From NCBI RefSeq assembly GCF_005938745.2, contig NZ_VCBX02000002.1, forward strand, positions 124,001 to 188,000: DNA of 64,000 nt, in the 5' to 3' direction. Shown in pieces: positions 1-64,000 of this stretch. How positions within the stretch are numbered: the first letter of the stretch is position 1; each line of letters starts with the position of its first letter. Made by a program: the position numbers and the translations under genes. The DNA comes from Rhodococcus sp. KBS0724 (lineage in GTDB: Bacteria; Actinomycetota; Actinomycetes; Mycobacteriales; Mycobacteriaceae). The notes under the pieces are model-generated. The model was not told the origin of the DNA. It did no database searches and saw nothing but the letters and a program-made list of their open reading frames with translations.

Positions 1-2
1 GG

Positions 3-209
3 TCACCTGGCGATGAGGCGCCGCTCACCACTCGTTTTGAGCTGAGCCAATCTCTTGATCTGAGGCTTCGACGCCCTCTTCAGCTTCTTGTCGATGATCA
101 ACTTGGCCCGCGCCGCATTGATCCGCGCGTCAGTGACATGTGCAGCGCCCTGTGGTGTCGAGTCCGTCATGACTGTTCCTTCCGAGTCTTCACTGTCAGT
201 ATCGCCCAA
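3..209 (-). CDS. small basic hypothetical protein
   Basis: A 68-residue reading frame with its own stop at the window edge. An internal ATG at about 170 would give a 55-residue protein beginning MTDSTPQG. The C-terminal half is a lysine/arginine-rich amphipathic stretch (KLIIDKKLKRASKPQIKRL), suggesting nucleic-acid or membrane-surface contact, but no family is recognised. It is divergent from the cutinase gene across about 170 bp that must hold both promoters. It could be a chance ORF; the ordered helix-like composition argues mildly for a real gene. Confidence 0.4.
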   Translation of the reverse strand: MGDTDSEDSEGTVMTDSTPQGAAHVTDARINAARAKLIIDKKLKRASKPQIKRLAQLKTSGERRLIAR

Positions 210-376
210 GGCGAGCGCTTCTCAACAATGACGTCCGCGGCGGCCGGCTCATCCGGACCTGCAAGAGCATGCACCGGCCCCAGCAGCAAAGTTATCCACA
301 GTGACTTTGTCGCCCGAACCCACTGCCGTCGACACTGAGCACAACATCGCCCCGGCAGAAACGGACACCACCTCAC

Positions 377-2377
377 ATGTCCCCCGCACCAACACCATTC
401 GGCCGCCGACCTACCAGAAAGACGGATTCGAGCCGCCGCATATTAGCGCTCGGGCTCGGCATATCCACTCTCGGAGCGGGAACCCTGGCGCTCACGGTTC
501 CCACACTCGCATCCGCGACGACGCCGGGGTGCACCGACGTACTTGCAGTGATGACCCCCGGGACGTGGGAGACAACGTCCGACGCCGATCCCAGCGTTCC
601 TGTCGGGATGCTCGCACCGGTGGGCAATTCGCTGAAAACGACGTACGGCGACAATGTCGAGCTGTTCTACACCCCGTACGCTGCTTCGGCGTTCGATCAA
701 GGAAAAACCTACGGCGACAGCAAGGAAACGGCAATTGACGCCATCAACGACAAAGTAAGCACTGTCGCCGCGAACTGCCCCCACACAACATTCATCTTCT
801 CCGGCTACTCCCAAGGCGCGGATGCCACCGGAGACATCGCCTCCGCCATCGGCAACGGCAAAGGCCCGATCAGCTCCGACAAGGTCCTCGCCGTCGGCCT
901 ACTCGCGGACCCCGGCCGAGGAACAGACGGTGAATCCGTCGTCGGCCCATCCGCCACCGGAACCGGAATCGCAGACCCCCGCCCCCACGGAATGGGCACG
1001 CTCGCAGGACGAGTCGCGACCATCTGCGACCCCCAAGACCTTTACTGCTCGATCGACAAAAGCCGCAACAGTCTTCTCGGTGCGCTCGGAACCGTCCTGA
1101 GTAAGTCGCCCGGCGCATCCACCAACTTCCCCGTCGTCGGCGGCGGCTCACGTCTCGCGACGGCACTGACGTCCGATTTCTCCCACGCCAACCTGAGCGG
1201 CATCGGCGCCGACGTTGCAGGCCTCGCAGCAGCGCTCAACCCTCCCGCGCGGCAATCTGTCAACGTCTCCAGCGTCGCCCACAGCGCGACAGCACTGCTG
1301 GGCACCTTGAGCCCGTTGGCGGAGCTTCTCACGTCCGAGGCTGCGAACCCAGCATCGACGAGCACCCTGTCCAACGCACCTGCAGGTACTGCGGAGAACG
1401 CCGCCAACCAAGTACTCGTAAACACCCACGCCTCGAATCTCCCCGGTGCGTTGTCAAACGTAAACAGGATCGCGGCCGCTGCAACGCAATTGATCGACAC
1501 AGGGAACACATCCCTGGCGACAAGCTCACCGGAAGCCGGCGCGCTCGCCGCCACCGCCGCGGCACTAGGCAACCAGGTAGCACCTTTGGTCACCACACCG
1601 CCGGACGTCCTCGGCCAAGCATCTAGAGTGCTGGCAGTTCTCAAGCCGCGGGTCGTGGTCGATCAAGTCCTCAACATCGCCACCGGCATCACCTCCATCA
1701 ACTACCCCGCAATCCTGAATGATCTCGCGATGCTGCCGCAGAAAGTGGCCGCTCTCGACGTCGCCGGAGCCCACCAGATCGCAGGAGATCTCAACAACCA
1801 GTTCGCACCACTGGTGACAATGGCCGCCGACGTCGACCTCACATGGATCTCGCAGATCCTCACCGCCATCCCGGACCCGACCGGCACCGCGCAGATCGCG
1901 GCCGCCGTCTGCAATATCCTCTCCAGGGTCGACATCACCCGCATCGCCAACAACGTCGGGCAGATCCAAGAAGTTGCCTGGTCGGTTCTCGAAGGAAACC
2001 CGGCCGCACTCGCCGGACTGCTCCCGATCGGGCTCGACCTCGCCTCTGCCGCAACAACAATGCTCACCGGCACAGCAACCAAAACCGACACATCACTACT
2101 GGGCAAAGAAAGTTCTCCATCCGTCTCGTCCACCCAGATCAGCCGCCGAACCCAGAACATGGACCTGCGCGGACTAACCCGCTCCCTGACCGCGATGGCC
2201 GGAACACAAGACGCAGAAGACTTAACAGCACTCGTCGGCCAAGGACTCGACGCCGCCGCATTCGTCGCCTCCGGCGCACACACCAACTACACACAACTCA
2301 CCGTCGACAACACCGGCCGCAACGCAATCCAATGGCTCACCGACTGGTTCGCACTCCAAATCCAACACGCGCGATAG
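377..2377 (+). CDS. secreted cutinase-family protein with long C-terminal extension
   Basis: A 666-residue protein with an N-terminal signal sequence (basic residues about 10-21, a hydrophobic stretch about 22-42, small residues ending in ASA near 47). The region about 50-260 has the cutinase alpha/beta-hydrolase hallmarks: the nucleophile elbow GYSQG with Ser145, and the ICDPQDLYC motif (217-224) carrying the catalytic Asp and a disulfide cysteine. A His near 270 may complete the triad. Cutinase-like actinobacterial enzymes hydrolyse esters or lipids outside the cell. The remaining ~400 residues are Ala/Thr-rich and helical-looking with no recognised domain; typical cutinases are only about 200-230 residues, so this is a long-tailed form. 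Similar long proteins occur on actinobacterial plasmids, where a role in envelope remodelling during conjugation is possible but unproven. Confidence 0.85.
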   Translation: MSPAPTPFGRRPTRKTDSSRRILALGLGISTLGAGTLALTVPTLASATTPGCTDVLAVMTPGTWETTSDADPSVPVGMLAPVGNSLKTTYGDNVELFYTPYAASAFDQGKTYGDSKETAIDAINDKVSTVAANCPHTTFIFSGYSQGADATGDIASAIGNGKGPISSDKVLAVGLLADPGRGTDGESVVGPSATGTGIADPRPHGMGTLAGRVATICDPQDLYCSIDKSRNSLLGALGTVLSKSPGASTNFPVVGGGSRLATALTSDFSHANLSGIGADVAGLAAALNPPARQSVNVSSVAHSATALLGTLSPLAELLTSEAANPASTSTLSNAPAGTAENAANQVLVNTHASNLPGALSNVNRIAAAATQLIDTGNTSLATSSPEAGALAATAAALGNQVAPLVTTPPDVLGQASRVLAVLKPRVVVDQVLNIATGITSINYPAILNDLAMLPQKVAALDVAGAHQIAGDLNNQFAPLVTMAADVDLTWISQILTAIPDPTGTAQIAAAVCNILSRVDITRIANNVGQIQEVAWSVLEGNPAALAGLLPIGLDLASAATTMLTGTATKTDTSLLGKESSPSVSSTQISRRTQNMDLRGLTRSLTAMAGTQDAEDLTALVGQGLDAAAFVASGAHTNYTQLTVDNTGRNAIQWLTDWFALQIQHAR

Positions 2378-3064
2378 TCGATCTGAACCAGCACCAGCTC
2401 GACCGCTGGACCTCCATCAACGGGCACCGAACCTGCCGGATCACCGGTTTCGTTCTCTGGCTACGCCAACGCGGAATTATCGGTGACGCCGCCGTGCCGC
2501 ACAGGCCATCGGCATTTCCCACCGAGGTCGCGGACGCGCGATGAACACGCACGAAGAATCCGGCGACTTCACCGACGCCACCCTCGAACTGCCGCTACGT
2601 GTCGCCGGACTTCTGTTGCTGCTGTACGGGATCCCTCTCACCCGAATCCTCGCACTCAGCACCAGCGCCGTCGAGCAACGAGGAAACGAAACCAGCATCA
2701 TTTTTGCTCGCAACCCGGTTCAGCTGCCACCGACAGTCGCAACTTTGGTGGATGAACTGGTAGCAACTGCCATCACCCATCCTTTGGCTAGAAAGACAGG
2801 TTCGCCATTCTTGTTTCCCAGTCCCACCGTGCCCGGGACGGCTCGCCACGCCCGTCCGGCGGGGTGGCGATGTCCGACTTCGATATCCCGGTCAGGATCA
2901 GTCGCAACTCCGCTCTCCATATTCTCACCGAAGATCTCCCTGCCCCGGTGGTCGCCGAGCTGCTCGGTTCGCATATCCATGCCGTCAGTCGGTGGGCCAA
3001 CTATGCTCGCCGCGACTGGGCGCGCTACCTCGATGCCCGAACCAACTGGCCGAATCGAAGGTAG
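2378..3064 (+). pseudogene. tyrosine recombinase/integrase remnant, frameshifted
   Basis: Three successive reading frames together read like an actinobacterial tyrosine recombinase. About 2380-2541 gives an N-terminal-like segment (LNQHQLDRWTSINGHRTCR). About 2541-2860 gives the core start (LRVAGLLLLLYGIPLTRIL and a PFLFPSP segment). About 2880-3064 gives the C-terminal part with LLGSHIHAVSRWANYARRDW, normally the region just before and around the active-site Tyr. The parts are separated by frame changes near 2541 and 2870, and the N-terminal half of a normal integrase is missing. It is a decayed mobility gene directly behind the cutinase gene. Confidence 0.65.
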
Positions 3065-3285
3065 TCATCTACTTATTGGAGTGTGATCCGGCAGGCTGGA
3101 TCAGACGCCCTATTGGAACCCGGCGAGGAACGCTGCACCTCGGAGCGGGAGTTGGCGAACGATCTGTTCGACGTCAGCAGCGAATTCTGGTGCATGCGGA
3201 CTTTGAGTCACAGAAAAAGCCAATACACCGAGTGCGACAGTACTGTGAAGACCTCTGGCTTGTTCGGGAGTTAGGAGAGAAAAAT

Positions 3286-3696
3286 GTGTGCTGCCGCCAA
3301 AGTTGCCTCGTCGGTGATGCAAGTAGCCACCTGGATCGGTCGGTGAGTTACTACTGCGACGTGTTTTCCTGCCGTGTCGCACTGCGTGAACGCGATGCGG
3401 TGCTTCTCCTGACGCCGGATGATTTTCAGATCTACATGTATGTGCAAAAGGGCGCATCCCGGCGCAACATGAGCAACATCGGCGTCCACTACGTCATGTG
3501 GTCCGCTGATACAGAAGAGGAACTTACGCGGATCAGTGAGCGTCTACGCGCATACGATGCCTCCACCTTCACCCAGACAGTCGGTGGAGTGACCTTCGTC
3601 GACGGCTGCGATCCTGACGGCATCCGCGTCATCGTCGCCCACCCGGGCCCCGAGCAACTACCCCGAGAGCTGATCGCACAACGATTTCACGGATAA
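3286..3696 (+). CDS. VOC (glyoxalase-fold) family protein, start possibly frameshifted
   Basis: The reading frame contains a one-module VOC fold: LDRSVSYYCDVFSCRVALRE, then LLLTPDDFQIYMY and FVDGCDPDGIRVIVAHPGP. A Shine-Dalgarno-like AGGAGA lies about 8 bases before ATG 3284 and GTG 3286. The ATG frame codes MCAAAKVASSVMQVA and then meets a stop at 3346, while the typical VOC sequence continues in the GTG frame from HLDRS. The natural protein may therefore have been MCAAAKVASSVMQVA joined to HLDRSVSYY, with a single-base indel near 3325-3335. Substrate unknown; the family includes dioxygenases, glyoxalases and resistance proteins. Confidence 0.5.
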   Translation: MCCRQSCLVGDASSHLDRSVSYYCDVFSCRVALRERDAVLLLTPDDFQIYMYVQKGASRRNMSNIGVHYVMWSADTEEELTRISERLRAYDASTFTQTVGGVTFVDGCDPDGIRVIVAHPGPEQLPRELIAQRFHG

Positions 3697-3734
3697 CTTG
3701 CCCGTCGACCGCGGGTAGCGGTGCGTTGGTCTAG

Positions 3735-3932
3735 TCAGTCCTCGCTGCTCACACGGTCACCGATCCACTCCAGGAGGTCGGGATCGGATGACGTCAGGCG
3801 CTCTAATTCCTCGCCCCCGTCGCAGCGTCGTAGTGAGATCGTGATCGATGTGGAGGTGCGCCGTAGAACCCGCCACGTCGCTCCGGAGTCGGACCATCGC
3901 GAAAGCGTCTCCACCGGTTGCTCTTCCGTCAT
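3735..3932 (-). CDS. small hypothetical protein downstream of hmp
   Basis: A 65-residue ORF beginning MTEEQPVETLSRWSDSG, whose ATG lies 11 bases after the hmp stop on the same strand, so it is probably the third gene of the nsrR-hmp transcript. The sequence has a beta-rich centre (TSTSITISLRR) and an acidic C-terminus. No domain is recognised. An NO-linked role is inferred only from position. Confidence 0.55.
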   Translation of the reverse strand: MTEEQPVETLSRWSDSGATWRVLRRTSTSITISLRRCDGGEELERLTSSDPDLLEWIGDRVSSED

Positions 3933-3943
3933 GTCGGCTCCGC

Positions 3944-5137
3944 TCAGGTGTTGGCCCAGCTGTCGGGCCCGAAGACCTCGTAGTGGATATTCTGTGCCGG
4001 GACGTCCCTTTCGAGCAGCGATGCGCGCATCGCCAACATAAACGGCATCGGCCCGCAAAGGAAGGCTTGGGTATTGGGCTCCACTGCAATGTCTTGCAAA
4101 TCCGCCCGTCCTTCGTGAACCGATCCGAACGCAACGTGCGTGCCGAGATCCTCGTACCACCGGTGCAATGTTGCGGCCGGGATCTTGCCGACCAGCGTGC
4201 TGAGTTCTGCGCGGTGAGCATGATCGGCGATGGATCGATCAGCATGAATGACAGAGACCGAACGCTCAGCGCGGGTGTCCACGAGATGATTGAGCATGCC
4301 GATCATCGGTGTGCATCCGATTCCGGCAGATGCGAGCAGCAGTGGTGAGTTGTCATCCGGCATCATCAGATCGCCGAACGGTGTGGTTACCGACAGCTCG
4401 GAACCTTCGAACGTGTTGTTGTAGAGGAAGTTCGACACTTCACCGTCGGGCGTGCCCGAAATTCTCTTCACGCTGATTCGCCAGTCGGCACTGCTCGGCA
4501 CGGAACACAGGCTATATTGCCGGATCTGGCGAGCGCCGTCGGGAAGGATGACGCCGACTGAAAGATACTGTCCGGGAGCGAATGTGGGGAGCGCGCTGCC
4601 GTCGAGTGAAGTGAGGGTGAGTGACACGGTATCGGCGGACTGCAATACCCGTTCGGTGATTCGCACCGTCCGCCAGACGTCGCCGGCTGCGACTCCGGCG
4701 AGTTGGTAGAGGCCTCGCTCCATCGCGATGAGGGTTTCCGCCATCAGCCAGTAGACCTCGTTCCAGGCTGCTGCGACGTCGGGAGTGACTGCATCGCCGA
4801 GTATTTCGACGATCGCCGCAAAGAGGTGTTCATGCACGATCGCATACTGGTCAGGGGTAATCCCCAGCGACGCATGCTTGTGCGCGATACGCGAAAGGAT
4901 GAGATCAACCTTGGCGCTGTCAGGTTCGAGCTGCAATGTCGCGAATGCCGCGATGGCGCCCGCCAGCGCCTTCTGCTGTTCGCCCTGCTTCTGATTGCCG
5001 CGATTGAACAGATCGCGTTCTAGTTCGGGATGGGCGTCGAACATCGTGCGGTAGAACAGGGTTGTGATATCGCCGATGGCGGCGCCGACCACGGGAAGAG
5101 TGACGCGAATGACCTCGGTTGACTGTGGGGAAAGCAT
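3944..5137 (-). CDS. hmp: flavohemoprotein, nitric oxide dioxygenase
   Basis: A 397-residue flavohaemoglobin of the normal length. Residues 1-140 are the globin domain, with the B10-type Tyr29 in LFYRTMF, Gln53 in the distal pocket region and the proximal haem His88 in AHKHASLGI. Residues about 150-265 are the ferredoxin-reductase-type FAD domain with RQYSLCSVP. Residues about 270-395 are the NAD(P)H domain with AGIGCTPM and the CGPMPFM motif, ending in the usual FGPD segment. The enzyme converts NO plus O2 to nitrate using NAD(P)H. It sits 32 bases downstream of the NsrR-type repressor gene, the classic arrangement for NO-induced detoxification. Confidence 0.95.
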   Translation of the reverse strand: MLSPQSTEVIRVTLPVVGAAIGDITTLFYRTMFDAHPELERDLFNRGNQKQGEQQKALAGAIAAFATLQLEPDSAKVDLILSRIAHKHASLGITPDQYAIVHEHLFAAIVEILGDAVTPDVAAAWNEVYWLMAETLIAMERGLYQLAGVAAGDVWRTVRITERVLQSADTVSLTLTSLDGSALPTFAPGQYLSVGVILPDGARQIRQYSLCSVPSSADWRISVKRISGTPDGEVSNFLYNNTFEGSELSVTTPFGDLMMPDDNSPLLLASAGIGCTPMIGMLNHLVDTRAERSVSVIHADRSIADHAHRAELSTLVGKIPAATLHRWYEDLGTHVAFGSVHEGRADLQDIAVEPNTQAFLCGPMPFMLAMRASLLERDVPAQNIHYEVFGPDSWANT

Positions 5138-5169
5138 GAGCTGCTCCGTTCGGTCGAAATTGACGTTGA

Positions 5170-5619
5170 TCAGCTTGCTTCGTCGCTCCGAGTGGTGAGG
5201 CGAAGCAGAACAGTTTTGGACGGCTGCCGGATGACGTCTTCGATCGTGACCGCGTCGAGCGAAATGAAAAACGCTTCCTGAGCGTCGCGCAATGCACTCC
5301 TAAGGAGGCAACCCCCGCGCAGCGGGCACGGCTTGTCGCCTTCGCAGTCGACGACCTCGCCCGACCCTTCCAGGCGTCTGGCCAGCCAGCCGATGGTGGC
5401 GGTGCGGCCGAGTTCGGTGATGGAAAGACCACCGCCGCGGCCGCGCCTAGTTGTCACGATGCCCAACTCGCCGAGCCGTGTAACCACCTTGGTGGCATGG
5501 GAATACGACACGTTGAGCTGCTCCGCAATTACCCGGGTACTGGGGGAAGCATCGGCGTCGAGTACGGCCAACCGCATGACGACACGCAATCCCAGATCGG
5601 TGAACTGCGTCAGTTGCAT
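5170..5619 (-). CDS. nsrR: Rrf2-family NO-sensing repressor NsrR
   Basis: A 149-residue Rrf2-family regulator. The N-terminal winged helix-turn-helix (about 1-75) includes LNVSYSHATKVVTRLGELG and the RGRGGG wing. Three cysteines (Cys92, Cys98, Cys104 in DCEGDKPCPLRGGC) are spaced as in NsrR for binding an Fe-S cluster that reacts with NO. The gene lies immediately upstream of hmp on the same strand, so it probably represses its own operon until NO destroys the cluster. A near-perfect palindrome sits 12-43 bases before the start codon. Confidence 0.92.
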   Translation of the reverse strand: MQLTQFTDLGLRVVMRLAVLDADASPSTRVIAEQLNVSYSHATKVVTRLGELGIVTTRRGRGGGLSITELGRTATIGWLARRLEGSGEVVDCEGDKPCPLRGGCLLRSALRDAQEAFFISLDAVTIEDVIRQPSKTVLLRLTTRSDEAS

Positions 5620-5630
5620 GACCTGAACCT

Positions 5631-5662
5631 ACATAATTCACATCTGAGATGACTATTTATGT
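5631..5662 (-). promoter_or_regulatory. candidate NsrR operator upstream of nsrR-hmp
   Basis: A dyad centred at 5646: a perfect inner repeat CATCT-G-AGATG (5641-5651) flanked by outer arms ACATAA (5631-5636) and TTATGT (5657-5662), the outer pair offset by one base. It lies just upstream of nsrR, where an autoregulatory site is expected. Assignment to NsrR rests on position and dyad symmetry. Confidence 0.55.
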
Positions 5663-5795
5663 GAGGGGGATCTCAACCAAGGCCCAACGCACCACGTCGA
5701 CATAGTCGAGAAACGCTGTGAAGCGGCACCGATCGTGCAAAATTTGGTTTGTTGCCGAAAGGTCGAATCGGCCACATCGTCCACGTAATGCGCTC

Positions 5796-6032
5796 TCAGA
5801 GGGCGGAGGCAAAACCGTACCGTCGACGCATTTCCTTGATGGCGACGACGTCGTCCGCGCTGAAACTCGTTGCAGCTGACCATTGCAGCGCTTGCGCGTA
5901 GTCCTCTCGCCACTGGACGATCTCACGTGCCGTGAGGCGAGTGACAGTCGGTTTCTGCCCCTCGGCTGCGGGTTCGAATTGGGCCAGAAACACGGCGAGC
6001 AATGCGGCTTCGCGCCGACACGTGTTCGTCAT
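5796..6032 (-). CDS. hypothetical protein
   Basis: A 78-residue ORF starting at the internal ATG (MTNTCRREAALLAVFLAQFE). The composition is protein-like with a mixed hydrophobic/charged helical pattern and an ending REIVQWREDYAQALQWSAATSF. No family is recognised. It lies downstream of nothing obvious on its strand, about 130 bp beyond the nsrR promoter, and could be a stand-alone small gene. Confidence 0.4.
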   Translation of the reverse strand: MTNTCRREAALLAVFLAQFEPAAEGQKPTVTRLTAREIVQWREDYAQALQWSAATSFSADDVVAIKEMRRRYGFASAL

Positions 6033-6731
6033 GGTGCCACCGCTTTGACGCTGATACCGGCAACGCGGATCGGTGCTGCAATGATCCCGCAAGCGTCGAT
6101 CGGATCTCGGTGAGGCCGATCAATGCGTCGAACGCAACCACGAACAAATGATGTACAGGGACTTTCGATCCGGAAATGCACTGTGCTACATAGTTTCATT
6201 GCAGATGGAGCTCCATTCGGCCCCGACCTAATGAAGACGAAACAACATTCAAGTAACTCACCGTAACAGTACGATTCAGATTATCGTTAACCTTAAGCTA
6301 CCGACGGTTCGCTCACCGTACATCGCACTTGAACGACAACTGTCAACGGGGGGGTAACGACGATGGACTGGATCTGGAATCAGTCCGCCGCCGAAGTCCG
6401 TCGTATATTTTTTGCGTCGAGCGACTCACCAACGGTCACGCTTGAGATCGCACGTGTGGGCATCGGCCCCATGTTGCGCGGTTCTGTCCGCCACGTTATT
6501 CTGCCGAAGGTTTTGTGGGCCCGTAATCGGCGGTGTAGGCGGATCGGTGGAGTCAACCATCGGTGACATCAGACGCTGTAAGCGACACCGGCGAGATACC
6601 GGTGCGCAAAATTGTTCGATGACCTGACCCTACTCACCACCATTAGCCGGAAAGTCGGCTTACCTGGTTTTTGTTGACTACCGCGTCGCATCTCGGAGCG
6701 TATATGCGGACACGTCGGGAACGATCCATTC
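6033..6731. other. sparse region without a convincing gene
   Basis: About 700 bp with only short weak ORFs. One ATG at 6363 follows a G-rich stretch and opens a 67-residue frame (MDWIWNQSAAEVRRIFFASS) that is not recognised and may be the truncated start of a lost gene. No RNA gene or clear repeat is seen. Confidence 0.3.
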
Positions 6732-7020
6732 CTAGCCGACTTCCTCGATCGGGAGAACATCGAGGACGATGTCCGGATCCAGCGGTATTTCTCCCAAGAT
6801 CCGGGGAACTCGCGTGCCTGTACCAGGAGGCGATGGGCTGCGCTCGTCCCAGCTGATCGAGACCCCCGCAGCAAGGAGGGCATCCTGATCGATAACCACC
6901 ACTACCAGTGGAAGTCGGAGGTCTCCGTACACTGTCGCGAGAACATACTCGAGATCCCCAGCAGTGGCAGCGTGGATAAAGCCGGCGAAAATGGATCGGG
7001 CCAGCGCCTTTGTCAAAGTT
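6732..7020 (-). pseudogene. unrecognised ORF fragment next to an IS110 relic
   Basis: The minus-strand frame reads protein-like text such as GDLEYVLATVYGDLRLPLVV and RVPRILGEIPLDPDIVLDV, ending at a stop near 6732. Its upstream end runs straight into IS110-derived sequence near 7020-7040, so its true start is probably lost. Function unknown; the N-terminal part of the longer open frame is antisense IS110 sequence and should be ignored. Confidence 0.25.
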
Positions 7021-7039
7021 GAGGCGCATGTGTCGGACT

Positions 7040-7488
7040 TCGCCGCCTGACGGTCGAGATTGATGAACTCGCCGCCGAGATCACTTCCCGGACCACCGTG
7101 CTGGCGCCGTCCTTGCTGGCGATCCCGGGCTGCGGCGCGTTGACCGCGGCGAAGATCATCGGTGAGACCGCGCAGGTCGGCCGATTCCACTCCAAGGATG
7201 CGTTCGCCCGCCACAACGCCGGCCGCGCCGTTACCAGTGTGGTCGTCGAATCATGCGCGACATCGTCTCTCGCGCACAGGGAACCGGCAAATCAATGCAG
7301 GTATTCACCGGATCGCTCTGACTCAAGCACGGTGCCACGCACCCGCCCGCGAGTTGCTCGACCGACGCCGAAAGAACGGTGACGGAGGTATGGAAGCACT
7401 TCGGGTTCTCAAGCGTCGACTTTCCGATGTCGTCTTCCGTGCCATGGTCGTAGACCAGTCACTGACGGTCATCGACGCTGCTGCCTGA
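7040..7488 (+). pseudogene. IS110-family transposase C-terminal relic, frameshifted
   Basis: The plus strand reads LLAIPGCGALTAAKIIGET, the helix-hairpin-like Transposase_20 region typical of IS110 transposases, followed in another frame by RTGNRQINAGIHRIALTQAR and a C-terminal segment with LRVLKRRLSDVVFRAM. The frame changes near 7225, and the N-terminal DEDD domain is absent. A dead 3' half of an element. Confidence 0.75.
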
Positions 7489-7699
7489 CAGAGGAGCTAG
7501 AAACAGTCCCGAGCTACGCGGATCGACCAGGTTCGGTGTCGCGTCAACTCTGGCTTGTGGTGATGAATGAGAATCAGGTCGCCACGTGTGACCGACCTGC
7601 AAACGTTCGTGCAGGTCAGGACTTCAGCTTTCGCTGCGGTCTGGTCAGTGTGGCGACCTGGTGCTCGTCGCGATTTCGATGGTATCCGAAGGTTCCGAC

Positions 7700-8077
7700 A
7701 TGATTGAGGCTGCCAGTATTGGGCGGTGTTCGGCCAGTTGCGGCAAAATGATGTGGACGTTGTTGTCGAGGTGTGATGCGGGGGCTTTTGTGGGCAAAGA
7801 TTCTTACAGTGCATCGGATTTGGTTGCGCTGGGTTATGCGAGCGAGCGTTTAACTTCGATGTTCGGGGAGCCCGAGTCCGTTGATGGGGAGTCTCATTGG
7901 GATGTGGAGACCGTCTTCGCGGTTGAACGTGATGTCTTAGCTCCTGCTGCACGGGTGATGTTTGATGCGTTTGCTCCGGAGTGGAATACCCGGTTGAGTA
8001 TGCAGGCCGCAAATCTGTCGTTGGGGTGGCCTCAGATGGAGCAGATGCTTTCGCGGGTGATGTTGAGGGATTCGTGA
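7700..8077 (+). CDS. hypothetical protein, possibly a fragment
   Basis: An ORF with protein-like composition, including KDSYSASDLVALGYASERL and ESHWDVETVFAVERDVLAPA, ending LSRVMLRDS. The start is uncertain; ATG 7700 is one choice. No known domain is recognised. The terminal helix-rich segment suggests an intracellular soluble protein or the surviving C-terminal part of a longer one. Confidence 0.4.
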   Translation: MIEAASIGRCSASCGKMMWTLLSRCDAGAFVGKDSYSASDLVALGYASERLTSMFGEPESVDGESHWDVETVFAVERDVLAPAARVMFDAFAPEWNTRLSMQAANLSLGWPQMEQMLSRVMLRDS

Positions 8078-8388
8078 CGGTACACGTGCTCCGGTCTAAT
8101 CGAGATTTCGTCCGCCCCGCGGTTCAGTTCATAGCTATGAAGATTTGATCTTCGAACTGCGTGTAGCGCGCTTTCATAGTCTGCGCTAATTCATCTTCGA
8201 GTCTGACTGCCAGCGTGCATGTTTCGCCTGCGAGTCGGGAAGTGCGATCAGTCGCATTCAGTATCGTTCGCGCCCACCTGATGACGGCCGTGAGTGACAT
8301 GCTGGCATGAAACTCTCATGGTCCCATCGACTCAATCGCGCAAATTGCGCCGATGAAACAGATCAATCTTCTGGTCTTGCAGCTGTTT
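8078..8388. other. intergenic, possible short gene relic
   Basis: About 310 bp between a hypothetical ORF and the AbiE genes. On the minus strand near 8125-8230 a short stretch reads TLAVRLEDELAQTMKARYT, reminiscent of a small DNA-binding or antitoxin-type segment, but it is too short to classify. Confidence 0.25.
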
Positions 8389-9429
8389 TCAGGTCCGATC
8401 GGAACTGTTCACATCAAGTAAGCTGCGATACTCTTCTACTCGATCGAGCACCACATCGAACGAGGGCGCATCCACGCCGTAGTAGAGGCCCCGCATCGCT
8501 TTCTCATGCTCCACCCGCAGCACCCCCGAATGTCTCCACTCGCGGGAAAAGATTTCCGAGGCCGCGAATCCCCCTACCGGAGGTTCCTCATCCGGCAGCG
8601 GATAGGCCTGCGAGACGACGATGCAGTCACGAACGATCGCACGAGCGGTCTCCTTGTCGGACAACAACTCCAGCACGGTGTGGTCACCGAGCAACGCCCA
8701 CACGTCGTAGAGTTGCCGTCCGATCCTCGACCACCCATCGGCCTGTCCCCTACCGCCGCGGGTTCGTGCCACGAAATTGTTCATACGCAACAATTTTTCG
8801 ATCAACGTCCGGCCCGGATGCAACATCCGCACCTCAAAACTTGCCAGATCCGGATACGCCGCGATCGGCACACCCGCAGCCTCGAGTTCACGTCCGAGCA
8901 GACTGGTCACCGGCATCACCTGTGTCGGTGTCGGTCCCCCTGCCTGACCGAACTCGAGCATGATGCGGGTCGGATCGGCGATCCCCATCGTGTCCAACTC
9001 CGGAGCGAGAGGCACTTCGATATAGACCTTGCGCCAAAAGCTGTCGTCGGTGCCCTCGGCCCCTTTCTCTCCGCCGGAACCGTTTTCAGGTTTGAGCGCG
9101 ACCGCACCGGGAATTGCGTCCGCTGCAGCCTCACACATGCGTTTCAATGCTCGTTCGGTTGCCCGCTTGTTGCCGTACCGGCCGGTGACCAACAAGTCGA
9201 GATCTTCGGAAAACCGTTGCACGAGACGCATCTTCTCCAGGCTGGTGCCGCCCTTGAAGACGAGGTCATCGGCGGCATGCGAAACAACAGCGCGCAGTGC
9301 CTCGCACACCCAGTAGTCCTTGGCGACCGCCAACTCCGAAATGTTCAACTTCGATGCCGCCGCAGCTACTGTCTGAGAAAAAATCGACTCATTCTCGTTC
9401 CGCCACAACATGACCGGGCGCGAACTCAC
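8389..9429 (-). CDS. AbiEii/AbiGii-type nucleotidyltransferase toxin
   Basis: A nucleotidyltransferase-fold protein of about 346 residues, the toxin of a type IV abortive-infection toxin-antitoxin system. Hallmarks are FKGGTSLEKM (GGTS motif), then FSEDLDLL (the metal-binding D-x-D), and a downstream IEKLLRMNN-type helix. The usual DUF1814 length is met. The proposed GTG start (9429) overlaps the stop of the upstream AbiEi gene as GTGA, typical of translational coupling; ATG 9411 is an alternative. Relatives transfer nucleotides to RNA and stop growth on phage infection. A plausible plasmid maintenance and phage-defence function. Confidence 0.88.
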   Translation of the reverse strand: MSSRPVMLWRNENESIFSQTVAAAASKLNISELAVAKDYWVCEALRAVVSHAADDLVFKGGTSLEKMRLVQRFSEDLDLLVTGRYGNKRATERALKRMCEAAADAIPGAVALKPENGSGGEKGAEGTDDSFWRKVYIEVPLAPELDTMGIADPTRIMLEFGQAGGPTPTQVMPVTSLLGRELEAAGVPIAAYPDLASFEVRMLHPGRTLIEKLLRMNNFVARTRGGRGQADGWSRIGRQLYDVWALLGDHTVLELLSDKETARAIVRDCIVVSQAYPLPDEEPPVGGFAASEIFSREWRHSGVLRVEHEKAMRGLYYGVDAPSFDVVLDRVEEYRSLLDVNSSDRT

Positions 9430-10142
9430 TTCTCGTGCTCGAAATCGAGGGCACGAGCAGCAGTCCGTTTGTCCGCCGGCGGGATCCGCGCCGACAACCG
9501 ATCCCGCCCACAACTCGTCAACATCGCCCGCAACCGAGCACGGGTGACGCCTGGCTCCGTGACCGCAGCGACCGCCAACTTCTCTGGGCGTACCGACTCG
9601 GATCCGAGCACCTCGAGCAACCGGTTCCACGACAACTGCGCACTGAGTTCACTGACCGACAGATCACCGAGCACTTCCAAAAAAGCCACCTCGAGACCCG
9701 TCAGATCCGCCTTGGCACGACCCGGCCGCGCCGAACGCGTCAAAAATTTCACCGTCGACGTTCCCGCTGGCGCCCTACCGGGCACCGCGATTTGCCGGAA
9801 CCTGGGAACCTGGGTCGACAACCGCAACGCGCTTGCCGCCGACAGCCCCGCAGGACCGACACCCTTCATATCGCCCACCAGCTCGGCCACCACCGCGGAG
9901 TCCGGCGGCGGACTCATACCCAACGGCGTCTTCACCCCACGCCAGTACACGCCGCGCCGCACCGGAATCAATTCACCCTCGCGGACAAGATTGGAGAGCA
10001 CGTTGCTGATTGTCTTCGACGTTCCGGGGAGTTCGTCATGGTGCCAAAACCGTTCCGCCGAGCCCAACACTCGAGCGCGCGCAGAACCCGGTCTCACCTG
10101 GCGCTGCGGAACCTGAGATTCCACCGCTGCTGAAACCATCAT
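9426..10142 (-). CDS. AbiEi-type antitoxin, transcriptional repressor
   Basis: A 238-residue protein starting MMVSAAVESQVP after a clean GGAGG ribosome-binding site. The N-terminal winged helix-like part includes GTSKTISNVLSNLVREGEL and IPVRRGVYW, matching the AbiEi wHTH domain. The C-terminal domain (GLSAASALRLSTQVPR and later) is the AbiEi antitoxin part. It overlaps the AbiEii gene by 4 bases. Family members bind inverted repeats in their own promoter and neutralise the toxin indirectly (type IV). A palindrome covering the candidate -10 box is present. Confidence 0.85.
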   Translation of the reverse strand: MMVSAAVESQVPQRQVRPGSARARVLGSAERFWHHDELPGTSKTISNVLSNLVREGELIPVRRGVYWRGVKTPLGMSPPPDSAVVAELVGDMKGVGPAGLSAASALRLSTQVPRFRQIAVPGRAPAGTSTVKFLTRSARPGRAKADLTGLEVAFLEVLGDLSVSELSAQLSWNRLLEVLGSESVRPEKLAVAAVTEPGVTRARLRAMLTSCGRDRLSARIPPADKRTAARALDFEHEK

Positions 10143-10149
10143 CCATCCC

Positions 10150-10174
10150 ACCTCCGGCAATCCCCTATTATAGG
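10150..10174 (-). promoter_or_regulatory. promoter and candidate operator of the AbiE pair
   Basis: On the minus strand TATAAT (10167-10172) lies in a perfect 5-1-5 palindrome CCTAT-T-ATAGG (10164-10174) and is followed by GGAGG (10151-10155) and the abiEi start at 10142. The overlap of the -10 box and palindrome fits autorepression. No strong -35 is seen. Confidence 0.5.
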
Positions 10175-10543
10175 CGAACTTGCAGATCAAGCTGAACAAT
10201 GTGACACGAGAAGCTCCCGAGAAGGGCCTTCGGACGAGAACTGCGCGCCGCACTCCCCTATCTTCACGAACAGCGAGCCACAGCCGACGAGAAACGACAC
10301 AAGGAAATCGGTACCCGCGACGCGGATAACGCATCCCTACACAGCTATGTCATCGTCATCGCATGGAGACCCGATACCAACGCACCAACGTGTGGCCGAC
10401 ACCAAAATTCTGTGCTCACTATGTGAAGTGAGATCAACACCCTGACACCGGCGCCGAAATCCATCAACCGCTGGCAACAGCGCCTAGTCTCGAAATCAGT
10501 CTCACCACCGAATTCGCTAGTCAGTTAAAAAGAAGGGCCACGC
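10175..10543. other. intergenic region upstream of the repeat protein
   Basis: About 370 bp without a credible ORF. It separates the leftward AbiE pair from a rightward gene, so it presumably holds the promoter for the latter; an AGAAGGG Shine-Dalgarno-like stretch precedes ATG 10544. Nothing else is visible. Confidence 0.35.
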
Positions 10544-11110
10544 ATGACCACTCACGCACACGCCCGGCGGACTCCACGACCACAAACCCCTTGCGCGAAA
10601 CCATCCGACATCCATTCCCGACTCGCGACCGGTGCCCGCACCATCATCGTCGACGCCGATCAACTGTTCGAACTCGACGACACACACTTCACCACCGCGA
10701 AACAAGCCTGGACGATGCGCATCACCGGCATTTCCCAGGTGAAAATCAACCTCACGAAGAAACTCCCCCCACGAGTCACGATCGTCGCCTCAGACTCATC
10801 AATAGTTCAGGTCACCGGCTTTACTGAACTCCACGCCTACACAAATGCCACAGTGGACGCTTTCGATAATTGCAGGGTCACCGGCCACAACAACTCGACC
10901 ATCAACGCCTGCGACAAGGCCGAGGTCAACGCCATGGAGAACACAATGGTCAACGCCTACGACATGGCGACAGTTCATGCCACCGGGAATGCGGTCGTCC
11001 ACGCCGCGGACAAGACGAAAGTGTTCCTCCACGACAATGCTGTCGCCACAGCCGTGCGCGGAGTCACCGTTTTGGGTCCCAGTCGACACAACGTCACCGT
11101 CCGCCCGTGA
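10544..11110 (+). CDS. octapeptide-repeat protein, predicted beta-solenoid
   Basis: A 188-residue protein. After an N-terminal ~80 residues of ordinary composition, residues 81-176 form twelve consecutive 8-residue units, such as HAYTNATV, NACDKAEV, NAYDMATV, HATGNAVV and HAADKTKV. The pattern is [HND]-A-x-[DN]-[NK]-x-x-V, with Val/Ile in the last position of nearly every unit. Such strict short-period Asn/Asp/Ala/Val repeats usually form right-handed beta-helices. No signal peptide or transmembrane segment is seen. Function unknown. It is a stand-alone gene between the AbiE pair and the partition region. Confidence 0.7.
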   Translation: MTTHAHARRTPRPQTPCAKPSDIHSRLATGARTIIVDADQLFELDDTHFTTAKQAWTMRITGISQVKINLTKKLPPRVTIVASDSSIVQVTGFTELHAYTNATVDAFDNCRVTGHNNSTINACDKAEVNAMENTMVNAYDMATVHATGNAVVHAADKTKVFLHDNAVATAVRGVTVLGPSRHNVTVRP

Positions 11111-12039
11111 AATTCTCGCAGATTGCCCGCAGCTTCAGCGGAAACTGAGTTCCACCCGATTCTCTCGATACACGACCGTGGATTCACCGCACTTCGGGCA
11201 AATCTCACCGACGACGCGCGAATCGACTATCGAATCCAAGTCGGCTGTTGCCGAACAACTTCGCAAACGCGCCTGGATGCCTGCTGCACTGCCCCAAGTG
11301 CAGCGCTGCACTTTCTAGCAGCACAATGCGCGAGTCGGCCAAGAACAGGTGCACGGACACTCTTGGACGCACACCCTGGCATGTGCCGAAACAGCAGAGA
11401 ATCAGGCACACAATTTCCTTGCAGGGTGTCATGCCTCGTCGGATTACCTCCACAGCCGTGGCTTGCCATTGGCACTCCTTAACCGACGAAAATCCCCCAC
11501 CTCCAAGAGGTGGGAAACTTTCGTCATGTCTAGGCCTCAAGTTTTAGTCCTCGCTCCACTGGTTATGCCTTCTCGTGCGGCGGCAAGTTCTCGAGCGGGG
11601 CCGCCGCAGTGGGTCCACCTCCCGTGCGGTCACAGCCGGAGTTGGACGAAGGGGAAAGTGCATCGCGTCGGACCGATGCGTACCCACCGGCGCTGCGCTC
11701 ACAGGTCTAGCGTCGGTGGGTCCCGCCGACCAAGCCCCACCCCGACGATCGGGACAGGCGTAGGAAACAAATGCAGGGGCTGGTTTCGAATTCGATGCCA
11801 CTGGTTGGATAACTACGGTCGCGCGGCGTTGCAGAACAGTCCCTGGCTACACGCGATGAATGAGGGCGATATCGGACGCGAGTTTTCGCTTCGTCTGGCC
11901 TGCCTGTCGGTCGTCATTCACCGGAACTGGGCTCACCTGGTCTCCGCCCGGCACGCCCGCTCTGTCCTCACCTGAATCCGTGAAGCGCTCGATCTCGGTG
12001 CTGGATGAGCGGGATGGGCGCAAGTTTTCTTGCACCTTG
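11111..12039. other. long gene-poor stretch
   Basis: About 930 bp in which all frames look non-coding. It contains a strong hairpin at 11485-11525 of the type seen at IS200/IS605 right ends, but no convincing TnpA or TnpB remnant in any frame. It may be the remains of a small mobile element. Confidence 0.4.
11485..11525. repeat. two-tier hairpin, possible IS200/IS605-type end
   Basis: Outer arms GACGAAA (11485-11491) and TTTCGTC (11519-11525) enclose two 4-nt internal loops and a perfect inner 8-bp stem CCCACCTC/GAGGTGGG with a CAA loop. Imperfect subterminal hairpins like this are typical of IS200/IS605 ends; it is not followed by a T-run, so a simple terminator is less likely. Confidence 0.4.
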
Positions 12040-12183
12040 GCACTCACAATTGCATGTCTGCAAGCAGGCGCTGCTGCACGCATATTTGCGGTCGTTCATG
12101 CGCGCATACTTGCACGCATAGGTGCTTGTATACATGCACGCATAGATGCGGGCATGTATGCGTGCGTACTCAAAGGCATGAAT
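12040..12183. repeat. 12-bp phased repeat array, left (12 units)
   Basis: Twelve contiguous 12-bp units without a break in register. Eleven start with GC, and many resemble GCACGCATANNT (for example the units at 12076, 12112 and 12136). The units are degenerate but the period is exact, which makes every translated frame show a 4-residue pattern and produces spurious ORFs. The array lies just downstream of the DUF2637 gene and shares its unit type with the larger array at 13500. A DNA-binding site array (centromere or origin iterons) is the natural interpretation. Confidence 0.85.
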
Positions 12184-12272
12184 GCGCTGGTCGCGACCGG
12201 CACGGCTGGACGATGGGTTCAGGAGAATTGCTGCATCGTGGTGACATGACCACCCCTCCCCCATCGTGTCCC

Positions 12273-13127
12273 TTAACCGACATTCGTTAGCTGGCGTCCT
12301 TGAGGGACGAGCGGACGGCTTTCTTTCGCCTCGTCGATCCACCGATAGATGGTGGATGGGGACCGGTCGACGGCTGCTGCGATGTCTGTCATCGACGATC
12401 CACTCGCGTTCAGGGCAAGTGCATACTCTTTTCTGTCCTCATTTGAAGCGAATTTCTTGATTTCGGACTCTGAGAGCTCTTCTGGCGCATTGAAGTCTTC
12501 TTTGGATGGATCGGTCGAGGGATCCCCCGTTACTTCCTCCTCGTTCGCCTCAGGGATAGCCGGCAGAGGGATTGCTGTTTCATTTTTGCTGGCGATCAAG
12601 GAGGGAGTGGGATGTGGTCGTGATCGACGAGCCAGAATCGTCAGTCCATGGGATGAGAACAGCAGGGCTACCGGTGCGATGGTTGCGATGACAGCGGCCA
12701 ACCATGGATTGAATCCTGGCGCGTGGTTGGTATACGCGTGCAGTGCGTTGCCGAAGATGCTGGCGGTCGCGGAGAAGATCAGCACTATCCAGAAGAAGCG
12801 ACGATCGCTTCTCCCCTTCTCCCCTGGCGCGTCAGCAAGCCAGACGACCGAAATTGTGGCTTGCAGAATGGCGCCGTCGAGCAGGATTGCGAACAACCAT
12901 GAGAGCTCTCTAGGTTGTCCGACTTGCGTGAAGAGGTCCCACAAGGCCGCGAAGCTGAGTACGAATGAGGCCACCGTGATGACTCCAGTGAGCACTACAG
13001 CGCTCCAGAACGGCGCTCGACTGGGACTGGTGGTGGCCTCGTCCCGCGCAGAATTGTCGGTTTGATCGTCGTTCTGGGTGCTGCCGGCTGCGCTATCTGA
13101 GTGGAGCGAGTTCCGAAATGGAGGCAC
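12273..13127 (-). CDS. DUF2637 membrane protein with C-terminal helix-turn-helix
   Basis: A 284-residue protein from a GTG start with a good GAGAGGA ribosome-binding site 7 bases upstream; the longer open frame upstream is unlikely to be translated. About 50 acidic/polar residues are followed by four predicted transmembrane segments (from FWSAVVLTGVITVASFVLSF to AAVIATIAPVALLFSSHGL), matching DUF2637, a family frequent on actinomycete plasmids near transfer and replication genes (SpdB-like). The last ~60 residues contain a helix-turn-helix, MTDIAAAVDRSPSTIYRWID. It is thus a membrane protein with a cytoplasmic DNA-binding tail, flanked on both sides by 12-bp repeat arrays. A role in tethering or segregating plasmid DNA at the membrane is inferred. 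Confidence 0.8.
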   Translation of the reverse strand: MPPFRNSLHSDSAAGSTQNDDQTDNSARDEATTSPSRAPFWSAVVLTGVITVASFVLSFAALWDLFTQVGQPRELSWLFAILLDGAILQATISVVWLADAPGEKGRSDRRFFWIVLIFSATASIFGNALHAYTNHAPGFNPWLAAVIATIAPVALLFSSHGLTILARRSRPHPTPSLIASKNETAIPLPAIPEANEEEVTGDPSTDPSKEDFNAPEELSESEIKKFASNEDRKEYALALNASGSSMTDIAAAVDRSPSTIYRWIDEAKESRPLVPQGRQLTNVG

Positions 13128-13499
13128 TGTGCCGTCCTCTCTTATGTCGGTTGTGGTGCGATTCGTATGGTTTCGCAGATACGAAATGTGAGAAGTCGAG
13201 CGAAAAGGCAGGGGAGACCAGACGGTGCTCAGTCCCACTGCGGCACTCGCAGCTCTCGCAAATGGTGGTTCGTGGCGGTTTTCGGCGATCGATCGTGCGA
13301 TTATCCGTGAGCGGATTGCGAAATTTTGCGGCTTCGGACGAGCTAGTTGAGCTGAGAATATCCCATCATTTTCGCATCTCAGTTCGCGGTAACCGCTGGT
13401 AGAAGACGTTTCTTGCTGAGATGGATCGCAGCGTTTTCGCATCTCTGCGGTGCTGGCAATTCTGCAAGATTTCGTTCCCAAATGCAAGAACAAACACAA
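13128..13499. other. intergenic region before the large repeat array
   Basis: About 370 bp upstream of the DUF2637 gene. The open frames here are poor in coding character. The ribosome-binding site of the DUF2637 gene lies near its left end, and the 12-bp array starts at its right end. Confidence 0.4.
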
Positions 13500-13979
13500 G
13501 CAAGCAAGAATGCTTGCAAGCTTGCGCGCATCATCACGTGCATCTGTTCGTGCATTGTTTCACGCACACATGCTTGCATATTTGCTGTCATGCAAGCATG
13601 AACAAGTGCTCGCAAACATGTAATTAAACAAACCAGCAAGTTTGCATGCTTCTACGCATGTATAGATGCTCGCATGTATGCGTGAAAGCTTGCTCACTTG
13701 TTTGCACGCATTCATGTTTGCAATTTTGCTTCAAATTTTACAAGCAACTTTGCGCGCAAATTTGCTTTCATGTGTGCGTGCAATAACGCATGTTTAATTG
13801 CTTGCAAACTTGCCAACACCAAAGCATGTTTACTTGCATGTGCGAATGCGCGCATACTTGCACTCATACACGCAAGCGTGCGCGCATCGATACGTGCATG
13901 CTTGCATAGTTGCTAGCAAGTGTTCATGCGAGTATGGTTGCGTGCATGAGAGCGCGCAGCCGTGCATGCGCGACCGCGC
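13500..13979. repeat. 12-bp phased repeat array, right (40 units), candidate centromere
   Basis: Forty consecutive 12-bp units in perfect register over 480 bp. Thirty of 40 begin with GC, and the rough consensus is GCNYGCAWNNTT (examples: units at 13512, 13572, 13800 and 13848). Individual units differ widely, so this is not a recent tandem duplication but a maintained periodic signal. It ends about 150 bp before parA and lies between the divergent DUF2637 and parA genes, the expected place for a ParB-binding centromere. A replication origin with iterons is the alternative. The apparent ORFs crossing it owe their 4-residue periodicity to the 12-bp unit. Confidence 0.9.
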
Positions 13980-14129
13980 GCAAGAACCGGTACGACGATT
14001 TCGAGAAGACATCCATTTCCAGAAAATCACCGGCCGCCCCAATGACTCTGACTTCACGCTGATGTTCGCAGCCGTTGATCGGCAAGTGATCCCAGCACCC
14101 GCCGTCGATACCGAAAGTGAGGTGCGGGC

Positions 14130-14918
14130 ATGACCTCGCACAGACAAGCACGCGTACTTGCGATCGCACTCCAGAAGGGCGGCGTCGGAAAGACGACGAC
14201 AGCTACCAACCTCGCCGTCGAGTTGACCCTCCTCGGACTCAAAGTCCTCCTGATCGATCTGGATCAACAGGCGAACGCAACGCAGGGACTCGGAATCGAA
14301 CTCGGCAGCGACGACGCCACCATGTACGAGGTACTCCACGAAGACCGCTCGGAGCGTGTCGCTCTCACCGAAGTCATCAAGGCCAGCACACACGGACCGG
14401 ACGTTGCCCCCGGCGACCTTGCACTGCGCAAGCTCGAACGAACCGGCCTCGGTGCCGGAGGGCAAGCCCGGTTGGCACGTGAACTCGACGCATTGACCGG
14501 TTACGACATCGTCGTCATCGACTGCCCACCGTCTTTGGGGGAGTTGACCACTGCAGCCATCGCAGCAGCGGACAGTGTCCTCGCCACCGTCTCACCAGGC
14601 GCAGACGAACTCAAAGCCCTCGTCGGGCTGGGAAACACAGTGCTCGATGTTCAGGAAGGACTGAACGCCGACGTCGACATCCATTTCGTGCTCGTGACGA
14701 ACTTCGACGGACGCACCCAGCTCGCAAAGGACGTTCGCAAGAACCTACGACGCGACTGGCCGGACGAGTACCTCGGCGAGATCTCCCAAACCATCCGCGT
14801 GGGTGAGGCAACAGCGAAACAGATCCCGGTCTCGCTCCATGCCCCCAGCAGCACCGCAGCCGGCGACTACAAGAGAACAGCACGACAGATCGCTGAGAGG
14901 ATGAAGATCAATGTCTAA
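14130..14918 (+). CDS. parA: ParA-family partition ATPase
   Basis: A 262-residue ParA/MinD-type ATPase. The deviant Walker A box KGGVGKTTT is at residues 16-24, followed by LLIDLDQQANAT (switch region) and VVIDCPPSLGELT (Walker B-like). There is no N-terminal DNA-binding domain, so it is a short type Ib-like ParA. It moves plasmid copies over the nucleoid together with a centromere-binding partner. It overlaps the next gene by 8 bases, indicating coupled translation, and lies directly after the 40-unit repeat array. Confidence 0.93.
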   Translation: MTSHRQARVLAIALQKGGVGKTTTATNLAVELTLLGLKVLLIDLDQQANATQGLGIELGSDDATMYEVLHEDRSERVALTEVIKASTHGPDVAPGDLALRKLERTGLGAGGQARLARELDALTGYDIVVIDCPPSLGELTTAAIAAADSVLATVSPGADELKALVGLGNTVLDVQEGLNADVDIHFVLVTNFDGRTQLAKDVRKNLRRDWPDEYLGEISQTIRVGEATAKQIPVSLHAPSSTAAGDYKRTARQIAERMKINV

Positions 14919-15273
14919 TTCGCCCGGAATCGGGTCTACCAGCACTCGACCATCCCGCGCGCAGCGCAGAGAAGAAGCAGCCAGGGTACTTCCGGAGCCT
15001 GCGCCCCGGGAAGTCGCTCAGCAACCCACTCAGGTGCCCGCTCCGGCTGCAGCACGCCAAGCTCCTGCGGCCACCACAAGCCTGGAACCGAAGCGTGGCC
15101 CCGCCAAGGAACCACTCAATACCCGGATCCTGGTGAACACCTCCAAGCGCCTCAACTGGTTCACCAGCAAGCACGGATACGCGGTCACTCAGGTCGTCGA
15201 CGTCGCACTGCAAGAGTTCCTGGACCGAAACAACGTCCCGGACGTCGACGCAAACGGGGAAATCACCGAATAG
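14911..15273 (+). CDS. small ParB-like centromere-binding protein
   Basis: A 120-residue protein overlapping parA. The first ~70 residues are a disordered Pro/Ala/Arg-rich tail, which in type Ib partition proteins stimulates the ParA ATPase. The last ~50 residues (NTRILVNTSKRLNWFTSKHG and VTQVVDVALQEFLDR) have the size and pattern of a ribbon-helix-helix-type dimerisation and DNA-binding domain. The likely ligand is the adjacent 12-bp array. The ParB assignment rests on position, size and this pattern. Confidence 0.75.
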   Translation: MSNSPGIGSTSTRPSRAQRREEAARVLPEPAPREVAQQPTQVPAPAAARQAPAATTSLEPKRGPAKEPLNTRILVNTSKRLNWFTSKHGYAVTQVVDVALQEFLDRNNVPDVDANGEITE

Positions 15274-15279
15274 CTCACG

Positions 15280-15468
15280 GTGGGGGAGCGAAGGCAGGGG
15301 AACGAGCCAGTCGCCCAGTTCGACCGCGACGACACGATTCCAACCGAAGAACTCCCTCCTCGAGAAGAACTCGACACGATTCCGACCCGATATCCACCGA
15401 AGCCGACACCCATGAGCGAAGTACGCGATCAAAACCGCACAGACAACCAGGAAGGGGAGTGGCCATGA
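15280..15468 (+). CDS. small acidic hypothetical protein after parB
   Basis: A 62-residue ORF from a GTG start 7 bases after the parB stop. It is rich in Asp, Glu and Pro, with the near-repeat DTIPTEELPPREELDTIPTR. It could be the third gene of the par operon or a chance frame. It ends 6 bases from the convergent rep gene. Confidence 0.35.
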   Translation: MGERRQGNEPVAQFDRDDTIPTEELPPREELDTIPTRYPPKPTPMSEVRDQNRTDNQEGEWP

Positions 15469-15473
15469 CCTAG

Positions 15474-17396
15474 TCAGGTTGACGGCCCAGCATCCAACAA
15501 CGCGGCGTAATAGGCCTCGTCCGGAGGGTTCGCAGCGTCCTCGACAACTGCATAGAGATCAAGAGGCAAATCAGGTGGGGTACGGGCATCTTCCCGCGCA
15601 GCAAGCCACTCACGCCAGACGATGCGCTCAGCCCGGTGCCTAACGACCCGCTCACGCACTGCCGTTGCCAATCCGTGCAAATGCGCAATCGTGTCCAGAT
15701 CGACCGAACCTAGAACAATCTGGTTGTTTTCCACAGCGATCAGACCGGCAACACGAAGATCCAGCAATGTTTCGTAGCCACTGGTTCGACCGATTGAAGC
15801 TGCCGCGAGTACATCTTCGATGGTCAAGGGTGCTGCCGATGAAGCAACGACGTCATAGACAGCCTTGTGCCGCCATCCGATCACGCTCCAAGCTGGATGT
15901 ACTGATTCAATCTGCAACTCCTGCCTGGAGAACTCAACCTCGTCGTTCGATCCCTCGCTCCCCGCCGTGACAAGCGCGTAACGATCCGGATTTTGGCCCA
16001 TTCCTCGTTCGATCAGAAGCAATGGAGAACCTGGAGTTTCCCTAAGACGCCCCAGTATCGACCAGACCGTTGACTCCGGAAGCAGCCCCGCTGCAATTGA
16101 GAGCGATCGCCCACCTACACCGACAACGGGCACACCATCGACCTCATGTCCTGAGACCGCGGCAGACCAGGCAAGCGCCTGAATGACCGCATAGGTCGTC
16201 CATCTGTCTTTCCGACCTTGGTATTCACGGGTGACCCAGTTGCTTGCAGTCGTAAGCCACTTCCGTAAAGCCGGACTGTGAGTCCCCCCTGTGTGCTTTA
16301 TCTTGTGCCCGGTATCCCGGACAGGTTCTGGAAGGGACGATGCGACCCACTTAAGTGACTGAAGAGCGTCCCGGAGTATGGCCTGATCCGGATTGGCATA
16401 GTGAACGTACGCAGCCCGTAGACCAGCCCACTCTGACGTGTATGAGCGAGCAACAACGTTGGCCGGCGTGGCTCCGATCAGGATCTCGTGAGTAACGACC
16501 GATTGACGAGCCTCGGAACGAGATGGCCATCTCGTTGTATCGAGCCGACCTGTCTCAGCGAACAAAGTCACCGAATCAGGCGGTGTTGACGCGGCACGGC
16601 AGAAACTCGGATGCAGACGCACATGATCGCCGGCACCGATAATTCGGTCGCTCACGTGTGATGCGTGGATTTCAGCCTGGACTCCACTTGTACGCGCATT
16701 CGGAGTCGGGATACCGCCGAGCAGGGCAGCGAGACGGGGCAAAGTTTCTGGGTCGGATCTAACGGCAAAGGAGTCCACTGCTGTGGCTAGATCTTCGACA
16801 AGCCGGCGATGACCGCCTTCGCGGCATGCCGATCCAGGAACAGTGATGCAGCCCGTCGCTGCATTCGTCATGGGAGTGATGTCCAGCGTGGGCAGCCTCA
16901 CAGCGAGCTGGTCCAACAGCGAGCGAAGCTCATTGACAGCGATCGATCTCCCCGGTGCCAACGGGACCAAGACGTGCCGACCGCCACTGCTCGACACATC
17001 GACCACCGCACGGCCGCCACATTCCCCAAGCCACGTCAAAACCCGGGCGACATCCTCAACAACCGCCCCGTGACCATGGTGTTTAGCGTCGAAATCGAGT
17101 GCAATGACCGCAGCTCTACCACGCAAGAACAACGGGACAGCCGCCGGCACAACGGGAAGTTTCGTCGTCAAAGGACGTGCCGACACGAAGCCTTGCCGCG
17201 CCACGTCATAGAGCCGCATCGACCGACGAGCAGCAAGCAGTGGAGCAAGACGGGACCATATGCGGTCCGGCGTCGACTCAATCAAGCCGACACGAACGGT
17301 AGATCCTGTACCAATTTCAGGGCGCGATGTACCCTGAGACATGTCCGCCAAGACAGTCCCTTCGGGGAAGTGCAACACGAGTCGCGAGCTAGTCAC
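15474..17396 (-). CDS. plasmid replication protein with primase-like (AEP) motifs
   Basis: A 640-residue protein. Residues about 95-145 show the two conserved signatures of archaeo-eukaryotic primase folds: VIALDFDAKHHG (Asp101 and Asp103) and SSSGGRHVLVPL (the s-x-H motif, His141). A later LDITPM may give the third acidic residue. The C-terminal half has helical, winged-helix-like segments (TIEDVLAAASIGRTSGYETL) suitable for DNA binding. The architecture suits a Rep initiator with primase activity. It is convergent with the par operon and preceded on its own strand by an RHH regulator gene. The start could be residue 1 or Met19. Confidence 0.65.
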   Translation of the reverse strand: MTSSRLVLHFPEGTVLADMSQGTSRPEIGTGSTVRVGLIESTPDRIWSRLAPLLAARRSMRLYDVARQGFVSARPLTTKLPVVPAAVPLFLRGRAAVIALDFDAKHHGHGAVVEDVARVLTWLGECGGRAVVDVSSSGGRHVLVPLAPGRSIAVNELRSLLDQLAVRLPTLDITPMTNAATGCITVPGSACREGGHRRLVEDLATAVDSFAVRSDPETLPRLAALLGGIPTPNARTSGVQAEIHASHVSDRIIGAGDHVRLHPSFCRAASTPPDSVTLFAETGRLDTTRWPSRSEARQSVVTHEILIGATPANVVARSYTSEWAGLRAAYVHYANPDQAILRDALQSLKWVASSLPEPVRDTGHKIKHTGGTHSPALRKWLTTASNWVTREYQGRKDRWTTYAVIQALAWSAAVSGHEVDGVPVVGVGGRSLSIAAGLLPESTVWSILGRLRETPGSPLLLIERGMGQNPDRYALVTAGSEGSNDEVEFSRQELQIESVHPAWSVIGWRHKAVYDVVASSAAPLTIEDVLAAASIGRTSGYETLLDLRVAGLIAVENNQIVLGSVDLDTIAHLHGLATAVRERVVRHRAERIVWREWLAAREDARTPPDLPLDLYAVVEDAANPPDEAYYAALLDAGPST

Positions 17397-17408
17397 TCGT
17401 TACTTTCG

Positions 17409-17436
17409 AAAAACCCTCGGTTATCCGGGGGTTTTT
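17409..17436. terminator. bidirectional stem-loop with A/T flanks
   Basis: A 12-bp stem with one G-T pair (17409-17420 with 17425-17436) around a TTAT loop. Five A on one side and five T on the other let it act as an intrinsic terminator in both directions. It lies between the RHH gene and rep, both leftward, so it may limit rep expression as an attenuator. Confidence 0.7.
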
Positions 17437-17515
17437 CCTTTTTCACGTGCTGCATAAATTCAGTTGAATGCCTGCTCCTACGGTCAAGTGCGGAGCAGTT
17501 ACAAGTGCAGTCCAG

Positions 17516-17728
17516 CTATGCAGTCAGAGGAAGTACCCCCTGGTCATGTCCACGATTGAGTTCAAGCGCGAGATCCTCACGATCACTGGCGATCGCGATC
17601 AGGTCAGCCACGTACTGGCTCAGAGATGTAGCGCCTGCCGAACTCCGCTGTGTCTTGAGTGTCTCGATCAGCTCTGACGGGAGTCGGACAGTCAGTGACG
17701 TCCGGTCACCCTTACTGGGCATCGGCAT
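17516..17728 (-). CDS. ribbon-helix-helix (CopG-like) regulator upstream of rep
   Basis: A 70-residue protein starting MPMPSKGDRTSLTVRLPSEL after an excellent GGAGG site 7 bases before ATG. The sequence is a classic ribbon-helix-helix: the beta-strand TSLTVRLP, helix A (ELIETLKTQRS) and helix B (SLSQYVADLIAIA). It lies 120 bp upstream of rep on the same strand with a stem-loop between. Small RHH repressors of this kind control copy number on many plasmids; that role is inferred from context. Confidence 0.8.
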   Translation of the reverse strand: MPMPSKGDRTSLTVRLPSELIETLKTQRSSAGATSLSQYVADLIAIASDREDLALELNRGHDQGVLPLTA

Positions 17729-18118
17729 GGCACGGCCTCCTTCTGTCTGGCAATAATACGTTCCGAACCTTGTGCACCATCCTGAACCAGAATCAGCTTC
17801 GGGCGCCGCTGACACGCCGCACCCATTCGAAGAAATTCCACAAACGCGACAAGTATCAGCTGCGCCCTACGCCGGTGGCACCTCGAATCGGGGGGGGGGT
17901 GGGGCACGTCGGCGGGGCGTCGCTCCATCACGTGGTTGGTTGGAAAGCCTGTGAGAGCCAAGAGAAACGTATACGGCACCGGGCGCCATATACCAGTTTC
18001 CGTCCGGTAACACGTACTTGATAGGTCAAACACTGCGGTGGGTTTCCGCAGGCTCGGAAAGCGGAAGCGAAATGCCTGTTGGGAGGATCGCGGCGCCGTC
18101 ACCTCCGGCACCACTGCC
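17729..18118. other. intergenic with a poly-G run
   Basis: About 390 bp without a convincing gene, upstream of the RHH regulator and holding its promoter. It contains a run of ten G at 17890-17899 followed by T and four more G, a potential quadruplex or a sequencing-fragile site. Confidence 0.4.
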
Positions 18119-18435
18119 AACGACGAGCCGTGGCAGTACTACGACCTCGGGCACGGGTATTGCACCTACACCTTCTTCGAACAATGCCCACACAGGATGG
18201 CGTGCGCCCGCTGTGACTTCCACGCCCCCAAGGCATCCGGCAAAGCGCAGCTGCTCGAAGACAGGACAACCTGCAGCGCATACTCATCGCGATCCCACTC
18301 AACGATGACGAACGCGCAGCCGTCGAGGACGGCCAGCGCGCCCTCGACAACCTCCTCGACCGGCTGATCGACGTCCGGACACCGACCGGCACGACGCCAC
18401 GCGAAATCGAGGTTCCGGCGACGAGGTTCCGGTGA
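18119..18435 (+). pseudogene. recombinase/transposase C-terminal relic, frameshifted
   Basis: The plus strand reads PWQYYDLGHGYCTYTFFEQC then PHRMACARCDFHAPKA, a Cys-rich tail typical of large actinobacterial site-specific recombinases of the Tn554/integrase kind. After a frame change near 18262 it continues LQRILIAIPLNDDERAAVED and ends EVPATRFR with a stop at 18435. Only the last ~105 residues remain. Confidence 0.65.
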
Positions 18436-18886
18436 CCGCGACCCTGCTTCGGATCGTTTCCGTCAGCCAGAGCAGACGAGAATGTCCTTACCCATTCAGA
18501 TTCCACGTAACTATCAAGATGCTCAGACGTCAAATGTACGGACGAGCTGGTTTCGACCTACTCCGCAAACGAATACTCCTCAGCAACTGACACATTCAAA
18601 ATCGATCACGGAAAGTGGGCCAGAACCCGAGGACGTACAGTCTTGACGGTGGCCCGGCCCGGTGCAGGCTGGTCGGGGGTCGACAGCCCTGGGTTCGGTC
18701 TCCACTGTGTGGTTGTTGGTGGGGCAGTTCGTCTCTAGATGTGATGCAAATACTTTGGGGCAGAGCCGGATTGCTCCGGCTGCCGGTCATCCCTTCGCCT
18801 GGCCAGTGGCGGGCATGGAACGGTGCGGTGGCAACACGTGGGGTCAATCAAGCAGGCGACCTCGCCGAGAGTTGGGGTCATGACAA
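18436..18886. other. gene-poor DNA before the IS6 element
   Basis: About 450 bp, no supported gene. Short frames such as LLVGQFVSRCDANTLGQSR look like debris of an unknown gene. Confidence 0.3.
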
Positions 18887-19752
18887 GGCCTCGTCAACTT
18901 AACTACGCCGTGAGTAAGGGATGATCGTCCGATGAGTTGTGGAGACGGGACGCTGGCGGATGCGGTGCGGTTGCTGTGCAAATGGCACCGCTATCCCGCT
19001 GAGATTATCGCGCACTCCGTGTGGCTGTACTACCGGTTCACCTTGAGCTTGCGCGACGTCGAGGAGTTGATGCTCGCTCGCGGCATCGTCGTCTCGCACG
19101 AGACGATCCGCACATGGTGGGCCAAGTTCGGGCCCGAATACGCGCATGGCCTCCGCCGACGCGCTCCCCAACCCGGCGACAAATGGTATCTCGACGAGGT
19201 GTTCGTCAAGATCCGCCGTAAACGGCACTACACTACCTGTGGCGTGCGGTCGATAGGAGGGGAGCGTCCTCGACATCCTTGTCCAGTCTCGACGTAACGC
19301 GACGGCGGCGAAACGTTTCTTTGACAAGCTGATGCGCAAACAGGGCCGGGTGACGAGGGTGCTGGTCACCGACAAGCTAGCCAGTTACGTTGTGGCTCAT
19401 CGGGAGTTGATGCCATCGGCCCAGCACCGGCGCTCGAAGTACCTCAACAACCGGGCCGAGAACTCCCACCAACCCACCGGGCAGCGCGAACGGGTGATGA
19501 AATTCTTCCGCTCACCGGGTGCAGCGCAACGGTTCTTGGCGGCGTTCAGCCTGATCTCGCCGCACTTTCGGCCCGGCCGGCACAAGCACCGCGAGCGATT
19601 ACCGCTCCGAAATGACCGACCGATTCGCCACCTGGAACGACGTCACCCGTAGACCAGCCGCTGTCTGAACCCGGTTTCCCGCCAACAGAATCCATCCATA
19701 TTCTCCCGAATGCTGTTGATCTCCAGTCGTGTTCCGTTAAGTTGACAGAGCC
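18887..19752 (+). mobile_element. IS6-family insertion sequence with inverted ends
   Basis: Terminal repeats of 17 bp match at 14 positions: 18887-18903 (ending GTCAACTTAAC) and the complement of 19736-19752. The 866-bp length and a single transposase reading frame fit IS6. No 8-bp target duplication is evident (CATGACAA on the left versus GGTCGGCC on the right), suggesting deletion, recombination or a cointegrate history. Confidence 0.75.
18932..19652 (+). pseudogene. IS6-family transposase, frameshifted
   Basis: The first part reads CKWHRYPAEIIAHSVWLYYR, LSLRDVEELMLARGIVVSHE and KWYLDEVFVKI (the first catalytic Asp is the D of LDEVF). After a 5-bp duplication (cactacactac) and a further indel near 19235-19265 the frame shifts, and the rest resumes as DILVQSRRNATAAKRFFDKL, RVLVTDKLASYV (second Asp) and NNRAENSHQPTGQRERVMKF (catalytic Glu). 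All DDE residues are present but split between frames, so the element is not autonomous unless it is frameshifted. Confidence 0.8.
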
Positions 19753-20018
19753 GGTCGGCCAAAGTCTCGCTCGATAACCAGCACCCGGAACCAATTGAGC
19801 ACACAATACGGAGACCGCTCTCCGATCCGAGCTACCACGCATGACTCGCCCGTGGACACCCACGGTAGAACTGCGTTCGACTCCGGTCCAGGGTTCGCTC
19901 GGAGTGTTTTCAAACAAACTGCGAAGGTCCGACCTGGCGACGAGGTAGAGACCTTGCGGTGATGTGAGAGATAGGTAGGCGCCCAGGTAGTTCGGTGGAT
20001 ACGCCGAGGTTCACGTCG

Positions 20019-20354
20019 ATGACAGGTTCAGGGGTACCTACATCGGAGATAGCGGCGATGATGACTCTCGTGGATCGATTGGAGAATTGTCAGTACCTGC
20101 TGGCACGAGCATGGCTTACAGGTGACGACGATGCAGTTCGGAGGTTCTCGGAGTATCGGCTCATTTTGGCTAGGTTGTTGGCATCAATTTTATGCCTGGC
20201 CACCGTTGGAGTGGCCCACCCCCCGGCGGACGTCAGTTGGAAGGGCAGGTCATCCGCGGCAGACTTCTCGATACGCGGAGCGTCGCTGCACCTGAAAGTC
20301 TTGCCAGGATCTGGGCAGATCTTCAGGCCGAATGCGCCGAGGCGTGCGGGGTGA
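20019..20354 (+). CDS. doubtful hypothetical ORF
   Basis: A 111-residue frame. The first part (IAAMMTLVDRLENCQYLLAR and DAVRRFSEYRLILARLLAS) looks like a helical protein, while the rest does not. It may be a short gene that lost its natural end. No family is recognised. Confidence 0.22.
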   Translation: MTGSGVPTSEIAAMMTLVDRLENCQYLLARAWLTGDDDAVRRFSEYRLILARLLASILCLATVGVAHPPADVSWKGRSSAADFSIRGASLHLKVLPGSGQIFRPNAPRRAG

Positions 20355-21102
20355 ATGTGGTCGGAGATCCCAACTGGCGGCACACCTGCACCTAAATGTC
20401 TCGAATCTCGATGGGGCTGATCCGGCTGCTCGCCGCGCGCATGTTTGCGTGCAGTGATGCGCGCATCGTTGTTTTCGAGGCTGCGAACTACCAATTCTGG
20501 GGTGAACCGAGATGTGTTCGGTATGTCAAGCAGGCTTTTCGAGTTCTCGAGAGGATATCGACGCGAACCAACTCCTCCTGCGCCCCGGCCCGGGGAGTTG
20601 ATGGATTCCTGAACCGACATTACTGGGTTCGGATTGACTGTGAGCGTGGATGTTTCGTGCGCAGTAAGGTTTTCGCTGTGCGAGCCCGAATTCTTACCAC
20701 GGGCGTGTCGTCGACCGGTGTGGGGAGAGAGTTGCAGGTGGCTCATTATAGAGGGTGAAGCGCAGAGGGACTCGCATCTCGAGGCCAGGGATGGCGGTGT
20801 GTACGTAGCTCGAGAAACTATGTCACGAAATACGAATGCCGAGTTGGGGTGGGTTTGCCAGCAAAGTGCGATGAACAACCTTCGGTCGACTGGACCTGCA
20901 ATCATCCTGACATACCAACGAACGTCATCTGCCAGGTGCACGCACCGGACGCTGATGCGCGGCCGGTTGGGTGCAGATCATGTTGGTGTGGTGAGGGTTT
21001 GAACTTCTGAACTGTAGTGACTTCGCGTCCTTGTCGATTATTTGTGTGAGTGAGTCTGATCGACTCCTAGCAGGTTCGCAGGCACCGCAGTGGGATATGC
21101 GC
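20355..21102. other. gene-poor region containing three 12-bp repeat units
   Basis: About 750 bp without a credible gene; the long minus-strand frame across it has poor composition. It contains a short run of the same 12-bp repeat type found at the par locus (20435-20470) and ends in the promoter of the Phd-type antitoxin gene. Confidence 0.4.
20435..20470. repeat. three further 12-bp units of the par-locus type
   Basis: Units GCGCGCATGTTT, GCGTGCAGTGAT and GCGCGCATCGTT in exact register. They match the GCNYGCAW form of the arrays at 12040 and 13500, 6.5 kb away. Confidence 0.5.
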
Positions 21103-21116
21103 TAGAATTATGTACA
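21103..21116 (+). promoter_or_regulatory. -10 box for leaderless antitoxin transcript
   Basis: TAGAAT (21103-21108) ends 7 bases before ATG 21116, so transcription would begin at or next to this codon. This favours ATG 21116 over ATG 21110 and a leaderless mRNA, common in actinobacteria. No ribosome-binding site is present upstream. Confidence 0.45.
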
Positions 21117-21391
21117 TGACAACTCTTCCGGTGGCTGACGCCAGGGCACAACTGTCCCGTCTCGTCGACGAGGCAGAGCGCACGCATGAACGGTTCGAGA
21201 TCACTCGCAATGGACACCGGGCCGCAGTGCTTCTCGGTGCTGACGATTACGACGCGCTTCGTGAGACGATCGCTGTGCTGGCCGATGAATCGCTGCTGGC
21301 GGACCATCTGACCGGCATCGCCGACGTCGAGGCCGGCGAGACTCTCGACGCTGCAGGTCTTGCCGAGTTCCTGGGCAAGACCGAGGAGTGA
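21116..21391 (+). CDS. Phd/YefM-family antitoxin
   Basis: A 91-residue antitoxin. The N-terminal Phd/YefM fold includes LPVADARAQLSRLVDEAE, then FEITRNGHRAAVLLGADDYDAL, the DNA-binding half of the family. The acidic C-terminal tail (DVEAGETLDAAGLAEFLGKT) is the toxin-neutralising part. The stop overlaps the GTG start of the toxin gene by 4 bases. It forms a type II toxin-antitoxin pair that stabilises the plasmid. Confidence 0.9.
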   Translation: MTTLPVADARAQLSRLVDEAERTHERFEITRNGHRAAVLLGADDYDALRETIAVLADESLLADHLTGIADVEAGETLDAAGLAEFLGKTEE

Positions 21392-21669
21392 GCACCTCGA
21401 TCGAGCCCTACACTCTGGCTGTGGCTCGCTCCGCCGCGCGTTCACTGAAGCAAACCTTGCCGGAGAAGGTTGCGGCAGCGGTGTACGAATTCATTACCGG
21501 ACCGCTACTTGAGAACCCACGCAGAGTCGGCAAGGTGCTCGTACCGCCTCTGGCGCCGGCCTATTCGGCCCGCCGTGGTTCTTATCGGGTGCTGTATCTG
21601 ATCGACGAGCGCTCCCGCCGGGTCACTGTCACGGCGGTCTCACATCGCGCAGATGTTTACCGCACCTGA
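21388..21669 (+). CDS. RelE/ParE-family toxin
   Basis: A 93-residue protein of the RelE/ParE superfamily, with YTLAVARSAARSLKQTLPEK, ENPRRVGKVLVPPLAPAYSA, RRGSYRVLYLIDE and a C-terminal VTAVSHRADVYRT. The basic RRGSYRV strand and the HRADVY ending are typical of ribosome-dependent RelE mRNA interferases. It starts with GTG overlapping the antitoxin stop. Confidence 0.88.
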   Translation: MSTSIEPYTLAVARSAARSLKQTLPEKVAAAVYEFITGPLLENPRRVGKVLVPPLAPAYSARRGSYRVLYLIDERSRRVTVTAVSHRADVYRT

Positions 21670-21777
21670 ACCGGACCGCGAAGAAGCAGTGGCCGGCGCA
21701 TGTGAGATGCCCTTTTCCGAATCGGCACCAGGGAACCTCACCCGTAACTGTGGGACCCGAATTGAATCCCGCTGCGG

Positions 21778-21790
21778 TACCATCTTGGTA
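21778..21790 (+). promoter_or_regulatory. palindrome at the start of the second TA operon
   Basis: TACCA-TCT-TGGTA, a perfect 5-3-5 inverted repeat whose last base is the A of the antitoxin ATG. TACCAT can act as the -10 element of a leaderless transcript; the palindrome is a good autoregulatory operator for the RHH antitoxin. Confidence 0.5.
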
Positions 21791-22023
21791 TGAGTACGCA
21801 GATCGCGGTACGGTTACCCGACGAGATGGTGGCCTTTCTCGATGGTGAAGTGAGCAGTCACCGTGCGTCCTCGCGCGCAGCATTGGTGCTGCGTGCTCTG
21901 GAGCGTGAACGCCGCAGACAGATCGCCGCTCGGGATGCTGAGATTCTCGCTCAGGTGCCAGATCAGGATGATATGGATTCCCTGGCTGCGTATGCCGAAG
22001 ATGTGTCGGCGGACCTGATCTGA
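21790..22023 (+). CDS. MazE-like RHH antitoxin
   Basis: A 77-residue protein beginning MSTQIAVRLPDEMVAFLDGE, a ribbon-helix-helix DNA-binding domain, followed by a charged linker and an acidic tail (VPDQDDMDSLAAYAEDVSAD) of the kind that wraps around MazF. The stop TGA shares one base with the start of the toxin gene. Confidence 0.88.
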   Translation: MSTQIAVRLPDEMVAFLDGEVSSHRASSRAALVLRALERERRRQIAARDAEILAQVPDQDDMDSLAAYAEDVSADLI

Positions 22024-22322
22024 TGCGACCGATCCACGAAGCGAAGCTGGACAAAATTCGTCCCGTCCTCGTACTGACCCGAGAGTTGGTGCGCCCGCAC
22101 TTGACCCGCGTGACAGTTGCGCCGATAACGACCACTATCCTCGGATTATCCACCGAGGTGGCGGTGGGCCGAGTGAACGGACTCGACGGCGATTCGGTGA
22201 TCAATTGTGACAGCATCACGACCATCCCGGTGAGTGCGCTCGGCCTGGGAATCGGCTATTTCTTTCCGGCGCAAGAGGAATCGCTGTCAGAGGCGATTCG
22301 CGCCGCATTCGATCTCGAATGA
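22023..22322 (+). CDS. MazF/PemK-family endoribonuclease toxin
   Basis: A 99-residue MazF-fold protein: KIRPVLVLTRELVRPHLTRV, VAPITTTILGLSTEVAVGR and the highly typical SVINCDSITTIPVSALG. Members cleave mRNA at specific short sequences. With the upstream RHH antitoxin it forms a complete type II module, the second within 1 kb. Confidence 0.9.
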   Translation: MRPIHEAKLDKIRPVLVLTRELVRPHLTRVTVAPITTTILGLSTEVAVGRVNGLDGDSVINCDSITTIPVSALGLGIGYFFPAQEESLSEAIRAAFDLE

Positions 22323-22350
22323 CGACCACGAGGACGGCAAGGGGTCGAAT

Positions 22351-24219
22351 ATGGCAATGAAGAAGGGCGAGCAGTTCGCTCTGTTCGACGTCGATGTACC
22401 CGTGCCAGCACCGATGAATCAGGAGGCTTCCGAACCACAACAGCCTGCACTCTTCGATCTTGTCGACGCCACGTCGCCCGAGCAGAATGCCGAATCAGCT
22501 GACGAGGTAGTCGAATCCACGAACCACGATGCCGCGGTGGAGGGTTCGGGCGTTGATGTCTCGGTACCTGCACACGATGAATCTCCTTCCTTCTCGCTGC
22601 CTCCGGCGGGGGAGAGTGCTGACGGGCACGCTGTCATCGTGACGGCCGCTGGGACGTACACACCGTCTGGGCAGGTGCTCACCGGGCCGGTCGATTCGGT
22701 CGAGAAGCTCGACAAACTGATCCGCTGGGCGGCGCTGACACCTCTCGGGGCTCCGGCACAGATCTGGGTCGTCGGAATCGATGCCTGTGAGATGCTCGGC
22801 TGGGTCATCGACCCGGGCAGCGAAGACGACGTCGACGACATGGAAGTTCTCCGCACCCGCGCCGCTGCCGAGTTGACCGGTGTTCTTCAAGCCACGCTGA
22901 ATCCGATGCTGACCGCCGGATGGGAACTGCGCGGCGATCCCGGCCACGTCGTGCATCTTTCGCGGACGACGGGAAAGTTCACGTCGATGGTCGATATCGT
23001 CATCGAACCGTATGTGTGGACGTACTGGAACAAGGATTTCGGGTGGGGCAACCGAGTGGGGGACATGGGGATCCTCGGATCACCCACCGCCGGCACCTAT
23101 CTCCCCGACGACGACCTACCCGCAGCCCGCGAACTCGGGCGCCGGCTGGCGTGGTGCGCAACCCATCTCGGTGTTCTCCCCGGCCCTACTCCCGCTCGCA
23201 CCGGCGCGGCTGTGCTCGACAAGATCAAACGCGAACGGACCCGCAGCGGCAAAGGCATCGTCGTCACTGCCGCCGGTCCGGTGCCACCCCTCGATGGTGA
23301 GCATCGCGGTGATCTCGAGCCTGCAGTCGGGTGGACGAGGGTTCCCGACCGGGAAGAACTCGACGATGCCACTGTGCTGGTGTCGATCGATCAACGCGCC
23401 GCATACCTCGCCTCTGCCGGGATGCTCGACTTCGGTTACGGAAAACCACGACACCTCGGCGACGATGACGCACGGGCCGCGGCAGCGGCTTCGAAAACTC
23501 CGTTCGGGCTCTGGCACGTCACTCTGCCGGCGGGGAACATGCTCGCCCTCCCGGAGAAGATGCCGTTGCCGCACCCTCACATGCTTAGCGATCAACCCGT
23601 GCACACGTGGGTGACGTCGGTCAGCCTCGACGCACTGCAGGCTCCTGTCGCGGACGGTGGTATCGGTGCCGAACTCGACGACCTCGACATCACCGAAGCC
23701 TGGGTGTACCCGGAACAAGGCCGGGTGCTGGACAAGTGGGCAAGAATTCTGCGGGAAGCCCGCAAAGTCGCTGTCGATACCGATGATGCGGCGATGAAGC
23801 GGTTTCTCGGCGCTTGCTACAAGGGGTACATCGGCCGCATGGTCAACCCCGACATGTGGACTGCGAAACAGATGCAACACCATCACCAGCCGCTGTGGCG
23901 GGCAGCGATCATCGCGCACTGCCGCTGGCGGGGCCGCCGCGTCGCGATGCGCATCGCTAGGGAAACCGGCCGCTGGCCCCTGCGTACCGTCACCGACTCC
24001 TGGGTTTACCCCTTGCCCGATGGTGTCGATCTCGCGGACGAGAGTGATGCGTTGGGCAAGATGACCCTCGAAAAACATGCCGCTCTCACCGAAGACCTGG
24101 CGACCGCACTCACCGACGCCCGCGATACTCACGAGATCAATCTCGCGATCAAGGCAGTCTTTACCGACGGCGACGTTTCCGACGGCAATGTTGTCGACGA
24201 GGATGAAGGAAACAACTAG
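22351..24219 (+). CDS. Tap-like telomere-associated protein
   Basis: A 622-residue protein from ATG 22351, preceded by an AAGGGG site. The N-terminal ~100 residues are acidic and low complexity with two FALFD/PALFDL-like elements. The C-terminal half (about 350-600) has VSIDQRAAYLASAGMLDFGY, FLGACYKGYIGRMVN, LWRAAIIAHCRWRGRR and TGRWPLRTVTDSWVYPLPDG. To my eye this matches the order of conserved segments in Streptomyces Tap proteins and resembles a reduced family-B polymerase palm; that is recall, not a search result. The next gene overlaps its stop codon. Tap recruits the terminal protein to linear replicon ends. Alternative: an unrelated plasmid replication protein. Confidence 0.55.
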   Translation: MAMKKGEQFALFDVDVPVPAPMNQEASEPQQPALFDLVDATSPEQNAESADEVVESTNHDAAVEGSGVDVSVPAHDESPSFSLPPAGESADGHAVIVTAAGTYTPSGQVLTGPVDSVEKLDKLIRWAALTPLGAPAQIWVVGIDACEMLGWVIDPGSEDDVDDMEVLRTRAAAELTGVLQATLNPMLTAGWELRGDPGHVVHLSRTTGKFTSMVDIVIEPYVWTYWNKDFGWGNRVGDMGILGSPTAGTYLPDDDLPAARELGRRLAWCATHLGVLPGPTPARTGAAVLDKIKRERTRSGKGIVVTAAGPVPPLDGEHRGDLEPAVGWTRVPDREELDDATVLVSIDQRAAYLASAGMLDFGYGKPRHLGDDDARAAAAASKTPFGLWHVTLPAGNMLALPEKMPLPHPHMLSDQPVHTWVTSVSLDALQAPVADGGIGAELDDLDITEAWVYPEQGRVLDKWARILREARKVAVDTDDAAMKRFLGACYKGYIGRMVNPDMWTAKQMQHHHQPLWRAAIIAHCRWRGRRVAMRIARETGRWPLRTVTDSWVYPLPDGVDLADESDALGKMTLEKHAALTEDLATALTDARDTHEINLAIKAVFTDGDVSDGNVVDEDEGNN

Positions 24220-25016
24220 TGGCACTGCATCTTCCGAAGCCACGATCAAAGCAACCCGCACAGAAAACCGTCGGATTGGACGGGCTCAAGGTGTCGGTGT
24301 CCACTGCGGCGACGAGTGGGATCGAAAAATCGAAAACCGTCAAAAGTGGTGGTCTGGCGGGGTTGACCAGCAAAGTGTCCGTCCGGCAGATCCGCACGGA
24401 AATCGGTAACGACGGACTCCGCCAAGCAGCGATCGATGCCGGCCGGACGCCGCCGTCGGATCGAACGCTGCGACGGTGGGCGCAACAAGGACGTATCCCG
24501 CATCCGGAGGTGTTCGAGCGTGCTCAACGCCGGGCGGCGATCGAGCGTCTCGGCGGAATCGATGCCGTCGCGCAGAAGATCGGGCGTTCTCGCTCTGCGG
24601 TGTCGCGGTATCGGTCGGGGGAGACGAACGAGTTGCGTGCCGATGCGAAGAAGAAACTCAAAAACGTCAAAGCCCACGACATTATGGACCGCGCTGGTGT
24701 GCTGCGTCCGGACGGGCAACCGAAGAAAGCGACCATCCGGGTGCGTGGGGGAGTGTCCGTCCGTAACGGCTCCGAGGAAGGGTACGACTATCGGGTGCGT
24801 ACCTTGGATTTCGCGAATTCGGACAGCCCGTTCAGTGTCGAGGAAACCCGTGAACTCGCCGCAGCACTCGCGAACGACGACAATGCCCGCGTCGTGGCGA
24901 TCCTCGAACGCCACGCCACGATGGACTATCCGGAGAACAAGGGCTTCGACCAATACAGTGATGCCTTCGGATTCCACTTCGATTCGATCGAATCCGTCCA
25001 CATCGACTGGACATAG
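24219..25016 (+). CDS. Tpg-like terminal protein, DNA-binding
   Basis: A 265-residue basic protein from a GTG sharing one base with the Tap-like stop (TAGTG). The N-terminal ~70 residues are Lys/Ser-rich. A helix-turn-helix region follows, including LRRWAQQGRIPHPEVFERAQ and GGIDAVAQKIGRSRSAVSRY. The C-terminal half contains ATIRVRGGVSVRNGSEEGYD. Streptomyces Tpg proteins (about 184 residues) also have a helix-turn-helix and follow tap in an operon; this protein is longer. If the pair is correct, it caps 5' ends of a linear plasmid. Moderately sure. Confidence 0.5.
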   Translation: MALHLPKPRSKQPAQKTVGLDGLKVSVSTAATSGIEKSKTVKSGGLAGLTSKVSVRQIRTEIGNDGLRQAAIDAGRTPPSDRTLRRWAQQGRIPHPEVFERAQRRAAIERLGGIDAVAQKIGRSRSAVSRYRSGETNELRADAKKKLKNVKAHDIMDRAGVLRPDGQPKKATIRVRGGVSVRNGSEEGYDYRVRTLDFANSDSPFSVEETRELAAALANDDNARVVAILERHATMDYPENKGFDQYSDAFGFHFDSIESVHIDWT

Positions 25017-25034
25017 ATAAGGCGTCAACCAGAG

Positions 25035-25262
25035 ATGCCTCGATGTGTATCAAGTGGCATTTCTGGTCCGAATTCGGCGAGCGTCAATCCGCCTCGTGCA
25101 TGTTGCGATCGCTGCCTGTGATTCTTCCGGTTGGTCCAGGCGATGATGAGCAGGCGCAGGTCCCACGCGGGTTGGAGTCAGGTGAGTTGGTTGAGGAAGT
25201 TCTTTCTACAACAGCGACCAGAACGATTCCATCGCCGCGTTGTCACTGTCTTGACCGGCTAA
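25035..25262 (-). pseudogene. IS3-family transposase C-terminal relic
   Basis: The minus strand reads DSDNAAMESFWSLL, the conserved C-terminal DDE glutamate region of IS3 OrfB, followed by a stop and then KELPQPTHLTPTRVGPAP. A later segment, WTNRKNHRQRSQHARGGL, resembles the usual tail in another frame. Only about 75 codons remain. Confidence 0.6.
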
Positions 25263-25534
25263 TCACAGTTGAGGGAACTTCGTTGTTGGGCAGAATGGTT
25301 CATCGTCGTAGTCACGAATCACTTTCAGCCGCCATGGTCGGGCCCCGACGACGGAACATCCGGAAATTGGGCGAATTCCTGGACAGCAAGCTCGACAACG
25401 GTAGCGGAGCGGCCGAGCCCATTCCACCTGTGGTCAAGCTGGCCCGAGGAACATGGCGTCGCCCCTGACTGGGATATGCCGATCGACTGGCCGATGTCAC
25501 CAACTCGGTATCGAGGCAGGAGACACAAACAATC

Positions 25535-25789
25535 ATGATCGTCATCGGAATCGACACGCACAAGCGCACCCACACCGCCGTCGCCACCGATCAGGCGTGG
25601 CTACAGCTATCGACGAAAACCGTTGGCACAACAAGTAAAGACCACTTCGCGCTACTGCAATGGGCGAGAAGGGAAAACGATGATCGCATCTGGGCGATCG
25701 AGGATTGTCGGCACCTGAGCCGACGACTCAAGCTAGATCTGCTAGATCTGATCGCCGCCGGAGAACGGGTGGTGCGAGTACCACTGTAG
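25535..25789 (+). pseudogene. IS110-family transposase N-terminal fragment
   Basis: Reads MIVIGIDTHKRTHTAVATDQ and WAIEDCRHLSRRLKLDL, the start of the RuvC-like DEDD domain of IS110 transposases with its first Asp (GIDTHK) and Glu (WAIED). The frame ends after about 85 codons where IS6-derived sequence begins. Confidence 0.75.
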
Positions 25790-25799
25790 TTGATAGCCC

Positions 25800-26440
25800 A
25801 CGCCCGAGACTCGGCCCGCAGCTATTGAGTTGCTCATGGACGCTCGCGGGGTCGAGGTGTCGTACGCGATGATCCGCGCTTGGTGCGTCCGGTTCAGGCC
25901 CGAATTCGCCCGCCGGCCACGTCGCAGTCAGCTGCAGGCCGAGGGCAAGTGGCACCTTGATGAGGTGTTCGTCAAGATCGGTGGAGTCCAGGAGTACTTG
26001 TGGAGGGCAGTCGATCAGTACGGCAACGTCCTCGACATATTGATCCAGTCCAAGCGAGACAGTGAGGCTGCGACCAGGTTCTTCAGGAAACTACTGAAGA
26101 AACAAGGCCGTCGACTGTAGGTGCTGGTCACCGACAAGCTTCGCAGCTACCAGGTTGCGCATCGGAAGACGATGTTGACAACTGAGCACCGGAAACAAAT
26201 ATTTGAACAATCGGTGCGAGAACTCCCATCAACCGACAGGGTAACGTGAACGCGCAATGGAAGGGTTCCGCTCAGTCGGCTCAGCGCAACTGATTCCGGC
26301 CTCATTTAGCCGCATCTCCCCGCACTTCCGCCCGCCCCGTCACCGGATGAACACCACCGACTACCGCACCGAACTTGTCATTAGGTTCCAGGTATGGAAT
26401 CGGGTTACCGAAATGACCGTCGCCGCCTGAACGACTGCTC
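25800..26440 (+). pseudogene. IS6-family transposase relic with stop and frameshifts
   Basis: The plus strand reads MDARGVEVSYAMIRAWCVRF, KWHLDEVFVKIGGVQEYLWR and DILIQSKRDSEAATRFFRKL; a TAG follows GRRL, and then VLVTDKLRSYQVAHRK. A further frame change precedes PASFSRISPHFRPPRHR. It is clearly a second, older IS6 copy without its N-terminus, abutting the IS110 fragment. Confidence 0.75.
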
Positions 26441-26761
26441 AGTGTTATGGCCCATTGCGCTCCAAAAGTGCTGCATCCCCAACAGATTGAAAATATCTGG
26501 AAGATACTTCGACATGATCGCTATGTGGGACGAGACTTCAAGGTCGAAGCAACTGGCCAACGCCATGGACGTGGTTCGGCACCATGCATCTACAGCTTGC
26601 GTCGGCGTGCCGAGATCGGGGCCAATTTGCATCCCACATCATTCCCGCTCTTCCGGCCGGTGATACGGGACGCATCGCGGGTACTGAAGTCGTACCCGGC
26701 AGTGGTCAGCGATCGGAGTTCAGTGGCCGGAAGAGCGGGAATGCGTTCCCGCGCTGACGTT
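26441..26761. other. intergenic debris before the catabolic island
   Basis: About 320 bp with no supported gene. It marks the border between IS relics and the acyl-CoA dehydrogenase-like gene. Confidence 0.35.
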
Positions 26762-27991
26762 TTACGATCCGGCGGGACCCGAGAACGAAATTTCCATCCC
26801 GAGTGCACCTTTGCCGAGGGACTGGGCCATTTGTTCGGTTTTTAATGCCATCACGTTACCGCCGACGATGTCGCGGAAGATTCGTTCGAGTGCACGGCCC
26901 TTAACATAAGCGTGGGCCCCGCAGACGCGCATCGATGCCTGTGCGACTTCCTCGCTCATGCGGCGCAGGTGATAGGTCAGCCTCGTCAGTTCTTGCGTGA
27001 AGTCCTCCGCTCGGTCCCGTTGAGTCGACAGTTTTGCGATGAAGTCGTAGAGCAATGCGTCGCCGGTCCCGATCCAATGGTCCATGTGGCCGATTTCGAT
27101 CTGTGCCCATGCCTGATCAGAACGCATACCCTCGTTGGTAATCTTCGCGCCGGGAACTGCATTGAATCCGTAACGCTTGCTGGAATATTCGACAGTGAAG
27201 TCGAACGCAGCTCGGGCGAGCCCGAGCCATATCCCTAACAGTCCGAGCACTCCGGCGCGATGATCCTGAGTATTGGTGGGGCCGGTTGAGCGTGCTGAGG
27301 CAGCCCGGTATTCGGCTGGAGAGGTAATCAGCGCTTGGCTTTTGGGAATCAAGACATCGGTAAATGACACGTCGTGGCTTGCGGTAGCTCGCAAACCCAT
27401 GGCATCCCAGTTGCCCATGACCTTGACGCCGGGTGCGTCGATCTTGGGTAGAGCCAACACGATCTGTGCATCCTCGCCATCGATGCCTTCGAGAGCGCCT
27501 ACGGCCATGACGTACGAGGCAGCGTCGCTCATGGTGCCGAAGCCAGACTTCCCGTTCGCGACGAGTTGATCACCGGTGTCGACGAATCGGAAACCGGCTG
27601 GACGTGTATCGAGTTCGGCGAGGGGAACCGAGCCCGGAAAGCACATGAGGGAGCCGTTCTTGGCGATGTCGTCGAGCACAGTGTCGCGATGTGCGAAGCT
27701 CGGCGCGAACACCAATGCATCGGTGTTCAGCACATGCATGTTAATCGCTACCGCGGTCGAGCCGTCCCCATACGCGAGCTCCTCCATTATACGAGTGCGG
27801 GCCTCTGGGCTGACTCCTAGGCCGCCGCGCTCGACTGGTAGCCCCATCCCAGGAATTCCGAGCTCCTTGAGCGCACTCATGTTCTCGGCGGAGAGGGCGC
27901 CTTCTCTGTCGAGCCTTGCGGCGCGGTCGGTGAATGGTCCTCGTGACAAGGTTCTGATCTCCGCGAGCAGTTGAAGCTCGGTTGGTGTCAT
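26762..27991 (-). CDS. acyl-CoA dehydrogenase-like flavoprotein
   Basis: A 409-residue protein from ATG 27991 with an AGGAGA site 7 bases upstream. The order of domains is that of acyl-CoA dehydrogenases: a helical N-terminal part, a beta middle with GFGTMSDAASYVMAVGALEG and WDAMGLRATASHDVSFTDVL, and a helical C-terminal part with LERIFRDIVGGNVMALKTEQ. In many dehydrogenases that last segment reads IYEGTNE with the catalytic Glu; here no Glu occupies the place, so it may use a base elsewhere or act as a flavin monooxygenase-type member of the fold. It is divergent from a LacI-type regulator and has a matching operator in its promoter. Confidence 0.8.
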   Translation of the reverse strand: MTPTELQLLAEIRTLSRGPFTDRAARLDREGALSAENMSALKELGIPGMGLPVERGGLGVSPEARTRIMEELAYGDGSTAVAINMHVLNTDALVFAPSFAHRDTVLDDIAKNGSLMCFPGSVPLAELDTRPAGFRFVDTGDQLVANGKSGFGTMSDAASYVMAVGALEGIDGEDAQIVLALPKIDAPGVKVMGNWDAMGLRATASHDVSFTDVLIPKSQALITSPAEYRAASARSTGPTNTQDHRAGVLGLLGIWLGLARAAFDFTVEYSSKRYGFNAVPGAKITNEGMRSDQAWAQIEIGHMDHWIGTGDALLYDFIAKLSTQRDRAEDFTQELTRLTYHLRRMSEEVAQASMRVCGAHAYVKGRALERIFRDIVGGNVMALKTEQMAQSLGKGALGMEISFSGPAGS

Positions 27992-28035
27992 TGTTTCTCC
28001 TGATGTTGGGGTTATTGGAAGCGCCGACACGCAAG

Positions 28036-28049
28036 ATTAATCGTTTAAT
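28036..28049. promoter_or_regulatory. candidate LacI-type operator
   Basis: ATTAATCGTTTAAT is a 14-bp palindrome with one mismatched pair and a central CG, the hallmark of LacI/GalR-family operators. It lies 45 bases upstream of the dehydrogenase start and 190 bases upstream of the divergent regulator, so it could control both. Confidence 0.6.
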
Positions 28050-28238
28050 GTTGGATTCGTCAACGATGTACCAGATGATCAAACAAGGGTGGCTCGGTTA
28101 CGAATGGAGGCGAAAACTGTTCGGCGAGTGCGGATATTGCCTACGGCTTCGTCCGTGACGAACCTGGGGCACAGACTTATCTGTCATCACGACTCAGCGC
28201 GTGAATCCGGTGGGCGGGAGACAAGTAGGCTGCAGATC

Positions 28239-29249
28239 GTGAATGGTGAGGATCACACACTGAAGAAGCCGGTCACCCTGCGTGCCGTCGCCCAGAAGGC
28301 CGGCGTTTCGATCGCAACGGTGTCCAAGGCTCTGAACGGGTTACACGTGTCGGCAGTGAACTATGCCCGTGTCCACAGGGCGGCCGAGTCTTTGGGATAT
28401 ACCCCCAATGTCGGGGCACGTGGTCTCAGGGGTGCACGAACAATGTCGATCGGTGTGGTTATCAATTTCGATGTGCATCCTGGTATCGAGTTGATGACTC
28501 TGATCGACAAGACGGTCGAGGACATGGAACGCGGTGGTTACGGCGTGCTGTTGGCGACATCCCGGCCGGGTGGAACCGATGTCGACAGTCTGTTGCGTCG
28601 GATGTTCGAGCGGCGGGTTGACGGCCTCTTCTATTGGAATGCGCAGCCTGCCAAGTCGTTGATGCTCTACCGAGAAGCCGGGATACCAGTCTTGGCAGTC
28701 GCATTCCGGAGTCCGGAATGTAGTGACCTTCCGTTGATCTCGGCCGACAGCCGTCAGGCGTATACCGATCTCTTCAGCACGCTTCACGATCTCGGTCATC
28801 GAATGGTCGTCGATCTCAGTGGTGAGATATCTTCTCGTGGACATGAGGTTGGGGCACGCGCCCGGTCGATCGAGTATCAGCGACTCGATATCGGATTCGA
28901 GCGAGAAGATGTCCGTAGATTAGTGCGTTCCATTGCCGGACGTCCCCTCGGTCCGACTGCGGTGATCGCGCCCTACCCGACAGCGCTACAAGTGCTGTCG
29001 GTATGTGATGAACTCGACGTGGTAATACCCGACGAACTGTCCCTGGTTTCGGTCATGGATTCCGAGGCGACCTCGCTACTGCGGGTTCCATTGTCCGCGA
29101 TGAGCATGGATTATCAGTCATTGGGATCAGCAGCGTCGCAGGCGATGCTGGACAAACTCGCCGGCGGCGAAATCCGCGACATCGTTCTGTCGGAAGCAGT
29201 CGAGCTGATCCAACGTAGTTCGATCGGACCAGCACCACGCCGACCATGA
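28239..29249 (+). CDS. LacI-family transcriptional regulator
   Basis: About 336 residues. The N-terminal HTH reads LRAVAQKAGVSIATVSKALN followed by the hinge-type LGYTPNVGARGLRG, then the periplasmic-binding-protein-like effector domain with SIGVVINFDVHPGIELMTLI, the FERRVDGLFYWNAQP region and IAPYPTALQVLSVCDEL. A GTG at 28239 is chosen; a CTG at 28260 has a better-placed GGTGAGG and is an alternative. Being divergent from the dehydrogenase gene with a CG-centred palindrome between them, it is likely the local repressor responding to a pathway intermediate. Confidence 0.88.
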   Translation: MNGEDHTLKKPVTLRAVAQKAGVSIATVSKALNGLHVSAVNYARVHRAAESLGYTPNVGARGLRGARTMSIGVVINFDVHPGIELMTLIDKTVEDMERGGYGVLLATSRPGGTDVDSLLRRMFERRVDGLFYWNAQPAKSLMLYREAGIPVLAVAFRSPECSDLPLISADSRQAYTDLFSTLHDLGHRMVVDLSGEISSRGHEVGARARSIEYQRLDIGFEREDVRRLVRSIAGRPLGPTAVIAPYPTALQVLSVCDELDVVIPDELSLVSVMDSEATSLLRVPLSAMSMDYQSLGSAASQAMLDKLAGGEIRDIVLSEAVELIQRSSIGPAPRRP

Positions 29250-29389
29250 GAGCGGTTGCGCCACCGTTGCGTTTCGCGCTCGAACATCGGGGTTCATCGA
29301 AATCATCCTCTTGGTCTGACCGATCGACTACTCTGTCAGCCAAAATGCGTCGATGGCGCCCTGGCGTGATGAGATGAAGAATAACAGGA

Positions 29390-30392
29390 TGCAGGCAATT
29401 TCATACGCTCAGCAGGCGAGCCCGACGTCTTGACGCTAACCGAGGTGGCAGTCCCCGAACCGGGTGTGAGGTTCGCATCGCATATCACCGCCCAGGCGTG
29501 AACCCCGCCGATTGGCGCACCCGGCGTGGGTCCGGGGCGAGTGTTGCCGTGAGCCCGGCGCGTATTCCTAGCAACGACGGAGCCGGTACAGTCGACGCTG
29601 CTGTCGGAGAGGGAGTGAATCCCTCGCCGCTTGATTCGCGGATGTGGATCGGGGAGGCGGCTATGACCGGATCCGGCAGCTGTCAGGAGTTCGGTGTGGT
29701 CCGGTCGGACAAAGTGGCCCGGTTGCCGGGTCTGGCTCCTTTGACCTCGGGGCATGCCTCGGTGTCCCGTTTCTGACGGCTCACCGATGTATGACCGTGG
29801 GTGAGGACGGTCCCAGTAACCTTGGACCGGAGGCTCTCTCGGGCAGAACTGTTTGGTTGCCGGAGGGGCAGGTGCGGTCGGGAACGCGGCGATCCAACTG
29901 GCGAGGTGATCTGGTGCAAGGGTGATCAGCACGATCAGTGGTCCGGCTAAGGCGGAACCAGCAACGACGGCCGGTGCTCACTTCGTCATCGATTACACCA
30001 TCGAGGCTGTCGCAGAACAGATTCGCGAGATTTGCCCGAGCGGGGTTGACATGATTGTCGAAGTCGCGCCGGTGGTCAACGAAGCTGTCCTCGGTGTCGG
30101 TGGAACGATCACGATGTATGCCACCGATGGCGGCGCCGAACTTCGACTGTCATTTGTCCCTCCTATGATGGCGAACGCCCGTATCCAGCTGGTCATAGCT
30201 TTCGGTGTCCCGCCGCGGCGAAAAAGCGGCGGGTTATGGATATCAGCTCGGCGCTCGCCGCCGGTGCGATCAGAATCGGCGCGGATCACGTTCTTCCATT
30301 GCGCCATTTTCAGCATCGAGGACGGTGCGGGGGCACACGCGGCAGTTGAACCGCCCTCTGTTGGCAAGGTGTTGATCGATATTCGTCAGTAG
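29390..30392 (+). pseudogene. zinc/quinone-type alcohol dehydrogenase (MDR), multiply frameshifted
   Basis: Fragments in different frames together spell an MDR-family oxidoreductase. Near 29410 the frame reads GEPDVLTLTEVAVPEPG. Near 29500 it reads NPADWRTRRGSGASVAVSP then SNDGAGTV. Near 29770 it reads LGVPFLTAHRCMTVGEDGPS. At 29940-30180 it reads GAHFVIDYTIEAVAEQIREI with VGGTITMYATDGGAELRLSF. At least four frame changes and a stop separate them. It is a dead gene of the catabolic island. Confidence 0.75.
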
Positions 30393-30485
30393 CCGATGAC
30401 GATCTACACAGTGACTTGAAAAGCGTCGTGGCGCTCGGCCGAGCTGGCAGCCGAGTTGGGAGCTCGCCCTGACCCGCCGGTCACA

Positions 30486-31240
30486 TCAGCCTGCCCCGGT
30501 GATTTCCAGGACCGTTTCCCGTCAAATAGCTCGACAGATCGCTGGCCAGGAACAGGACTGCGCCGGCAACCTCAGTGGGTTCGCCGGCGCGTCCCATAGG
30601 AATCTCCGACATCTTGAAATCCCAAGCCTTTTCGGCATGGCCTCAGCCATGGCGGTTCGGATGAGGCCGGGCTGAACAGCATTGATTCGTACGCCGGCAA
30701 ACGCGACTTCCTTTGCCGCTGCCTTGGTGAGCCCGACGATTCCGGCTTATGCTGCCGAATAGTTGGTCTGACCGATCATCCCGACCTTGCCGGAGAACGA
30801 TGACACGTTCACGATTGCGCCGCCCTGTCGTTCTCGCATGCGGGCTGCAGCTGCCCGGGTGTCGTTCCACGTTCCCTTGAGATGAATCACGATGACATCG
30901 TCGAAGTCTTGTTCTGATATCTTTCGCATCGTGCGGTCCTGGGTGAACCCAGCATTGGTCACCATCACATCTAGCGCATCGAAGCTCGATTCGGCCTTGT
31001 CAAACAGGGCTTCGATGTCGGCGACGATGCGCGCGTCGCCGATGGCGTATTCTGCAACCGAATCGCCACCGAGTTCTTCGACCGCGGCCCTGGTGGTTTC
31101 CTCATTCGCATCGTCCAGGACAACACGCGCGGCGTTGTTCGGCGGACAGGGAACCGGCCGTCCGGTGCGGCGAGTTTGGCGATTATGGCCTCGCGGGCCC
31201 GGGTCCCGGTCACCAGCTGTGTTCCTCCGTCTTGCGTCAT
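30486..31240 (-). pseudogene. short-chain dehydrogenase, inactivated at its catalytic lysine
   Basis: The minus strand reads MTQDGGTQLVTG near the N-terminus, DALDVMVTNAGFTQDRTMRK and GGAIVNVSSFSGKVGMIG, then the active-site Tyr in NYSAA followed by TAA exactly where the lysine of YxxxK should be, then [20 protein letters not shown]. Additional frame changes occur near 31140 and 30630. It ends in LEITGAG with TGA. A clear SDR (FabG-like) pseudogene. Confidence 0.8.
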
Positions 31241-31603
31241 TGGAAACCTAAATCGCTTCGTGCATAGGACATTTGAAAAGATGCTGTCCGTCATCGATTG
31301 CACCACAACGAATGACTTCGATCGCGTCACACGTTCCGGATGCCGGAACACGACAGGATGTGTTGTGTTGCTCTTACGCCCATGTCTGGGCAGAAACGGG
31401 TTATCCGGTTTGGCGAATGGGCATTCTCGCGCCCTAGTCATGTGCGCGGTCTGGGTGCGAGGTGATGAACGGACTGCTTCATATCGGTATCTGAGGTATG
31501 GTATATCACGCAACCTTAAAGGGCTGTGCTGACATGCACGCCGACAGAGCCGTCGACTGCGGCGACCAACTACCGAATGAGTGCGCAAGAGAAGAGGACA
31601 TTG
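31241..31603. other. upstream region of the amidohydrolase gene
   Basis: About 360 bp with no supported gene. It contains AT-rich promoter-like DNA near 31495-31510 (TATGGTATATCA, resembling operators of GntR/FCD regulators) and an AGAGGA ribosome-binding site just before ATG 31604. Confidence 0.4.
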
Positions 31604-32842
31604 ATGACTGCGGCAACCGATCTACCGAAAATAATCAGCGTCGACGACCATGTGATCGAACCCCCGACGCTGTTCGAGCGGTGGCTTCCACGCAAGTATC
31701 AGGACCGTGCGCCACGCGTCGAGCGCAAGATGATCAGCAAGGCCTCCGGTCTCTATGATGGGCTGGTAGAGGATCCTGACGGTGATCCGGGCGACGTGTG
31801 GTTCTTCGGGAGTTCGGTATACGTCCTTCGCCGTCCCATTCTGATTCTGAAGGATGTCGAGACCACTGCTGCGATGCGTGGGTCAGAGCCGGTGACTTTC
31901 GATGAGATGGACCCGGCATGCTACGACCCGAAGGCGCGACTGGATGCGATGACCTCGCAACATGTCGAGGCGTCTTTGGCGTTCCCGACGTTCCCGCGGT
32001 TCTGTGGCCAGGCGCTGAGTGAGCAGACCACAGATGATCGGGTGTTCGGTTTGGCATGTGTGGAGGCGTACAACAACTTCATGGTGGAAGAGTGGTGCGG
32101 TGATTCTGATGGCAGGATGATTCCACTGCCGGTTGTGCCGCTGTGGGATCCCGTCCTTGCGGCAGCCGAGGTCCGCCGTAACGCTGCCCGCGGAGTGCGC
32201 GCGGTGGCCTTCAGTGAGATCGTTGGACACCTGGGCTATCCCAGCATTCACAACAAGAACTGGGATCCGTTCTTTGAGGCGTGTGAGGAGACGGAGACAG
32301 TCATCTGCATGCACATAGGCTCGTCATCGAAGATGATGCCGTTGCCGCCTGAGGCACCTGACATCATCGCGCCGACCCTGCAGTTCACGAACTCGTACAC
32401 CTCGATGGCCGACTTCGTCTTCTCCGGCGTTCTCGATCGTTACCCAGCTCTCAAACTCGCATACTCTGAGGGGCAGGCGGGATGGATGCCGTACGCCATC
32501 GAGCGGATGGATCACGCGTATCTGCACCACACGTGGGGGCATGGCGATCACAAGATCGAGGAACTTCCGTCGACGTACATTCGCCGCAACATGTTCGGCT
32601 GCATCTTTGCCGATCGTCACGCGATTGAGAACGCGGCACTCATCGGTGACAAGAACATCATGTTCGAAGTCGACTTCCCGCACGCCGACGGGCCGTATCC
32701 GCGCACTCTCGAGCACCTTAGTGCTCAGTTTGAGGGAATCGACGCTGCGACGACGTATCGCATCGTCCGCGGCAATGCCAATCAACTGTTTGGTCTCGGG
32801 CTTGACAGCCATCTTGATCTGAATGGCAATCGGTTGAACTGA
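31604..32842 (+). CDS. amidohydrolase-family metal-dependent hydrolase/decarboxylase
   Basis: A 412-residue TIM-barrel protein of the Amidohydro_2 (ACMSD-like) family. It starts ...SVDDHVIEPPTLFERWL, where D-x-H normally supplies metal ligands, and includes MHIGSSSKMMPLPPEAPDI, LKLAYSEGQAGWMPYAIERM and FEVDFPHADGPYP, with the late Asp and His. Relatives hydrolyse amide/ester bonds or decarboxylate aromatic and unsaturated acids. ATG 31604 follows AGAGGA by 5 bases; an upstream in-frame start is less likely. A perfect 18-bp hairpin ends the transcript. Substrate unknown. Confidence 0.85.
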   Translation: MTAATDLPKIISVDDHVIEPPTLFERWLPRKYQDRAPRVERKMISKASGLYDGLVEDPDGDPGDVWFFGSSVYVLRRPILILKDVETTAAMRGSEPVTFDEMDPACYDPKARLDAMTSQHVEASLAFPTFPRFCGQALSEQTTDDRVFGLACVEAYNNFMVEEWCGDSDGRMIPLPVVPLWDPVLAAAEVRRNAARGVRAVAFSEIVGHLGYPSIHNKNWDPFFEACEETETVICMHIGSSSKMMPLPPEAPDIIAPTLQFTNSYTSMADFVFSGVLDRYPALKLAYSEGQAGWMPYAIERMDHAYLHHTWGHGDHKIEELPSTYIRRNMFGCIFADRHAIENAALIGDKNIMFEVDFPHADGPYPRTLEHLSAQFEGIDAATTYRIVRGNANQLFGLGLDSHLDLNGNRLN

Positions 32843-32853
32843 CCTGTGCATGT

Positions 32854-32893
32854 CGATTTCGGCCGCATTCGATGGGGGATGTGGCCGAAATCG
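32854..32893. terminator. 11-bp stem-loop after the amidohydrolase
   Basis: CGATTTCGGCC (32854-32864) pairs perfectly with GGCCGAAATCG (32883-32893) around an 18-nt loop, 12 bases after the stop codon. It has a T-rich but not uniform tail. Likely the first of two tandem terminators. Confidence 0.5.
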
Positions 32894-32938
32894 TTTGTGC
32901 TGCATTGAGCTTTTCGCATGATGCACTTTCGGTCGACA

Positions 32939-32986
32939 GCGCAAAACGCAGGCCAAGCGAAGCTCCGGTTGGCCTGCGTTTTGCGC
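32939..32986. terminator. perfect 18-bp hairpin between convergent genes
   Basis: An 18-bp arm GCGCAAAACGCAGGCCAA and its exact complement are separated by a 12-nt loop. It lies between the convergent amidohydrolase and flavin reductase genes; TTTT precedes GCGC in the distal arm on the plus strand. A strong bidirectional barrier. Confidence 0.65.
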
Positions 32987-33011
32987 TCTGAGAGGTGACT
33001 CTATTGATAGT

Positions 33012-33494
33012 TTATGCTTCGAGCTTTCTGAACTTGCTCGAATGGAACACCATAGGTGCGATGTCTGGGTAAGACGTGATGGAGGTGATCGTCAGAACGA
33101 CGATCACGTGGTCACCTGCGTCGACTTCTTGTTGGATGTTGCACTCGAGCCACAACGCCGAGCCATGGACCAGAACAGCGCCCGCTGTAGTCGATTCCCA
33201 ACTGACGCAGTCGAATCGGTTACCTGTCTTCGATGAGAGTGCCCGGGCAACGAAACCGTGTTCGGCTGACAGGACGCTGATTCCCAACTGTTTCGCTCGC
33301 CGCAGTACTGGCCACGTGGTAGAAGTTTTTGCGACGCAGACCGATACCAGCGGTGGCTCGATGGACACCGAGACAAATGAACTGGCTGCGATACCGACAG
33401 GGACATCGTCTATCAGTGCGCAGACCGCAGTGACTCCGCTCGGAAACATTCCGAATGCATGTCGAAGAACCCGGGGGGTCAGTGCACCGCTCAT
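33012..33494 (-). CDS. flavin reductase family protein
   Basis: A 160-residue FMN-binding split-barrel protein: LRHAFGMFPSGVTAVCALID, GIAASSFVSVSIEPPLVSVC, and LVHGSALWLECNIQQEVDAG DHVIVV. It is the size of the small component of two-component flavin monooxygenases, which reduces FMN or FAD with NAD(P)H and hands it to the oxygenase. The LLM-type oxygenase at 41449-42747 is the obvious partner, although 8 kb away. It is transcribed toward the amidohydrolase, probably together with the upstream BKACE gene. Confidence 0.9.
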   Translation of the reverse strand: MSGALTPRVLRHAFGMFPSGVTAVCALIDDVPVGIAASSFVSVSIEPPLVSVCVAKTSTTWPVLRRAKQLGISVLSAEHGFVARALSSKTGNRFDCVSWESTTAGAVLVHGSALWLECNIQQEVDAGDHVIVVLTITSITSYPDIAPMVFHSSKFRKLEA

Positions 33495-33581
33495 GAGAGT
33501 CTCATCTGTAGATCACGGACCGGAAGGGTAAGGCTGGGGGTCATGGCGGATTCCTTGGGGAAGAAGGGAGACTTCGGGTGA

Positions 33582-34391
33582 TCAGACGATCTGAAGGGTG
33601 ACTCGCGCCTGCTCGATGCTGGCGACGCTCCGATCGAGGTTGCGGGCCAAGGTAGCCGCTCGCTCGACAAGGCACGAGTTACCGTCGGCGAGCTCACCTT
33701 TCCGTAGGTAGAGGGTGTCCTCGAGACCCGCGCGGCAGTTCCCGCCGAGCGCGAGCCCGATGGCAGTGAGTTCGAGGTTGGCCTTGCCGATCGCGATCAC
33801 CTGCCAGATTGCTCCGCTCGGGAGGCGGTCGACCATCATCGTCAGGTTGGCGGGTGTCGCCGCCATCCCACCTCGGACGCCGAGCACGATGCTGAACTGC
33901 AGCTGTTCGCCAAGCAGGCCTTCGTCGCGTAGACGAAGGCAGGCATCAAGATGGCCCGTGTCGTAGATCTCGAGTTCAGGTTTGATGCCAAGTTCTTGCA
34001 TCCGTGTGGCAAGTCGCCGAACATCTTTCGGCGGGTTGAGGAACTCGCCTGCTCCGAAGCTCATGCTGCATGGATTCAGTGTGGCCATCGCCGGACGCAG
34101 CTCGACGAGAGCTTCCCGATCCTTGAAAGGCACCGTCAGCCCCACCCCAGTGGAGAGCTGGATGAGGATGGGGCATCGTTCACGGATCAGATCCATAGTT
34201 CGGCGCGCTACGTCCAGATCGGCCGTGGGTTGATCATTTTCATCCCGCAGGTGGATGTGGGCGACCGAAGCCCCGAGTTCGTACGCCTTGGCAACCTGCT
34301 CTGCGATCTCTTGCGGTTGAGTGGGCAGCGTCGGATTGTCGGACTTCGACGCAATCGGCCCGGTCGGTGCGACGGTGATGATGACACTCAT
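33582..34391 (-). CDS. 3-keto-5-aminohexanoate cleavage-family enzyme (BKACE)
   Basis: A 269-residue TIM-barrel protein of the BKACE (DUF849) family. It begins MSVIITVAPTGPIASK after a GGAG site and has the zinc-binding pair in SVAHIHLRDENDQP (His45 and His47), SFGAGEFLNPP, and LGVRGGMAATPANL near the substrate pocket. Family members condense a beta-keto acid with acetyl-CoA and cleave it to acetoacetate and a new CoA ester. It lies upstream of the flavin reductase and is divergent from hyuB across 307 bp. The context suggests cleavage of a beta-keto acid formed by the island. Confidence 0.9.
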   Translation of the reverse strand: MSVIITVAPTGPIASKSDNPTLPTQPQEIAEQVAKAYELGASVAHIHLRDENDQPTADLDVARRTMDLIRERCPILIQLSTGVGLTVPFKDREALVELRPAMATLNPCSMSFGAGEFLNPPKDVRRLATRMQELGIKPELEIYDTGHLDACLRLRDEGLLGEQLQFSIVLGVRGGMAATPANLTMMVDRLPSGAIWQVIAIGKANLELTAIGLALGGNCRAGLEDTLYLRKGELADGNSCLVERAATLARNLDRSVASIEQARVTLQIV

Positions 34392-34698
34392 AGGAGCTCC
34401 AGATGGTAGATGGTCGGACGGTCGTCGAGGCGCGCCCATATTCCTTGAATCGTGTTAGTTTCCAGCAGTTGTCACTACAGATTGTCGATCTGAATCGTTA
34501 ACTTCTCGGCTGCTGGACGTCGTCGCAGGTCGGAGGTCGTCCTCACTGCGTGTTCGAGCTCTTGTGTTTCTTGGCTCGTCAAGTGACGATATATGAAGTA
34601 CCGTATCTCAATGAAGCTGAGCCCGCGAGTCGTCCGGTGTTTTCAGCAATGCCATTCAGCGAGCCGAGATCCACACTGAGCAGGAAGTAGCTAGCCTT
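34392..34698. promoter_or_regulatory. divergent promoter region between BKACE and hyuB
   Basis: A 307-bp non-coding region. Near 34588-34607 GATATATGAAGTACCGTATC is an imperfect dyad with GATA/TATC ends, distantly like the palindrome near the GntR gene (46816). It probably holds promoters for both directions. Confidence 0.4.
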
Positions 34699-36357
34699 AT
34701 GGTCGATCCAATTACGGTCTCCGTCATCACCCACCGCTTCGAGGCGATCGTGGAGGAGATGGGCGAGGCCATGCTGCGTACAGCCTATTCGCAGATTCTC
34801 AACTCCAGTCGAGACTTCTCTACTGCGATTGCCGACCAGCAGTCACGTCTGGTGGCCCAAGCCGAGCATGTACCGATTCACGTCGGCTCGATCCCCTGGG
34901 CGGTGCAATCGGTTTCGGACTTCTTTGCCGGTGATGTGCATCCAGGCGATGTCTTCCTTCTCAATGATCCCTACCACGGCGGCAATCACCTGCCAGACCT
35001 GACGGCGTTTGTGCCGATCTTCGCGGGCGACACACTCTTGTTCTGGTCGATCAATCGGTCTCACCAGAGTGACATCGGCGGATCGACACATGGGGCATAC
35101 AACCCGGCGGCCACTGAGATCTGGCAAGAAGGTGTCCGCATCACACCGCTGAAACTGTATGACGCAGGCAAGGTGCGCGCAGACGTCATGAAGATGGTCG
35201 CGACCAATGTTCGTCATGCGGAAGACTTCCTGGGTGACCTGCGCGCGATGATCGGATCGGCTCGTGTCGGCGAGCGCCGGGTGCACGAGCTACTTGAGGA
35301 GTACGGTGCGGAGACAGTGATCCAGTCTGTCGAAGAACTCTTCAACAGTTCGGAGCGAGAGGCCCGCGCCTGCATCTCAGAATGGAAGGATGGAACCTAC
35401 TATGGCGAGTGCATTCTCGACGACGACGGACAAGACTTCACCGACGTCCATATCCGCGCAAAGGTTGTCGTGCACGGTGATTCTTTCACCGTCGACCTGA
35501 GTGACTCACACAAACAGGTCCACGGCTTCATCAACTCGTCGTATCCGAACATGATGTCGGCGGTATATATGGCGCTGGCATACATGATCGAGCCGACGAC
35601 TCCCAAGAATTCGGGTACATTCCGCGTCGTAGATGTCATCGCCAAACAGGGCACTGTGGTATGGGCATTCCCGCCGGCGCCCGTAACGTTGGCGACCAAC
35701 CACTGCGCGCAGGAGATCGGCGAGGCCATCATCAAAGCGCTTGCCGGAGCTTGTCCGGAACGCGTAATCGCCGGCTGGGGCAGGCGATTTCGGATCGCCA
35801 TCAAGGGCATCGACCCACGCACGGAGCGTCAATTCATCTGGCACCTGTTCCACGCGCGTCCAGGCGGAGGTGCATCACCAGTCGGCGACGGCTGGGAGAC
35901 CGCAGGCGAGGGCCAGGCCGCCGGAGCATCGAAGTTTGGCTCTATCGAGGTTGCCGAAACCCGCTTCCCTCTCTTCTTCGAGAAACACGAATTCCGTCCG
36001 GACTCGTTCGGAGACGGGGAGTTTCGCGGTGGCGCAGGATCGGTGCTCACGCTTCGGATGGAGATCGAGGAGCCAGCCATTGCCAACACTGCCGGTGACG
36101 GAGCAGTCTATCCGTCCTATGGTGCACTTGGCGGGGAGGACGGCAAGCCTCACCATTACACCCTTGTGTCAGGTGATACAACACGCGTCCTGAAGACGAA
36201 AGAGGTAGGGATCGCAGTCAATCCCGGTGATGTCTTCTACATCGAATCTGCCGGCGGCGGCGGGTACGGTCCCGCTGAGAAGCGATCAGCTCATGCACGC
36301 GAGTTGGATCTGCAGAACGGCTTTGTCATGGCCTCTGATCTCCCGACCGGCAACTAG
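34699..36357 (+). CDS. hydantoinase B/oxoprolinase-family subunit
   Basis: A 552-residue protein of the HyuB family. Typical segments are VDPITVSVITHRFEAIVEEM, SSRDFSTAIADQQSRLVAQA, DVFLLNDPYHGGNHLPDL, RSHQSDIGGSTHGAYNPAA and the C-terminal IESAGGGGYGPAEKR. With HyuA (next gene, 34 bases after its stop) it forms ATP-dependent amide-ring hydrolases (N-methylhydantoinase, 5-oxoprolinase, caprolactamase) or the carboxylase core of acetone/acetophenone carboxylases. No carboxylase gamma subunit is nearby, which slightly favours a lactam or hydantoin hydrolase. Confidence 0.9.
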   Translation: MVDPITVSVITHRFEAIVEEMGEAMLRTAYSQILNSSRDFSTAIADQQSRLVAQAEHVPIHVGSIPWAVQSVSDFFAGDVHPGDVFLLNDPYHGGNHLPDLTAFVPIFAGDTLLFWSINRSHQSDIGGSTHGAYNPAATEIWQEGVRITPLKLYDAGKVRADVMKMVATNVRHAEDFLGDLRAMIGSARVGERRVHELLEEYGAETVIQSVEELFNSSEREARACISEWKDGTYYGECILDDDGQDFTDVHIRAKVVVHGDSFTVDLSDSHKQVHGFINSSYPNMMSAVYMALAYMIEPTTPKNSGTFRVVDVIAKQGTVVWAFPPAPVTLATNHCAQEIGEAIIKALAGACPERVIAGWGRRFRIAIKGIDPRTERQFIWHLFHARPGGGASPVGDGWETAGEGQAAGASKFGSIEVAETRFPLFFEKHEFRPDSFGDGEFRGGAGSVLTLRMEIEEPAIANTAGDGAVYPSYGALGGEDGKPHHYTLVSGDTTRVLKTKEVGIAVNPGDVFYIESAGGGGYGPAEKRSAHARELDLQNGFVMASDLPTGN

Positions 36358-36391
36358 ACACCTCCCCACACACGAAATAAAGGACTTGAGT

Positions 36392-38425
36392 ATGTATCGC
36401 ATCGGCATCGACATCGGAGGTACGTTCACCGACCTCGCGGCGGTTGACGAACGTGGGCGGATAGTTATCGCGAAGTCGTCTTCGACCCCCCACGATCCGT
36501 CCGAGGGACTCCTCGAGGGACTCAATGTCCTGGCTGCTGAACTCGGATTGGATCGAGAATCCCTGCTGAAGCAGACAGAGCGCATCGTGCACGGCACAAC
36601 CGTTGCCACCAATGCACTGCTCGAGAGCAAAGGGGCGAAAGTTGCGCTCCTGACCACAGAAGGTCATCGCGATATCATCGAGATGCGCGAGGGCCTCAAA
36701 GACGATCGCTACCGCGTACGTATGGCACCCCCTAGGCCGCTTGTCGAGCGCACCCACCGGATCGGGGTCAAAGAACGGATCCGCGCTGACGGAACCGCCT
36801 CGACACCGTTGACCGCGGAGAACCTGAACAAGGCCGTCGAAGCAGCCGCCGAGCTCGGAGTGGACGCGATCGCGGTGTGCTACCTGCATTCATACAAGAA
36901 CGCAGAGCACGAGATCCAGACAGGTGAGGCGTTGGCAGCGAAACTGCCCGACACGTATATCTCACTGTCTTCTGAGGTGCTTCCGCAGATCAAAGAGTTC
37001 GAGCGGGTATGGACCACCATCGTTAACGCCTACGTCGGACCGGTGTTGTCGAATTACTTAAATCGGTTGAGCGAGAAACTAATAGAGGCCGGGTACAGCG
37101 GCGACGTGATGGTCATGCACTCACACGGTGGTGTCGCCCCGATCGTTGAATCCAGCCGCCTCGCAGCCGGCGCCGTACTGTCCGGACCGGCCGGTGGCAT
37201 CGCGGCTGCTACGTTCGGCGCTACGCTTCTCGACCAGCCTGATCTCATCACCTTCGACGTGGGTGGCACAAGCACGGATATCGCGCTGCTGCAAGATGGA
37301 GAAGCGGCGCTCGCCTCGAACAAGAAGGTGGGTATCGCCAACGTGGCACTGCCTACCCTTGACATCCACACACTGGGTGCCGGTGGCGGGTCGGTCGCGC
37401 GCGTCCGTGGAAAGATCCTGCACGTCGGCCCGGAGAGCGCCGGCGCGTATCCCGGTCCCGCGGCTTACGGCAACGGAGGCACCGGCGCGACAGTCACAGA
37501 TGCGAATGTTGTACTCGGGTACCTTCATCCGAGTAACTTCCTCGGTGGGCGGATGACGCTCGACGCCAAGGCGGCACACGATGCCGTGGGCCTGGTTGCA
37601 GACCAGCTTGGAACCAGCGTCATCGAAGCAGCCGAAGGTATTTCGAAGATCGTCAACACGACAATGGCAGAGGGTATCCGACTGGTCTCCGTCCGCCGCG
37701 GCGTCGATCCCCGGAAGTTTGCATTGATGTCATTCGGTGGTGCGGCAGGCCTACACGTCACTGAAGTCGCGCGCCTGCTCGACATCAAGCGAGTGTTCGT
37801 GCCCAATGTCGCTGCGGTTCTGTCCGCATGGGGCATGCTAGCCAGCGATCTGCGCTACGAGATGGTGCGCTCACACGTCAGCGAGGCATCCGCCATGAGC
37901 ACCGAGAGCCTGCGCGAAATCTTGGGCCGGATGGAGGCAGACGGCAGATCACGACTGGTCGACTTCCATGGCGACGTCCTAGTCCGCTACGCACTGGACA
38001 TGCGGTACGGCGAACAGATCACCGAGATCAGCGTTCCGATCGATGATGTCGATCTCCATGCCGAGGACGCAGTCGACCAGATCGTCGACCGTTTCCACAA
38101 GCGGCACGACGAGCTGTACGCTCACAGCGCGCCGGACCAGGAAGTGGTCATCGTAAACGCCCGCGTGGCCGTCGTCGGCAAACTTCCCGAACTTCACGCC
38201 GCACCGCTGACTCAGCAGTCATGGGAAGGCGTCTCAGAATCTGGAACTCGGAGAATATATCTCGATGGGTGGCGGGATGTTCCGGTCTTCAAGTTCGACG
38301 GGTTGATCCCGGGTGCAAAGGTCGATGGTCCGGCGATCATCGAGTCGCCGACCACCACCGTCCTCCTTCATACCAACGAGGCAGCGTCGGTGACCCCGCA
38401 TGGATGGCTGGACATCGCACTGTGA
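36392..38425 (+). CDS. hydantoinase A/oxoprolinase-family subunit
   Basis: A 677-residue protein beginning MYRIGIDIGGTFTDLAAVDE after AAAGGA. The N-terminal actin-like ATP-binding motif is followed by RIVHGTTVATNALLESKGAK, DVGGTSTDIALL, LDIHTLGAGGGSVARV and HVGPESAGAYPGPAAYG, all standard for HyuA. It activates the substrate with ATP for the HyuB subunit. It is the second gene of the hyuB-hyuA-aminotransferase set, with the spacing of a single operon; the gap to the aminotransferase is 47 bases. Confidence 0.92.
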   Translation: MYRIGIDIGGTFTDLAAVDERGRIVIAKSSSTPHDPSEGLLEGLNVLAAELGLDRESLLKQTERIVHGTTVATNALLESKGAKVALLTTEGHRDIIEMREGLKDDRYRVRMAPPRPLVERTHRIGVKERIRADGTASTPLTAENLNKAVEAAAELGVDAIAVCYLHSYKNAEHEIQTGEALAAKLPDTYISLSSEVLPQIKEFERVWTTIVNAYVGPVLSNYLNRLSEKLIEAGYSGDVMVMHSHGGVAPIVESSRLAAGAVLSGPAGGIAAATFGATLLDQPDLITFDVGGTSTDIALLQDGEAALASNKKVGIANVALPTLDIHTLGAGGGSVARVRGKILHVGPESAGAYPGPAAYGNGGTGATVTDANVVLGYLHPSNFLGGRMTLDAKAAHDAVGLVADQLGTSVIEAAEGISKIVNTTMAEGIRLVSVRRGVDPRKFALMSFGGAAGLHVTEVARLLDIKRVFVPNVAAVLSAWGMLASDLRYEMVRSHVSEASAMSTESLREILGRMEADGRSRLVDFHGDVLVRYALDMRYGEQITEISVPIDDVDLHAEDAVDQIVDRFHKRHDELYAHSAPDQEVVIVNARVAVVGKLPELHAAPLTQQSWEGVSESGTRRIYLDGWRDVPVFKFDGLIPGAKVDGPAIIESPTTTVLLHTNEAASVTPHGWLDIAL

Positions 38426-38472
38426 CATCGATGCAATCGACTCTGTAAAACAATTTTCCGAGAGGTGATCTC

Positions 38473-39777
38473 ATGCCAGAAGCCATAGAAAGGGCTGATC
38501 TGGAGGATGCACTGGCCGACTGCGAACTTCGTTTTGCTGCGGCCAATCCGAACAGTGAACGCCGCCACCATGATTCGATGTCGGCACTTCCGGGAGGAAA
38601 TACGCGGACAGGCCTCCACTACAGTCCGTTCCCCATCGCATTCGAAAGCGGGGAGGCACAGCACCTGACAGACTTCGATGGCCACGTCTACACGGACTTC
38701 CTGGGCGACTACTCCGCGGGCTTGTACGGGCACTCGAACCCGACCATCATGGCCGCTGCGCGCAACGCGTTGGATCGTGGTCTTGTGTTCGGTGGTCCGA
38801 ATGAGCACGAGGCGGATTTCGCCAGGTTGCTGAAGGCGCGCTTTCCCTCCGTGGACCTGCTCCGTTTCACCAACTCCGGTACGGAAGCGAATCTGATGGC
38901 GATGGTCACCGCGCGAGAGGTGACGAGGCGCGATCATATCTTTGTGTTCTCCGGCGGATACCATGGAAGCGTTCTGAACTTCCGCGGCGATGGTCCGCTG
39001 AATGTCCCGTTTCCCTATATCGTTGGTACGTTCAACGATGCCGAAGGATCATACGATGCCATCGAGAGGAACAAGCACAAGATCGCTGCGGTAATCGTCG
39101 AACCCATGCTCGGAGGATCTGGTGCGATTCCGGGATCGACCGACTTCCTCAGTGCTCTCCGCGATGTCACCACCAAACATGGAATTGCGCTCATCTTTGA
39201 CGAGGTCATGACGTCGCGTTTGGCACCCGGCGGTATTCAGGAAATCGTTGGCATCGTGCCCGACATGACTACCTTCGGAAAGTATTTGGGTGGCGGGTTC
39301 GCATTCGGTGCGTTCGGTGGTTCGTTGGAATTCATGGAGCGCTATGACCCAGTGAACAGACGTCGACTGGATCATCCTGGCACATTCAACAACAACACGA
39401 TGACCATGGCTGCCGGCGCAGCAGGGCTTCGCGAAGTATTCACCCCGAATGTGGCTGTTTCGCACAACCTTCGTGGCGATGCGTTGAGAAATGACCTGAA
39501 TGCGTTGTTCGGCAAGCGAGATGTGGCGATGCAGGCGACGGGAATCGGGTCGTTGCTCAATATTCACTTTCAGCGTGGGGTGATTACCGATGTTTCTGAT
39601 GTTGTGCCCCAAGATCCGAAGCGGGCACTGTTTCAGCTCGCAATGATGGAGCACGGATACTATGTATCCCGGCGTGGTTATCTGTCACTATCGCTGCCGC
39701 TGCAGCAGTCCGATCTCGATGGCTTCGTCGGTGCTGTGGGCGAACTGATTGATCAATACTGGCCTCTGCTGCATTAA
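38473..39777 (+). CDS. class III aminotransferase, glutamate-semialdehyde mutase-like
   Basis: A 434-residue PLP enzyme. The conserved parts are TNSGTEANLMAMVTAREVTR (phosphate-binding), SGGYHGSVLNF, the PLP-nitrogen Asp243 in LIFDEVMTSRL and the Schiff-base lysine Lys270 in TTFGKYLGGGFAFGAFGG. The pattern is nearest to glutamate-1-semialdehyde 2,1-aminomutase and related omega- or beta-amino acid transaminases. An AGAGGTGA site precedes the start. Located after hyuBA, it could deaminate the amino acid released by ring opening. Confidence 0.9.
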   Translation: MPEAIERADLEDALADCELRFAAANPNSERRHHDSMSALPGGNTRTGLHYSPFPIAFESGEAQHLTDFDGHVYTDFLGDYSAGLYGHSNPTIMAAARNALDRGLVFGGPNEHEADFARLLKARFPSVDLLRFTNSGTEANLMAMVTAREVTRRDHIFVFSGGYHGSVLNFRGDGPLNVPFPYIVGTFNDAEGSYDAIERNKHKIAAVIVEPMLGGSGAIPGSTDFLSALRDVTTKHGIALIFDEVMTSRLAPGGIQEIVGIVPDMTTFGKYLGGGFAFGAFGGSLEFMERYDPVNRRRLDHPGTFNNNTMTMAAGAAGLREVFTPNVAVSHNLRGDALRNDLNALFGKRDVAMQATGIGSLLNIHFQRGVITDVSDVVPQDPKRALFQLAMMEHGYYVSRRGYLSLSLPLQQSDLDGFVGAVGELIDQYWPLLH

Positions 39778-40372
39778 TCTTAGTCCACAGAGTGAGAAAG
39801 TTCTTAGGCTTCATATAGAGAAAACACCTCCTGAACTGGTAATTCTGCAATTACAGGGTATTCATCCGGTTTACATCGCAAGCGTCACAATTGAAACCAA
39901 ATTCGTCGGCCTCGTGACCAACCCTTGGTTCGCTTACTCTCCGCGGAGTTCTCAACGACCAACACTGCTTGGATTGGATTATCTGCGCAGCCATTGCCCG
40001 CCTTCTGTGAACTGAAGGGACCTTCGACAGCAGCTACAGGTTGCTGCAGCACTCTATTGACACCGAGCATGGCTACGCCCGACCCAGTTTCAACCTATCG
40101 CCGCACCTGCTCACCGATTGGCTTTGGTTCGAACCGTTTACCGACAGTGGCGCTGCACGACCGCCCTCAACTGAATCCACGCCGCTAAATTGTGATCAGA
40201 ACTCACATTGAAGGTGCTGTATAGAACAGTGAATCATGCTTGGCTAGAACCGGTTTCATCGAGAAAAGGCGAACGCCTGACCACTAGGAGCGGCGAATCC
40301 AGGATTCAAAATTAGTGCGCGTAGAGGTGGACACAGACAAGCACAATCTCCTCTATGGGTCATGTGTCATTC
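39778..40372. other. gene-poor tail behind the aminotransferase
   Basis: About 595 bp. One frame near 40025-40190 reads LLQHSIDTEHGYARPSFNLS then PHLLTDWLWFEPF, possibly the end of a lost gene that I do not recognise. The right border is the insertion point of the IS3 relic, with target duplication TTC at 40370-40372. Confidence 0.35.
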
Positions 40373-40675
40373 TGAGGTCCACCCCGAAAAGCGGACAGTG
40401 GTCACGCGACCATCAAGGTCGCGGTCAGTGACTTTTCGTAGTTGTTGGTGCTGAGCATCCCGATCGTGGAGCGTCTACGGCGAGTCTTGTAGATGTGCAT
40501 CTAGTTGTCAACTACAGCAACTAATTCCGATGCGTAGCCGAAAATGTGTCGATAGTAGTACTCATGCTTAAATGTCTACCACAGACTTTCGGCACCAGCG
40601 TTATCCCAGTATATCCCGGTATCTCCCATAGAACGGCGCAACCCGTACCGTTCACATGCCTGCTTCATGACGTTG

Positions 40676-40873
40676 CCGTATCTTGGGCGGATTCAACCGG
40701 TCTATGCAACACCGCGTTGTTCGAGGCTGCGCGGCGAACACTTCGGCCGGGGCCTTCCATCCGAGCACTTTTCGTGGCCGGTTGTTGACTGCCAAAGCGA
40801 TGGCTTCGAGGTCCCCCGCACTCAAGCGAGACAGATCAGTTCCCTTCGGAAAATACTGTCGCAGAATTGGACT
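40676..40873 (-). pseudogene. IS30-family transposase C-terminal fragment
   Basis: The minus strand reads RQYFPKGTDLSRLSAGDLEA followed by IALAVNNRPRKVLGWKAPAE, the standard C-terminal stretch of IS30 transposases, including the last catalytic-domain helix and the RPRKVLGW motif. Only about 60 codons remain, embedded in the IS3 relic. Confidence 0.75.
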
Positions 40874-41435
40874 GGACCCCGAATCTAGATCCCCTTCTTC
40901 AGGGAGTAGTCAGATGTACGCGCAAAGCACGTTGAACCACTCCGACACCGTGTCGGCTGTCGAACTGTTCGCGCAGGGTTACACGGCGAAGTTCGTCGCC
41001 TTGACTCTTGACCTCGCCCCGAACCCTGTCCAAATGTCGTATCAACGATGGCAACTAGCAGGTGCGCTGGTGACGAGAGACCGAAGACAGTACGATTTCG
41101 AGACCAAACTCGAGATCGTGCGTCGCAACGTCTACGGAGAGTCTGGAAGGGCTCTGGCCGAAGAGTAGGACTTGCCCTCGCCCACAACGGTAGCGAACTG
41201 GACGATCATCCACCGATGCGACTGAGAAGACGGATTGCGCCCGAAGGAGCGCGGTAGGCCTCCAACCAATCGCGGGGATTTCGCTGACGAAAAGCGAGCT
41301 CGAGACACTGCGCGCGGAGAACGAACGACTTCGCGCTGAGGTCGCGTATCTGGGAAAATTGCGGGCGTTGAAGTCACAGAGGAACGCCGGGCGAAAGGTC
41401 GAGCTGTCGACGACCTCAAGCCGCACTACCCGCTG
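40865..41435 (+). pseudogene. 5' part of a second IS3-type element (same kind as 50939-53585)
   Basis: A close relative of the element at 50939-53585. It has the same OrfA text (VELFAQGYTAKFVALTLDLA, RRQYDFETKLEIVRRNV), a TAG at 41166 where the other copy codes Tyr, and then the coiled-coil stretch with ELETLRAENERLRAEV (here in a broken frame). It begins with an inverted-repeat-like GGACTGGACCCCGAA near 40870 and stops abruptly at CCGCTG (41435), immediately before the terminal repeat of the enclosing relic. Confidence 0.7.
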
Positions 41436-41448
41436 ACCGGGGTGAACC

Positions 41449-42747
41449 TCATTCGTTGAGGCGCAACGCCAATATTCGCATACGATTGAGGGTAGCCATC
41501 TGCGCTTGAGCACCTGGCGGTAGCCCAGAGGTGTTTGGCGCCTCCCGTGTCAGGCCGTAGGCTTCCACAGAGGGAATTTCGCATAAATCGACGGCATCAT
41601 ATTTCTGACGGCGTCGCTCGAGCGCGTCCTGGATATATGGTGCGAGCTCGGCGTACTTACGGCGTGCTCTTTCCGTTGCGGTCTCGGCGAACTCTGGCAT
41701 GACTTCACTGGCGAATAGAGACAGTGACGCCGAGATCTGATCGTGGGTCATGGTGCCAGCCTGATGTAACAGAACGACCTGATCGATACCGGCGTCGCTG
41801 AAATCCCGCATCCGTTGGGCCAGTTGACGTGGAGTGCCAATTGCGTGACTTCCCATGATCGGCGGGTCGCCACCCAGTTCTTCGCGAACCGCAGCCCAAT
41901 GGGCCGCGATGTCGGTGTGACCTGGGCGATGGCGGCCGAAGGTGTAATAGTGTCGAACGGCATAAGTCCCGAAACCATGGGCCGACATGCCGATCCGCAG
42001 GGCGTCGTCCTCGTCTGCATTGCAATAAAATGGATTCAACATTGCGATGTTCGGATTCACGTTGTGGCCGATAGGAATACATTCAGTCTTGAAGATCTCG
42101 TAGTACTCGTCCACGATGCGCTTTGCTTCACTGGCATCGGCAAAGCCATGGGCGAGGACGCCGACCCCGATACGAGCGGCACGCTGAATCGTTGCTTCGT
42201 CTGAAGCTGCCATCCAAAGAGGCGGGTGTGGCTTCTGGGTTGGTTTCGGCACCACATTGCGAGCCGGCATTGCGAAATGCTTTCCCGTGAATCCTGGAAA
42301 GGGCTCTAGCGCTAACATATTCGAGACCTGTTCGAGTGCCTCGGTCGTCATATCCCGACGTTCTGATGGCTCGATACCGAATCCTTCAAGCTCCATTCTC
42401 GATTTCGAGTCACCAACACCGAAATCGAGACGACCGCCGGAGAGAAGATCCAGTGTTGCTATCCGTTCGGCCACCCTCACCGGTTCGTTGTAGCCCGGCG
42501 GCATCAGCACGATGCCATGTCCCAGCCGAATGCGGTTGGTGCGCTGGCTCGCCGCAGCGAGAAAGATCTCGGGCGCCGACGAGTGTGAATACTCCTCGAG
42601 GAAATGCTGTTCGACGGCCCACGCGTAGTCGTAGCCTAGCGTATCGGCCAGCGCTACCTGATCAAGGCTGCTGGCGAACAGATCGCGTTCCGATTTTTCT
42701 GTCCACGGCCGTGGAAGCTGTTGCGTGAATTGAATTCCGAACTTCAT
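41449..42747 (-). CDS. LLM-class flavin-dependent monooxygenase
   Basis: A 432-residue bacterial luciferase-like TIM barrel starting MKFGIQFTQQLPRPW. It has YDYAWAVEQHFLEEYSHSSA, LGHGIVLMPPGYNEPVRVAE, IATLDLLSGGRLDFGVGD, the flavin region PPLWMAASDEATIQRAARIG and the ending MATLNRMRILALRLNE. It needs reduced flavin, probably from the reductase at 33012-33494. Its TGA stop is the first triplet of an IS terminal repeat; before insertion the frame would have continued MTHDP then TAG, so five residues are missing. A 9-bp-arm palindrome lies upstream. Confidence 0.9.
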   Translation of the reverse strand: MKFGIQFTQQLPRPWTEKSERDLFASSLDQVALADTLGYDYAWAVEQHFLEEYSHSSAPEIFLAAASQRTNRIRLGHGIVLMPPGYNEPVRVAERIATLDLLSGGRLDFGVGDSKSRMELEGFGIEPSERRDMTTEALEQVSNMLALEPFPGFTGKHFAMPARNVVPKPTQKPHPPLWMAASDEATIQRAARIGVGVLAHGFADASEAKRIVDEYYEIFKTECIPIGHNVNPNIAMLNPFYCNADEDDALRIGMSAHGFGTYAVRHYYTFGRHRPGHTDIAAHWAAVREELGGDPPIMGSHAIGTPRQLAQRMRDFSDAGIDQVVLLHQAGTMTHDQISASLSLFASEVMPEFAETATERARRKYAELAPYIQDALERRRQKYDAVDLCEIPSVEAYGLTREAPNTSGLPPGAQAQMATLNRMRILALRLNE

Positions 42748-43054
42748 ACACGACTCCTTTGGCGAAGATCCTTGCCGTACTTGGGATTGATGTCGTGATC
42801 GCTGAAACTGCTGCGATCGGTGCGACTGTACCTGGAGCAAGCGGAAATGCGACGCAATACGAATGGTTTTTCGTTGAGACTGGTCTTCGTACTGGGACAA
42901 GACATTTGGCTAATTCGGATAGTCTCCGAATTAACCGACCAGGTCGTTGTTCCCAAGGGTTGATCACGGCACACGAACCGGGATAGGTCATGACTCACGA
43001 GCGTGGTCGTGCTGGTAACGACTGGAGTTACCGCCCAAGGTGCCCTGTGGCTGG
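42748..43054. other. LLM upstream region
   Basis: A 307-bp non-coding stretch between the LLM gene and the RibB-like gene, with the palindrome at 42911-42933 and an AAAGGAGT ribosome-binding site near 42755 for the LLM gene. Confidence 0.5.
42911..42933. promoter_or_regulatory. 23-bp perfect palindrome upstream of the LLM gene
   Basis: TAATTCGGA (42911-42919), spacer TAGTC, TCCGAATTA (42925-42933): 9-bp perfect arms. It lies about 165 bp upstream of the LLM start, well placed as an operator for a TetR-, MarR- or GntR-type regulator. Confidence 0.5.
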
Positions 43055-44053
43055 CTAGCGCACTCGGGCTTTCTTCGTGTGCGTAGTGACTTTGTCGGTA
43101 CCCGGTGCCGCCAGCCAACGAGCGACGGCGCGCTCAAGTGCGGGCGAAGGTTTGTCGGCACGGAGGAACAGCACCACACCTGCGTCTGACTTGGACAGAT
43201 CACTGAGCATGTCGAACAGTGATTGTCCTCCGACATACCAGGGAAGCCCCAACGTGATCCACTGGGGATCTTCGTAGCGGACCCCGATAATATGCGCCCG
43301 GTGAGCGCGCGAAGGCCGTGCGTCACTGCGCAGTAATGCCGAGTGTTCTTCGCCCGAGACCGAATCCCGGAAGGTGAGGATAGTTAACGGCCCGACCGGT
43401 GACTCGACTTCCGATGCCACGCCAAGAGGCAATATCTCGACACCTGCGTACCGGTCGATGTCCTCGACGTCTCGGGACGACAACCAGACAAGATCTTGCT
43501 TGCGAGCGAAGTCGACCCCTTCTGCACCCGTCGCCATGCGAGTGGGATCGGCGATCCCGACCATTTCGGCAAGCGCAACCGCCGGACGGAGCCCTGCCAT
43601 CCTCGCTAACGTGAGAGAAATCGAACCCAGATCCATCCCCGATGGCGAGGACCGTAGTGGGACAACGTGTCCCGGTCGGGTAAACGATGTTGGAGTTGAG
43701 TCCGGATCGGCGAGGTATCGTGCAGTCTCGGCGCGGTCGGACGCGGATATCCCGGTTCCGGTGTCCTTCTTGGTATCCACGCTGACGGTGAAAGACGGAC
43801 GATCTGTAGTGGCAGTCGGCATTGCGGGAAGTTCGAGTCGATCGCATTCGGTCGGAGGTAGCGCGACTGTTACATAGCCGGACGAGAACCGGATGATGAA
43901 GCTCATCTGCGAGGTAGAGGCAAGCTCGGCGGAGAGGATCAATTCGACATGACCCCCAGTCGTTTCATCACTGATGAAAACGACCGGACGCCCCGCAGCA
44001 AGGTCCTCGAGCGCCTGCGCCAGTCGGTGCTCGAGGATTCTGGGCGCGCTCAC
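43055..44053 (-). CDS. divergent RibB-like protein (dihydroxybutanone phosphate synthase fold)
   Basis: About 332 residues. The N-terminal ~200 follow the RibB (3,4-dihydroxy-2-butanone-4-phosphate synthase) pattern: LAQALEDLAAGRPVVFISDE, GISASDRAETARYLADPD, FTRPGHVVPLRSSPSGM and LARMAGLRPAVALAEMV. The catalytic RENEGD loop is replaced by TTGGHVE, so normal activity is doubtful. The C-terminal part resembles a degenerate GTP cyclohydrolase II domain. A GTG start (44053) is chosen for its GGAG site; a TTG at 44107 is possible. The location among flavin-dependent enzymes suggests a flavin-supply or binding role. Confidence 0.7.
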   Translation of the reverse strand: MSAPRILEHRLAQALEDLAAGRPVVFISDETTGGHVELILSAELASTSQMSFIIRFSSGYVTVALPPTECDRLELPAMPTATTDRPSFTVSVDTKKDTGTGISASDRAETARYLADPDSTPTSFTRPGHVVPLRSSPSGMDLGSISLTLARMAGLRPAVALAEMVGIADPTRMATGAEGVDFARKQDLVWLSSRDVEDIDRYAGVEILPLGVASEVESPVGPLTILTFRDSVSGEEHSALLRSDARPSRAHRAHIIGVRYEDPQWITLGLPWYVGGQSLFDMLSDLSKSDAGVVLFLRADKPSPALERAVARWLAAPGTDKVTTHTKKARVR

Positions 44054-44123
44054 CGCAGACTCCGAGTTCGTGGTGTCTGGTACATGTGTGCCCCTTCTCT
44101 GGATCAATCGAGTTCGAAAAGTT

Positions 44124-46766
44124 CTACAGGGCCCCCTGCTTGCGCAACTCTGCGATGTCTTCGGTCCGAAGATGCAGTATCTCGGTGAGCACGGTCTCGG
44201 TATCCTCGCCGTAGCTCGGACCGGATCGATTCAACCGGCCACCGATGTAGGTCGGTGTGTGGGAGAAGTGAACGGGATTCTCCTTGACGGGCCAGGTGCC
44301 GATGTTCTTCTGTTCGAGTTCGACCATCCAACCCAAGTGTTCGAGCTGAGGGTCGTGTTCGTAGCGATCTTCAGCTGTCTGACAAACACCGGCAGGAACC
44401 CGTCGAGCTTGCAGATCGGCCATCAGTTCGAATCCGTCGAGATCCGCTGTGAGCGTACTCAATACGTCGTCGAGGGCGTCCTGATTGGCAATTCGCTGCT
44501 TGAGTGACGAAAATCGGATATCACACAGCGATTCCGGGCGCCCAAGAACGTCGACTAGACAATCCCACTGATGTTCTGTGAATGCAGCAATAGCGATCCA
44601 CCGGTCTTCACCCTGAGTCCGGTAGACGCCGTGTGGTGCGGCCGGTTTGTAGGGCGATCGGTTGCCGTAGCGTGACCAGCGTCGGCCGTTGACCGAATGA
44701 TCAAGGATGGAGCTGCCGGTGAGGTAGAGGCCCGTTTCGCCTTGAGAGGAGTCGATATGACAACCCTCGCCTGTGACATTGCGGCGGTACAGCGCTGCGA
44801 TCATGGCTGTGGCCATGTTGTAGGCGCCAAACCAGTCGAGGTACGAGTATCCGATGCCCGCGGGTGGGTAGGGTTCGGGTAGTCCCGACATTTCGCTCAG
44901 TCCTGAGATCGCCTGAGCGCTCGGTCCATATGTGCGCGCTCGTCCGTAGATTCCCTTTTCTCCAAGACCGCTTTGCTGGACGTAGATGATGCTCGGGTTG
45001 AGTTCCTTGAGCCGGTCGTAACTCAGACCCAGCCGTTTCATGGTGCCTGGAGAGAAGCCTTCGACAACCATGTCGGCCTCCCGAATCAGGTCCTCGAGCA
45101 TCTGGTGCCCACGCGGATCCTTCAGGTTCAGCGACATGGCCAGCTTCCCGGAGTTGATCTCCATGAAGGAACCACTGCGATTGGGATCATCTGTTATCGG
45201 CGGTGTCTCGAGGGGACCCGTCGCGTTGTCGCGTTGTTCCCGCCCGCCGGGAGGGCACGCGCCCAATGGGCTGAAACGCATTCGGTCCGCGCGGGTGATG
45301 TGCTCGACCTTGATCACCTCGGCGCCCATCGCACTGAGGAAGCGGCCTGCACCGGCACTTGCCAGCATCCAGCTCAGGTCGATCACCCGCACATCAGAAA
45401 GTGCAAAAGGTTTGCCACGGGTGCTGATCAGTGGATCGGTGGTTGCTCGTTCGGACACGAAGACACGTACGTGTTTGTTGTCCGAACGCGTCCACTCGGA
45501 CAGAACCTCGCTAGTGTGCTCGCCCACCAGCGGGGGGCGGGGGCCACGGCGCCAGTCCTGGCCCTCGGTGAGCCATTTCGCGCCGGTGTAGGTGAAGGTT
45601 TCGTCGAGTTCAGGATGGTAGACATCGAAGAAGGCACCGCGCTGGATCCAGTGCTCGTCGACCATGTTCTCTTCGGGTCGGCGGATCGGCGTCCAGGGAA
45701 GTCCATGTGCCTGCGCATCGCGCCAGATATCGCGATCGAACATCAACTGACTGACCAGTTTGTCGATGAGAATTCCGAGGTGCTTACGAGCCTCCGGAGT
45801 ATCGCGATAATCGGTCTGGTACTTCGGATCGTCCAGATCGTCGTGAGCATGATATTTCTTCAACAGGGCAACTGTGCCATCCCACTCGTCCAGTTGGCTT
45901 CTGAGATATGTCTTGTACGGCAACATGTATCGGCCATCTTTGGTGATCGAGAGGGCCGGACCTCGAGCGGTGGTGGTCGAATGCCGGCACGTGAGTCGCC
46001 GGTGGGTCTGCTTGAGATAAACCCAGTCGGGAATATCCGTCTCGGTGTTCTGGCTAACCGCCTCATGGACGCTGGTCGTCAGATCCTGTCCCATGCCGGT
46101 CGAAAGCCTGTAGTTAAGGGCGCCGATGATCGACATCGCAGTCATCTCTCCTGCGATCTGGTATGACTGCCACATCTGAGGCGCCACGGGAGGGGTCTCG
46201 TAGAAGCCTGTCGGATCTGGATCGTATCCGCAGTTCATCACCACCCCACCGAGTGCGAGGTGTACGAGGTCGCTCGATTCGTAATCTCTCCACGGTCCGG
46301 TATCCCCGAACGGACTGATCCGTGCGTAGATCAGTCCGGCGTTCGATTCTCGCAGAGTTGCGATGCCGAGATTGCGTTCATCCAGGTAGTCACGGTGGCG
46401 GCTGTCGATGATGACGTCGGCAGCGCGTGCCAGACGCGCGAAATCCTGCTGACCTTCCGTGCTGTTGAGATCGATCACCGCACTGCGCTTGGCGAAGTTG
46501 TAATGCCAGAAGTGAAGGCTGCGATCGGGATGCTTCTCGTCGTGGTAAAAGGGGCCGATCGAACGGGTCTCGTCGCCGTCGAAAGCTTCGATCCGAACGA
46601 CGTCGGCGCCCAATCCGGCGAGCAACTTTCCGCAATATTCTCCGAGTTCGGAGCCGACCTCTAATACTCGTATGCCGCCGAGGAAGCCCTCGAAATATTC
46701 GCTGTTTTGTGCGGGTTCGGCAACTGTTCCTGGCATGGTCGGTGATTCGGAATTGTTTCGAGTCAC
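44124..46766 (-). CDS. double CaiB/BaiF (type III) CoA-transferase fusion
   Basis: An 880-residue protein consisting of two consecutive family III CoA-transferase modules. Module 1 (about 28-430) starts GGIRVLEVGSELGEYCGKLL with GADVVRIEAFDGDETR and GQDLTTSVHEAVSQ. Module 2 (about 450-870) starts LSDVRVIDLSWMLASAGAGR with MGAEVIKVEHITRADRMRF and EGCHIDSSQGETGLY. Single CaiB proteins are about 400 residues and dimerise, so this is a fused pair, a known but less common arrangement. It probably activates a carboxylic acid by transferring CoA. The catalytic acidic position seems to be Glu in both modules. It starts with GTG after GAAAGG and lies upstream of the RibB-like gene. Confidence 0.88.
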   Translation of the reverse strand: MTRNNSESPTMPGTVAEPAQNSEYFEGFLGGIRVLEVGSELGEYCGKLLAGLGADVVRIEAFDGDETRSIGPFYHDEKHPDRSLHFWHYNFAKRSAVIDLNSTEGQQDFARLARAADVIIDSRHRDYLDERNLGIATLRESNAGLIYARISPFGDTGPWRDYESSDLVHLALGGVVMNCGYDPDPTGFYETPPVAPQMWQSYQIAGEMTAMSIIGALNYRLSTGMGQDLTTSVHEAVSQNTETDIPDWVYLKQTHRRLTCRHSTTTARGPALSITKDGRYMLPYKTYLRSQLDEWDGTVALLKKYHAHDDLDDPKYQTDYRDTPEARKHLGILIDKLVSQLMFDRDIWRDAQAHGLPWTPIRRPEENMVDEHWIQRGAFFDVYHPELDETFTYTGAKWLTEGQDWRRGPRPPLVGEHTSEVLSEWTRSDNKHVRVFVSERATTDPLISTRGKPFALSDVRVIDLSWMLASAGAGRFLSAMGAEVIKVEHITRADRMRFSPLGACPPGGREQRDNATGPLETPPITDDPNRSGSFMEINSGKLAMSLNLKDPRGHQMLEDLIREADMVVEGFSPGTMKRLGLSYDRLKELNPSIIYVQQSGLGEKGIYGRARTYGPSAQAISGLSEMSGLPEPYPPAGIGYSYLDWFGAYNMATAMIAALYRRNVTGEGCHIDSSQGETGLYLTGSSILDHSVNGRRWSRYGNRSPYKPAAPHGVYRTQGEDRWIAIAAFTEHQWDCLVDVLGRPESLCDIRFSSLKQRIANQDALDDVLSTLTADLDGFELMADLQARRVPAGVCQTAEDRYEHDPQLEHLGWMVELEQKNIGTWPVKENPVHFSHTPTYIGGRLNRSGPSYGEDTETVLTEILHLRTEDIAELRKQGAL

Positions 46767-46815
46767 GTGGAAGCCTTTCGATTCGTCGGCGAGTCGATAT
46801 TGTCACTCCGAGATA

Positions 46816-46841
46816 TCAATATATGGTACCTGATATATTGA
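46816..46841. promoter_or_regulatory. operator-like palindrome between CaiB and GntR genes
   Basis: TCAATATAT (46816-46824) and ATATATTGA (46833-46841) are perfect 9-bp inverted arms around an 8-nt spacer. It lies 50 bases upstream of the CoA-transferase start and 170 bases before the divergent GntR gene, ideal for control of both by that regulator. Confidence 0.6.
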
Positions 46842-47011
46842 ATTTGGCAAGATGTGCAGTATCTCCATGGTCGTCGCTGACGCGAACGCTCGCGGACGAG
46901 CCCTGTGGTCTGTGAGGATCTCGGGTTGGTATCTTGAGGAAAAGCGAATACGGTGTATCGGTCACGTGAGCGCCGTGCCAGGAAGGTCGAGGGGAAGAGG
47001 TTACGGTTCTG

Positions 47012-47731
47012 ATGAGTACGATGAACTCTGCAGGACATATCGGCGCTGGTTTGGCACCCCTGGCGGTGCGGCCGGACAATCTCACAACTCTGGTTTTCGC
47101 TGCGATCCGCGACAAGATTGTCGATGCGACGCTCGCGCCTGGTAGTTCCGTCAGTGAGGCTTCCTTGGCGAAGCAGTTGGAGGTCAGTAAGACTCCGGTC
47201 CGCGAGGCGCTGTTGCGGCTCCGTCATGTAGGGTTGGTCGAACCGACTCCCCGGGGGCTGAGGGTAATCCAGCCGTCGGTGAAGGGGATTCGTGACGCCT
47301 TCGAATTTCGTGCGGGGCTGGAAGCAATGGCAGGTCGGTATGCGGCCAACCGATCCACCGAAGAAGAATATGAGAACATCTACCGTTTGGCCGAAGAGTC
47401 TCTGGCCGCCGCTAACGAGGGTCGAGACGCCGATTTTCATCGTAGTGATCGGGAGTTCCACGCCGCGATCGCCCAAGCGGCACGCAACGAACGTTTGATC
47501 GAAGCGGTTGGGGACTCGTTCGTACTTACTCTTGCGCTCCGGCAGCGAGATGTGAAGGTGGAGCGTGATTTCATCCCCGATGCGCACGAGCACGTGAAGA
47601 TTGCCGAGGGTATCCGGGCTGGTGACGCAGAGCTCGCGAGCAGTCGACTCGCCGGACACAACCAGCGGATCATGGCCCAGCTTCTCGAGGCTCACCCGCA
47701 CGGCGCAGTCGGCGACAACGCCGAGATGTAG
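47012..47731 (+). CDS. GntR/FCD-family transcriptional regulator
   Basis: A 239-residue regulator with an N-terminal winged helix (LVFAAIRDKIVDATLAPGSS, SLAKQLEVSKTPVREALLRL, then GLVEPTPRGLRV) and a C-terminal FCD domain containing FEFRAGLEAMAGRYAANRS, FHRSDREFHAAIAQAARNER and a late HVKIAEGIRAGDAELASSRL (the metal-binding His positions of FCD). It is divergent from the CoA-transferase with a large palindrome between, so it likely represses the caiB-ribB-like operon and senses an acid intermediate. Confidence 0.9.
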   Translation: MSTMNSAGHIGAGLAPLAVRPDNLTTLVFAAIRDKIVDATLAPGSSVSEASLAKQLEVSKTPVREALLRLRHVGLVEPTPRGLRVIQPSVKGIRDAFEFRAGLEAMAGRYAANRSTEEEYENIYRLAEESLAAANEGRDADFHRSDREFHAAIAQAARNERLIEAVGDSFVLTLALRQRDVKVERDFIPDAHEHVKIAEGIRAGDAELASSRLAGHNQRIMAQLLEAHPHGAVGDNAEM

Positions 47732-47843
47732 GTGAAGTTCCACCGTTTTCTGCTGATCTGGACCGCTGCGGATCCCTCTGTGTGATGCCCGTAGCGAAAG
47801 TGCTTGCGGGTTTGCGTACTTGACCTTCTTCGATCGGATTCTC

Positions 47844-48251
47844 ATGATTGATACGTCCAGGCGGCCGGTGCCGCATCCTACCGCGTTGACGGTGCCCTTC
47901 TGGGAGGGCTGCAAACGCCGCGTCCTGACTGTCCAGCGGTGTGAGGACTGCGGAAATCATGTGTTCATTCCGCAGAGCTTCTGCCCAGTTTGTCTGGGTG
48001 CCGATCTCAGCTGGGTTGAATCTGGCGGAGTTGGTTCGGTGGTGTCGTATTCGGTCATTTGGCGGGCTCAGACGCCGGCGTTCGAGGCGCCTTATGTGGT
48101 CGCCATTGTCCGTGTGGACGAGGGATATGAGATGTTGAGCAACATCGTGGATGCGGATCCGTCAGAGGTTTCGATCGGGGCGCGTGTTCGGGTCAAGTTT
48201 GTCGACATTGATTCGCAGACAACGCTTCCCTGTTTTCGGTTGACTCGGTAA
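47844..48251 (+). CDS. DUF35 zinc-ribbon/OB-fold protein
   Basis: A 135-residue acyl-CoA-associated protein. The rubredoxin-like zinc ribbon has Cys33, Cys36, Cys47 and Cys50 (RCEDCGNHVFIPQSFCPVC), and the OB fold follows (VVSYSVIWRAQTPAFEAPYV then VAIVRVDEGYEMLSNIVD). Proteins of this kind are partners of thiolase-fold enzymes; in steroid side-chain catabolism a DUF35 domain binds the retro-aldolase Ltp2. Here the next gene, 44 bases on, encodes such a thiolase-fold protein. Confidence 0.9.
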   Translation: MIDTSRRPVPHPTALTVPFWEGCKRRVLTVQRCEDCGNHVFIPQSFCPVCLGADLSWVESGGVGSVVSYSVIWRAQTPAFEAPYVVAIVRVDEGYEMLSNIVDADPSEVSIGARVRVKFVDIDSQTTLPCFRLTR

Positions 48252-48295
48252 CAGTGGCGTGACAGGGCAGGTCCATCTTCGAGGAGTAATGCAAC

Positions 48296-49426
48296 ATGAA
48301 CGATTCACGACAAGGTGCTGTCATTGTTGGGGCCTTCAACACAAAGCAAGCCAAAGTCCTTGAAGGTGAGAATTCCGACACGGTGACTCTGGCGGCGATC
48401 AAAGGTGCCTTGGCTGATGCGGGTCTCGGGATCGGAGACGTCGACGGGGTGAATATCCTGCCAGGGCTGGACTACCTCAATGGATCTCGCAAGTTTGCGT
48501 ATGCTCTCGGGATTCCCTACTTTTGGGTCGGTCGTGCCGCTCCGGGACCGGCTGCGGTCTTTGAAGCTGCGCTTGCGATCGAGGCGGGGATGTGCGACAC
48601 GGTCGTACTGGCAGCCGGTGAGGCAGGCATATACACGGACCGTGCGACGGTAGCGCCATGGACGAGGCCGTCGAACGAGTTCATCGAGTGCTGGGGTCTG
48701 ATGACGCCAGCCGAATTCGCTTTGTCCGCACAGCAGTACATGCAGAAGTTCTCTGTCGACCCGGCCGCCATCGCTTATATTGCTGCGGTCATCCGGAACA
48801 ACGGTTCGCGCAATCCTGAAGCTATCTTCCACGGCCGGGGTCCGTTCACTCCCGATGACATTCTCGCGTCGAGGATGGTCGCCGATCCCTATCATCTGCT
48901 CGAATGTGCGATGACAGGAGAGGGTGGTTCGGCGTTGGTGTTAACCACTGCGGAGAAGGCACGCGACCTCCCGAGCGTGCCCGTTCGCGTTCTCGGTGGG
49001 GGATCAGAGAGTTGGGGTCCTTCCTATACCCATCCGCCCACATACGAGCGCACGGGGATGCTTGGACGCAAGGCAGCGGACAGGGCATTCGCACGGGCAG
49101 GTTTGTCGCGTTCAGACGTGGATGTCTTTGAGCTGTACGACAATTTCTCGTGGGAGATCGTCCGCTACTTCGAGGCGTTGCGATACTGCGATGTGGGTGA
49201 GGGGCCGGCATTTGTCGCCGACGGGGCTATCGAAGTGGGGGGCAGGTACCCGATCGTGACCGACGGCGGAACGATGTCGCATTCGCATACGGGAGAGTCG
49301 CAACGTCATCAGCGTGTGGTGCAGGCAGTTCGTCAGCTGCGCGGGACGACATCGGCGAACCAGATCGACGACGCTGAGGTGGCGCTGGTCATGGCACTCG
49401 GGGACATCGTTTTGCTCAGCAAGTAG
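48296..49426 (+). CDS. thiolase-fold protein, probable Ltp2-like aldolase
   Basis: A 376-residue thiolase-superfamily protein: GAVIVGAFNTKQAKVLEGEN, VDGVNILPGLDYLNGSRK, the FELYDNFSWEIVRYFEALRY segment, and the glycine/His-rich C-terminal TDGGTMSHSHTGESQRHQ followed by VVQAVRQLRGT. The position that carries the nucleophilic Cys in true thiolases (ACASG) reads GRAAPGPA (80-87), so it cannot act as a normal thiolase. Proteins like this act as retro-aldolases (Ltp2 type) with a DUF35 partner, removing propionyl- or acetyl-CoA from a 3-hydroxy side chain. The upstream DUF35 gene fits. Assignment as aldolase is inference. Confidence 0.8.
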   Translation: MNDSRQGAVIVGAFNTKQAKVLEGENSDTVTLAAIKGALADAGLGIGDVDGVNILPGLDYLNGSRKFAYALGIPYFWVGRAAPGPAAVFEAALAIEAGMCDTVVLAAGEAGIYTDRATVAPWTRPSNEFIECWGLMTPAEFALSAQQYMQKFSVDPAAIAYIAAVIRNNGSRNPEAIFHGRGPFTPDDILASRMVADPYHLLECAMTGEGGSALVLTTAEKARDLPSVPVRVLGGGSESWGPSYTHPPTYERTGMLGRKAADRAFARAGLSRSDVDVFELYDNFSWEIVRYFEALRYCDVGEGPAFVADGAIEVGGRYPIVTDGGTMSHSHTGESQRHQRVVQAVRQLRGTTSANQIDDAEVALVMALGDIVLLSK

Positions 49427-49462
49427 CTTCGAGGACTCAGTGATGAACACTTGGACCCATCC

Positions 49463-50032
49463 TCAGTATGCTCGCCTCACGAAGACATACTGCACCTCCT
49501 CTTTATTGCATGCTGTGGTGCAACGGAACTCGACTCCGAAAGCGCGATCGTAGTCGCCTAGATCTCGGACCAACTGGTTCGCATCGTCGGCAGTCGGTGT
49601 CGGGTTCTGGAACTGCTCTCGCAACCGGGCGGCTGATTCCACGTGCAGTGGATCGGTTACTGTCAGTCCACGTGACCATCGCCGATCGTGTTCGGCGAGC
49701 ACTCGACCTTCCCGGGTCACCGCGACTCTGCGCAGGTCAGCGGCGACATCGACCATGTGTTCGATCGCCGACGGGTCCAACGAGTAGTCGCTTCCGTGGA
49801 CTCGAACGTAGTAGTCCCGCGGCAGTCGGATCTGCGAGCATGCGGCGGTCTGCGGTGGAACCGGCGGCAACGGTAACATTGCCGCGGTATCGACGGATAT
49901 CAAATCTATTGGACGACCGTCGATTCGGCGGACAACCTGAGAATTCGCGATCGGGAGCCAATCGGCCAGCTGGGTGTTGAAGTCCTCAGGTGAACGAAAT
50001 GTTCGACCGGGCATGAATGAGGTTTCCTTCAA
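49463..50032 (-). pseudogene. IS21-family IstA C-terminal fragment
   Basis: Reads RTFRSPEDFNTQLADWLPIA, then VVRRIDGRPIDLISVDTAAM, LPRDYYVRVHGSDYSLDPSA and LREQF: the Mu-transposase C-terminal domain of IstA. The catalytic core and the IstB helper gene are absent. It is the 3' end of an IS21 element facing the thiolase-fold gene. Confidence 0.75.
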
Positions 50033-50229
50033 CCTTCAAACTGGTTGGCGCGCTCGACGATTCCTTTGGATTCTTCGGTCGTACGGTTTGAGCTGGATCA
50101 GTGTCGCGGCAACCGTTCCGACGAATGCGGTGAGACGGATCGGTCAGTCGGCCGCGGCGGCCGATCCCGGATTCGTTGTCCCACCACAGACGGTGCGGGA
50201 TTGCACCGAGAATCATGGGAAAGTAGCTG

Positions 50230-50911
50230 CCACATGCCGGCGGCCAGGTCCGTCGTGACGCGACTGGGCAGCATCATCGCCGGTGAGAACCGTGTCGCCC
50301 GGTTGTGTTCGCAGCAACGGATCTGGTCGGTGTTCTCGAAGAAGAAGGGACTGAACAGGAAATCGGGTCCACCGGTCCATGACGATCTCGTCGCCCGCAG
50401 GTTCACGGCACAGAAGCCGAACCAGGTGTGGCTCACGGACATCACCGAACACCGGACCGATACCGGAAAGCTGTACTTGTGCGCGATCAAGGACGTGTAT
50501 TCGAACAAGATTGTCGGCTACTCGATCGATTCGCGAATGAAAGCGTCACTAGCTGTCCGTGCACTGACCAATGCCGTCGCTCTCCGGGAGCCGGCCGGGA
50601 CGATCGTACATTCCGGCAGGGGCAGCCAATTTCGGTCGAGAAAGTTCGTGCACGCATTGTCGGACAACGGTTTACAGGGTTCCATGGGAAGATTTGGGGC
50701 ATGCGGCGACAATGCCGCTATGGAATCTTTTTTCTCGTTGTTGCAGAAGAACGTCCTCGACCGTCAACGGTGGTCGACTCGTGAACAGCTGCGGCTTGCG
50801 ATCGTGACCTGGATCGAGAAAACCTACCATCGCAAACGTCGGCAACGACGCTTTGGAAAGCTCACACCGATCGAGTTTGAGACAATCACCCAGACCGCAT
50901 ACGCGGCCTGA
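50230..50911 (+). pseudogene. IS3-family OrfB remnant lacking one catalytic Asp
   Basis: Reads LCSQQRIWSVFSKKKGLNRK, NQVWLTDITEHRTDTGKLYL (first Asp), IVHSGRGSQFRSRKFVHAL (where HSDRGSQF is usual, so the second Asp is Gly), DNAAMESFFSLLQKNVLDRQ (catalytic Glu) and KLTPIEFETI. The N-terminal third and OrfA are missing. The Asp-to-Gly change would abolish transposition even if it were expressed. Confidence 0.8.
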
Positions 50912-50938
50912 AACTATCAACCCCACAAGTCAACCGAA

Positions 50939-51738
50939 GTGGGGGCAGTCCCTCACATCGACGCCGTGTCGGTGCTCGAACTGTTCGAGGAAGGCTTCAC
51001 TGCGAAATCCGTCGCGTTGGCTCTTGACCTCGCCCCGAACCCTGTCCACATGTTGTATCAACGATGGCAACTACGGGGAGCAGGTGCGCTGGTGACGAGA
51101 GACCGCAGGCAGTACGATTTCGAGACCAAACTCGAGATCGTGCGACGCAACGTCAACGGAGAGTCCGAAAAGGGCTCTGGCCGAAGAGTACGACTTGCCC
51201 TCGCCCACAACGGTAGCGAACTGGACGGTCATTTACCGACGTGACGGAGAAGACGGGTTACGCCCGAAAAGGCGTGGCAGACCTCCAACCGATCGCGGGG
51301 ATTCCCCCTCGAAGAGCGAGCTCGAGACACTGCGCGCGGAGAACGAACGGCTTCGCGCGGAGGTCGCGTATCTGGGAAAATTGCGAGCCTTGAGGTCGCA
51401 GGAACGACGGGCGAAAGTTCGAGCTGTCGACGACCTCAAGGCGCACTACCCGCTGCCCCTCTTACTGCAGATCGCGGACCTTCCCAGGTCGACGTTCTAC
51501 GACCATCGGAATCGACTCCGTCACGAGGACCGGCATGCTGAGCTCAAAGAAGCCATTCGTGAGACCTTCGAAGATGCGAAGGGAGCCTACGGGCACCGAC
51601 GTATCCTCGCTGTCCTTCGACGGCAGGGACGGAGGGTGTCGAAGAAAACCGTGCTCACACTGATGCGCACCCTCGGACTGCAGTGCCTGGTGCGTCGACG
51701 CAAACGGTACAACTCCTTCCGAGGCGAGGTCGGCGAGG
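50939..51738 (+). pseudogene. OrfA and 5' half of OrfB of the outer IS3-type element
   Basis: OrfA has LELFEEGFTAKSVALALDLA then DRRQYDFETKLEIVRRNVNG; a run of four A near 51168 shifts the frame, after which EEYDLPSPTTVANWTVIYRR and RPKRRGRPPTDRG continue. The OrfB start has LPLLLQIADLPRSTFYDH, the helix-turn-helix HRRILAVLRRQGRRVSKKTV and RKRYNSFRGEVGE, where the insertion of the inner IS stops it. Confidence 0.75.
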
Positions 51739-51805
51739 TGAGGTTCACCCCGGATGGTGGACACCGAGATAGCGGGACTCATCGTTCCGCTGGGAGGATG
51801 TCCTC

Positions 51806-52111
51806 ATGTCCCGCAAGCGCAGGTCGTTTACGACCGAGTACAAGGTCGAGGCCGCCCGCCGGGTGATCGATTCCGGCCGTACCATCGCCGAGGTCGCCCG
51901 CGACCTCGGATTGAGCGAGAACCTGCTCGGACGGTGGGTTGCCGACGAACGACGTCGCATCGACGCCGCCGCTACAGTCGGAGATCAGCCACTCAGTGCC
52001 GCGGAACGTACCGAGCTGGCCAGGCTGCGCAAGCAGGTCTCCGAGCAGGAGAAAGACATCGCGTTCCTGAAAAAAGCGTCCGCGTACTTCGCGGCGCATC
52101 AACAAAAGTAG
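51806..52111 (+). CDS. IS3-family transposase OrfA (helix-turn-helix subunit)
   Basis: 101 residues starting MSRKRRSFTTEYKVEAARRV. It contains the insE-type helix-turn-helix (TIAEVARDLGLSENLLGRWV) and a C-terminal leucine-zipper-like coiled coil (ELARLRKQVSEQEKDIAFLK). The frame runs into A6 at 52070-52075, where a -1 slip would extend translation into OrfB. It binds the IS ends. Confidence 0.9.
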   Translation: MSRKRRSFTTEYKVEAARRVIDSGRTIAEVARDLGLSENLLGRWVADERRRIDAAATVGDQPLSAAERTELARLRKQVSEQEKDIAFLKKASAYFAAHQQK

Positions 52112-52125
52112 AGCTCTACGCGTTG

Positions 52126-53001
52126 ATGGCCATGGAGTGCGCGAACTCCGCCATTCACCGGATGGCGCGCCTGCTCGAGGTGTCGACGTCCGGCTTCTAC
52201 AAGCATCAAGGGCGCAGGGTATCAACACTATTGGGAGAACGTCAGCAGCGACGGGCAGATCTGGAAGTGAAAATCCTCGCAATCCACCAGGAGTCGAAAG
52301 GTGTCTACGGGGCGCCGAGGGTCACCGCTGAGCTCCATGACCGTGGCGAGGTGATCACCGAGAAGACGGTCGCTAAGATCATGCGATCGCTCGGCATCGT
52401 CGGGATCAGCCCGCGCACGTTCAAGGTCCGTACCACCGTCGTCGACCAGTTTGCTTCCTTTCCGGAGGACTTGGTACGACGCCAGTTCGATCAGGGTCGA
52501 CTCGATGCCGTCTGGACATCTGACATCACGTATCTGACCTGCGGTGAAGGCGATATGTACCTGTGCGCGATCAAGGACGAGCACTCGAAGAAGGTTCTGG
52601 GATGGTCGATTGCGAATCACATGCGGACCGAACTGGTCATCGAAGCGTTGGACATGGCGGTAGCAGCTCGCGGCGGTGACGTGGTCGGCACAATCATGCA
52701 CTCGGACAGAGGAACTCAATACACCGCGGAGATCATGAAGCAGGTGTGCGAGCGATACGGGCTGCGCCGTTCTATGGGAGATACCGGAATATGCTGGGAT
52801 AACGCCGGTGCCGAGAGTCTGTGGTCAACGTTTAAGCACGAGTACTACTATCGACACACTTTTGCGTATGCATCGGAATTAGTTGCTGCAGTTGACAACT
52901 GGATGAATTTCTACAACACTCGCCGTAGGCACTCCACGATCGGGATGCTCAGCCCCACGAATTACGAACAGTCACTGACCGCGACCTCGATGGCCGCGTG
53001 A
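52126..53001 (+). CDS. IS3-family transposase OrfB (DDE catalytic subunit)
   Basis: About 291 residues from the first internal ATG; in vivo it is mostly made as an OrfAB fusion by -1 slippage at the A-run (52070-52075), giving FLKK then SVRVLRGASTKVELYAL. The HTH_21 region is ILAIHQESKGVYGAPRVTAE. The DDE residues are AVWTSDITYLTCGEGDMYL (Asp), IMHSDRGTQYTAEIM (Asp) and WDNAGAESLWSTFKHEY (Glu). All are present and no stop interrupts, so it is likely functional. Confidence 0.9.
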   Translation: MAMECANSAIHRMARLLEVSTSGFYKHQGRRVSTLLGERQQRRADLEVKILAIHQESKGVYGAPRVTAELHDRGEVITEKTVAKIMRSLGIVGISPRTFKVRTTVVDQFASFPEDLVRRQFDQGRLDAVWTSDITYLTCGEGDMYLCAIKDEHSKKVLGWSIANHMRTELVIEALDMAVAARGGDVVGTIMHSDRGTQYTAEIMKQVCERYGLRRSMGDTGICWDNAGAESLWSTFKHEYYYRHTFAYASELVAAVDNWMNFYNTRRRHSTIGMLSPTNYEQSLTATSMAA

Positions 53002-53030
53002 TCACTGTCCACTTTTCGGGGTGAACCTCA

Positions 53031-53585
53031 AGGCAGCCGACAACGTGTTGAACCGCCAGTTCGCGACCGAATTCCGGCACACCAAGTGGGCCACGGACGT
53101 AACCGAGTTCAACATCGGCAGTTCCAAGGTCTACCTTTCGCCCATCCTCGATCTTCACGACAACCGAATCATCTCAGCGACGGCGGGGCCCTCTCCGAGC
53201 GTGAAGATGGTCACCGACAGCCTCCGCATGGCAATCGATACCCTCAATGCTGGCGATAAACCACTTGTCCACTCCGACCAAGGATTTCAGTACCGCCATA
53301 CCCTCTGGCGGGACACGTTGCGCGAAGCAGGGCTCACCCAGTCAATGTCTCGCAAAGGCACGTGCCTCGATAACGCTGTCATGGAGGGATTCTTCAGTCA
53401 CCTCAAGGAGGAATGGTTACCACCTCAAGGAGGAATGGTTACGCATCCAGAAACCCGGAACTCTCGACGAGTTTCACACGGGACTCACTGACTACCTGCG
53501 ATGGTGGAACACCACCCGCATTCAACAGCGGCTCGGCTACCTCAGTCCCGACGAGTACCGCGCCCAAACACCAGCCATCGCATAA
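53031..53585 (+). pseudogene. 3' half of OrfB of the outer IS3-type element
   Basis: Reads ADNVLNRQFATEFRHTKWAT then DVTEFNIGSSKVYLSPILDL (first Asp), LVHSDQGFQYRHTLW (second Asp) and SRKGTCLDNAVMEGFFSHLK (Glu). A short in-place duplication near 53395-53450 (two copies of CACCTCAAGGAGGAATGGTTA) shifts the frame; the tail in the other frame reads EFHTGLTDYLRWWNTTRIQQ and the common YLSPDEYR ending. Confidence 0.75.
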
Positions 53586-53821
53586 GGTTCCATTAAGAGT
53601 CCAACTTTCGGGGACCACTCCACCGCTGCGGGACTACTTCTCCAAGGGTGCCGACCTGAGTGTGCATTCGCAGCATCTCCTCGAGGTTGAGAGAGAACTC
53701 AATTTCCTACCCCACCGAGTTATCCAAGACTGCACTCCCACATAACTATTCGAGTCACTGCTAACCTCAAGCCACATCAACAGGATGCAACGATGACTAG
53801 AGCCCGCCCTGTCGTTTCTGG

Positions 53822-54945
53822 ACTAGTTGTATCAGGCACGGACGTTAGTTACGCGGTGCCGGCGGTAAGCGGCGGGCGGTCGTCCTCCGCGTGCTGAATG
53901 CGGTCGGTGATAATTGTAGTGAACATTCCACACTTCAACGGCAGTACGTCGTTGCTGCTCGCTGGTGTACTCGCGGGAGTAGAGCAGTTCTTCGGCGAGG
54001 ATGCGGTTGTAGCGTTCGACTTTCCCGTTGTGTTTCGGTGTGTACGGCTTGATGCGGTAGTGCCGCGCTTCTCGCAATGAAGCGGTGAAATCTGATGCCC
54101 GATAACATGATCCGTTGTCGGTGATCACCCGCTCGATACGAGTGATTCCGTGTGCGGCGAAGAAGAGGCGTGCGTTGTTCATGAAATCGATGGCCGTTGC
54201 TGCGGTTTCGTTGTCGCGGGCCTCGGTGTACGCCAGCCTTGTGTTGCCATCGATCGCGGAATGCAGGTAGGTGTAGCCGATGCGAGGTTGCTTGTTCTTC
54301 GTTTTCCTGCGCTGGGATCGTTTGGCCTTGTCGGAACCGCGGCCGTGGGCACGCCACCCGCCACCGTCCGGAATTTTTCCGACTTTCTTGATGTCGACAT
54401 GCACCATCTGACCTGGCCGTTTCGCGATGATGACCTGTGGTTTTCGGTTGTTCTCGCCGTTCGGGTCGATGAACCGGCGGCGGTGCAATCCCAGGTTCCG
54501 CAGGATTTTCGTGACCGTCCGGCGAGCAATGACGGCTCCATCCATTCGGAGTTCGAACGTGATTCGTGAGGCCGACCATTTCCGGGTTCGTCGCATCGCT
54601 TCGATCTCGGCCACAAGCCTTGCCGCTGTGGCGGTCGGTTGATGGTGCGGCGTGCTGGATCGGTCCTGTAATCCCAGGTCACCGTACTTGCGATACCGGT
54701 TGACCCACTTGGAGGCGCATCGGCGGGAGATACTCATTTCGGCGGCTATGTGGGCGATCGGCCGGTCATGGCAGCGCTCGATCAGGCGTCGCCTTCCTTC
54801 CACTGTCAATGGGGCATTACGGTGTGTCACAGGGCTGGTCCTTTTTGGTCGAGAACGGCTATGTCGCAACTCCCATTCTCGCGCCGAGGACCAGCCCGTC
54901 TACTTCAGTCCCGCGTCAACAACGTCCATACCCACAACAACTAGT
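53822..54945 (-). mobile_element. IS481-family insertion sequence
   Basis: Ends share ACTAGTTGT plus an internal GGACGTT and ACGCGG block in inverted orientation (53822 inward, and 54945 inward on the other strand). The total is about 1.12 kb with a single transposase gene filling it, as expected for IS481. No clear target duplication is visible. Confidence 0.75.
53832..54830 (-). CDS. IS481-family transposase
   Basis: 332 residues from GTG 54830, preceded by AAAGGA. An N-terminal HTH (HIAAEMSISRRCASKWVNRY, GLQDRSSTPHHQPTATAARL) and a second HTH (WSASRITFELRMDGAVIARR) precede the integrase core: GQMVHVDIKKVGKIPDGGGW (first Asp), RIERVITDNGSCYRASDF (second Asp) and YTPKHNGKVERYNRILAEEL (Glu), ending NYHRPHSARGGRPPA. 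All catalytic residues are present in one frame, so it looks intact. Confidence 0.9.
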   Translation of the reverse strand: MTHRNAPLTVEGRRRLIERCHDRPIAHIAAEMSISRRCASKWVNRYRKYGDLGLQDRSSTPHHQPTATAARLVAEIEAMRRTRKWSASRITFELRMDGAVIARRTVTKILRNLGLHRRRFIDPNGENNRKPQVIIAKRPGQMVHVDIKKVGKIPDGGGWRAHGRGSDKAKRSQRRKTKNKQPRIGYTYLHSAIDGNTRLAYTEARDNETAATAIDFMNNARLFFAAHGITRIERVITDNGSCYRASDFTASLREARHYRIKPYTPKHNGKVERYNRILAEELLYSREYTSEQQRRTAVEVWNVHYNYHRPHSARGGRPPAAYRRHRVTNVRA

Positions 54946-54974
54946 TTCAACCGTCGTTAACGTCGAAGAATAAA

Positions 54975-55083
54975 GTCACCCTGTTCCCGGGTGTGCCCCT
55001 GGCGTTAACTGACCTCGTTGGTTGCAGTCGACGGCGACGGCTGTCAATGAGGTCTTGTGCGGGTCGATTCCGATGATGATCAC
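54975..55083 (-). pseudogene. IS110-family transposase N-terminal fragment
   Basis: The minus strand from GTG 55083 reads VIIIGIDPHKTSLTAVAVD then CNQRGQLTPGAHPGTG and a stop, the first 36 residues of an IS110-type DEDD transposase. It is truncated close to the IS481 end and faces away from the complete IS110-family element. Confidence 0.65.
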
Positions 55084-55415
55084 TTCGGATGCTCCTGTTG
55101 TCCGGGTGCGGTTTCGATGTGCACCTGCGGTGGGCATCCTGACTTGAAGTTGGTCGTTTCAGGCCTCTGTCGAACCATACCGTAGGCCGGTGTGGTTCGA
55201 CCGGGCACGCTATCAGTGAGCCAACCATCTGATGTGGCGGCAAGGAGCTTGCGAGCCTGCACCGACCGACACCGTGGACTTTACGAGACTGCAGATCCCG
55301 GTTGTCCTGGTTTTCATTGAACAAGTCAGGAGCTTGGGTCGAAGCCCCGTCAACGTCTTGTCTGCCCTTCCTGACCGGCGAGCCCTCGTTTGGTAACAGG
55401 AAGGCACTTTCCATC
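55084..55415 (+). ncRNA. non-coding 5' end of the IS110-family element, candidate bridge-RNA region
   Basis: About 330 bp between two divergent IS110-type transposase starts, without a credible ORF and containing several short inverted repeats. IS110 elements encode a structured bridge RNA in the non-coding left end that pairs with donor and target DNA; this segment is in the right place and of the right length for the intact transposase at 55416. No fold was computed. Confidence 0.4.
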
Positions 55416-56636
55416 ATGACAATGATCGAGCTGGAAGTCATCGCCGGGATCGACACCCATGCCGACACCCATCATGTCGCCGTGATCGATACCACCGGTC
55501 GCAGGCTAGGAGACGCGGGATTCCCGACAACCTTGAAAGGCTACAAGGCGATCGCCGCTTACCTCGCCGCGTTCGGCCTTGTCCGACGGGTCGGCGTTGA
55601 AGGCACCCACTCGTACGGCGCTGGGATCACCCAGCATTTGAAGGATTCCGGAGTCCGTGTCGTCGAGGTGATCCGTCCGAATCGGCAAGTGCGGCGTATG
55701 CGAGGAAAAACCGATCAGGTCGACGCCTACGCAGCCGCATCAGCGGCTTTGGCCACCGACGATCATCCGAAACCGAAACAACTCGACGGTCTCGTCGAGG
55801 CCGCCCGCTACATCCACGCAGCGCGTCGCAGTGCGGTCAAAGCACGCACTGCCACTCGCGTTCAGATCAAAAGTCTGCTGGTCACCGCACCCGAGCAGAT
55901 TCGGGCCCGGTACCGAAGTACCGCCGACACGGCATTGTTCCCCGCCTTGGCCCGCACGAGGCCGGCACCGGAAGAGAACATGCTCACCCGCACAATCATG
56001 TCGTCCTTGAAATCTCTGGCACGCCGGTACCAGCACCTCACCGCGGAAACCGACATACTGGAGGCCGAGCTCGAGCAGCTGGTGTTTCAGATCAACCCGG
56101 GGCTGGCGCAGACGAAGGGCATTGGAACCGTCACCGCCGCACAACTATTGATCACCGCCGGTGGAAACACCGATCGACTGAAGTCGGAAGCGTCTTTCGC
56201 AGCACTCTGCGGGACAAACCCTATTCCGGCTTCCAGCGGCAAGACCACTCGTCACCGGCGGGGTCGCGGCAGCTACCGGCATGCAAACTCCGCCCTCCAT
56301 CACATCTCCCTCACTCGAATGACCTACGACCAACGAACCCGCGACCACATTCAACGTAAGAAGCAGGAAGACAAGGGAACCAGAGAAATCCTCCGCTGCC
56401 TCAAACGCGCGATCGCTCGAGAAGTCTTCACACTCATCACCAACCCCATCCCCGTTGTCGATCACCGAAAGCTACGACCGCTCCGCCAAGAACGCGGACT
56501 CATCCAAGTCCAGGCGGCCGCAGCCCTGGGCGTCAGCATCGCCAAAATTTCACTCGCGGAAAACGGACGAGTCCACGACGCTACCTTCCTCGCCACCTAC
56601 GAAACATGTCTCAGAAACACCGATTTGACACCATAG
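55416..56636 (+). CDS. IS110-family transposase with C-terminal helix-turn-helix
   Basis: 406 residues. The N-terminal RuvC-like DEDD domain has AGIDTHADTHHVAVIDTTG (Asp), RRVGVEGTHSYGAGITQHL (Glu) and KTDQVDAYAAASA (Asp pair). The C-terminal Transposase_20 domain has LAQTKGIGTVTAAQLLITAG and LCGTNPIPASSGKTTRHRRG, with the catalytic Ser in that region. Beyond it, about 50 residues (LRPLRQERGLIQVQAAAALG then VSIAKISLAENGR) form an extra helix-turn-helix-like tail not found in typical members. One uninterrupted frame from ATG 55416; probably functional. Confidence 0.88.
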   Translation: MTMIELEVIAGIDTHADTHHVAVIDTTGRRLGDAGFPTTLKGYKAIAAYLAAFGLVRRVGVEGTHSYGAGITQHLKDSGVRVVEVIRPNRQVRRMRGKTDQVDAYAAASAALATDDHPKPKQLDGLVEAARYIHAARRSAVKARTATRVQIKSLLVTAPEQIRARYRSTADTALFPALARTRPAPEENMLTRTIMSSLKSLARRYQHLTAETDILEAELEQLVFQINPGLAQTKGIGTVTAAQLLITAGGNTDRLKSEASFAALCGTNPIPASSGKTTRHRRGRGSYRHANSALHHISLTRMTYDQRTRDHIQRKKQEDKGTREILRCLKRAIAREVFTLITNPIPVVDHRKLRPLRQERGLIQVQAAAALGVSIAKISLAENGRVHDATFLATYETCLRNTDLTP

Positions 56637-56639
56637 GAG

Positions 56640-56886
56640 CATCAATGCTGAGCGATCGTCAGATTTTGACATCGATCCGCGTACGTTCACCGCAGTCGGT
56701 GCCGATACCAGTGCCAGCGCGATTGTTGCTCGTCGGTCTGCTATCTCGTTTCTTGTTGTTGGGGCGGTCTACATCCAGGTCCTGGGGATCAACGCACGTC
56801 GTCCTTGGGGAGTTCCTGTCGAGCGGTTGGCCGAGGCCATAGAAACCTTCAGCGCAGCGTCGCCGGTCCCGATGGTGTTACAACGG
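56640..56886. other. possible TetR regulator C-terminal relic
   Basis: One frame near 56660-56850 reads SAIVARRSAISFLVVGAVYI then QVLGINARRPWGVPVERLAE, which looks like a regulator C-terminal helix bundle, without start or stop of its own. It could be the remnant of a gene cut by the IS110 element. Low certainty. Confidence 0.3.
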
Positions 56887-57357
56887 CTACTTGAGCGACG
56901 GATTCGAAGTCGTGCCTGCGTCGATCTGTTCGGACGGCAGAAAGAACTCCGCAGAACCTGCAATGGCGATATTCGCGGACTCCCGTTTACACGTCAGATC
57001 GACGGCGACGAGGACACCACCCTCGCGAGGTTGCACGCCAGTCACAACGCCGGAGCAAATCAGCACATCACCTGGCCATACCTGCTCTTTGAAACGCACC
57101 TTGAAGCTGCGGATGAACTCGGCCCCGAGCCAATCAGTTGCGTACCCGGCCAGAATCGCAGCCTGCAACATGCCCATCGAGAACACAGTCGGAAATCCGG
57201 AGCTCCTCGCAAAGTGCTCGTCATGGTGTAGCGGGTTGAAATCGCCGGAAGCGCCAGCGTATCGGACTATGTCCGTGCGGGTGACCGGCCCAAACGAAAG
57301 ACTGGGCGGTTCATAACCAACCTCCGGCACGGCAACGTTCGCAGTTGTGTCATTCAT
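56887..57357 (-). CDS. MaoC-like (R)-specific enoyl-CoA hydratase subunit
   Basis: A 156-residue hot-dog-fold protein starting MNDTTANVAVPEVGYEPP. It contains the hydratase-2 motif YAGASGDFNPLHHDEHFARS, with the catalytic Asp and His, then GMLQAAILAGYATDWLG. It starts 1 base after the stop of the preceding hot-dog gene, so the two are co-translated and probably form a heteromeric hydratase like the MaoC pairs of steroid and fatty-acid catabolism. Confidence 0.9.
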   Translation of the reverse strand: MNDTTANVAVPEVGYEPPSLSFGPVTRTDIVRYAGASGDFNPLHHDEHFARSSGFPTVFSMGMLQAAILAGYATDWLGAEFIRSFKVRFKEQVWPGDVLICSGVVTGVQPREGGVLVAVDLTCKRESANIAIAGSAEFFLPSEQIDAGTTSNPSLK

Positions 57358-57358
57358 G

Positions 57359-57772
57359 TTAACTCCCGTCAGACGGCATGCCGGTCTCGACAATCGTGGT
57401 GTGTTGCTCTGCGACCAGGTCACCCTCGGAATTCCGAAACTCGGTGACGGTTACGGCAAATCGCATTGTTCCACCGCGCCTACCCTGCTTTTCGTACTGC
57501 CGACCCAGTCGAGAGGTAACTGTCAAGAGGTCACCCGCACGTGGAGGGCGAGCGTGAAAGATATACTCTTCCTCGGCATGGAGGACCCGGGCCACGTCGA
57601 AGCCCAGCGTTGTCGAAGGGTTCTCACCTTCCGGCGCCCAGCCCAGACGAGCCGTCGTCAAAAACGTAGGCGGTACCACCGTATCGGGACCTTGGTAAGC
57701 ATTACCGCCGGCATGTGCTGCTCGGGCGAACTCGCGGATCTTGCCACGTTCGACAGGGAACTGATAGCTCAT
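57359..57772 (-). CDS. FAS1/MaoC-type dehydratase partner subunit
   Basis: A 137-residue hot-dog protein starting MSYQFPVERGKIREFARAAH. It has VPPTFLTTARLGWAPEGENP, VLHAEEEYIFHARPPRAGDL and the RRGGTMRFAVTVTEFRNSEG strand, the pattern of the N-terminal (non-catalytic) half of dehydratases such as HadA or ChsH2. It lacks the D-x-x-P-x-H active-site motif; its neighbour supplies it. A heterodimer with the next gene is expected. Confidence 0.85.
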   Translation of the reverse strand: MSYQFPVERGKIREFARAAHAGGNAYQGPDTVVPPTFLTTARLGWAPEGENPSTTLGFDVARVLHAEEEYIFHARPPRAGDLLTVTSRLGRQYEKQGRRGGTMRFAVTVTEFRNSEGDLVAEQHTTIVETGMPSDGS

Positions 57773-57965
57773 GGTCGCTGCGTCCTCCGTCGGTCCGCCC
57801 AGACCTGGACTATAATTGCACCCGGATTATCCATCTCGATGAGACCTCCTGCGTTGCTGGTTCTTACATACAGCTGATGTCACTGCCCGGTCCGAGCCGG
57901 TCAGATCGCGGTGAGTCCTCCGTCCACGAAGTTCACCCGCGACCCCTTGTTTTATTCTGGGCTTA

Positions 57966-58868
57966 CTAGTTCTGTAGGGATGACTCGTATGCGGGTGCAC
58001 CCGAAGGAATTTCGCTGAGCGCAGTGGCCAGTTCATCGACGGTCCACCGTGAATCTTTGTCATAGGCAGACTGCTCGGTCCACCCTCGTTCCCACCCGAT
58101 ATGCCCGCCTTTGACGCTGAAGACCTGACCCGAGATCTGGCAATTGGCGGTCGCCAAGTAGGCGACGAGTGGGGAAATATTTCCAGGATCGAATACATCA
58201 AATCCGCTTGTAGCAGCGTCTAGTTCGGCGAATCCAGGCGTACTCAGAGTGAGCCGCGTTCGAGCCACCGGAGCGATCGCGTTGACCCGGACGCCGTAAC
58301 GCTCGAGTTCACGCGCAGCGATGACGGTCATGGCGGCTATCCCGGCCTTCGCGGCTGCATAATTGAGTTGGCCAGGGTTCCCGCGAAGGCCCGAAGGTGA
58401 CGAGGTGTTGATGACGGACCCGGCGACAGTGTTACCTGCCTTCGCTTCGCGCCGCCAGTGATTTGCTGCTGAACGTAGCGGGCAGAAGTGTCCCTTGAGG
58501 TGGACATCCATGACCGAGTCCCATTCGGACTCAGACATATTGACCAGCATCCGGTCCCTCAGAATGCCAGCGTTGTTGACGAGTATGTCCAGGCCTCCGA
58601 AGTGGCCTACTGCGAGCTGAACCATTTCGTCGGCCTGATCCCAGTTGGAAACGCTACCGACGTGTGCGATTGCATTGCCGCCACGTGCAGAAATCTCGGC
58701 CACGACCTCGTCCGCGGGCGTCGCCGAGTCCGCGGAACCGTCGGACGCGGCGCCGTTGTCGTTAACCACCACGTTGGCACCGAGCTTTGCCAGGAGTAAT
58801 GCATGTTCGCGTCCGAGTCCGCGACCGCCGCCCGTGACGATAGCGGTGCGACCGACCAGAGTTGCCAT
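57966..58868 (-). CDS. SDR-family 3-hydroxyacyl-CoA dehydrogenase-like
   Basis: A 300-residue short-chain dehydrogenase starting MATLVGRTAIVTGGGRGLGR. It shows the GGGRGLG nucleotide site, NNAGILRDRMLVNMSESEWD, the catalytic Ser/Tyr/Lys set in INTSSPSGLRGNPGQLNYAA followed by AKAG, and a C-terminal extension. The NDNGAASDGSADS and RDRMLVNMSESEWD stretches are characteristic of the 17beta-HSD4/MFE-2 SDR branch, which oxidises 3-hydroxyacyl-CoA. It fits after the MaoC hydratase in beta-oxidation. It is divergent from the TetR gene. Confidence 0.88.
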   Translation of the reverse strand: MATLVGRTAIVTGGGRGLGREHALLLAKLGANVVVNDNGAASDGSADSATPADEVVAEISARGGNAIAHVGSVSNWDQADEMVQLAVGHFGGLDILVNNAGILRDRMLVNMSESEWDSVMDVHLKGHFCPLRSAANHWRREAKAGNTVAGSVINTSSPSGLRGNPGQLNYAAAKAGIAAMTVIAARELERYGVRVNAIAPVARTRLTLSTPGFAELDAATSGFDVFDPGNISPLVAYLATANCQISGQVFSVKGGHIGWERGWTEQSAYDKDSRWTVDELATALSEIPSGAPAYESSLQN

Positions 58869-58990
58869 TCGTTCATCTCCTGAATTTGAGGGGATCATCG
58901 CATCAACCGGCACATGAAAGATGCAGGGAGCGTGGGCGCTAGTGTCGAGTTGTGTGCTCGCTGTGGAGATTACGTCGATCTTTCTTCCAA

Positions 58991-59008
58991 TGTCAACAGT
59001 CGTTAACA
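58991..59008. promoter_or_regulatory. candidate TetR operator between SDR and TetR genes
   Basis: TGTCAACAGTCGTTAACA: 7-bp arms with one mismatch around AGTC. It lies in the 230-bp divergent region, about 120 bp from the SDR start and 92 bp from the TetR start. A near copy occurs at 60318. Confidence 0.6.
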
Positions 59009-59099
59009 TGGGTATTCGTTGCGCGCCGGCGGTAGTGGCATGCCGGAAGGCTCGGCGCCGGTACGATTGCCGGATGAGCTCTCAGGGTGAAAGGTTGCT

Positions 59100-60332
59100 G
59101 TGACCAGGTCTACCGCCGGTGAACGTATCGATGCGCGGCGAGCGGAGATCCGCATCGCGGCAAGTCGACTGTTCCGTCAGCGCGGCTTCGCTCAGGTCGG
59201 CATTGATGACATTGGCGCTGCGGTTGGTGTCAGTGGCCCTGCGGTCTACCGCTATTTCCCGAGTAAGCAGGCGCTGCTTGCAGCCGTATTGATCGGGTAT
59301 CTGGAGCAACTGCGTCTTGAGTTCGAATCGCAGACGCGACTTGTATCTGTAGGTGTGAAGCGGGCGGCCCGAGGGGTGCCGGTTCCTCAAGGGGACAGGG
59401 TCCTGAGCAGCGCCATCGCGGTCGGGTTGCGCGATCCTGACGGTCTCGTTGTCTATTTGAGGCAAGTGGGCAACCTCGAATCGCAGTTCCTCGAGCAAGT
59501 CGCAACCGAGAGGTCGAAGCTCTCCGCCGGTTGGGATCGATTCTTGCCGGCTGTCGAGAACGCGGTTGATGCAGCGTCACAGCAGCACCTCAGAATGCGT
59601 TGTATCGCTGGAGTTCTCACTCACTTCGGGCTGACTAAGTCTTCCACGCCGCGGTTTCGAGATGAGCTCGCAGCGTCGCTGGTCACTGTCATCCTCGCAA
59701 CTCCGTTGAGCTCCCAACGGAAGGTGCCTGGGTCGGCTGCACGCTCGGATTCTCCGCGCCGCCTTACTCACGTAACGAGGCGGGAGGCGATACTTGCGGC
59801 AGCGGTCGAGTTGATGCGGGCGCGCGGATTCACGGCGGTATCGCTCAACGATATCGGAGCCGAGGTGGGGATCACCGCATCTGCGGTCATGCGGCATTTC
59901 GATAGTAAGGAACACCTGCTCGGAACAGCAGTCAATCGGGTTGGCGAGCAGATCGCGAGCGGCATTGCCACTGCTCTCCGGTCGTCGGTCGACGAAGAGC
60001 AGGCCGTGCTGAAGATCGTGTCGATGTATGCCGATCTTGCGGGACAATGCCGTGATCTGGTGGCGGTACACACCACCGAAGTCCATTTCCTTTCGGAGGT
60101 CTATCACGCCGAGAGGCGAAAGCGGCAACGTATGTACATCGATGAGCTCGCACACGTCATCCAGGGGGCGAGTCCCGGAATGTCTCCGCAAGAGGGTCGA
60201 CTTCGTGCGGGGGCGGTGTACGCGATGATCAATGAATCCATCATGAGTGATGTCCTCGCACAGCACGCGTCGACGGTGGGCGATCTGCGAACTCTGGCGC
60301 TGGCAGTCACACGCGACGTGAACAGTCGTTAA
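59100..60332 (+). CDS. double TetR-family regulator (two HTH modules)
   Basis: A 410-residue protein made of two consecutive TetR units. Unit 1 (about 1-200) has EIRIAASRLFRQRGFAQVGI with VGVSGPAVYRYFPSKQALL. Unit 2 (about 220-410) has REAILAAAVELMRARGFTAV with VGITASAVMRHFDSKEHLL. Ordinary TetR proteins are about 200 residues and dimerise, so this is a fused tandem. It starts with GTG. Candidate operators lie on both sides of the gene, suggesting control of the divergent SDR/MaoC operon and of the following dehydrogenase operon. Confidence 0.9.
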   Translation: MTRSTAGERIDARRAEIRIAASRLFRQRGFAQVGIDDIGAAVGVSGPAVYRYFPSKQALLAAVLIGYLEQLRLEFESQTRLVSVGVKRAARGVPVPQGDRVLSSAIAVGLRDPDGLVVYLRQVGNLESQFLEQVATERSKLSAGWDRFLPAVENAVDAASQQHLRMRCIAGVLTHFGLTKSSTPRFRDELAASLVTVILATPLSSQRKVPGSAARSDSPRRLTHVTRREAILAAAVELMRARGFTAVSLNDIGAEVGITASAVMRHFDSKEHLLGTAVNRVGEQIASGIATALRSSVDEEQAVLKIVSMYADLAGQCRDLVAVHTTEVHFLSEVYHAERRKRQRMYIDELAHVIQGASPGMSPQEGRLRAGAVYAMINESIMSDVLAQHASTVGDLRTLALAVTRDVNSR

Positions 60333-60376
60333 CGCTGCGACTGGCCGCCAAGGCTGACGGGTTAACGCATGTCAAC
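60318..60376. promoter_or_regulatory. two operator-like repeats downstream of the TetR gene
   Basis: GTGAACAGTCGTTAAC (60318-60333) overlaps the TetR stop codon and matches the 58993 site at 15 of 16 positions. GTTAACGCATGTCAAC (60361-60376) has the same two half-sites in the opposite order. Both precede the acyl-CoA dehydrogenase gene. Confidence 0.55.
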
Positions 60377-60599
60377 TACAATATGTGTCGATTGTCGCAT
60401 CGACTGAGGCCTCAACTGGCAATATATCGACATTCGCCCGACTGCGTGAACGGATATTGACATTCCGTATTACGAATGCCTATTCTGCTATCGAGAGCAT
60501 GCCTGTCAGTGCGGTGGCTGCTCCCGAGAGTCGGTAGACGAGCTCCGGGCGGTCCGGAGCTACGCCCGGCAGTGATTCTTCGAATTCTTAGGGGTCTTG
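60377..60599 (+). promoter_or_regulatory. leader of the acyl-CoA dehydrogenase operon
   Basis: A non-coding leader containing an 8-bp perfect stem AGCTCCGG/CCGGAGCT with a GCGGT loop at 60541-60561, and AGGGG 5 bases before the start codons TTG 60597/ATG 60600. Promoter elements are not evident. Confidence 0.35.
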
Positions 60600-61745
60600 A
60601 TGACTGATCATGTGTCGCCGTGGATGACCGATGAGCTCAAGCTGTTGCGCGACACCGCGCGCCAATTCTTTCTACGGGAAGGTATGCCGCATGTCGCTCG
60701 ATGGGAGCGTCAACAGGGTGTTGATCGAGAATTCTGGATGAAGGCGGGAAGCCTTGGGCTGCTGTGTCCCACTGTCCCTGAAGTCTACGGGGGCGCCGGT
60801 GGAAACATACTTCACCACATCGTGATCACCGAAGAGCAGGCACGCACGATCGACAAAGGTTGGGGCAACCCAGTTCACAGTGGAGTGGTGGCCGGCTACC
60901 TCTTGAGTTACGGCTCGGAAGAACAGAAGCTTCGCTGGCTACCTGGAATGGTCTCCGGCGAGACCATCGCTGCCATTGCGATGACCGAGCCCTCCGCCGG
61001 GTCGGACCTGCAGGCAATCAAGACAACGGCGGTGCGCGACGGCGATGAGTACATCATCAACGGGGCGAAGACCTTCATCACCAACGGCGGCAGCGCCGAT
61101 CTGATCCTAGTTGCGGCGAAGACCGATCCGACTGCCCGCGGCAGGGGTATCTCGTTGATCGTTGTCGATACCAGGGATTGCCCGGGATTTGTACGCGGAC
61201 GTGTGCTCGACAAAATAGGTCAGCATGCTGCCGATACCGCGGAACTCGCGTTCCAGGACGTGCGTGTTCCGGTGTCGAATCGGTTGGGCGAGGAAGGTTC
61301 CGGCTTCAAGATGCTGATGCAACAACTGCCTCAGGAGCGATTGTTCATCGGCGTTGGTGCGGTGGTTCCGATTGAACTCGCGGTAGAGCGTACGGTCGAG
61401 TACGCAAAGGATCGTGAACTCTACGGCAAACCTCTGCTGGATCTGCAAAATACACGTTTCGAGCTCGCCGAATGTGCCACGGTTGCGCGGGTCGCACGGA
61501 CATTCATCGATTCTTGCATCGAGAAACACCTGTGCGGCGAACTCGACTCGGCCACCGCTGCCATGGCAAAGCTGTGGTTGACGGACATGCAATGCCAGGT
61601 CATCGACCGTTGCCTTCAGCTGTTTGGTGGCTACGGATATATGCGTGAGTATCCGATCGCGCGGATGTACGCGGACGCTCGGGTGCAACGTATCTACGGT
61701 GGTGCAAACGAAGTCATGAAGGAAGTCATCGCGCGCTCGCTGTGA
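60600..61745 (+). CDS. acyl-CoA dehydrogenase
   Basis: A 381-residue FadE-type flavoenzyme. It has AIAMTEPSAGSDLQAIKTTA (FAD/substrate region), YIINGAKTFITNGGSADLIL, VARTFIDSCIEKHLCGELDS and the C-terminal QLFGGYGYMREYPIARMYAD then ARVQRIYGGANEVMKE. The usual catalytic IYEGT is IYGGA here, so the base must come from elsewhere, as in other actinobacterial members with IYGGTNE. It performs the first oxidation of a beta-oxidation round. It is the first gene of the right-hand operon (ACAD-SDR-thiolase fold). Confidence 0.92.
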   Translation: MTDHVSPWMTDELKLLRDTARQFFLREGMPHVARWERQQGVDREFWMKAGSLGLLCPTVPEVYGGAGGNILHHIVITEEQARTIDKGWGNPVHSGVVAGYLLSYGSEEQKLRWLPGMVSGETIAAIAMTEPSAGSDLQAIKTTAVRDGDEYIINGAKTFITNGGSADLILVAAKTDPTARGRGISLIVVDTRDCPGFVRGRVLDKIGQHAADTAELAFQDVRVPVSNRLGEEGSGFKMLMQQLPQERLFIGVGAVVPIELAVERTVEYAKDRELYGKPLLDLQNTRFELAECATVARVARTFIDSCIEKHLCGELDSATAAMAKLWLTDMQCQVIDRCLQLFGGYGYMREYPIARMYADARVQRIYGGANEVMKEVIARSL

Positions 61746-61779
61746 GGCGCTTGCTGCCCGAAGAATAGGAAGGCCTGTA

Positions 61780-62550
61780 GTGAGTATCCGAGACCCTTTG
61801 GCATCAAACGAGTTGGACGGTCAGGTTGCGTTGGTGACCGGAGGTGGCGGTGGGCTCGGAAGTGAGGCTGGCCGAAGGCTCGCGGCATCCGGTGCACACG
61901 TTGTGTTCGCGGATCTGTCTTTTGAGGCCGCTGCCGCTGCCGCCGATCATGCCATCGCACAGGGGATGTCGGCACAAGCAATTGATCTTAACGTGACGAA
62001 AAGTGCATCGGTGGAGAGAGCAGTCGAGGAAATCGAGAGGTCACACGGCCGCCTCGATATCTTGATGACAAGTCACGGGTTTCCACGGGATGGCCGTCTG
62101 TTGGACATGACCGACGACGCCTGGGACGACGTTCTCAATGTCTGTCTGACAGGGACATTCTATTGCATCCGCGCAGCGGCTCGATTGATGACGAAGCGAC
62201 GTTACGGACGAATCATCACCGTCGCATCGCGGGCATGGCACGGAAACCCCGGACAGGCAAACTATTCCGCGGCCAAAGCCGGTGTTATCGGCCTCACGAG
62301 ATCTGTCGCCAAAGAATTCGGTCGCCATGAGGTCACGGCCAATGCGATTGCCCCGGGATTGATCGAGACCGCATCGTTGCGTGAATTGGACACCTACGAC
62401 GCGCTCGTGGAAAGGGCGAAGCGGGACAACAGTATTAAGCGTGTTGGCCAGCCTGCTGATGTGGCTGCGGCCGTCCGTTTCCTGGCTTCGCCGACGTCGG
62501 GTTTCCTCACCGGCGAGGTCATCCATGTATCTGGCGGACGCTTTGGATGA
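61780..62550 (+). CDS. SDR-family oxidoreductase (FabG-like)
   Basis: A 256-residue short-chain dehydrogenase from a GTG with AGGAAG upstream. It shows VALVTGGGGGLGSEAGRRLA, LDILMTSHGFPRDGRLLDMT (SHG in place of the usual NAG), VASRAWHGNPGQANYSAAKA (catalytic Tyr and Lys) and NAIAPGLIETASLR, ending FLTGEVIHVSGGRFG. It probably oxidises or reduces a 3-hydroxy/keto-acyl-CoA intermediate. It lies 34 bases after the dehydrogenase gene. Confidence 0.9.
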   Translation: MSIRDPLASNELDGQVALVTGGGGGLGSEAGRRLAASGAHVVFADLSFEAAAAAADHAIAQGMSAQAIDLNVTKSASVERAVEEIERSHGRLDILMTSHGFPRDGRLLDMTDDAWDDVLNVCLTGTFYCIRAAARLMTKRRYGRIITVASRAWHGNPGQANYSAAKAGVIGLTRSVAKEFGRHEVTANAIAPGLIETASLRELDTYDALVERAKRDNSIKRVGQPADVAAAVRFLASPTSGFLTGEVIHVSGGRFG

Positions 62551-62605
62551 CCGGCTGTGAACCATGCGCAAACTATCACTCGACAACTCCCTCGAGAGGC
62601 ACACC

Positions 62606-64000
62606 ATGAATGACATCGTTGCCACCGGATCGCCGACAGTTGGCATCACGGCGTACTCGGTCTACGTTCCGCGGTACCGACTGAGTCGTAACGAGATCGC
62701 AGCCGCGGTAGGCGAAGTTGCGCGTGGTGAACGTGTCGTGGCTGGGTATGACGAAGACACTACGTCGATGGCGGTCGAGGCGGCGCGGGGAGCCCTACCG
62801 AACGGCGGATCCAGGCCGGCGAGCATCTGGTTCGCGACGTCAGAGCCAGCGTACTGGGACAAGACTAACGCCACTACGGTGCATGCTGCACTTGGTCTCG
62901 ACCGCAGTATTGGGGCATTCGATCTTGGAGCAAACAGTAGGGCGGGCGCGGCCGCGTTCCTGGCCGCGAGCCGCGACCAAGGAATGGCGGTGCTCTCTGA
63001 TATCCGGGGAGGGCGCGTTGGCAGCGGTGACGAACGTATGGGTGCAGATGGCGCCGCCGCCTTCCTATTCGGTGACAAAGATATTCTGGCGCACGTTGTC
63101 GCGACATCGTCTGTTAGCGAAGAGTTCCTTGATCGATGGCGCACACCCGGGACAGTGGGTGCCGGTACCTGGGAGGAACGCTTTGGTGAGCGTGAGTACG
63201 TTGGACTGGCCGAGAAGGTGTTTGACGACTTGCTGAAAAGTTCAGGTATTGCTCAGGGCGACATTTCCGCGGTCGCGGTCGCTGGTAACAATTTGCGATC
63301 GGTCAAGTCCGTCACCGCAACGCTGCAGCGTCGCACTGGAGGTCGTGCAGACTCGACCGATCTTGTGAATAAGTTTGGCAACGCGGGTGCGGCCCAGTTG
63401 GGGTTGGTGACCGCTGACACTCTGGACCAAGCGAAGCCGGGCGAGTTGTTACTGGTGGTTTCGTTAGCCGACGGTGCAGATGCGTTCCTGCTGCGTACGA
63501 CGGATCGACTGCTCGATGGGAAAGCGTCTGTTCGGGTTGCGGCTGGCAACGGCCTCTCCGTCACATATCCCACGTACCTTTTATGGCGTGGCCTGGTGGA
63601 GCGTGAGTTACCACGTCGGCCCGATCCCGTTCGTCCGTCAGCGCCCTTCTCGGCCCGCGACCGTGAGTACAAGTTTGCGTTCAGTGGCGGCCGCTGCAGA
63701 ACCTGCGGCACCGTCCAGTTCCCTCTTCCCCGCGTATGCTTGCGATGCCGAGGCGTCGATTCGTTCGATGCGGTATCGGCTGCCGGGCAGCGGGCGAGGG
63801 TGGTGACCTACACAGTGGATCGGTTGGCGTTCACACCAAGCCCGCCCTTGATCAGCGCGGTACTCGATCTTGAGAACGGTGGTCGCGTTCAGGTTGAGCT
63901 TACCGATGTCGATCCCGCCACGGTCGCGGTTGGTGACGAAGTAGCTCTTACATTCCGTCGGTTGGTAACGATCGATGGAATCCATAACTATTTTTGGAAG
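62606..64000 (+). CDS. thiolase/HMG-CoA synthase-fold protein fused to DUF35 (runs off window)
   Basis: The frame is open from ATG 62606 to the window end (464+ residues). Residues about 10-340 resemble HMG-CoA synthase: VGITAYSVYVPRYRLSRNEI, Glu80 in FATSEPAYWDKTNATTVHAA (the general-base region) and AFDLGANSRAGAAAFLAASR, where Ser111 stands in place of the nucleophilic Cys. DLVNKFGNAGAAQLGLVTAD follows. From about 355 comes a DUF35 module with zinc-ribbon Cys364, Cys367, Cys378 and Cys381 (RCRTCGTVQFPLPRVCLRC) and an OB fold. The fusion joins the two partners that are separate genes at 47844 and 48296. Probable C-C bond cleavage or formation on a CoA ester. Confidence 0.85.
   Translation, partial: MNDIVATGSPTVGITAYSVYVPRYRLSRNEIAAAVGEVARGERVVAGYDEDTTSMAVEAARGALPNGGSRPASIWFATSEPAYWDKTNATTVHAALGLDRSIGAFDLGANSRAGAAAFLAASRDQGMAVLSDIRGGRVGSGDERMGADGAAAFLFGDKDILAHVVATSSVSEEFLDRWRTPGTVGAGTWEERFGEREYVGLAEKVFDDLLKSSGIAQGDISAVAVAGNNLRSVKSVTATLQRRTGGRADSTDLVNKFGNAGAAQLGLVTADTLDQAKPGELLLVVSLADGADAFLLRTTDRLLDGKASVRVAAGNGLSVTYPTYLLWRGLVERELPRRPDPVRPSAPFSARDREYKFAFSGGRCRTCGTVQFPLPRVCLRCRGVDSFDAVSAAGQRARVVTYTVDRLAFTPSPPLISAVLDLENGGRVQVELTDVDPATVAVGDEVALTFRRLVTIDGIHNYFWK

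Follow-up and report, generated by a model that had tools for sequence, protein, structure and literature searches.

The parA locus and its genes

The window analysed here is a stretch of 64,000 nucleotides from Rhodococcus sp. KBS0724, bases 124001-188000 of contig C2 (490,908 bp), in a genome of three contigs totalling 7.25 Mb. It carries a parA gene (14130..14918, + strand) that encodes a Walker-type ATPase of 262 aa, with a match to PF13614 (E 6.9e-38) over residues 8-183. The P-loop lies near the N-terminus and an N-terminal helix-turn-helix (HTH) was not found. Because the PF13614 match spans residues 8-183, there is no room left for an N-terminal domain.

The parB-like gene (14911..15273, + strand) encodes a protein of 120 aa, which is the proposed reader of the repeat arrays described below. 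This protein matches no Pfam family at E 0.1. It has a flexible, arginine-rich N-terminal tail in which R13, R16, R19, and R20 are invariant among 17 aligned homologues, and residues 29-53 have a pLDDT below 50 in an AlphaFold2 model. The C-terminus is modelled as an extended segment followed by two helices (75-88 and 92-106), with a pLDDT of 84-94 across the block. Profile matches to two ribbon-helix-helix (RHH) proteins fall below threshold (E 0.93 and 1.3), and the fold searches (Foldseek, VIA-align) were weak and gave no decisive relative. The protein is predicted, largely from the model, to be an RHH protein with its DNA-binding fold at the C-terminus.

Divergent from parA, and to the left of the main array, is a gene for a DUF2637 membrane protein with a C-terminal HTH (12273..13181, - strand, start codon provisional; PF10935 E 7.2e-9, PF13384 E 1.1e-6). 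A primase-like gene occupies 15474-17396. Its match to Prim-Pol is weak (E 0.019, below the cut-off).

Two phased arrays of a 12-bp palindrome

Array A (13498..13989, assigned to neither strand) consists of 40-41 contiguous 12-bp palindromic units, WTGCNNGCAWNN, and is the proposed centromere and operator of the par genes. Array B (12014..12181, likewise unstranded) has about 14 units of the same palindrome and is a proposed second centromere block. It is delimited by per-unit scores and lies beyond the DUF2637 gene, on that gene's 3' side. The right end of array A is about 140 bp upstream of parA, and array B is about 1.9 kb away from it.

An earlier note on this DNA had described forty 12-bp units from 13500 without an insertion or deletion, and a similar array at 12040-12183. 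Both descriptions hold. Read in twelves from 13500, array A gives 40 units in unbroken register, 30 of which begin with GC. The identity of 13500-13979 with itself at lag 12 is 0.498 (z 11.1), compared with a mean of 0.251 (sd 0.022, maximum 0.321) in 1000 dinucleotide-preserving shuffles. The periodicity continues to lags 24, 36, 48, and 60. The 12-bp peak stands well above the shuffled controls. At 12040-12183 the identity is 0.500 at lag 12 (z 5.7) and 0.608 at lag 24 (z 8.0). The phased signal is somewhat longer than the note had it, about 13498-13989 for A and about 12014-12181 for B.

Array A also has raised identity at lags 4 and 8 (0.416 and 0.447), because the unit holds two GC steps 4 bp apart. 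The 12-bp register is nevertheless the best one, with a mean of 4.58 core matches out of 6 compared with 3.33 and 3.62 when the frame is moved by 4 or 8 bp. At least four of the six core bases are present in 32 of the 40 units and all six in 10. The match weakens in 13906-13989, where units keep 2 to 5 of the six core bases. Across the columns of the array, the core is conserved and the spacer positions are variable.

A feature absent from the earlier reading is that the 12-bp unit is palindromic. Framed from 13497, mirror-symmetric column counts give a unit with the half-sites YWTGCR and YGCAWR, the firm part of which is the core TGCNNGCA. The asymmetry is 0.121, whereas permuted columns average 0.364 (P 0.0006). 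Array B taken alone is also palindromic (P 0.029). The array is therefore without direction.

The period is not that of a coding repeat, as no listed ORF (at least 60 aa) covers 13500-13979, and no Rfam model reaches its gathering level within 11500-15500. A search of genome contigs with a pattern of three perfect units had many phyla among the matches listed and was set aside as evidence.

Several other repeats were encountered on the plasmid. A minor array of four units of the 12-bp motif (20433..20480, no strand) is a possible satellite site. Its four-unit score of 18.0 equals the best of ten shuffles of the whole 491-kb plasmid, and hence it is only suggestive. Another short array of this motif, at C2:445375-445422, scores 23.9, where the best of ten shuffles is again 18.0. 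A matrix match at C2:389293 was discarded as a GATCGCTT microsatellite. The segment 58681-58850 has raised lag-12 identity (about 0.45) with the lag-4 signal absent. To the left of the arrays, a 24-bp period at 10753-11113 lies in an ORF (10544-11110, 188 aa) and corresponds to an eight-residue protein repeat; the Rhodococcus erythropolis plasmid pRLCBG43 has a similar 24-bp signal (L002 5401-5737).

Conservation of spacing

The nearest match to the window in the plasmid collection is pRLCBG43. The two plasmids are 94.4% identical in parA and 95.8% identical between the array and parA. The array itself is 59.1% identical over 470 columns, interrupted internally by a single gap that is exactly 12 long. 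The spacer towards DUF2637 has 68% identity and 73 gap columns across 300 aligned, and the DUF2637 gene is 81% identical. The array therefore lies within a diverged block or borders on one. It is not claimed that the array evolves faster than its surroundings, given that the spacer and gene on that side have likewise diverged. What supports selection on spacing, as the earlier note had proposed, is the lack of odd-length gaps and not the rate of substitution: 41% of positions differ and the sole internal gap is one unit long. A short array resembling array B is present at the equivalent place in pRLCBG43 (L002 6109-6276).

What if no protein reads the array at all? Tandem duplication could have left passive repeat DNA whose period is a fossil. 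A tandem origin does preserve a period, and lag-12 identity within array A is just ~50%. However, the pRLCBG43 comparison is hard to reconcile with this, since the adjoining spacer has 73 gap columns and the array a single internal gap of one unit. In addition, the core is kept while the spacers vary, and other plasmids carry the unit next to homologous genes. An array that no protein reads is thus exceedingly improbable.

A frozen phase is not a general rule. Another 12-bp family (L282/L283) resembles the window, with a lattice that is 71.6% identical, gaps of 12 and 1, and a parA that is 97.7% identical; L283/L285 also has a single-base gap. Gaps of other than whole units are seen in several pairs with 5- and 9-bp periods and in the L286-L288 family (L276/L277, L275/L276, L265/L266, L268/L269, L278/L279, L286/L287, and L286/L288), and in L003/L218. 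Nor is palindromy a rule for all lattices. Among 13 other lattice regions, P is below 0.05 in five (L267, L282, L283, L284, and L285) and not in the other eight.

The array follows the parB-like gene

Which gene does the array accompany? Among the 28 genomes searched in the genus, 10 have a homologue of the 120-aa protein (22 matches), a count that includes the genome of the window. A weight matrix built solely from arrays A and B was used to scan the 400 bp preceding each of the other 21 matches, together with five sequences that come from four named plasmids (L002, L003, L005, and L004 twice, before parA and after parB). Phased copies are present in all 26 sequences, each of which beats all 200 of its own shuffles at spacing 12. 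Among periods 8-24, spacing 12 is the best in 23 of the 26, and period 8 is the best in L024 and both L004 sequences. Of the 28 genomes, only that of the window has a matching parA (E at most 1e-40). The parB-like gene thus comes with short arrays in genomes that lack the matching parA as well, and therefore the array follows parB. This comparison of sequences supports the earlier suggestion that the small ParB is the probable reader.

An array beside orthologous parAB genes had been looked for as a check, and was found in pRLCBG43 (L002), in R. fascians A21d2 (L003), and in G318 (L218). It is also present in R. ruber pYYL1.2 (L004), with a better fit at 8 bp, and in some more distant loci. 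In L003 the register slips, and one test prefers period 8. Within the bacterial family, 19 of 401 genomes have a match to the 120-aa RHH protein. Of nine more distant loci (L218-L226), two favour period 12 under the matrix and five favour period 8, with no clear 8- or 12-bp array by matrix in L220 and L223; L225, inspected by eye, has one stretch of each pitch. The core is therefore widely kept, and the 12-bp pitch is a trait of the nearer clade.

The DUF2637-HTH protein had been put forward as a second ligand. As a rival to ParB, it would read the array and anchor the plasmid at the membrane. The DUF2637 gene is flanked by arrays in both the window and pRLCBG43, and of 23 DUF2637 places in 10 genomes, 16 have an AAA_31 gene at most 4 kb away. 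This linkage suggests that DUF2637 proteins are candidates for an unrecognised membrane partner of par systems. The literature search showed no par role for DUF2637. Several loci speak against the array being read by this protein, however. On pRHL2 an array accompanies the RHH gene, and the 12 kb examined there contain no annotated DUF2637 gene. In L003 the DUF2637 gene is downstream of parB while the array is upstream of parA. L010 carries a DUF2637 gene but gives no matrix match, merely a weak 24-bp signal within that gene. The proposal of a second ligand therefore goes unsupported, and a membrane tether in place of ParB is very unlikely.

Some neighbouring arrangements are recorded here as observations. 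A 16-bp array (CGTTGCAAC-like) lies between parB-like and DUF2637 genes on a plasmid of Rhodococcus sp. SGAir0479 (L009:5425-5737). The RHH operon of pRHL3 runs into a two-gene unit (L008:6198-8914) whose resemblance to telomere Tap and Tpg is weak, both matches being far below curated cut-offs. A similar pair follows DUF2637 in L003 (8384-11086; Pfam scan only).

The arrays that precede the 21 homologues and the parB-like gene of L005 are short, at 4-7 units. A TAGNRT hexamer lies at most 40 bp past the last unit in 13 of these 22 loci, compared with 19 of 1931 forty-base control tiles from the same loci. TAGNRT-like hexamers serve as -10 elements. A short array followed by TAGNRT resembles the operator of an autorepressor, which is suggestive of such a role. 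The genome that carries pRHL2 has no parA of the window's type.

Arrays upstream of parA across the genus

Are long arrays a common feature of plasmid parA loci? The survey took in 24 parA loci on contigs smaller than a chromosome, drawn from the genome of the window and nine others. One search supplied 17 of its 18 such matches (G011:C2 was left out), and further searches supplied seven. G012:C2:61646, G012:C5:462995, and G012:C6:85833 were also left out. The window, L002, L003, and L218 were added, for 28 in total. In each, the 420 bp before the P-loop region were compared with 100 shuffles.

A period with z of at least 6 is present in 23 of the 28 loci and one with z of at least 8 in 20, and 26 of the 28 beat all 100 shuffles. 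The five below z 6 are L268, L271, L274, L275, and L280. None of 86 control regions, upstream of other ORFs in the same loci, reaches z 6 (maximum 5.3). The periods are 5, 9, 12, or multiples of these, with 8 in L003. These loci are not independent and fall into about eleven kinds by ParB similarity, as grouped by eye. When five partner proteins were compared with PF18064, one was above the cut-off, two were below it, and two had no match. Plasmids of one genus have long centromere-like arrays that share their place before parA but vary in pitch and core. A Nocardia plasmid, pFMUON74, has a 9-bp array with another, TAGTG-like core upstream of parA (L011:5485-5809).

Two further readings of array A can be weighed at this point. 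One is that it consists of replication iterons, that is, a Rep-bound origin. Iterons are common parts of plasmid origins, and here tandem repeats are close to the primase-like gene. Nevertheless, the match of that gene to Prim-Pol is under its cut-off, the unit recurs by the RHH gene on plasmids with different downstream genes (those with the weak Tap/Tpg-like matches), and the surveyed region precedes parA in 24 of 24 loci, with z at least 6 in 19 of them. An origin function in place of partition is highly unlikely, and one alongside it is conceivable.

The other reading is that array A is an operator only, through which the RHH protein represses parAB with no centromere role. The short arrays with -10-like sequences, found before RHH genes that lack a matching parA, fit this. 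However, a few units suffice for an operator, whereas array A has about forty, and array B is some 1.9 kb from parA. Arrays of hundreds of bp precede parA in most surveyed loci. It is highly improbable that repression is the whole story.

A proposed partition complex

The reading that we favour, with considerable confidence, is that arrays A and B form the centromere of a type Ib-like partition system with ParA and an RHH ParB, and that array A is its operator as well. ParA is small (262 aa), of the Walker type, and without an N-terminal HTH, as in type Ib, and a repeat array precedes the par operon, where array A would act as the centromere. An R1-like type II ParMRC system would have an actin-like motor; the motor here matches Walker-type ParA families.

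We infer a stoichiometry of one RHH dimer of ParB per 12-bp palindrome, with the two-stranded ribbon on TGC-NN-GCA. Adjacent dimers would touch and bind cooperatively, so that about forty of them might coat 480 bp as a continuous protein-DNA filament. With 12 bp per unit and 10.5 bp per turn, this filament would turn by about 51 degrees per unit. The arginine-rich tails of ParB would project from it, contact nucleoid-bound ParA and stimulate its ATPase, which would drive plasmid movement and hence partition. An occupied array A would also repress parAB.

One core at two pitches

The plasmids G016:C2, G003:C9, and G012:C5 have a parA of 260 aa, an RHH-like ParB of 103-112 aa, and an upstream 9-bp lattice of 450-855 bp. 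Their lattices and those of the window have the core TGCNNGCA in common, and the ParBs of all these systems have N-T-R-[IV] on the predicted DNA-reading strand. The 9- and 12-bp pitches are nevertheless mutually exclusive. With the core matrix of the window, the 9-bp arrays reach scores of about 30 at spacing 9, but no more than 8.6 at spacing 12. The four-unit score of array A is 41.0 at 12 and -9.4 at 9, yet 36.7 at 8. There are at least two kinds of system with one core at two pitches, and therefore whether letters or spacing are read is directly testable by varying the spacer length.

The plasmid C3, which is co-resident with that of the window, has a weaker 9-bp period upstream (z 5.2). 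Under the window matrix it scores 24.5 at 9 and -1.2 at 12, where the best shuffle is 13.5. Its ParB matches PF18064, the C-terminal domain of centromere-binding protein ParB (E 3.4e-8). As C3 has a related core at pitch 9, one cell may hold related cores at two pitches. In the matrix test a core of the TGCNNGCA type was not seen in L282, L285, L276, L286, or L281.

Perhaps the large plasmids of the genus identify themselves partly by lattice pitch and not by motif alone. This is a tentative idea that we would not yet expect to hold. If it is true, the spacing that fits neighbouring ParB dimers would decide which ParB assembles where, and pitch would decide which plasmids can share a cell. This bears on the old question of how cells keep several large plasmids apart.

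Short 12-bp arrays of TGCNNGCA are also scattered over G016:C2 (L085-L090; nine places in the stretches examined) and occur on G003:C9 (L091), on pRHL1 at 559.7 kb (L092), and on G012:C5 (L093). They are distant from detected RHH genes of the window family, and some have similar flanks. On G016:C2, G003:C9, and G012:C5 they share the plasmid with a parA that has a 9-bp lattice. The short arrays of L085-L093 may serve the 9-bp ParB, or some other protein, as satellite sites.

Comparison with known partition systems

The ParB of C3 provides one link to a characterised system, as it matches both PF18064 and PDB 3no7, which we take to be the ParB of pCXC100. The repeats of the pCXC100 centromere are reportedly 9 bp long. 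The window ParB, unlike that of pCXC100, has no Pfam match, PF18064 included, and the period is 12 and not 9. The pCXC100 system is described as having a small RHH ParB and a direct-repeat centromere upstream of the operon (PMC5016525). The type Ib class has its centromere before the operon and a small protein, also the repressor, that joins an arginine-finger tail to an RHH domain (PMC5016525). A member of this class is TP228, where ParG is an RHH centromere protein with a regulatory N-terminal tail and the parH repeats are upstream of the genes, in both orientations and with AT-rich regions between them (PMC5016525). No 12-bp palindromic lattice is described there for TP228.

The omega protein of pSM19035 is likewise an RHH ParB of type Ib. 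Its parS is made of non-palindromic 7-bp heptads in blocks of 7-10 and in both orientations, the contiguous repeats overlap the par promoters, and ParA activation needs at least four of them (PMC9499535). The window resembles this account in its predicted RHH ParB and in the contiguous repeats at the par genes. It differs in having a 12-bp palindrome, about 40 units in a single block, and a different ParB family, and the lag-7 identity of array A is below that of shuffles (z -3.8). In mycobacteriophage RedRock, parS-L and parS-R each have eight 8-bp direct repeats (PMC7157519). Both RedRock and the window have an actinobacterial parABS with repeats flanking parAB, but the unit and copy number described there are 8 bp and eight, as opposed to 12 bp and about 40. 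The R. ruber pYYL1.2 arrays, which prefer 8 bp, are closer to RedRock than the window arrays are. A search of 50,697 phage records gave no homologue of the window ParB at E 1.

The earlier note knew of no described centromere of this form. This is half right. Tandem-repeat centromeres with RHH ParBs are known, whereas a 12-bp palindromic lattice is undescribed in those parts of the literature that were searched. The working outline of pSM19035, RedRock, and the type Ib class is the one proposed for the window, and the array is set apart by its unit, its palindromy, its length, and the family of its ParB. In contiguous units array A far exceeds the centromeres described there for pSM19035 (7-10) and RedRock (8), and so many contiguous units make it suited to structural work on ParB filaments.
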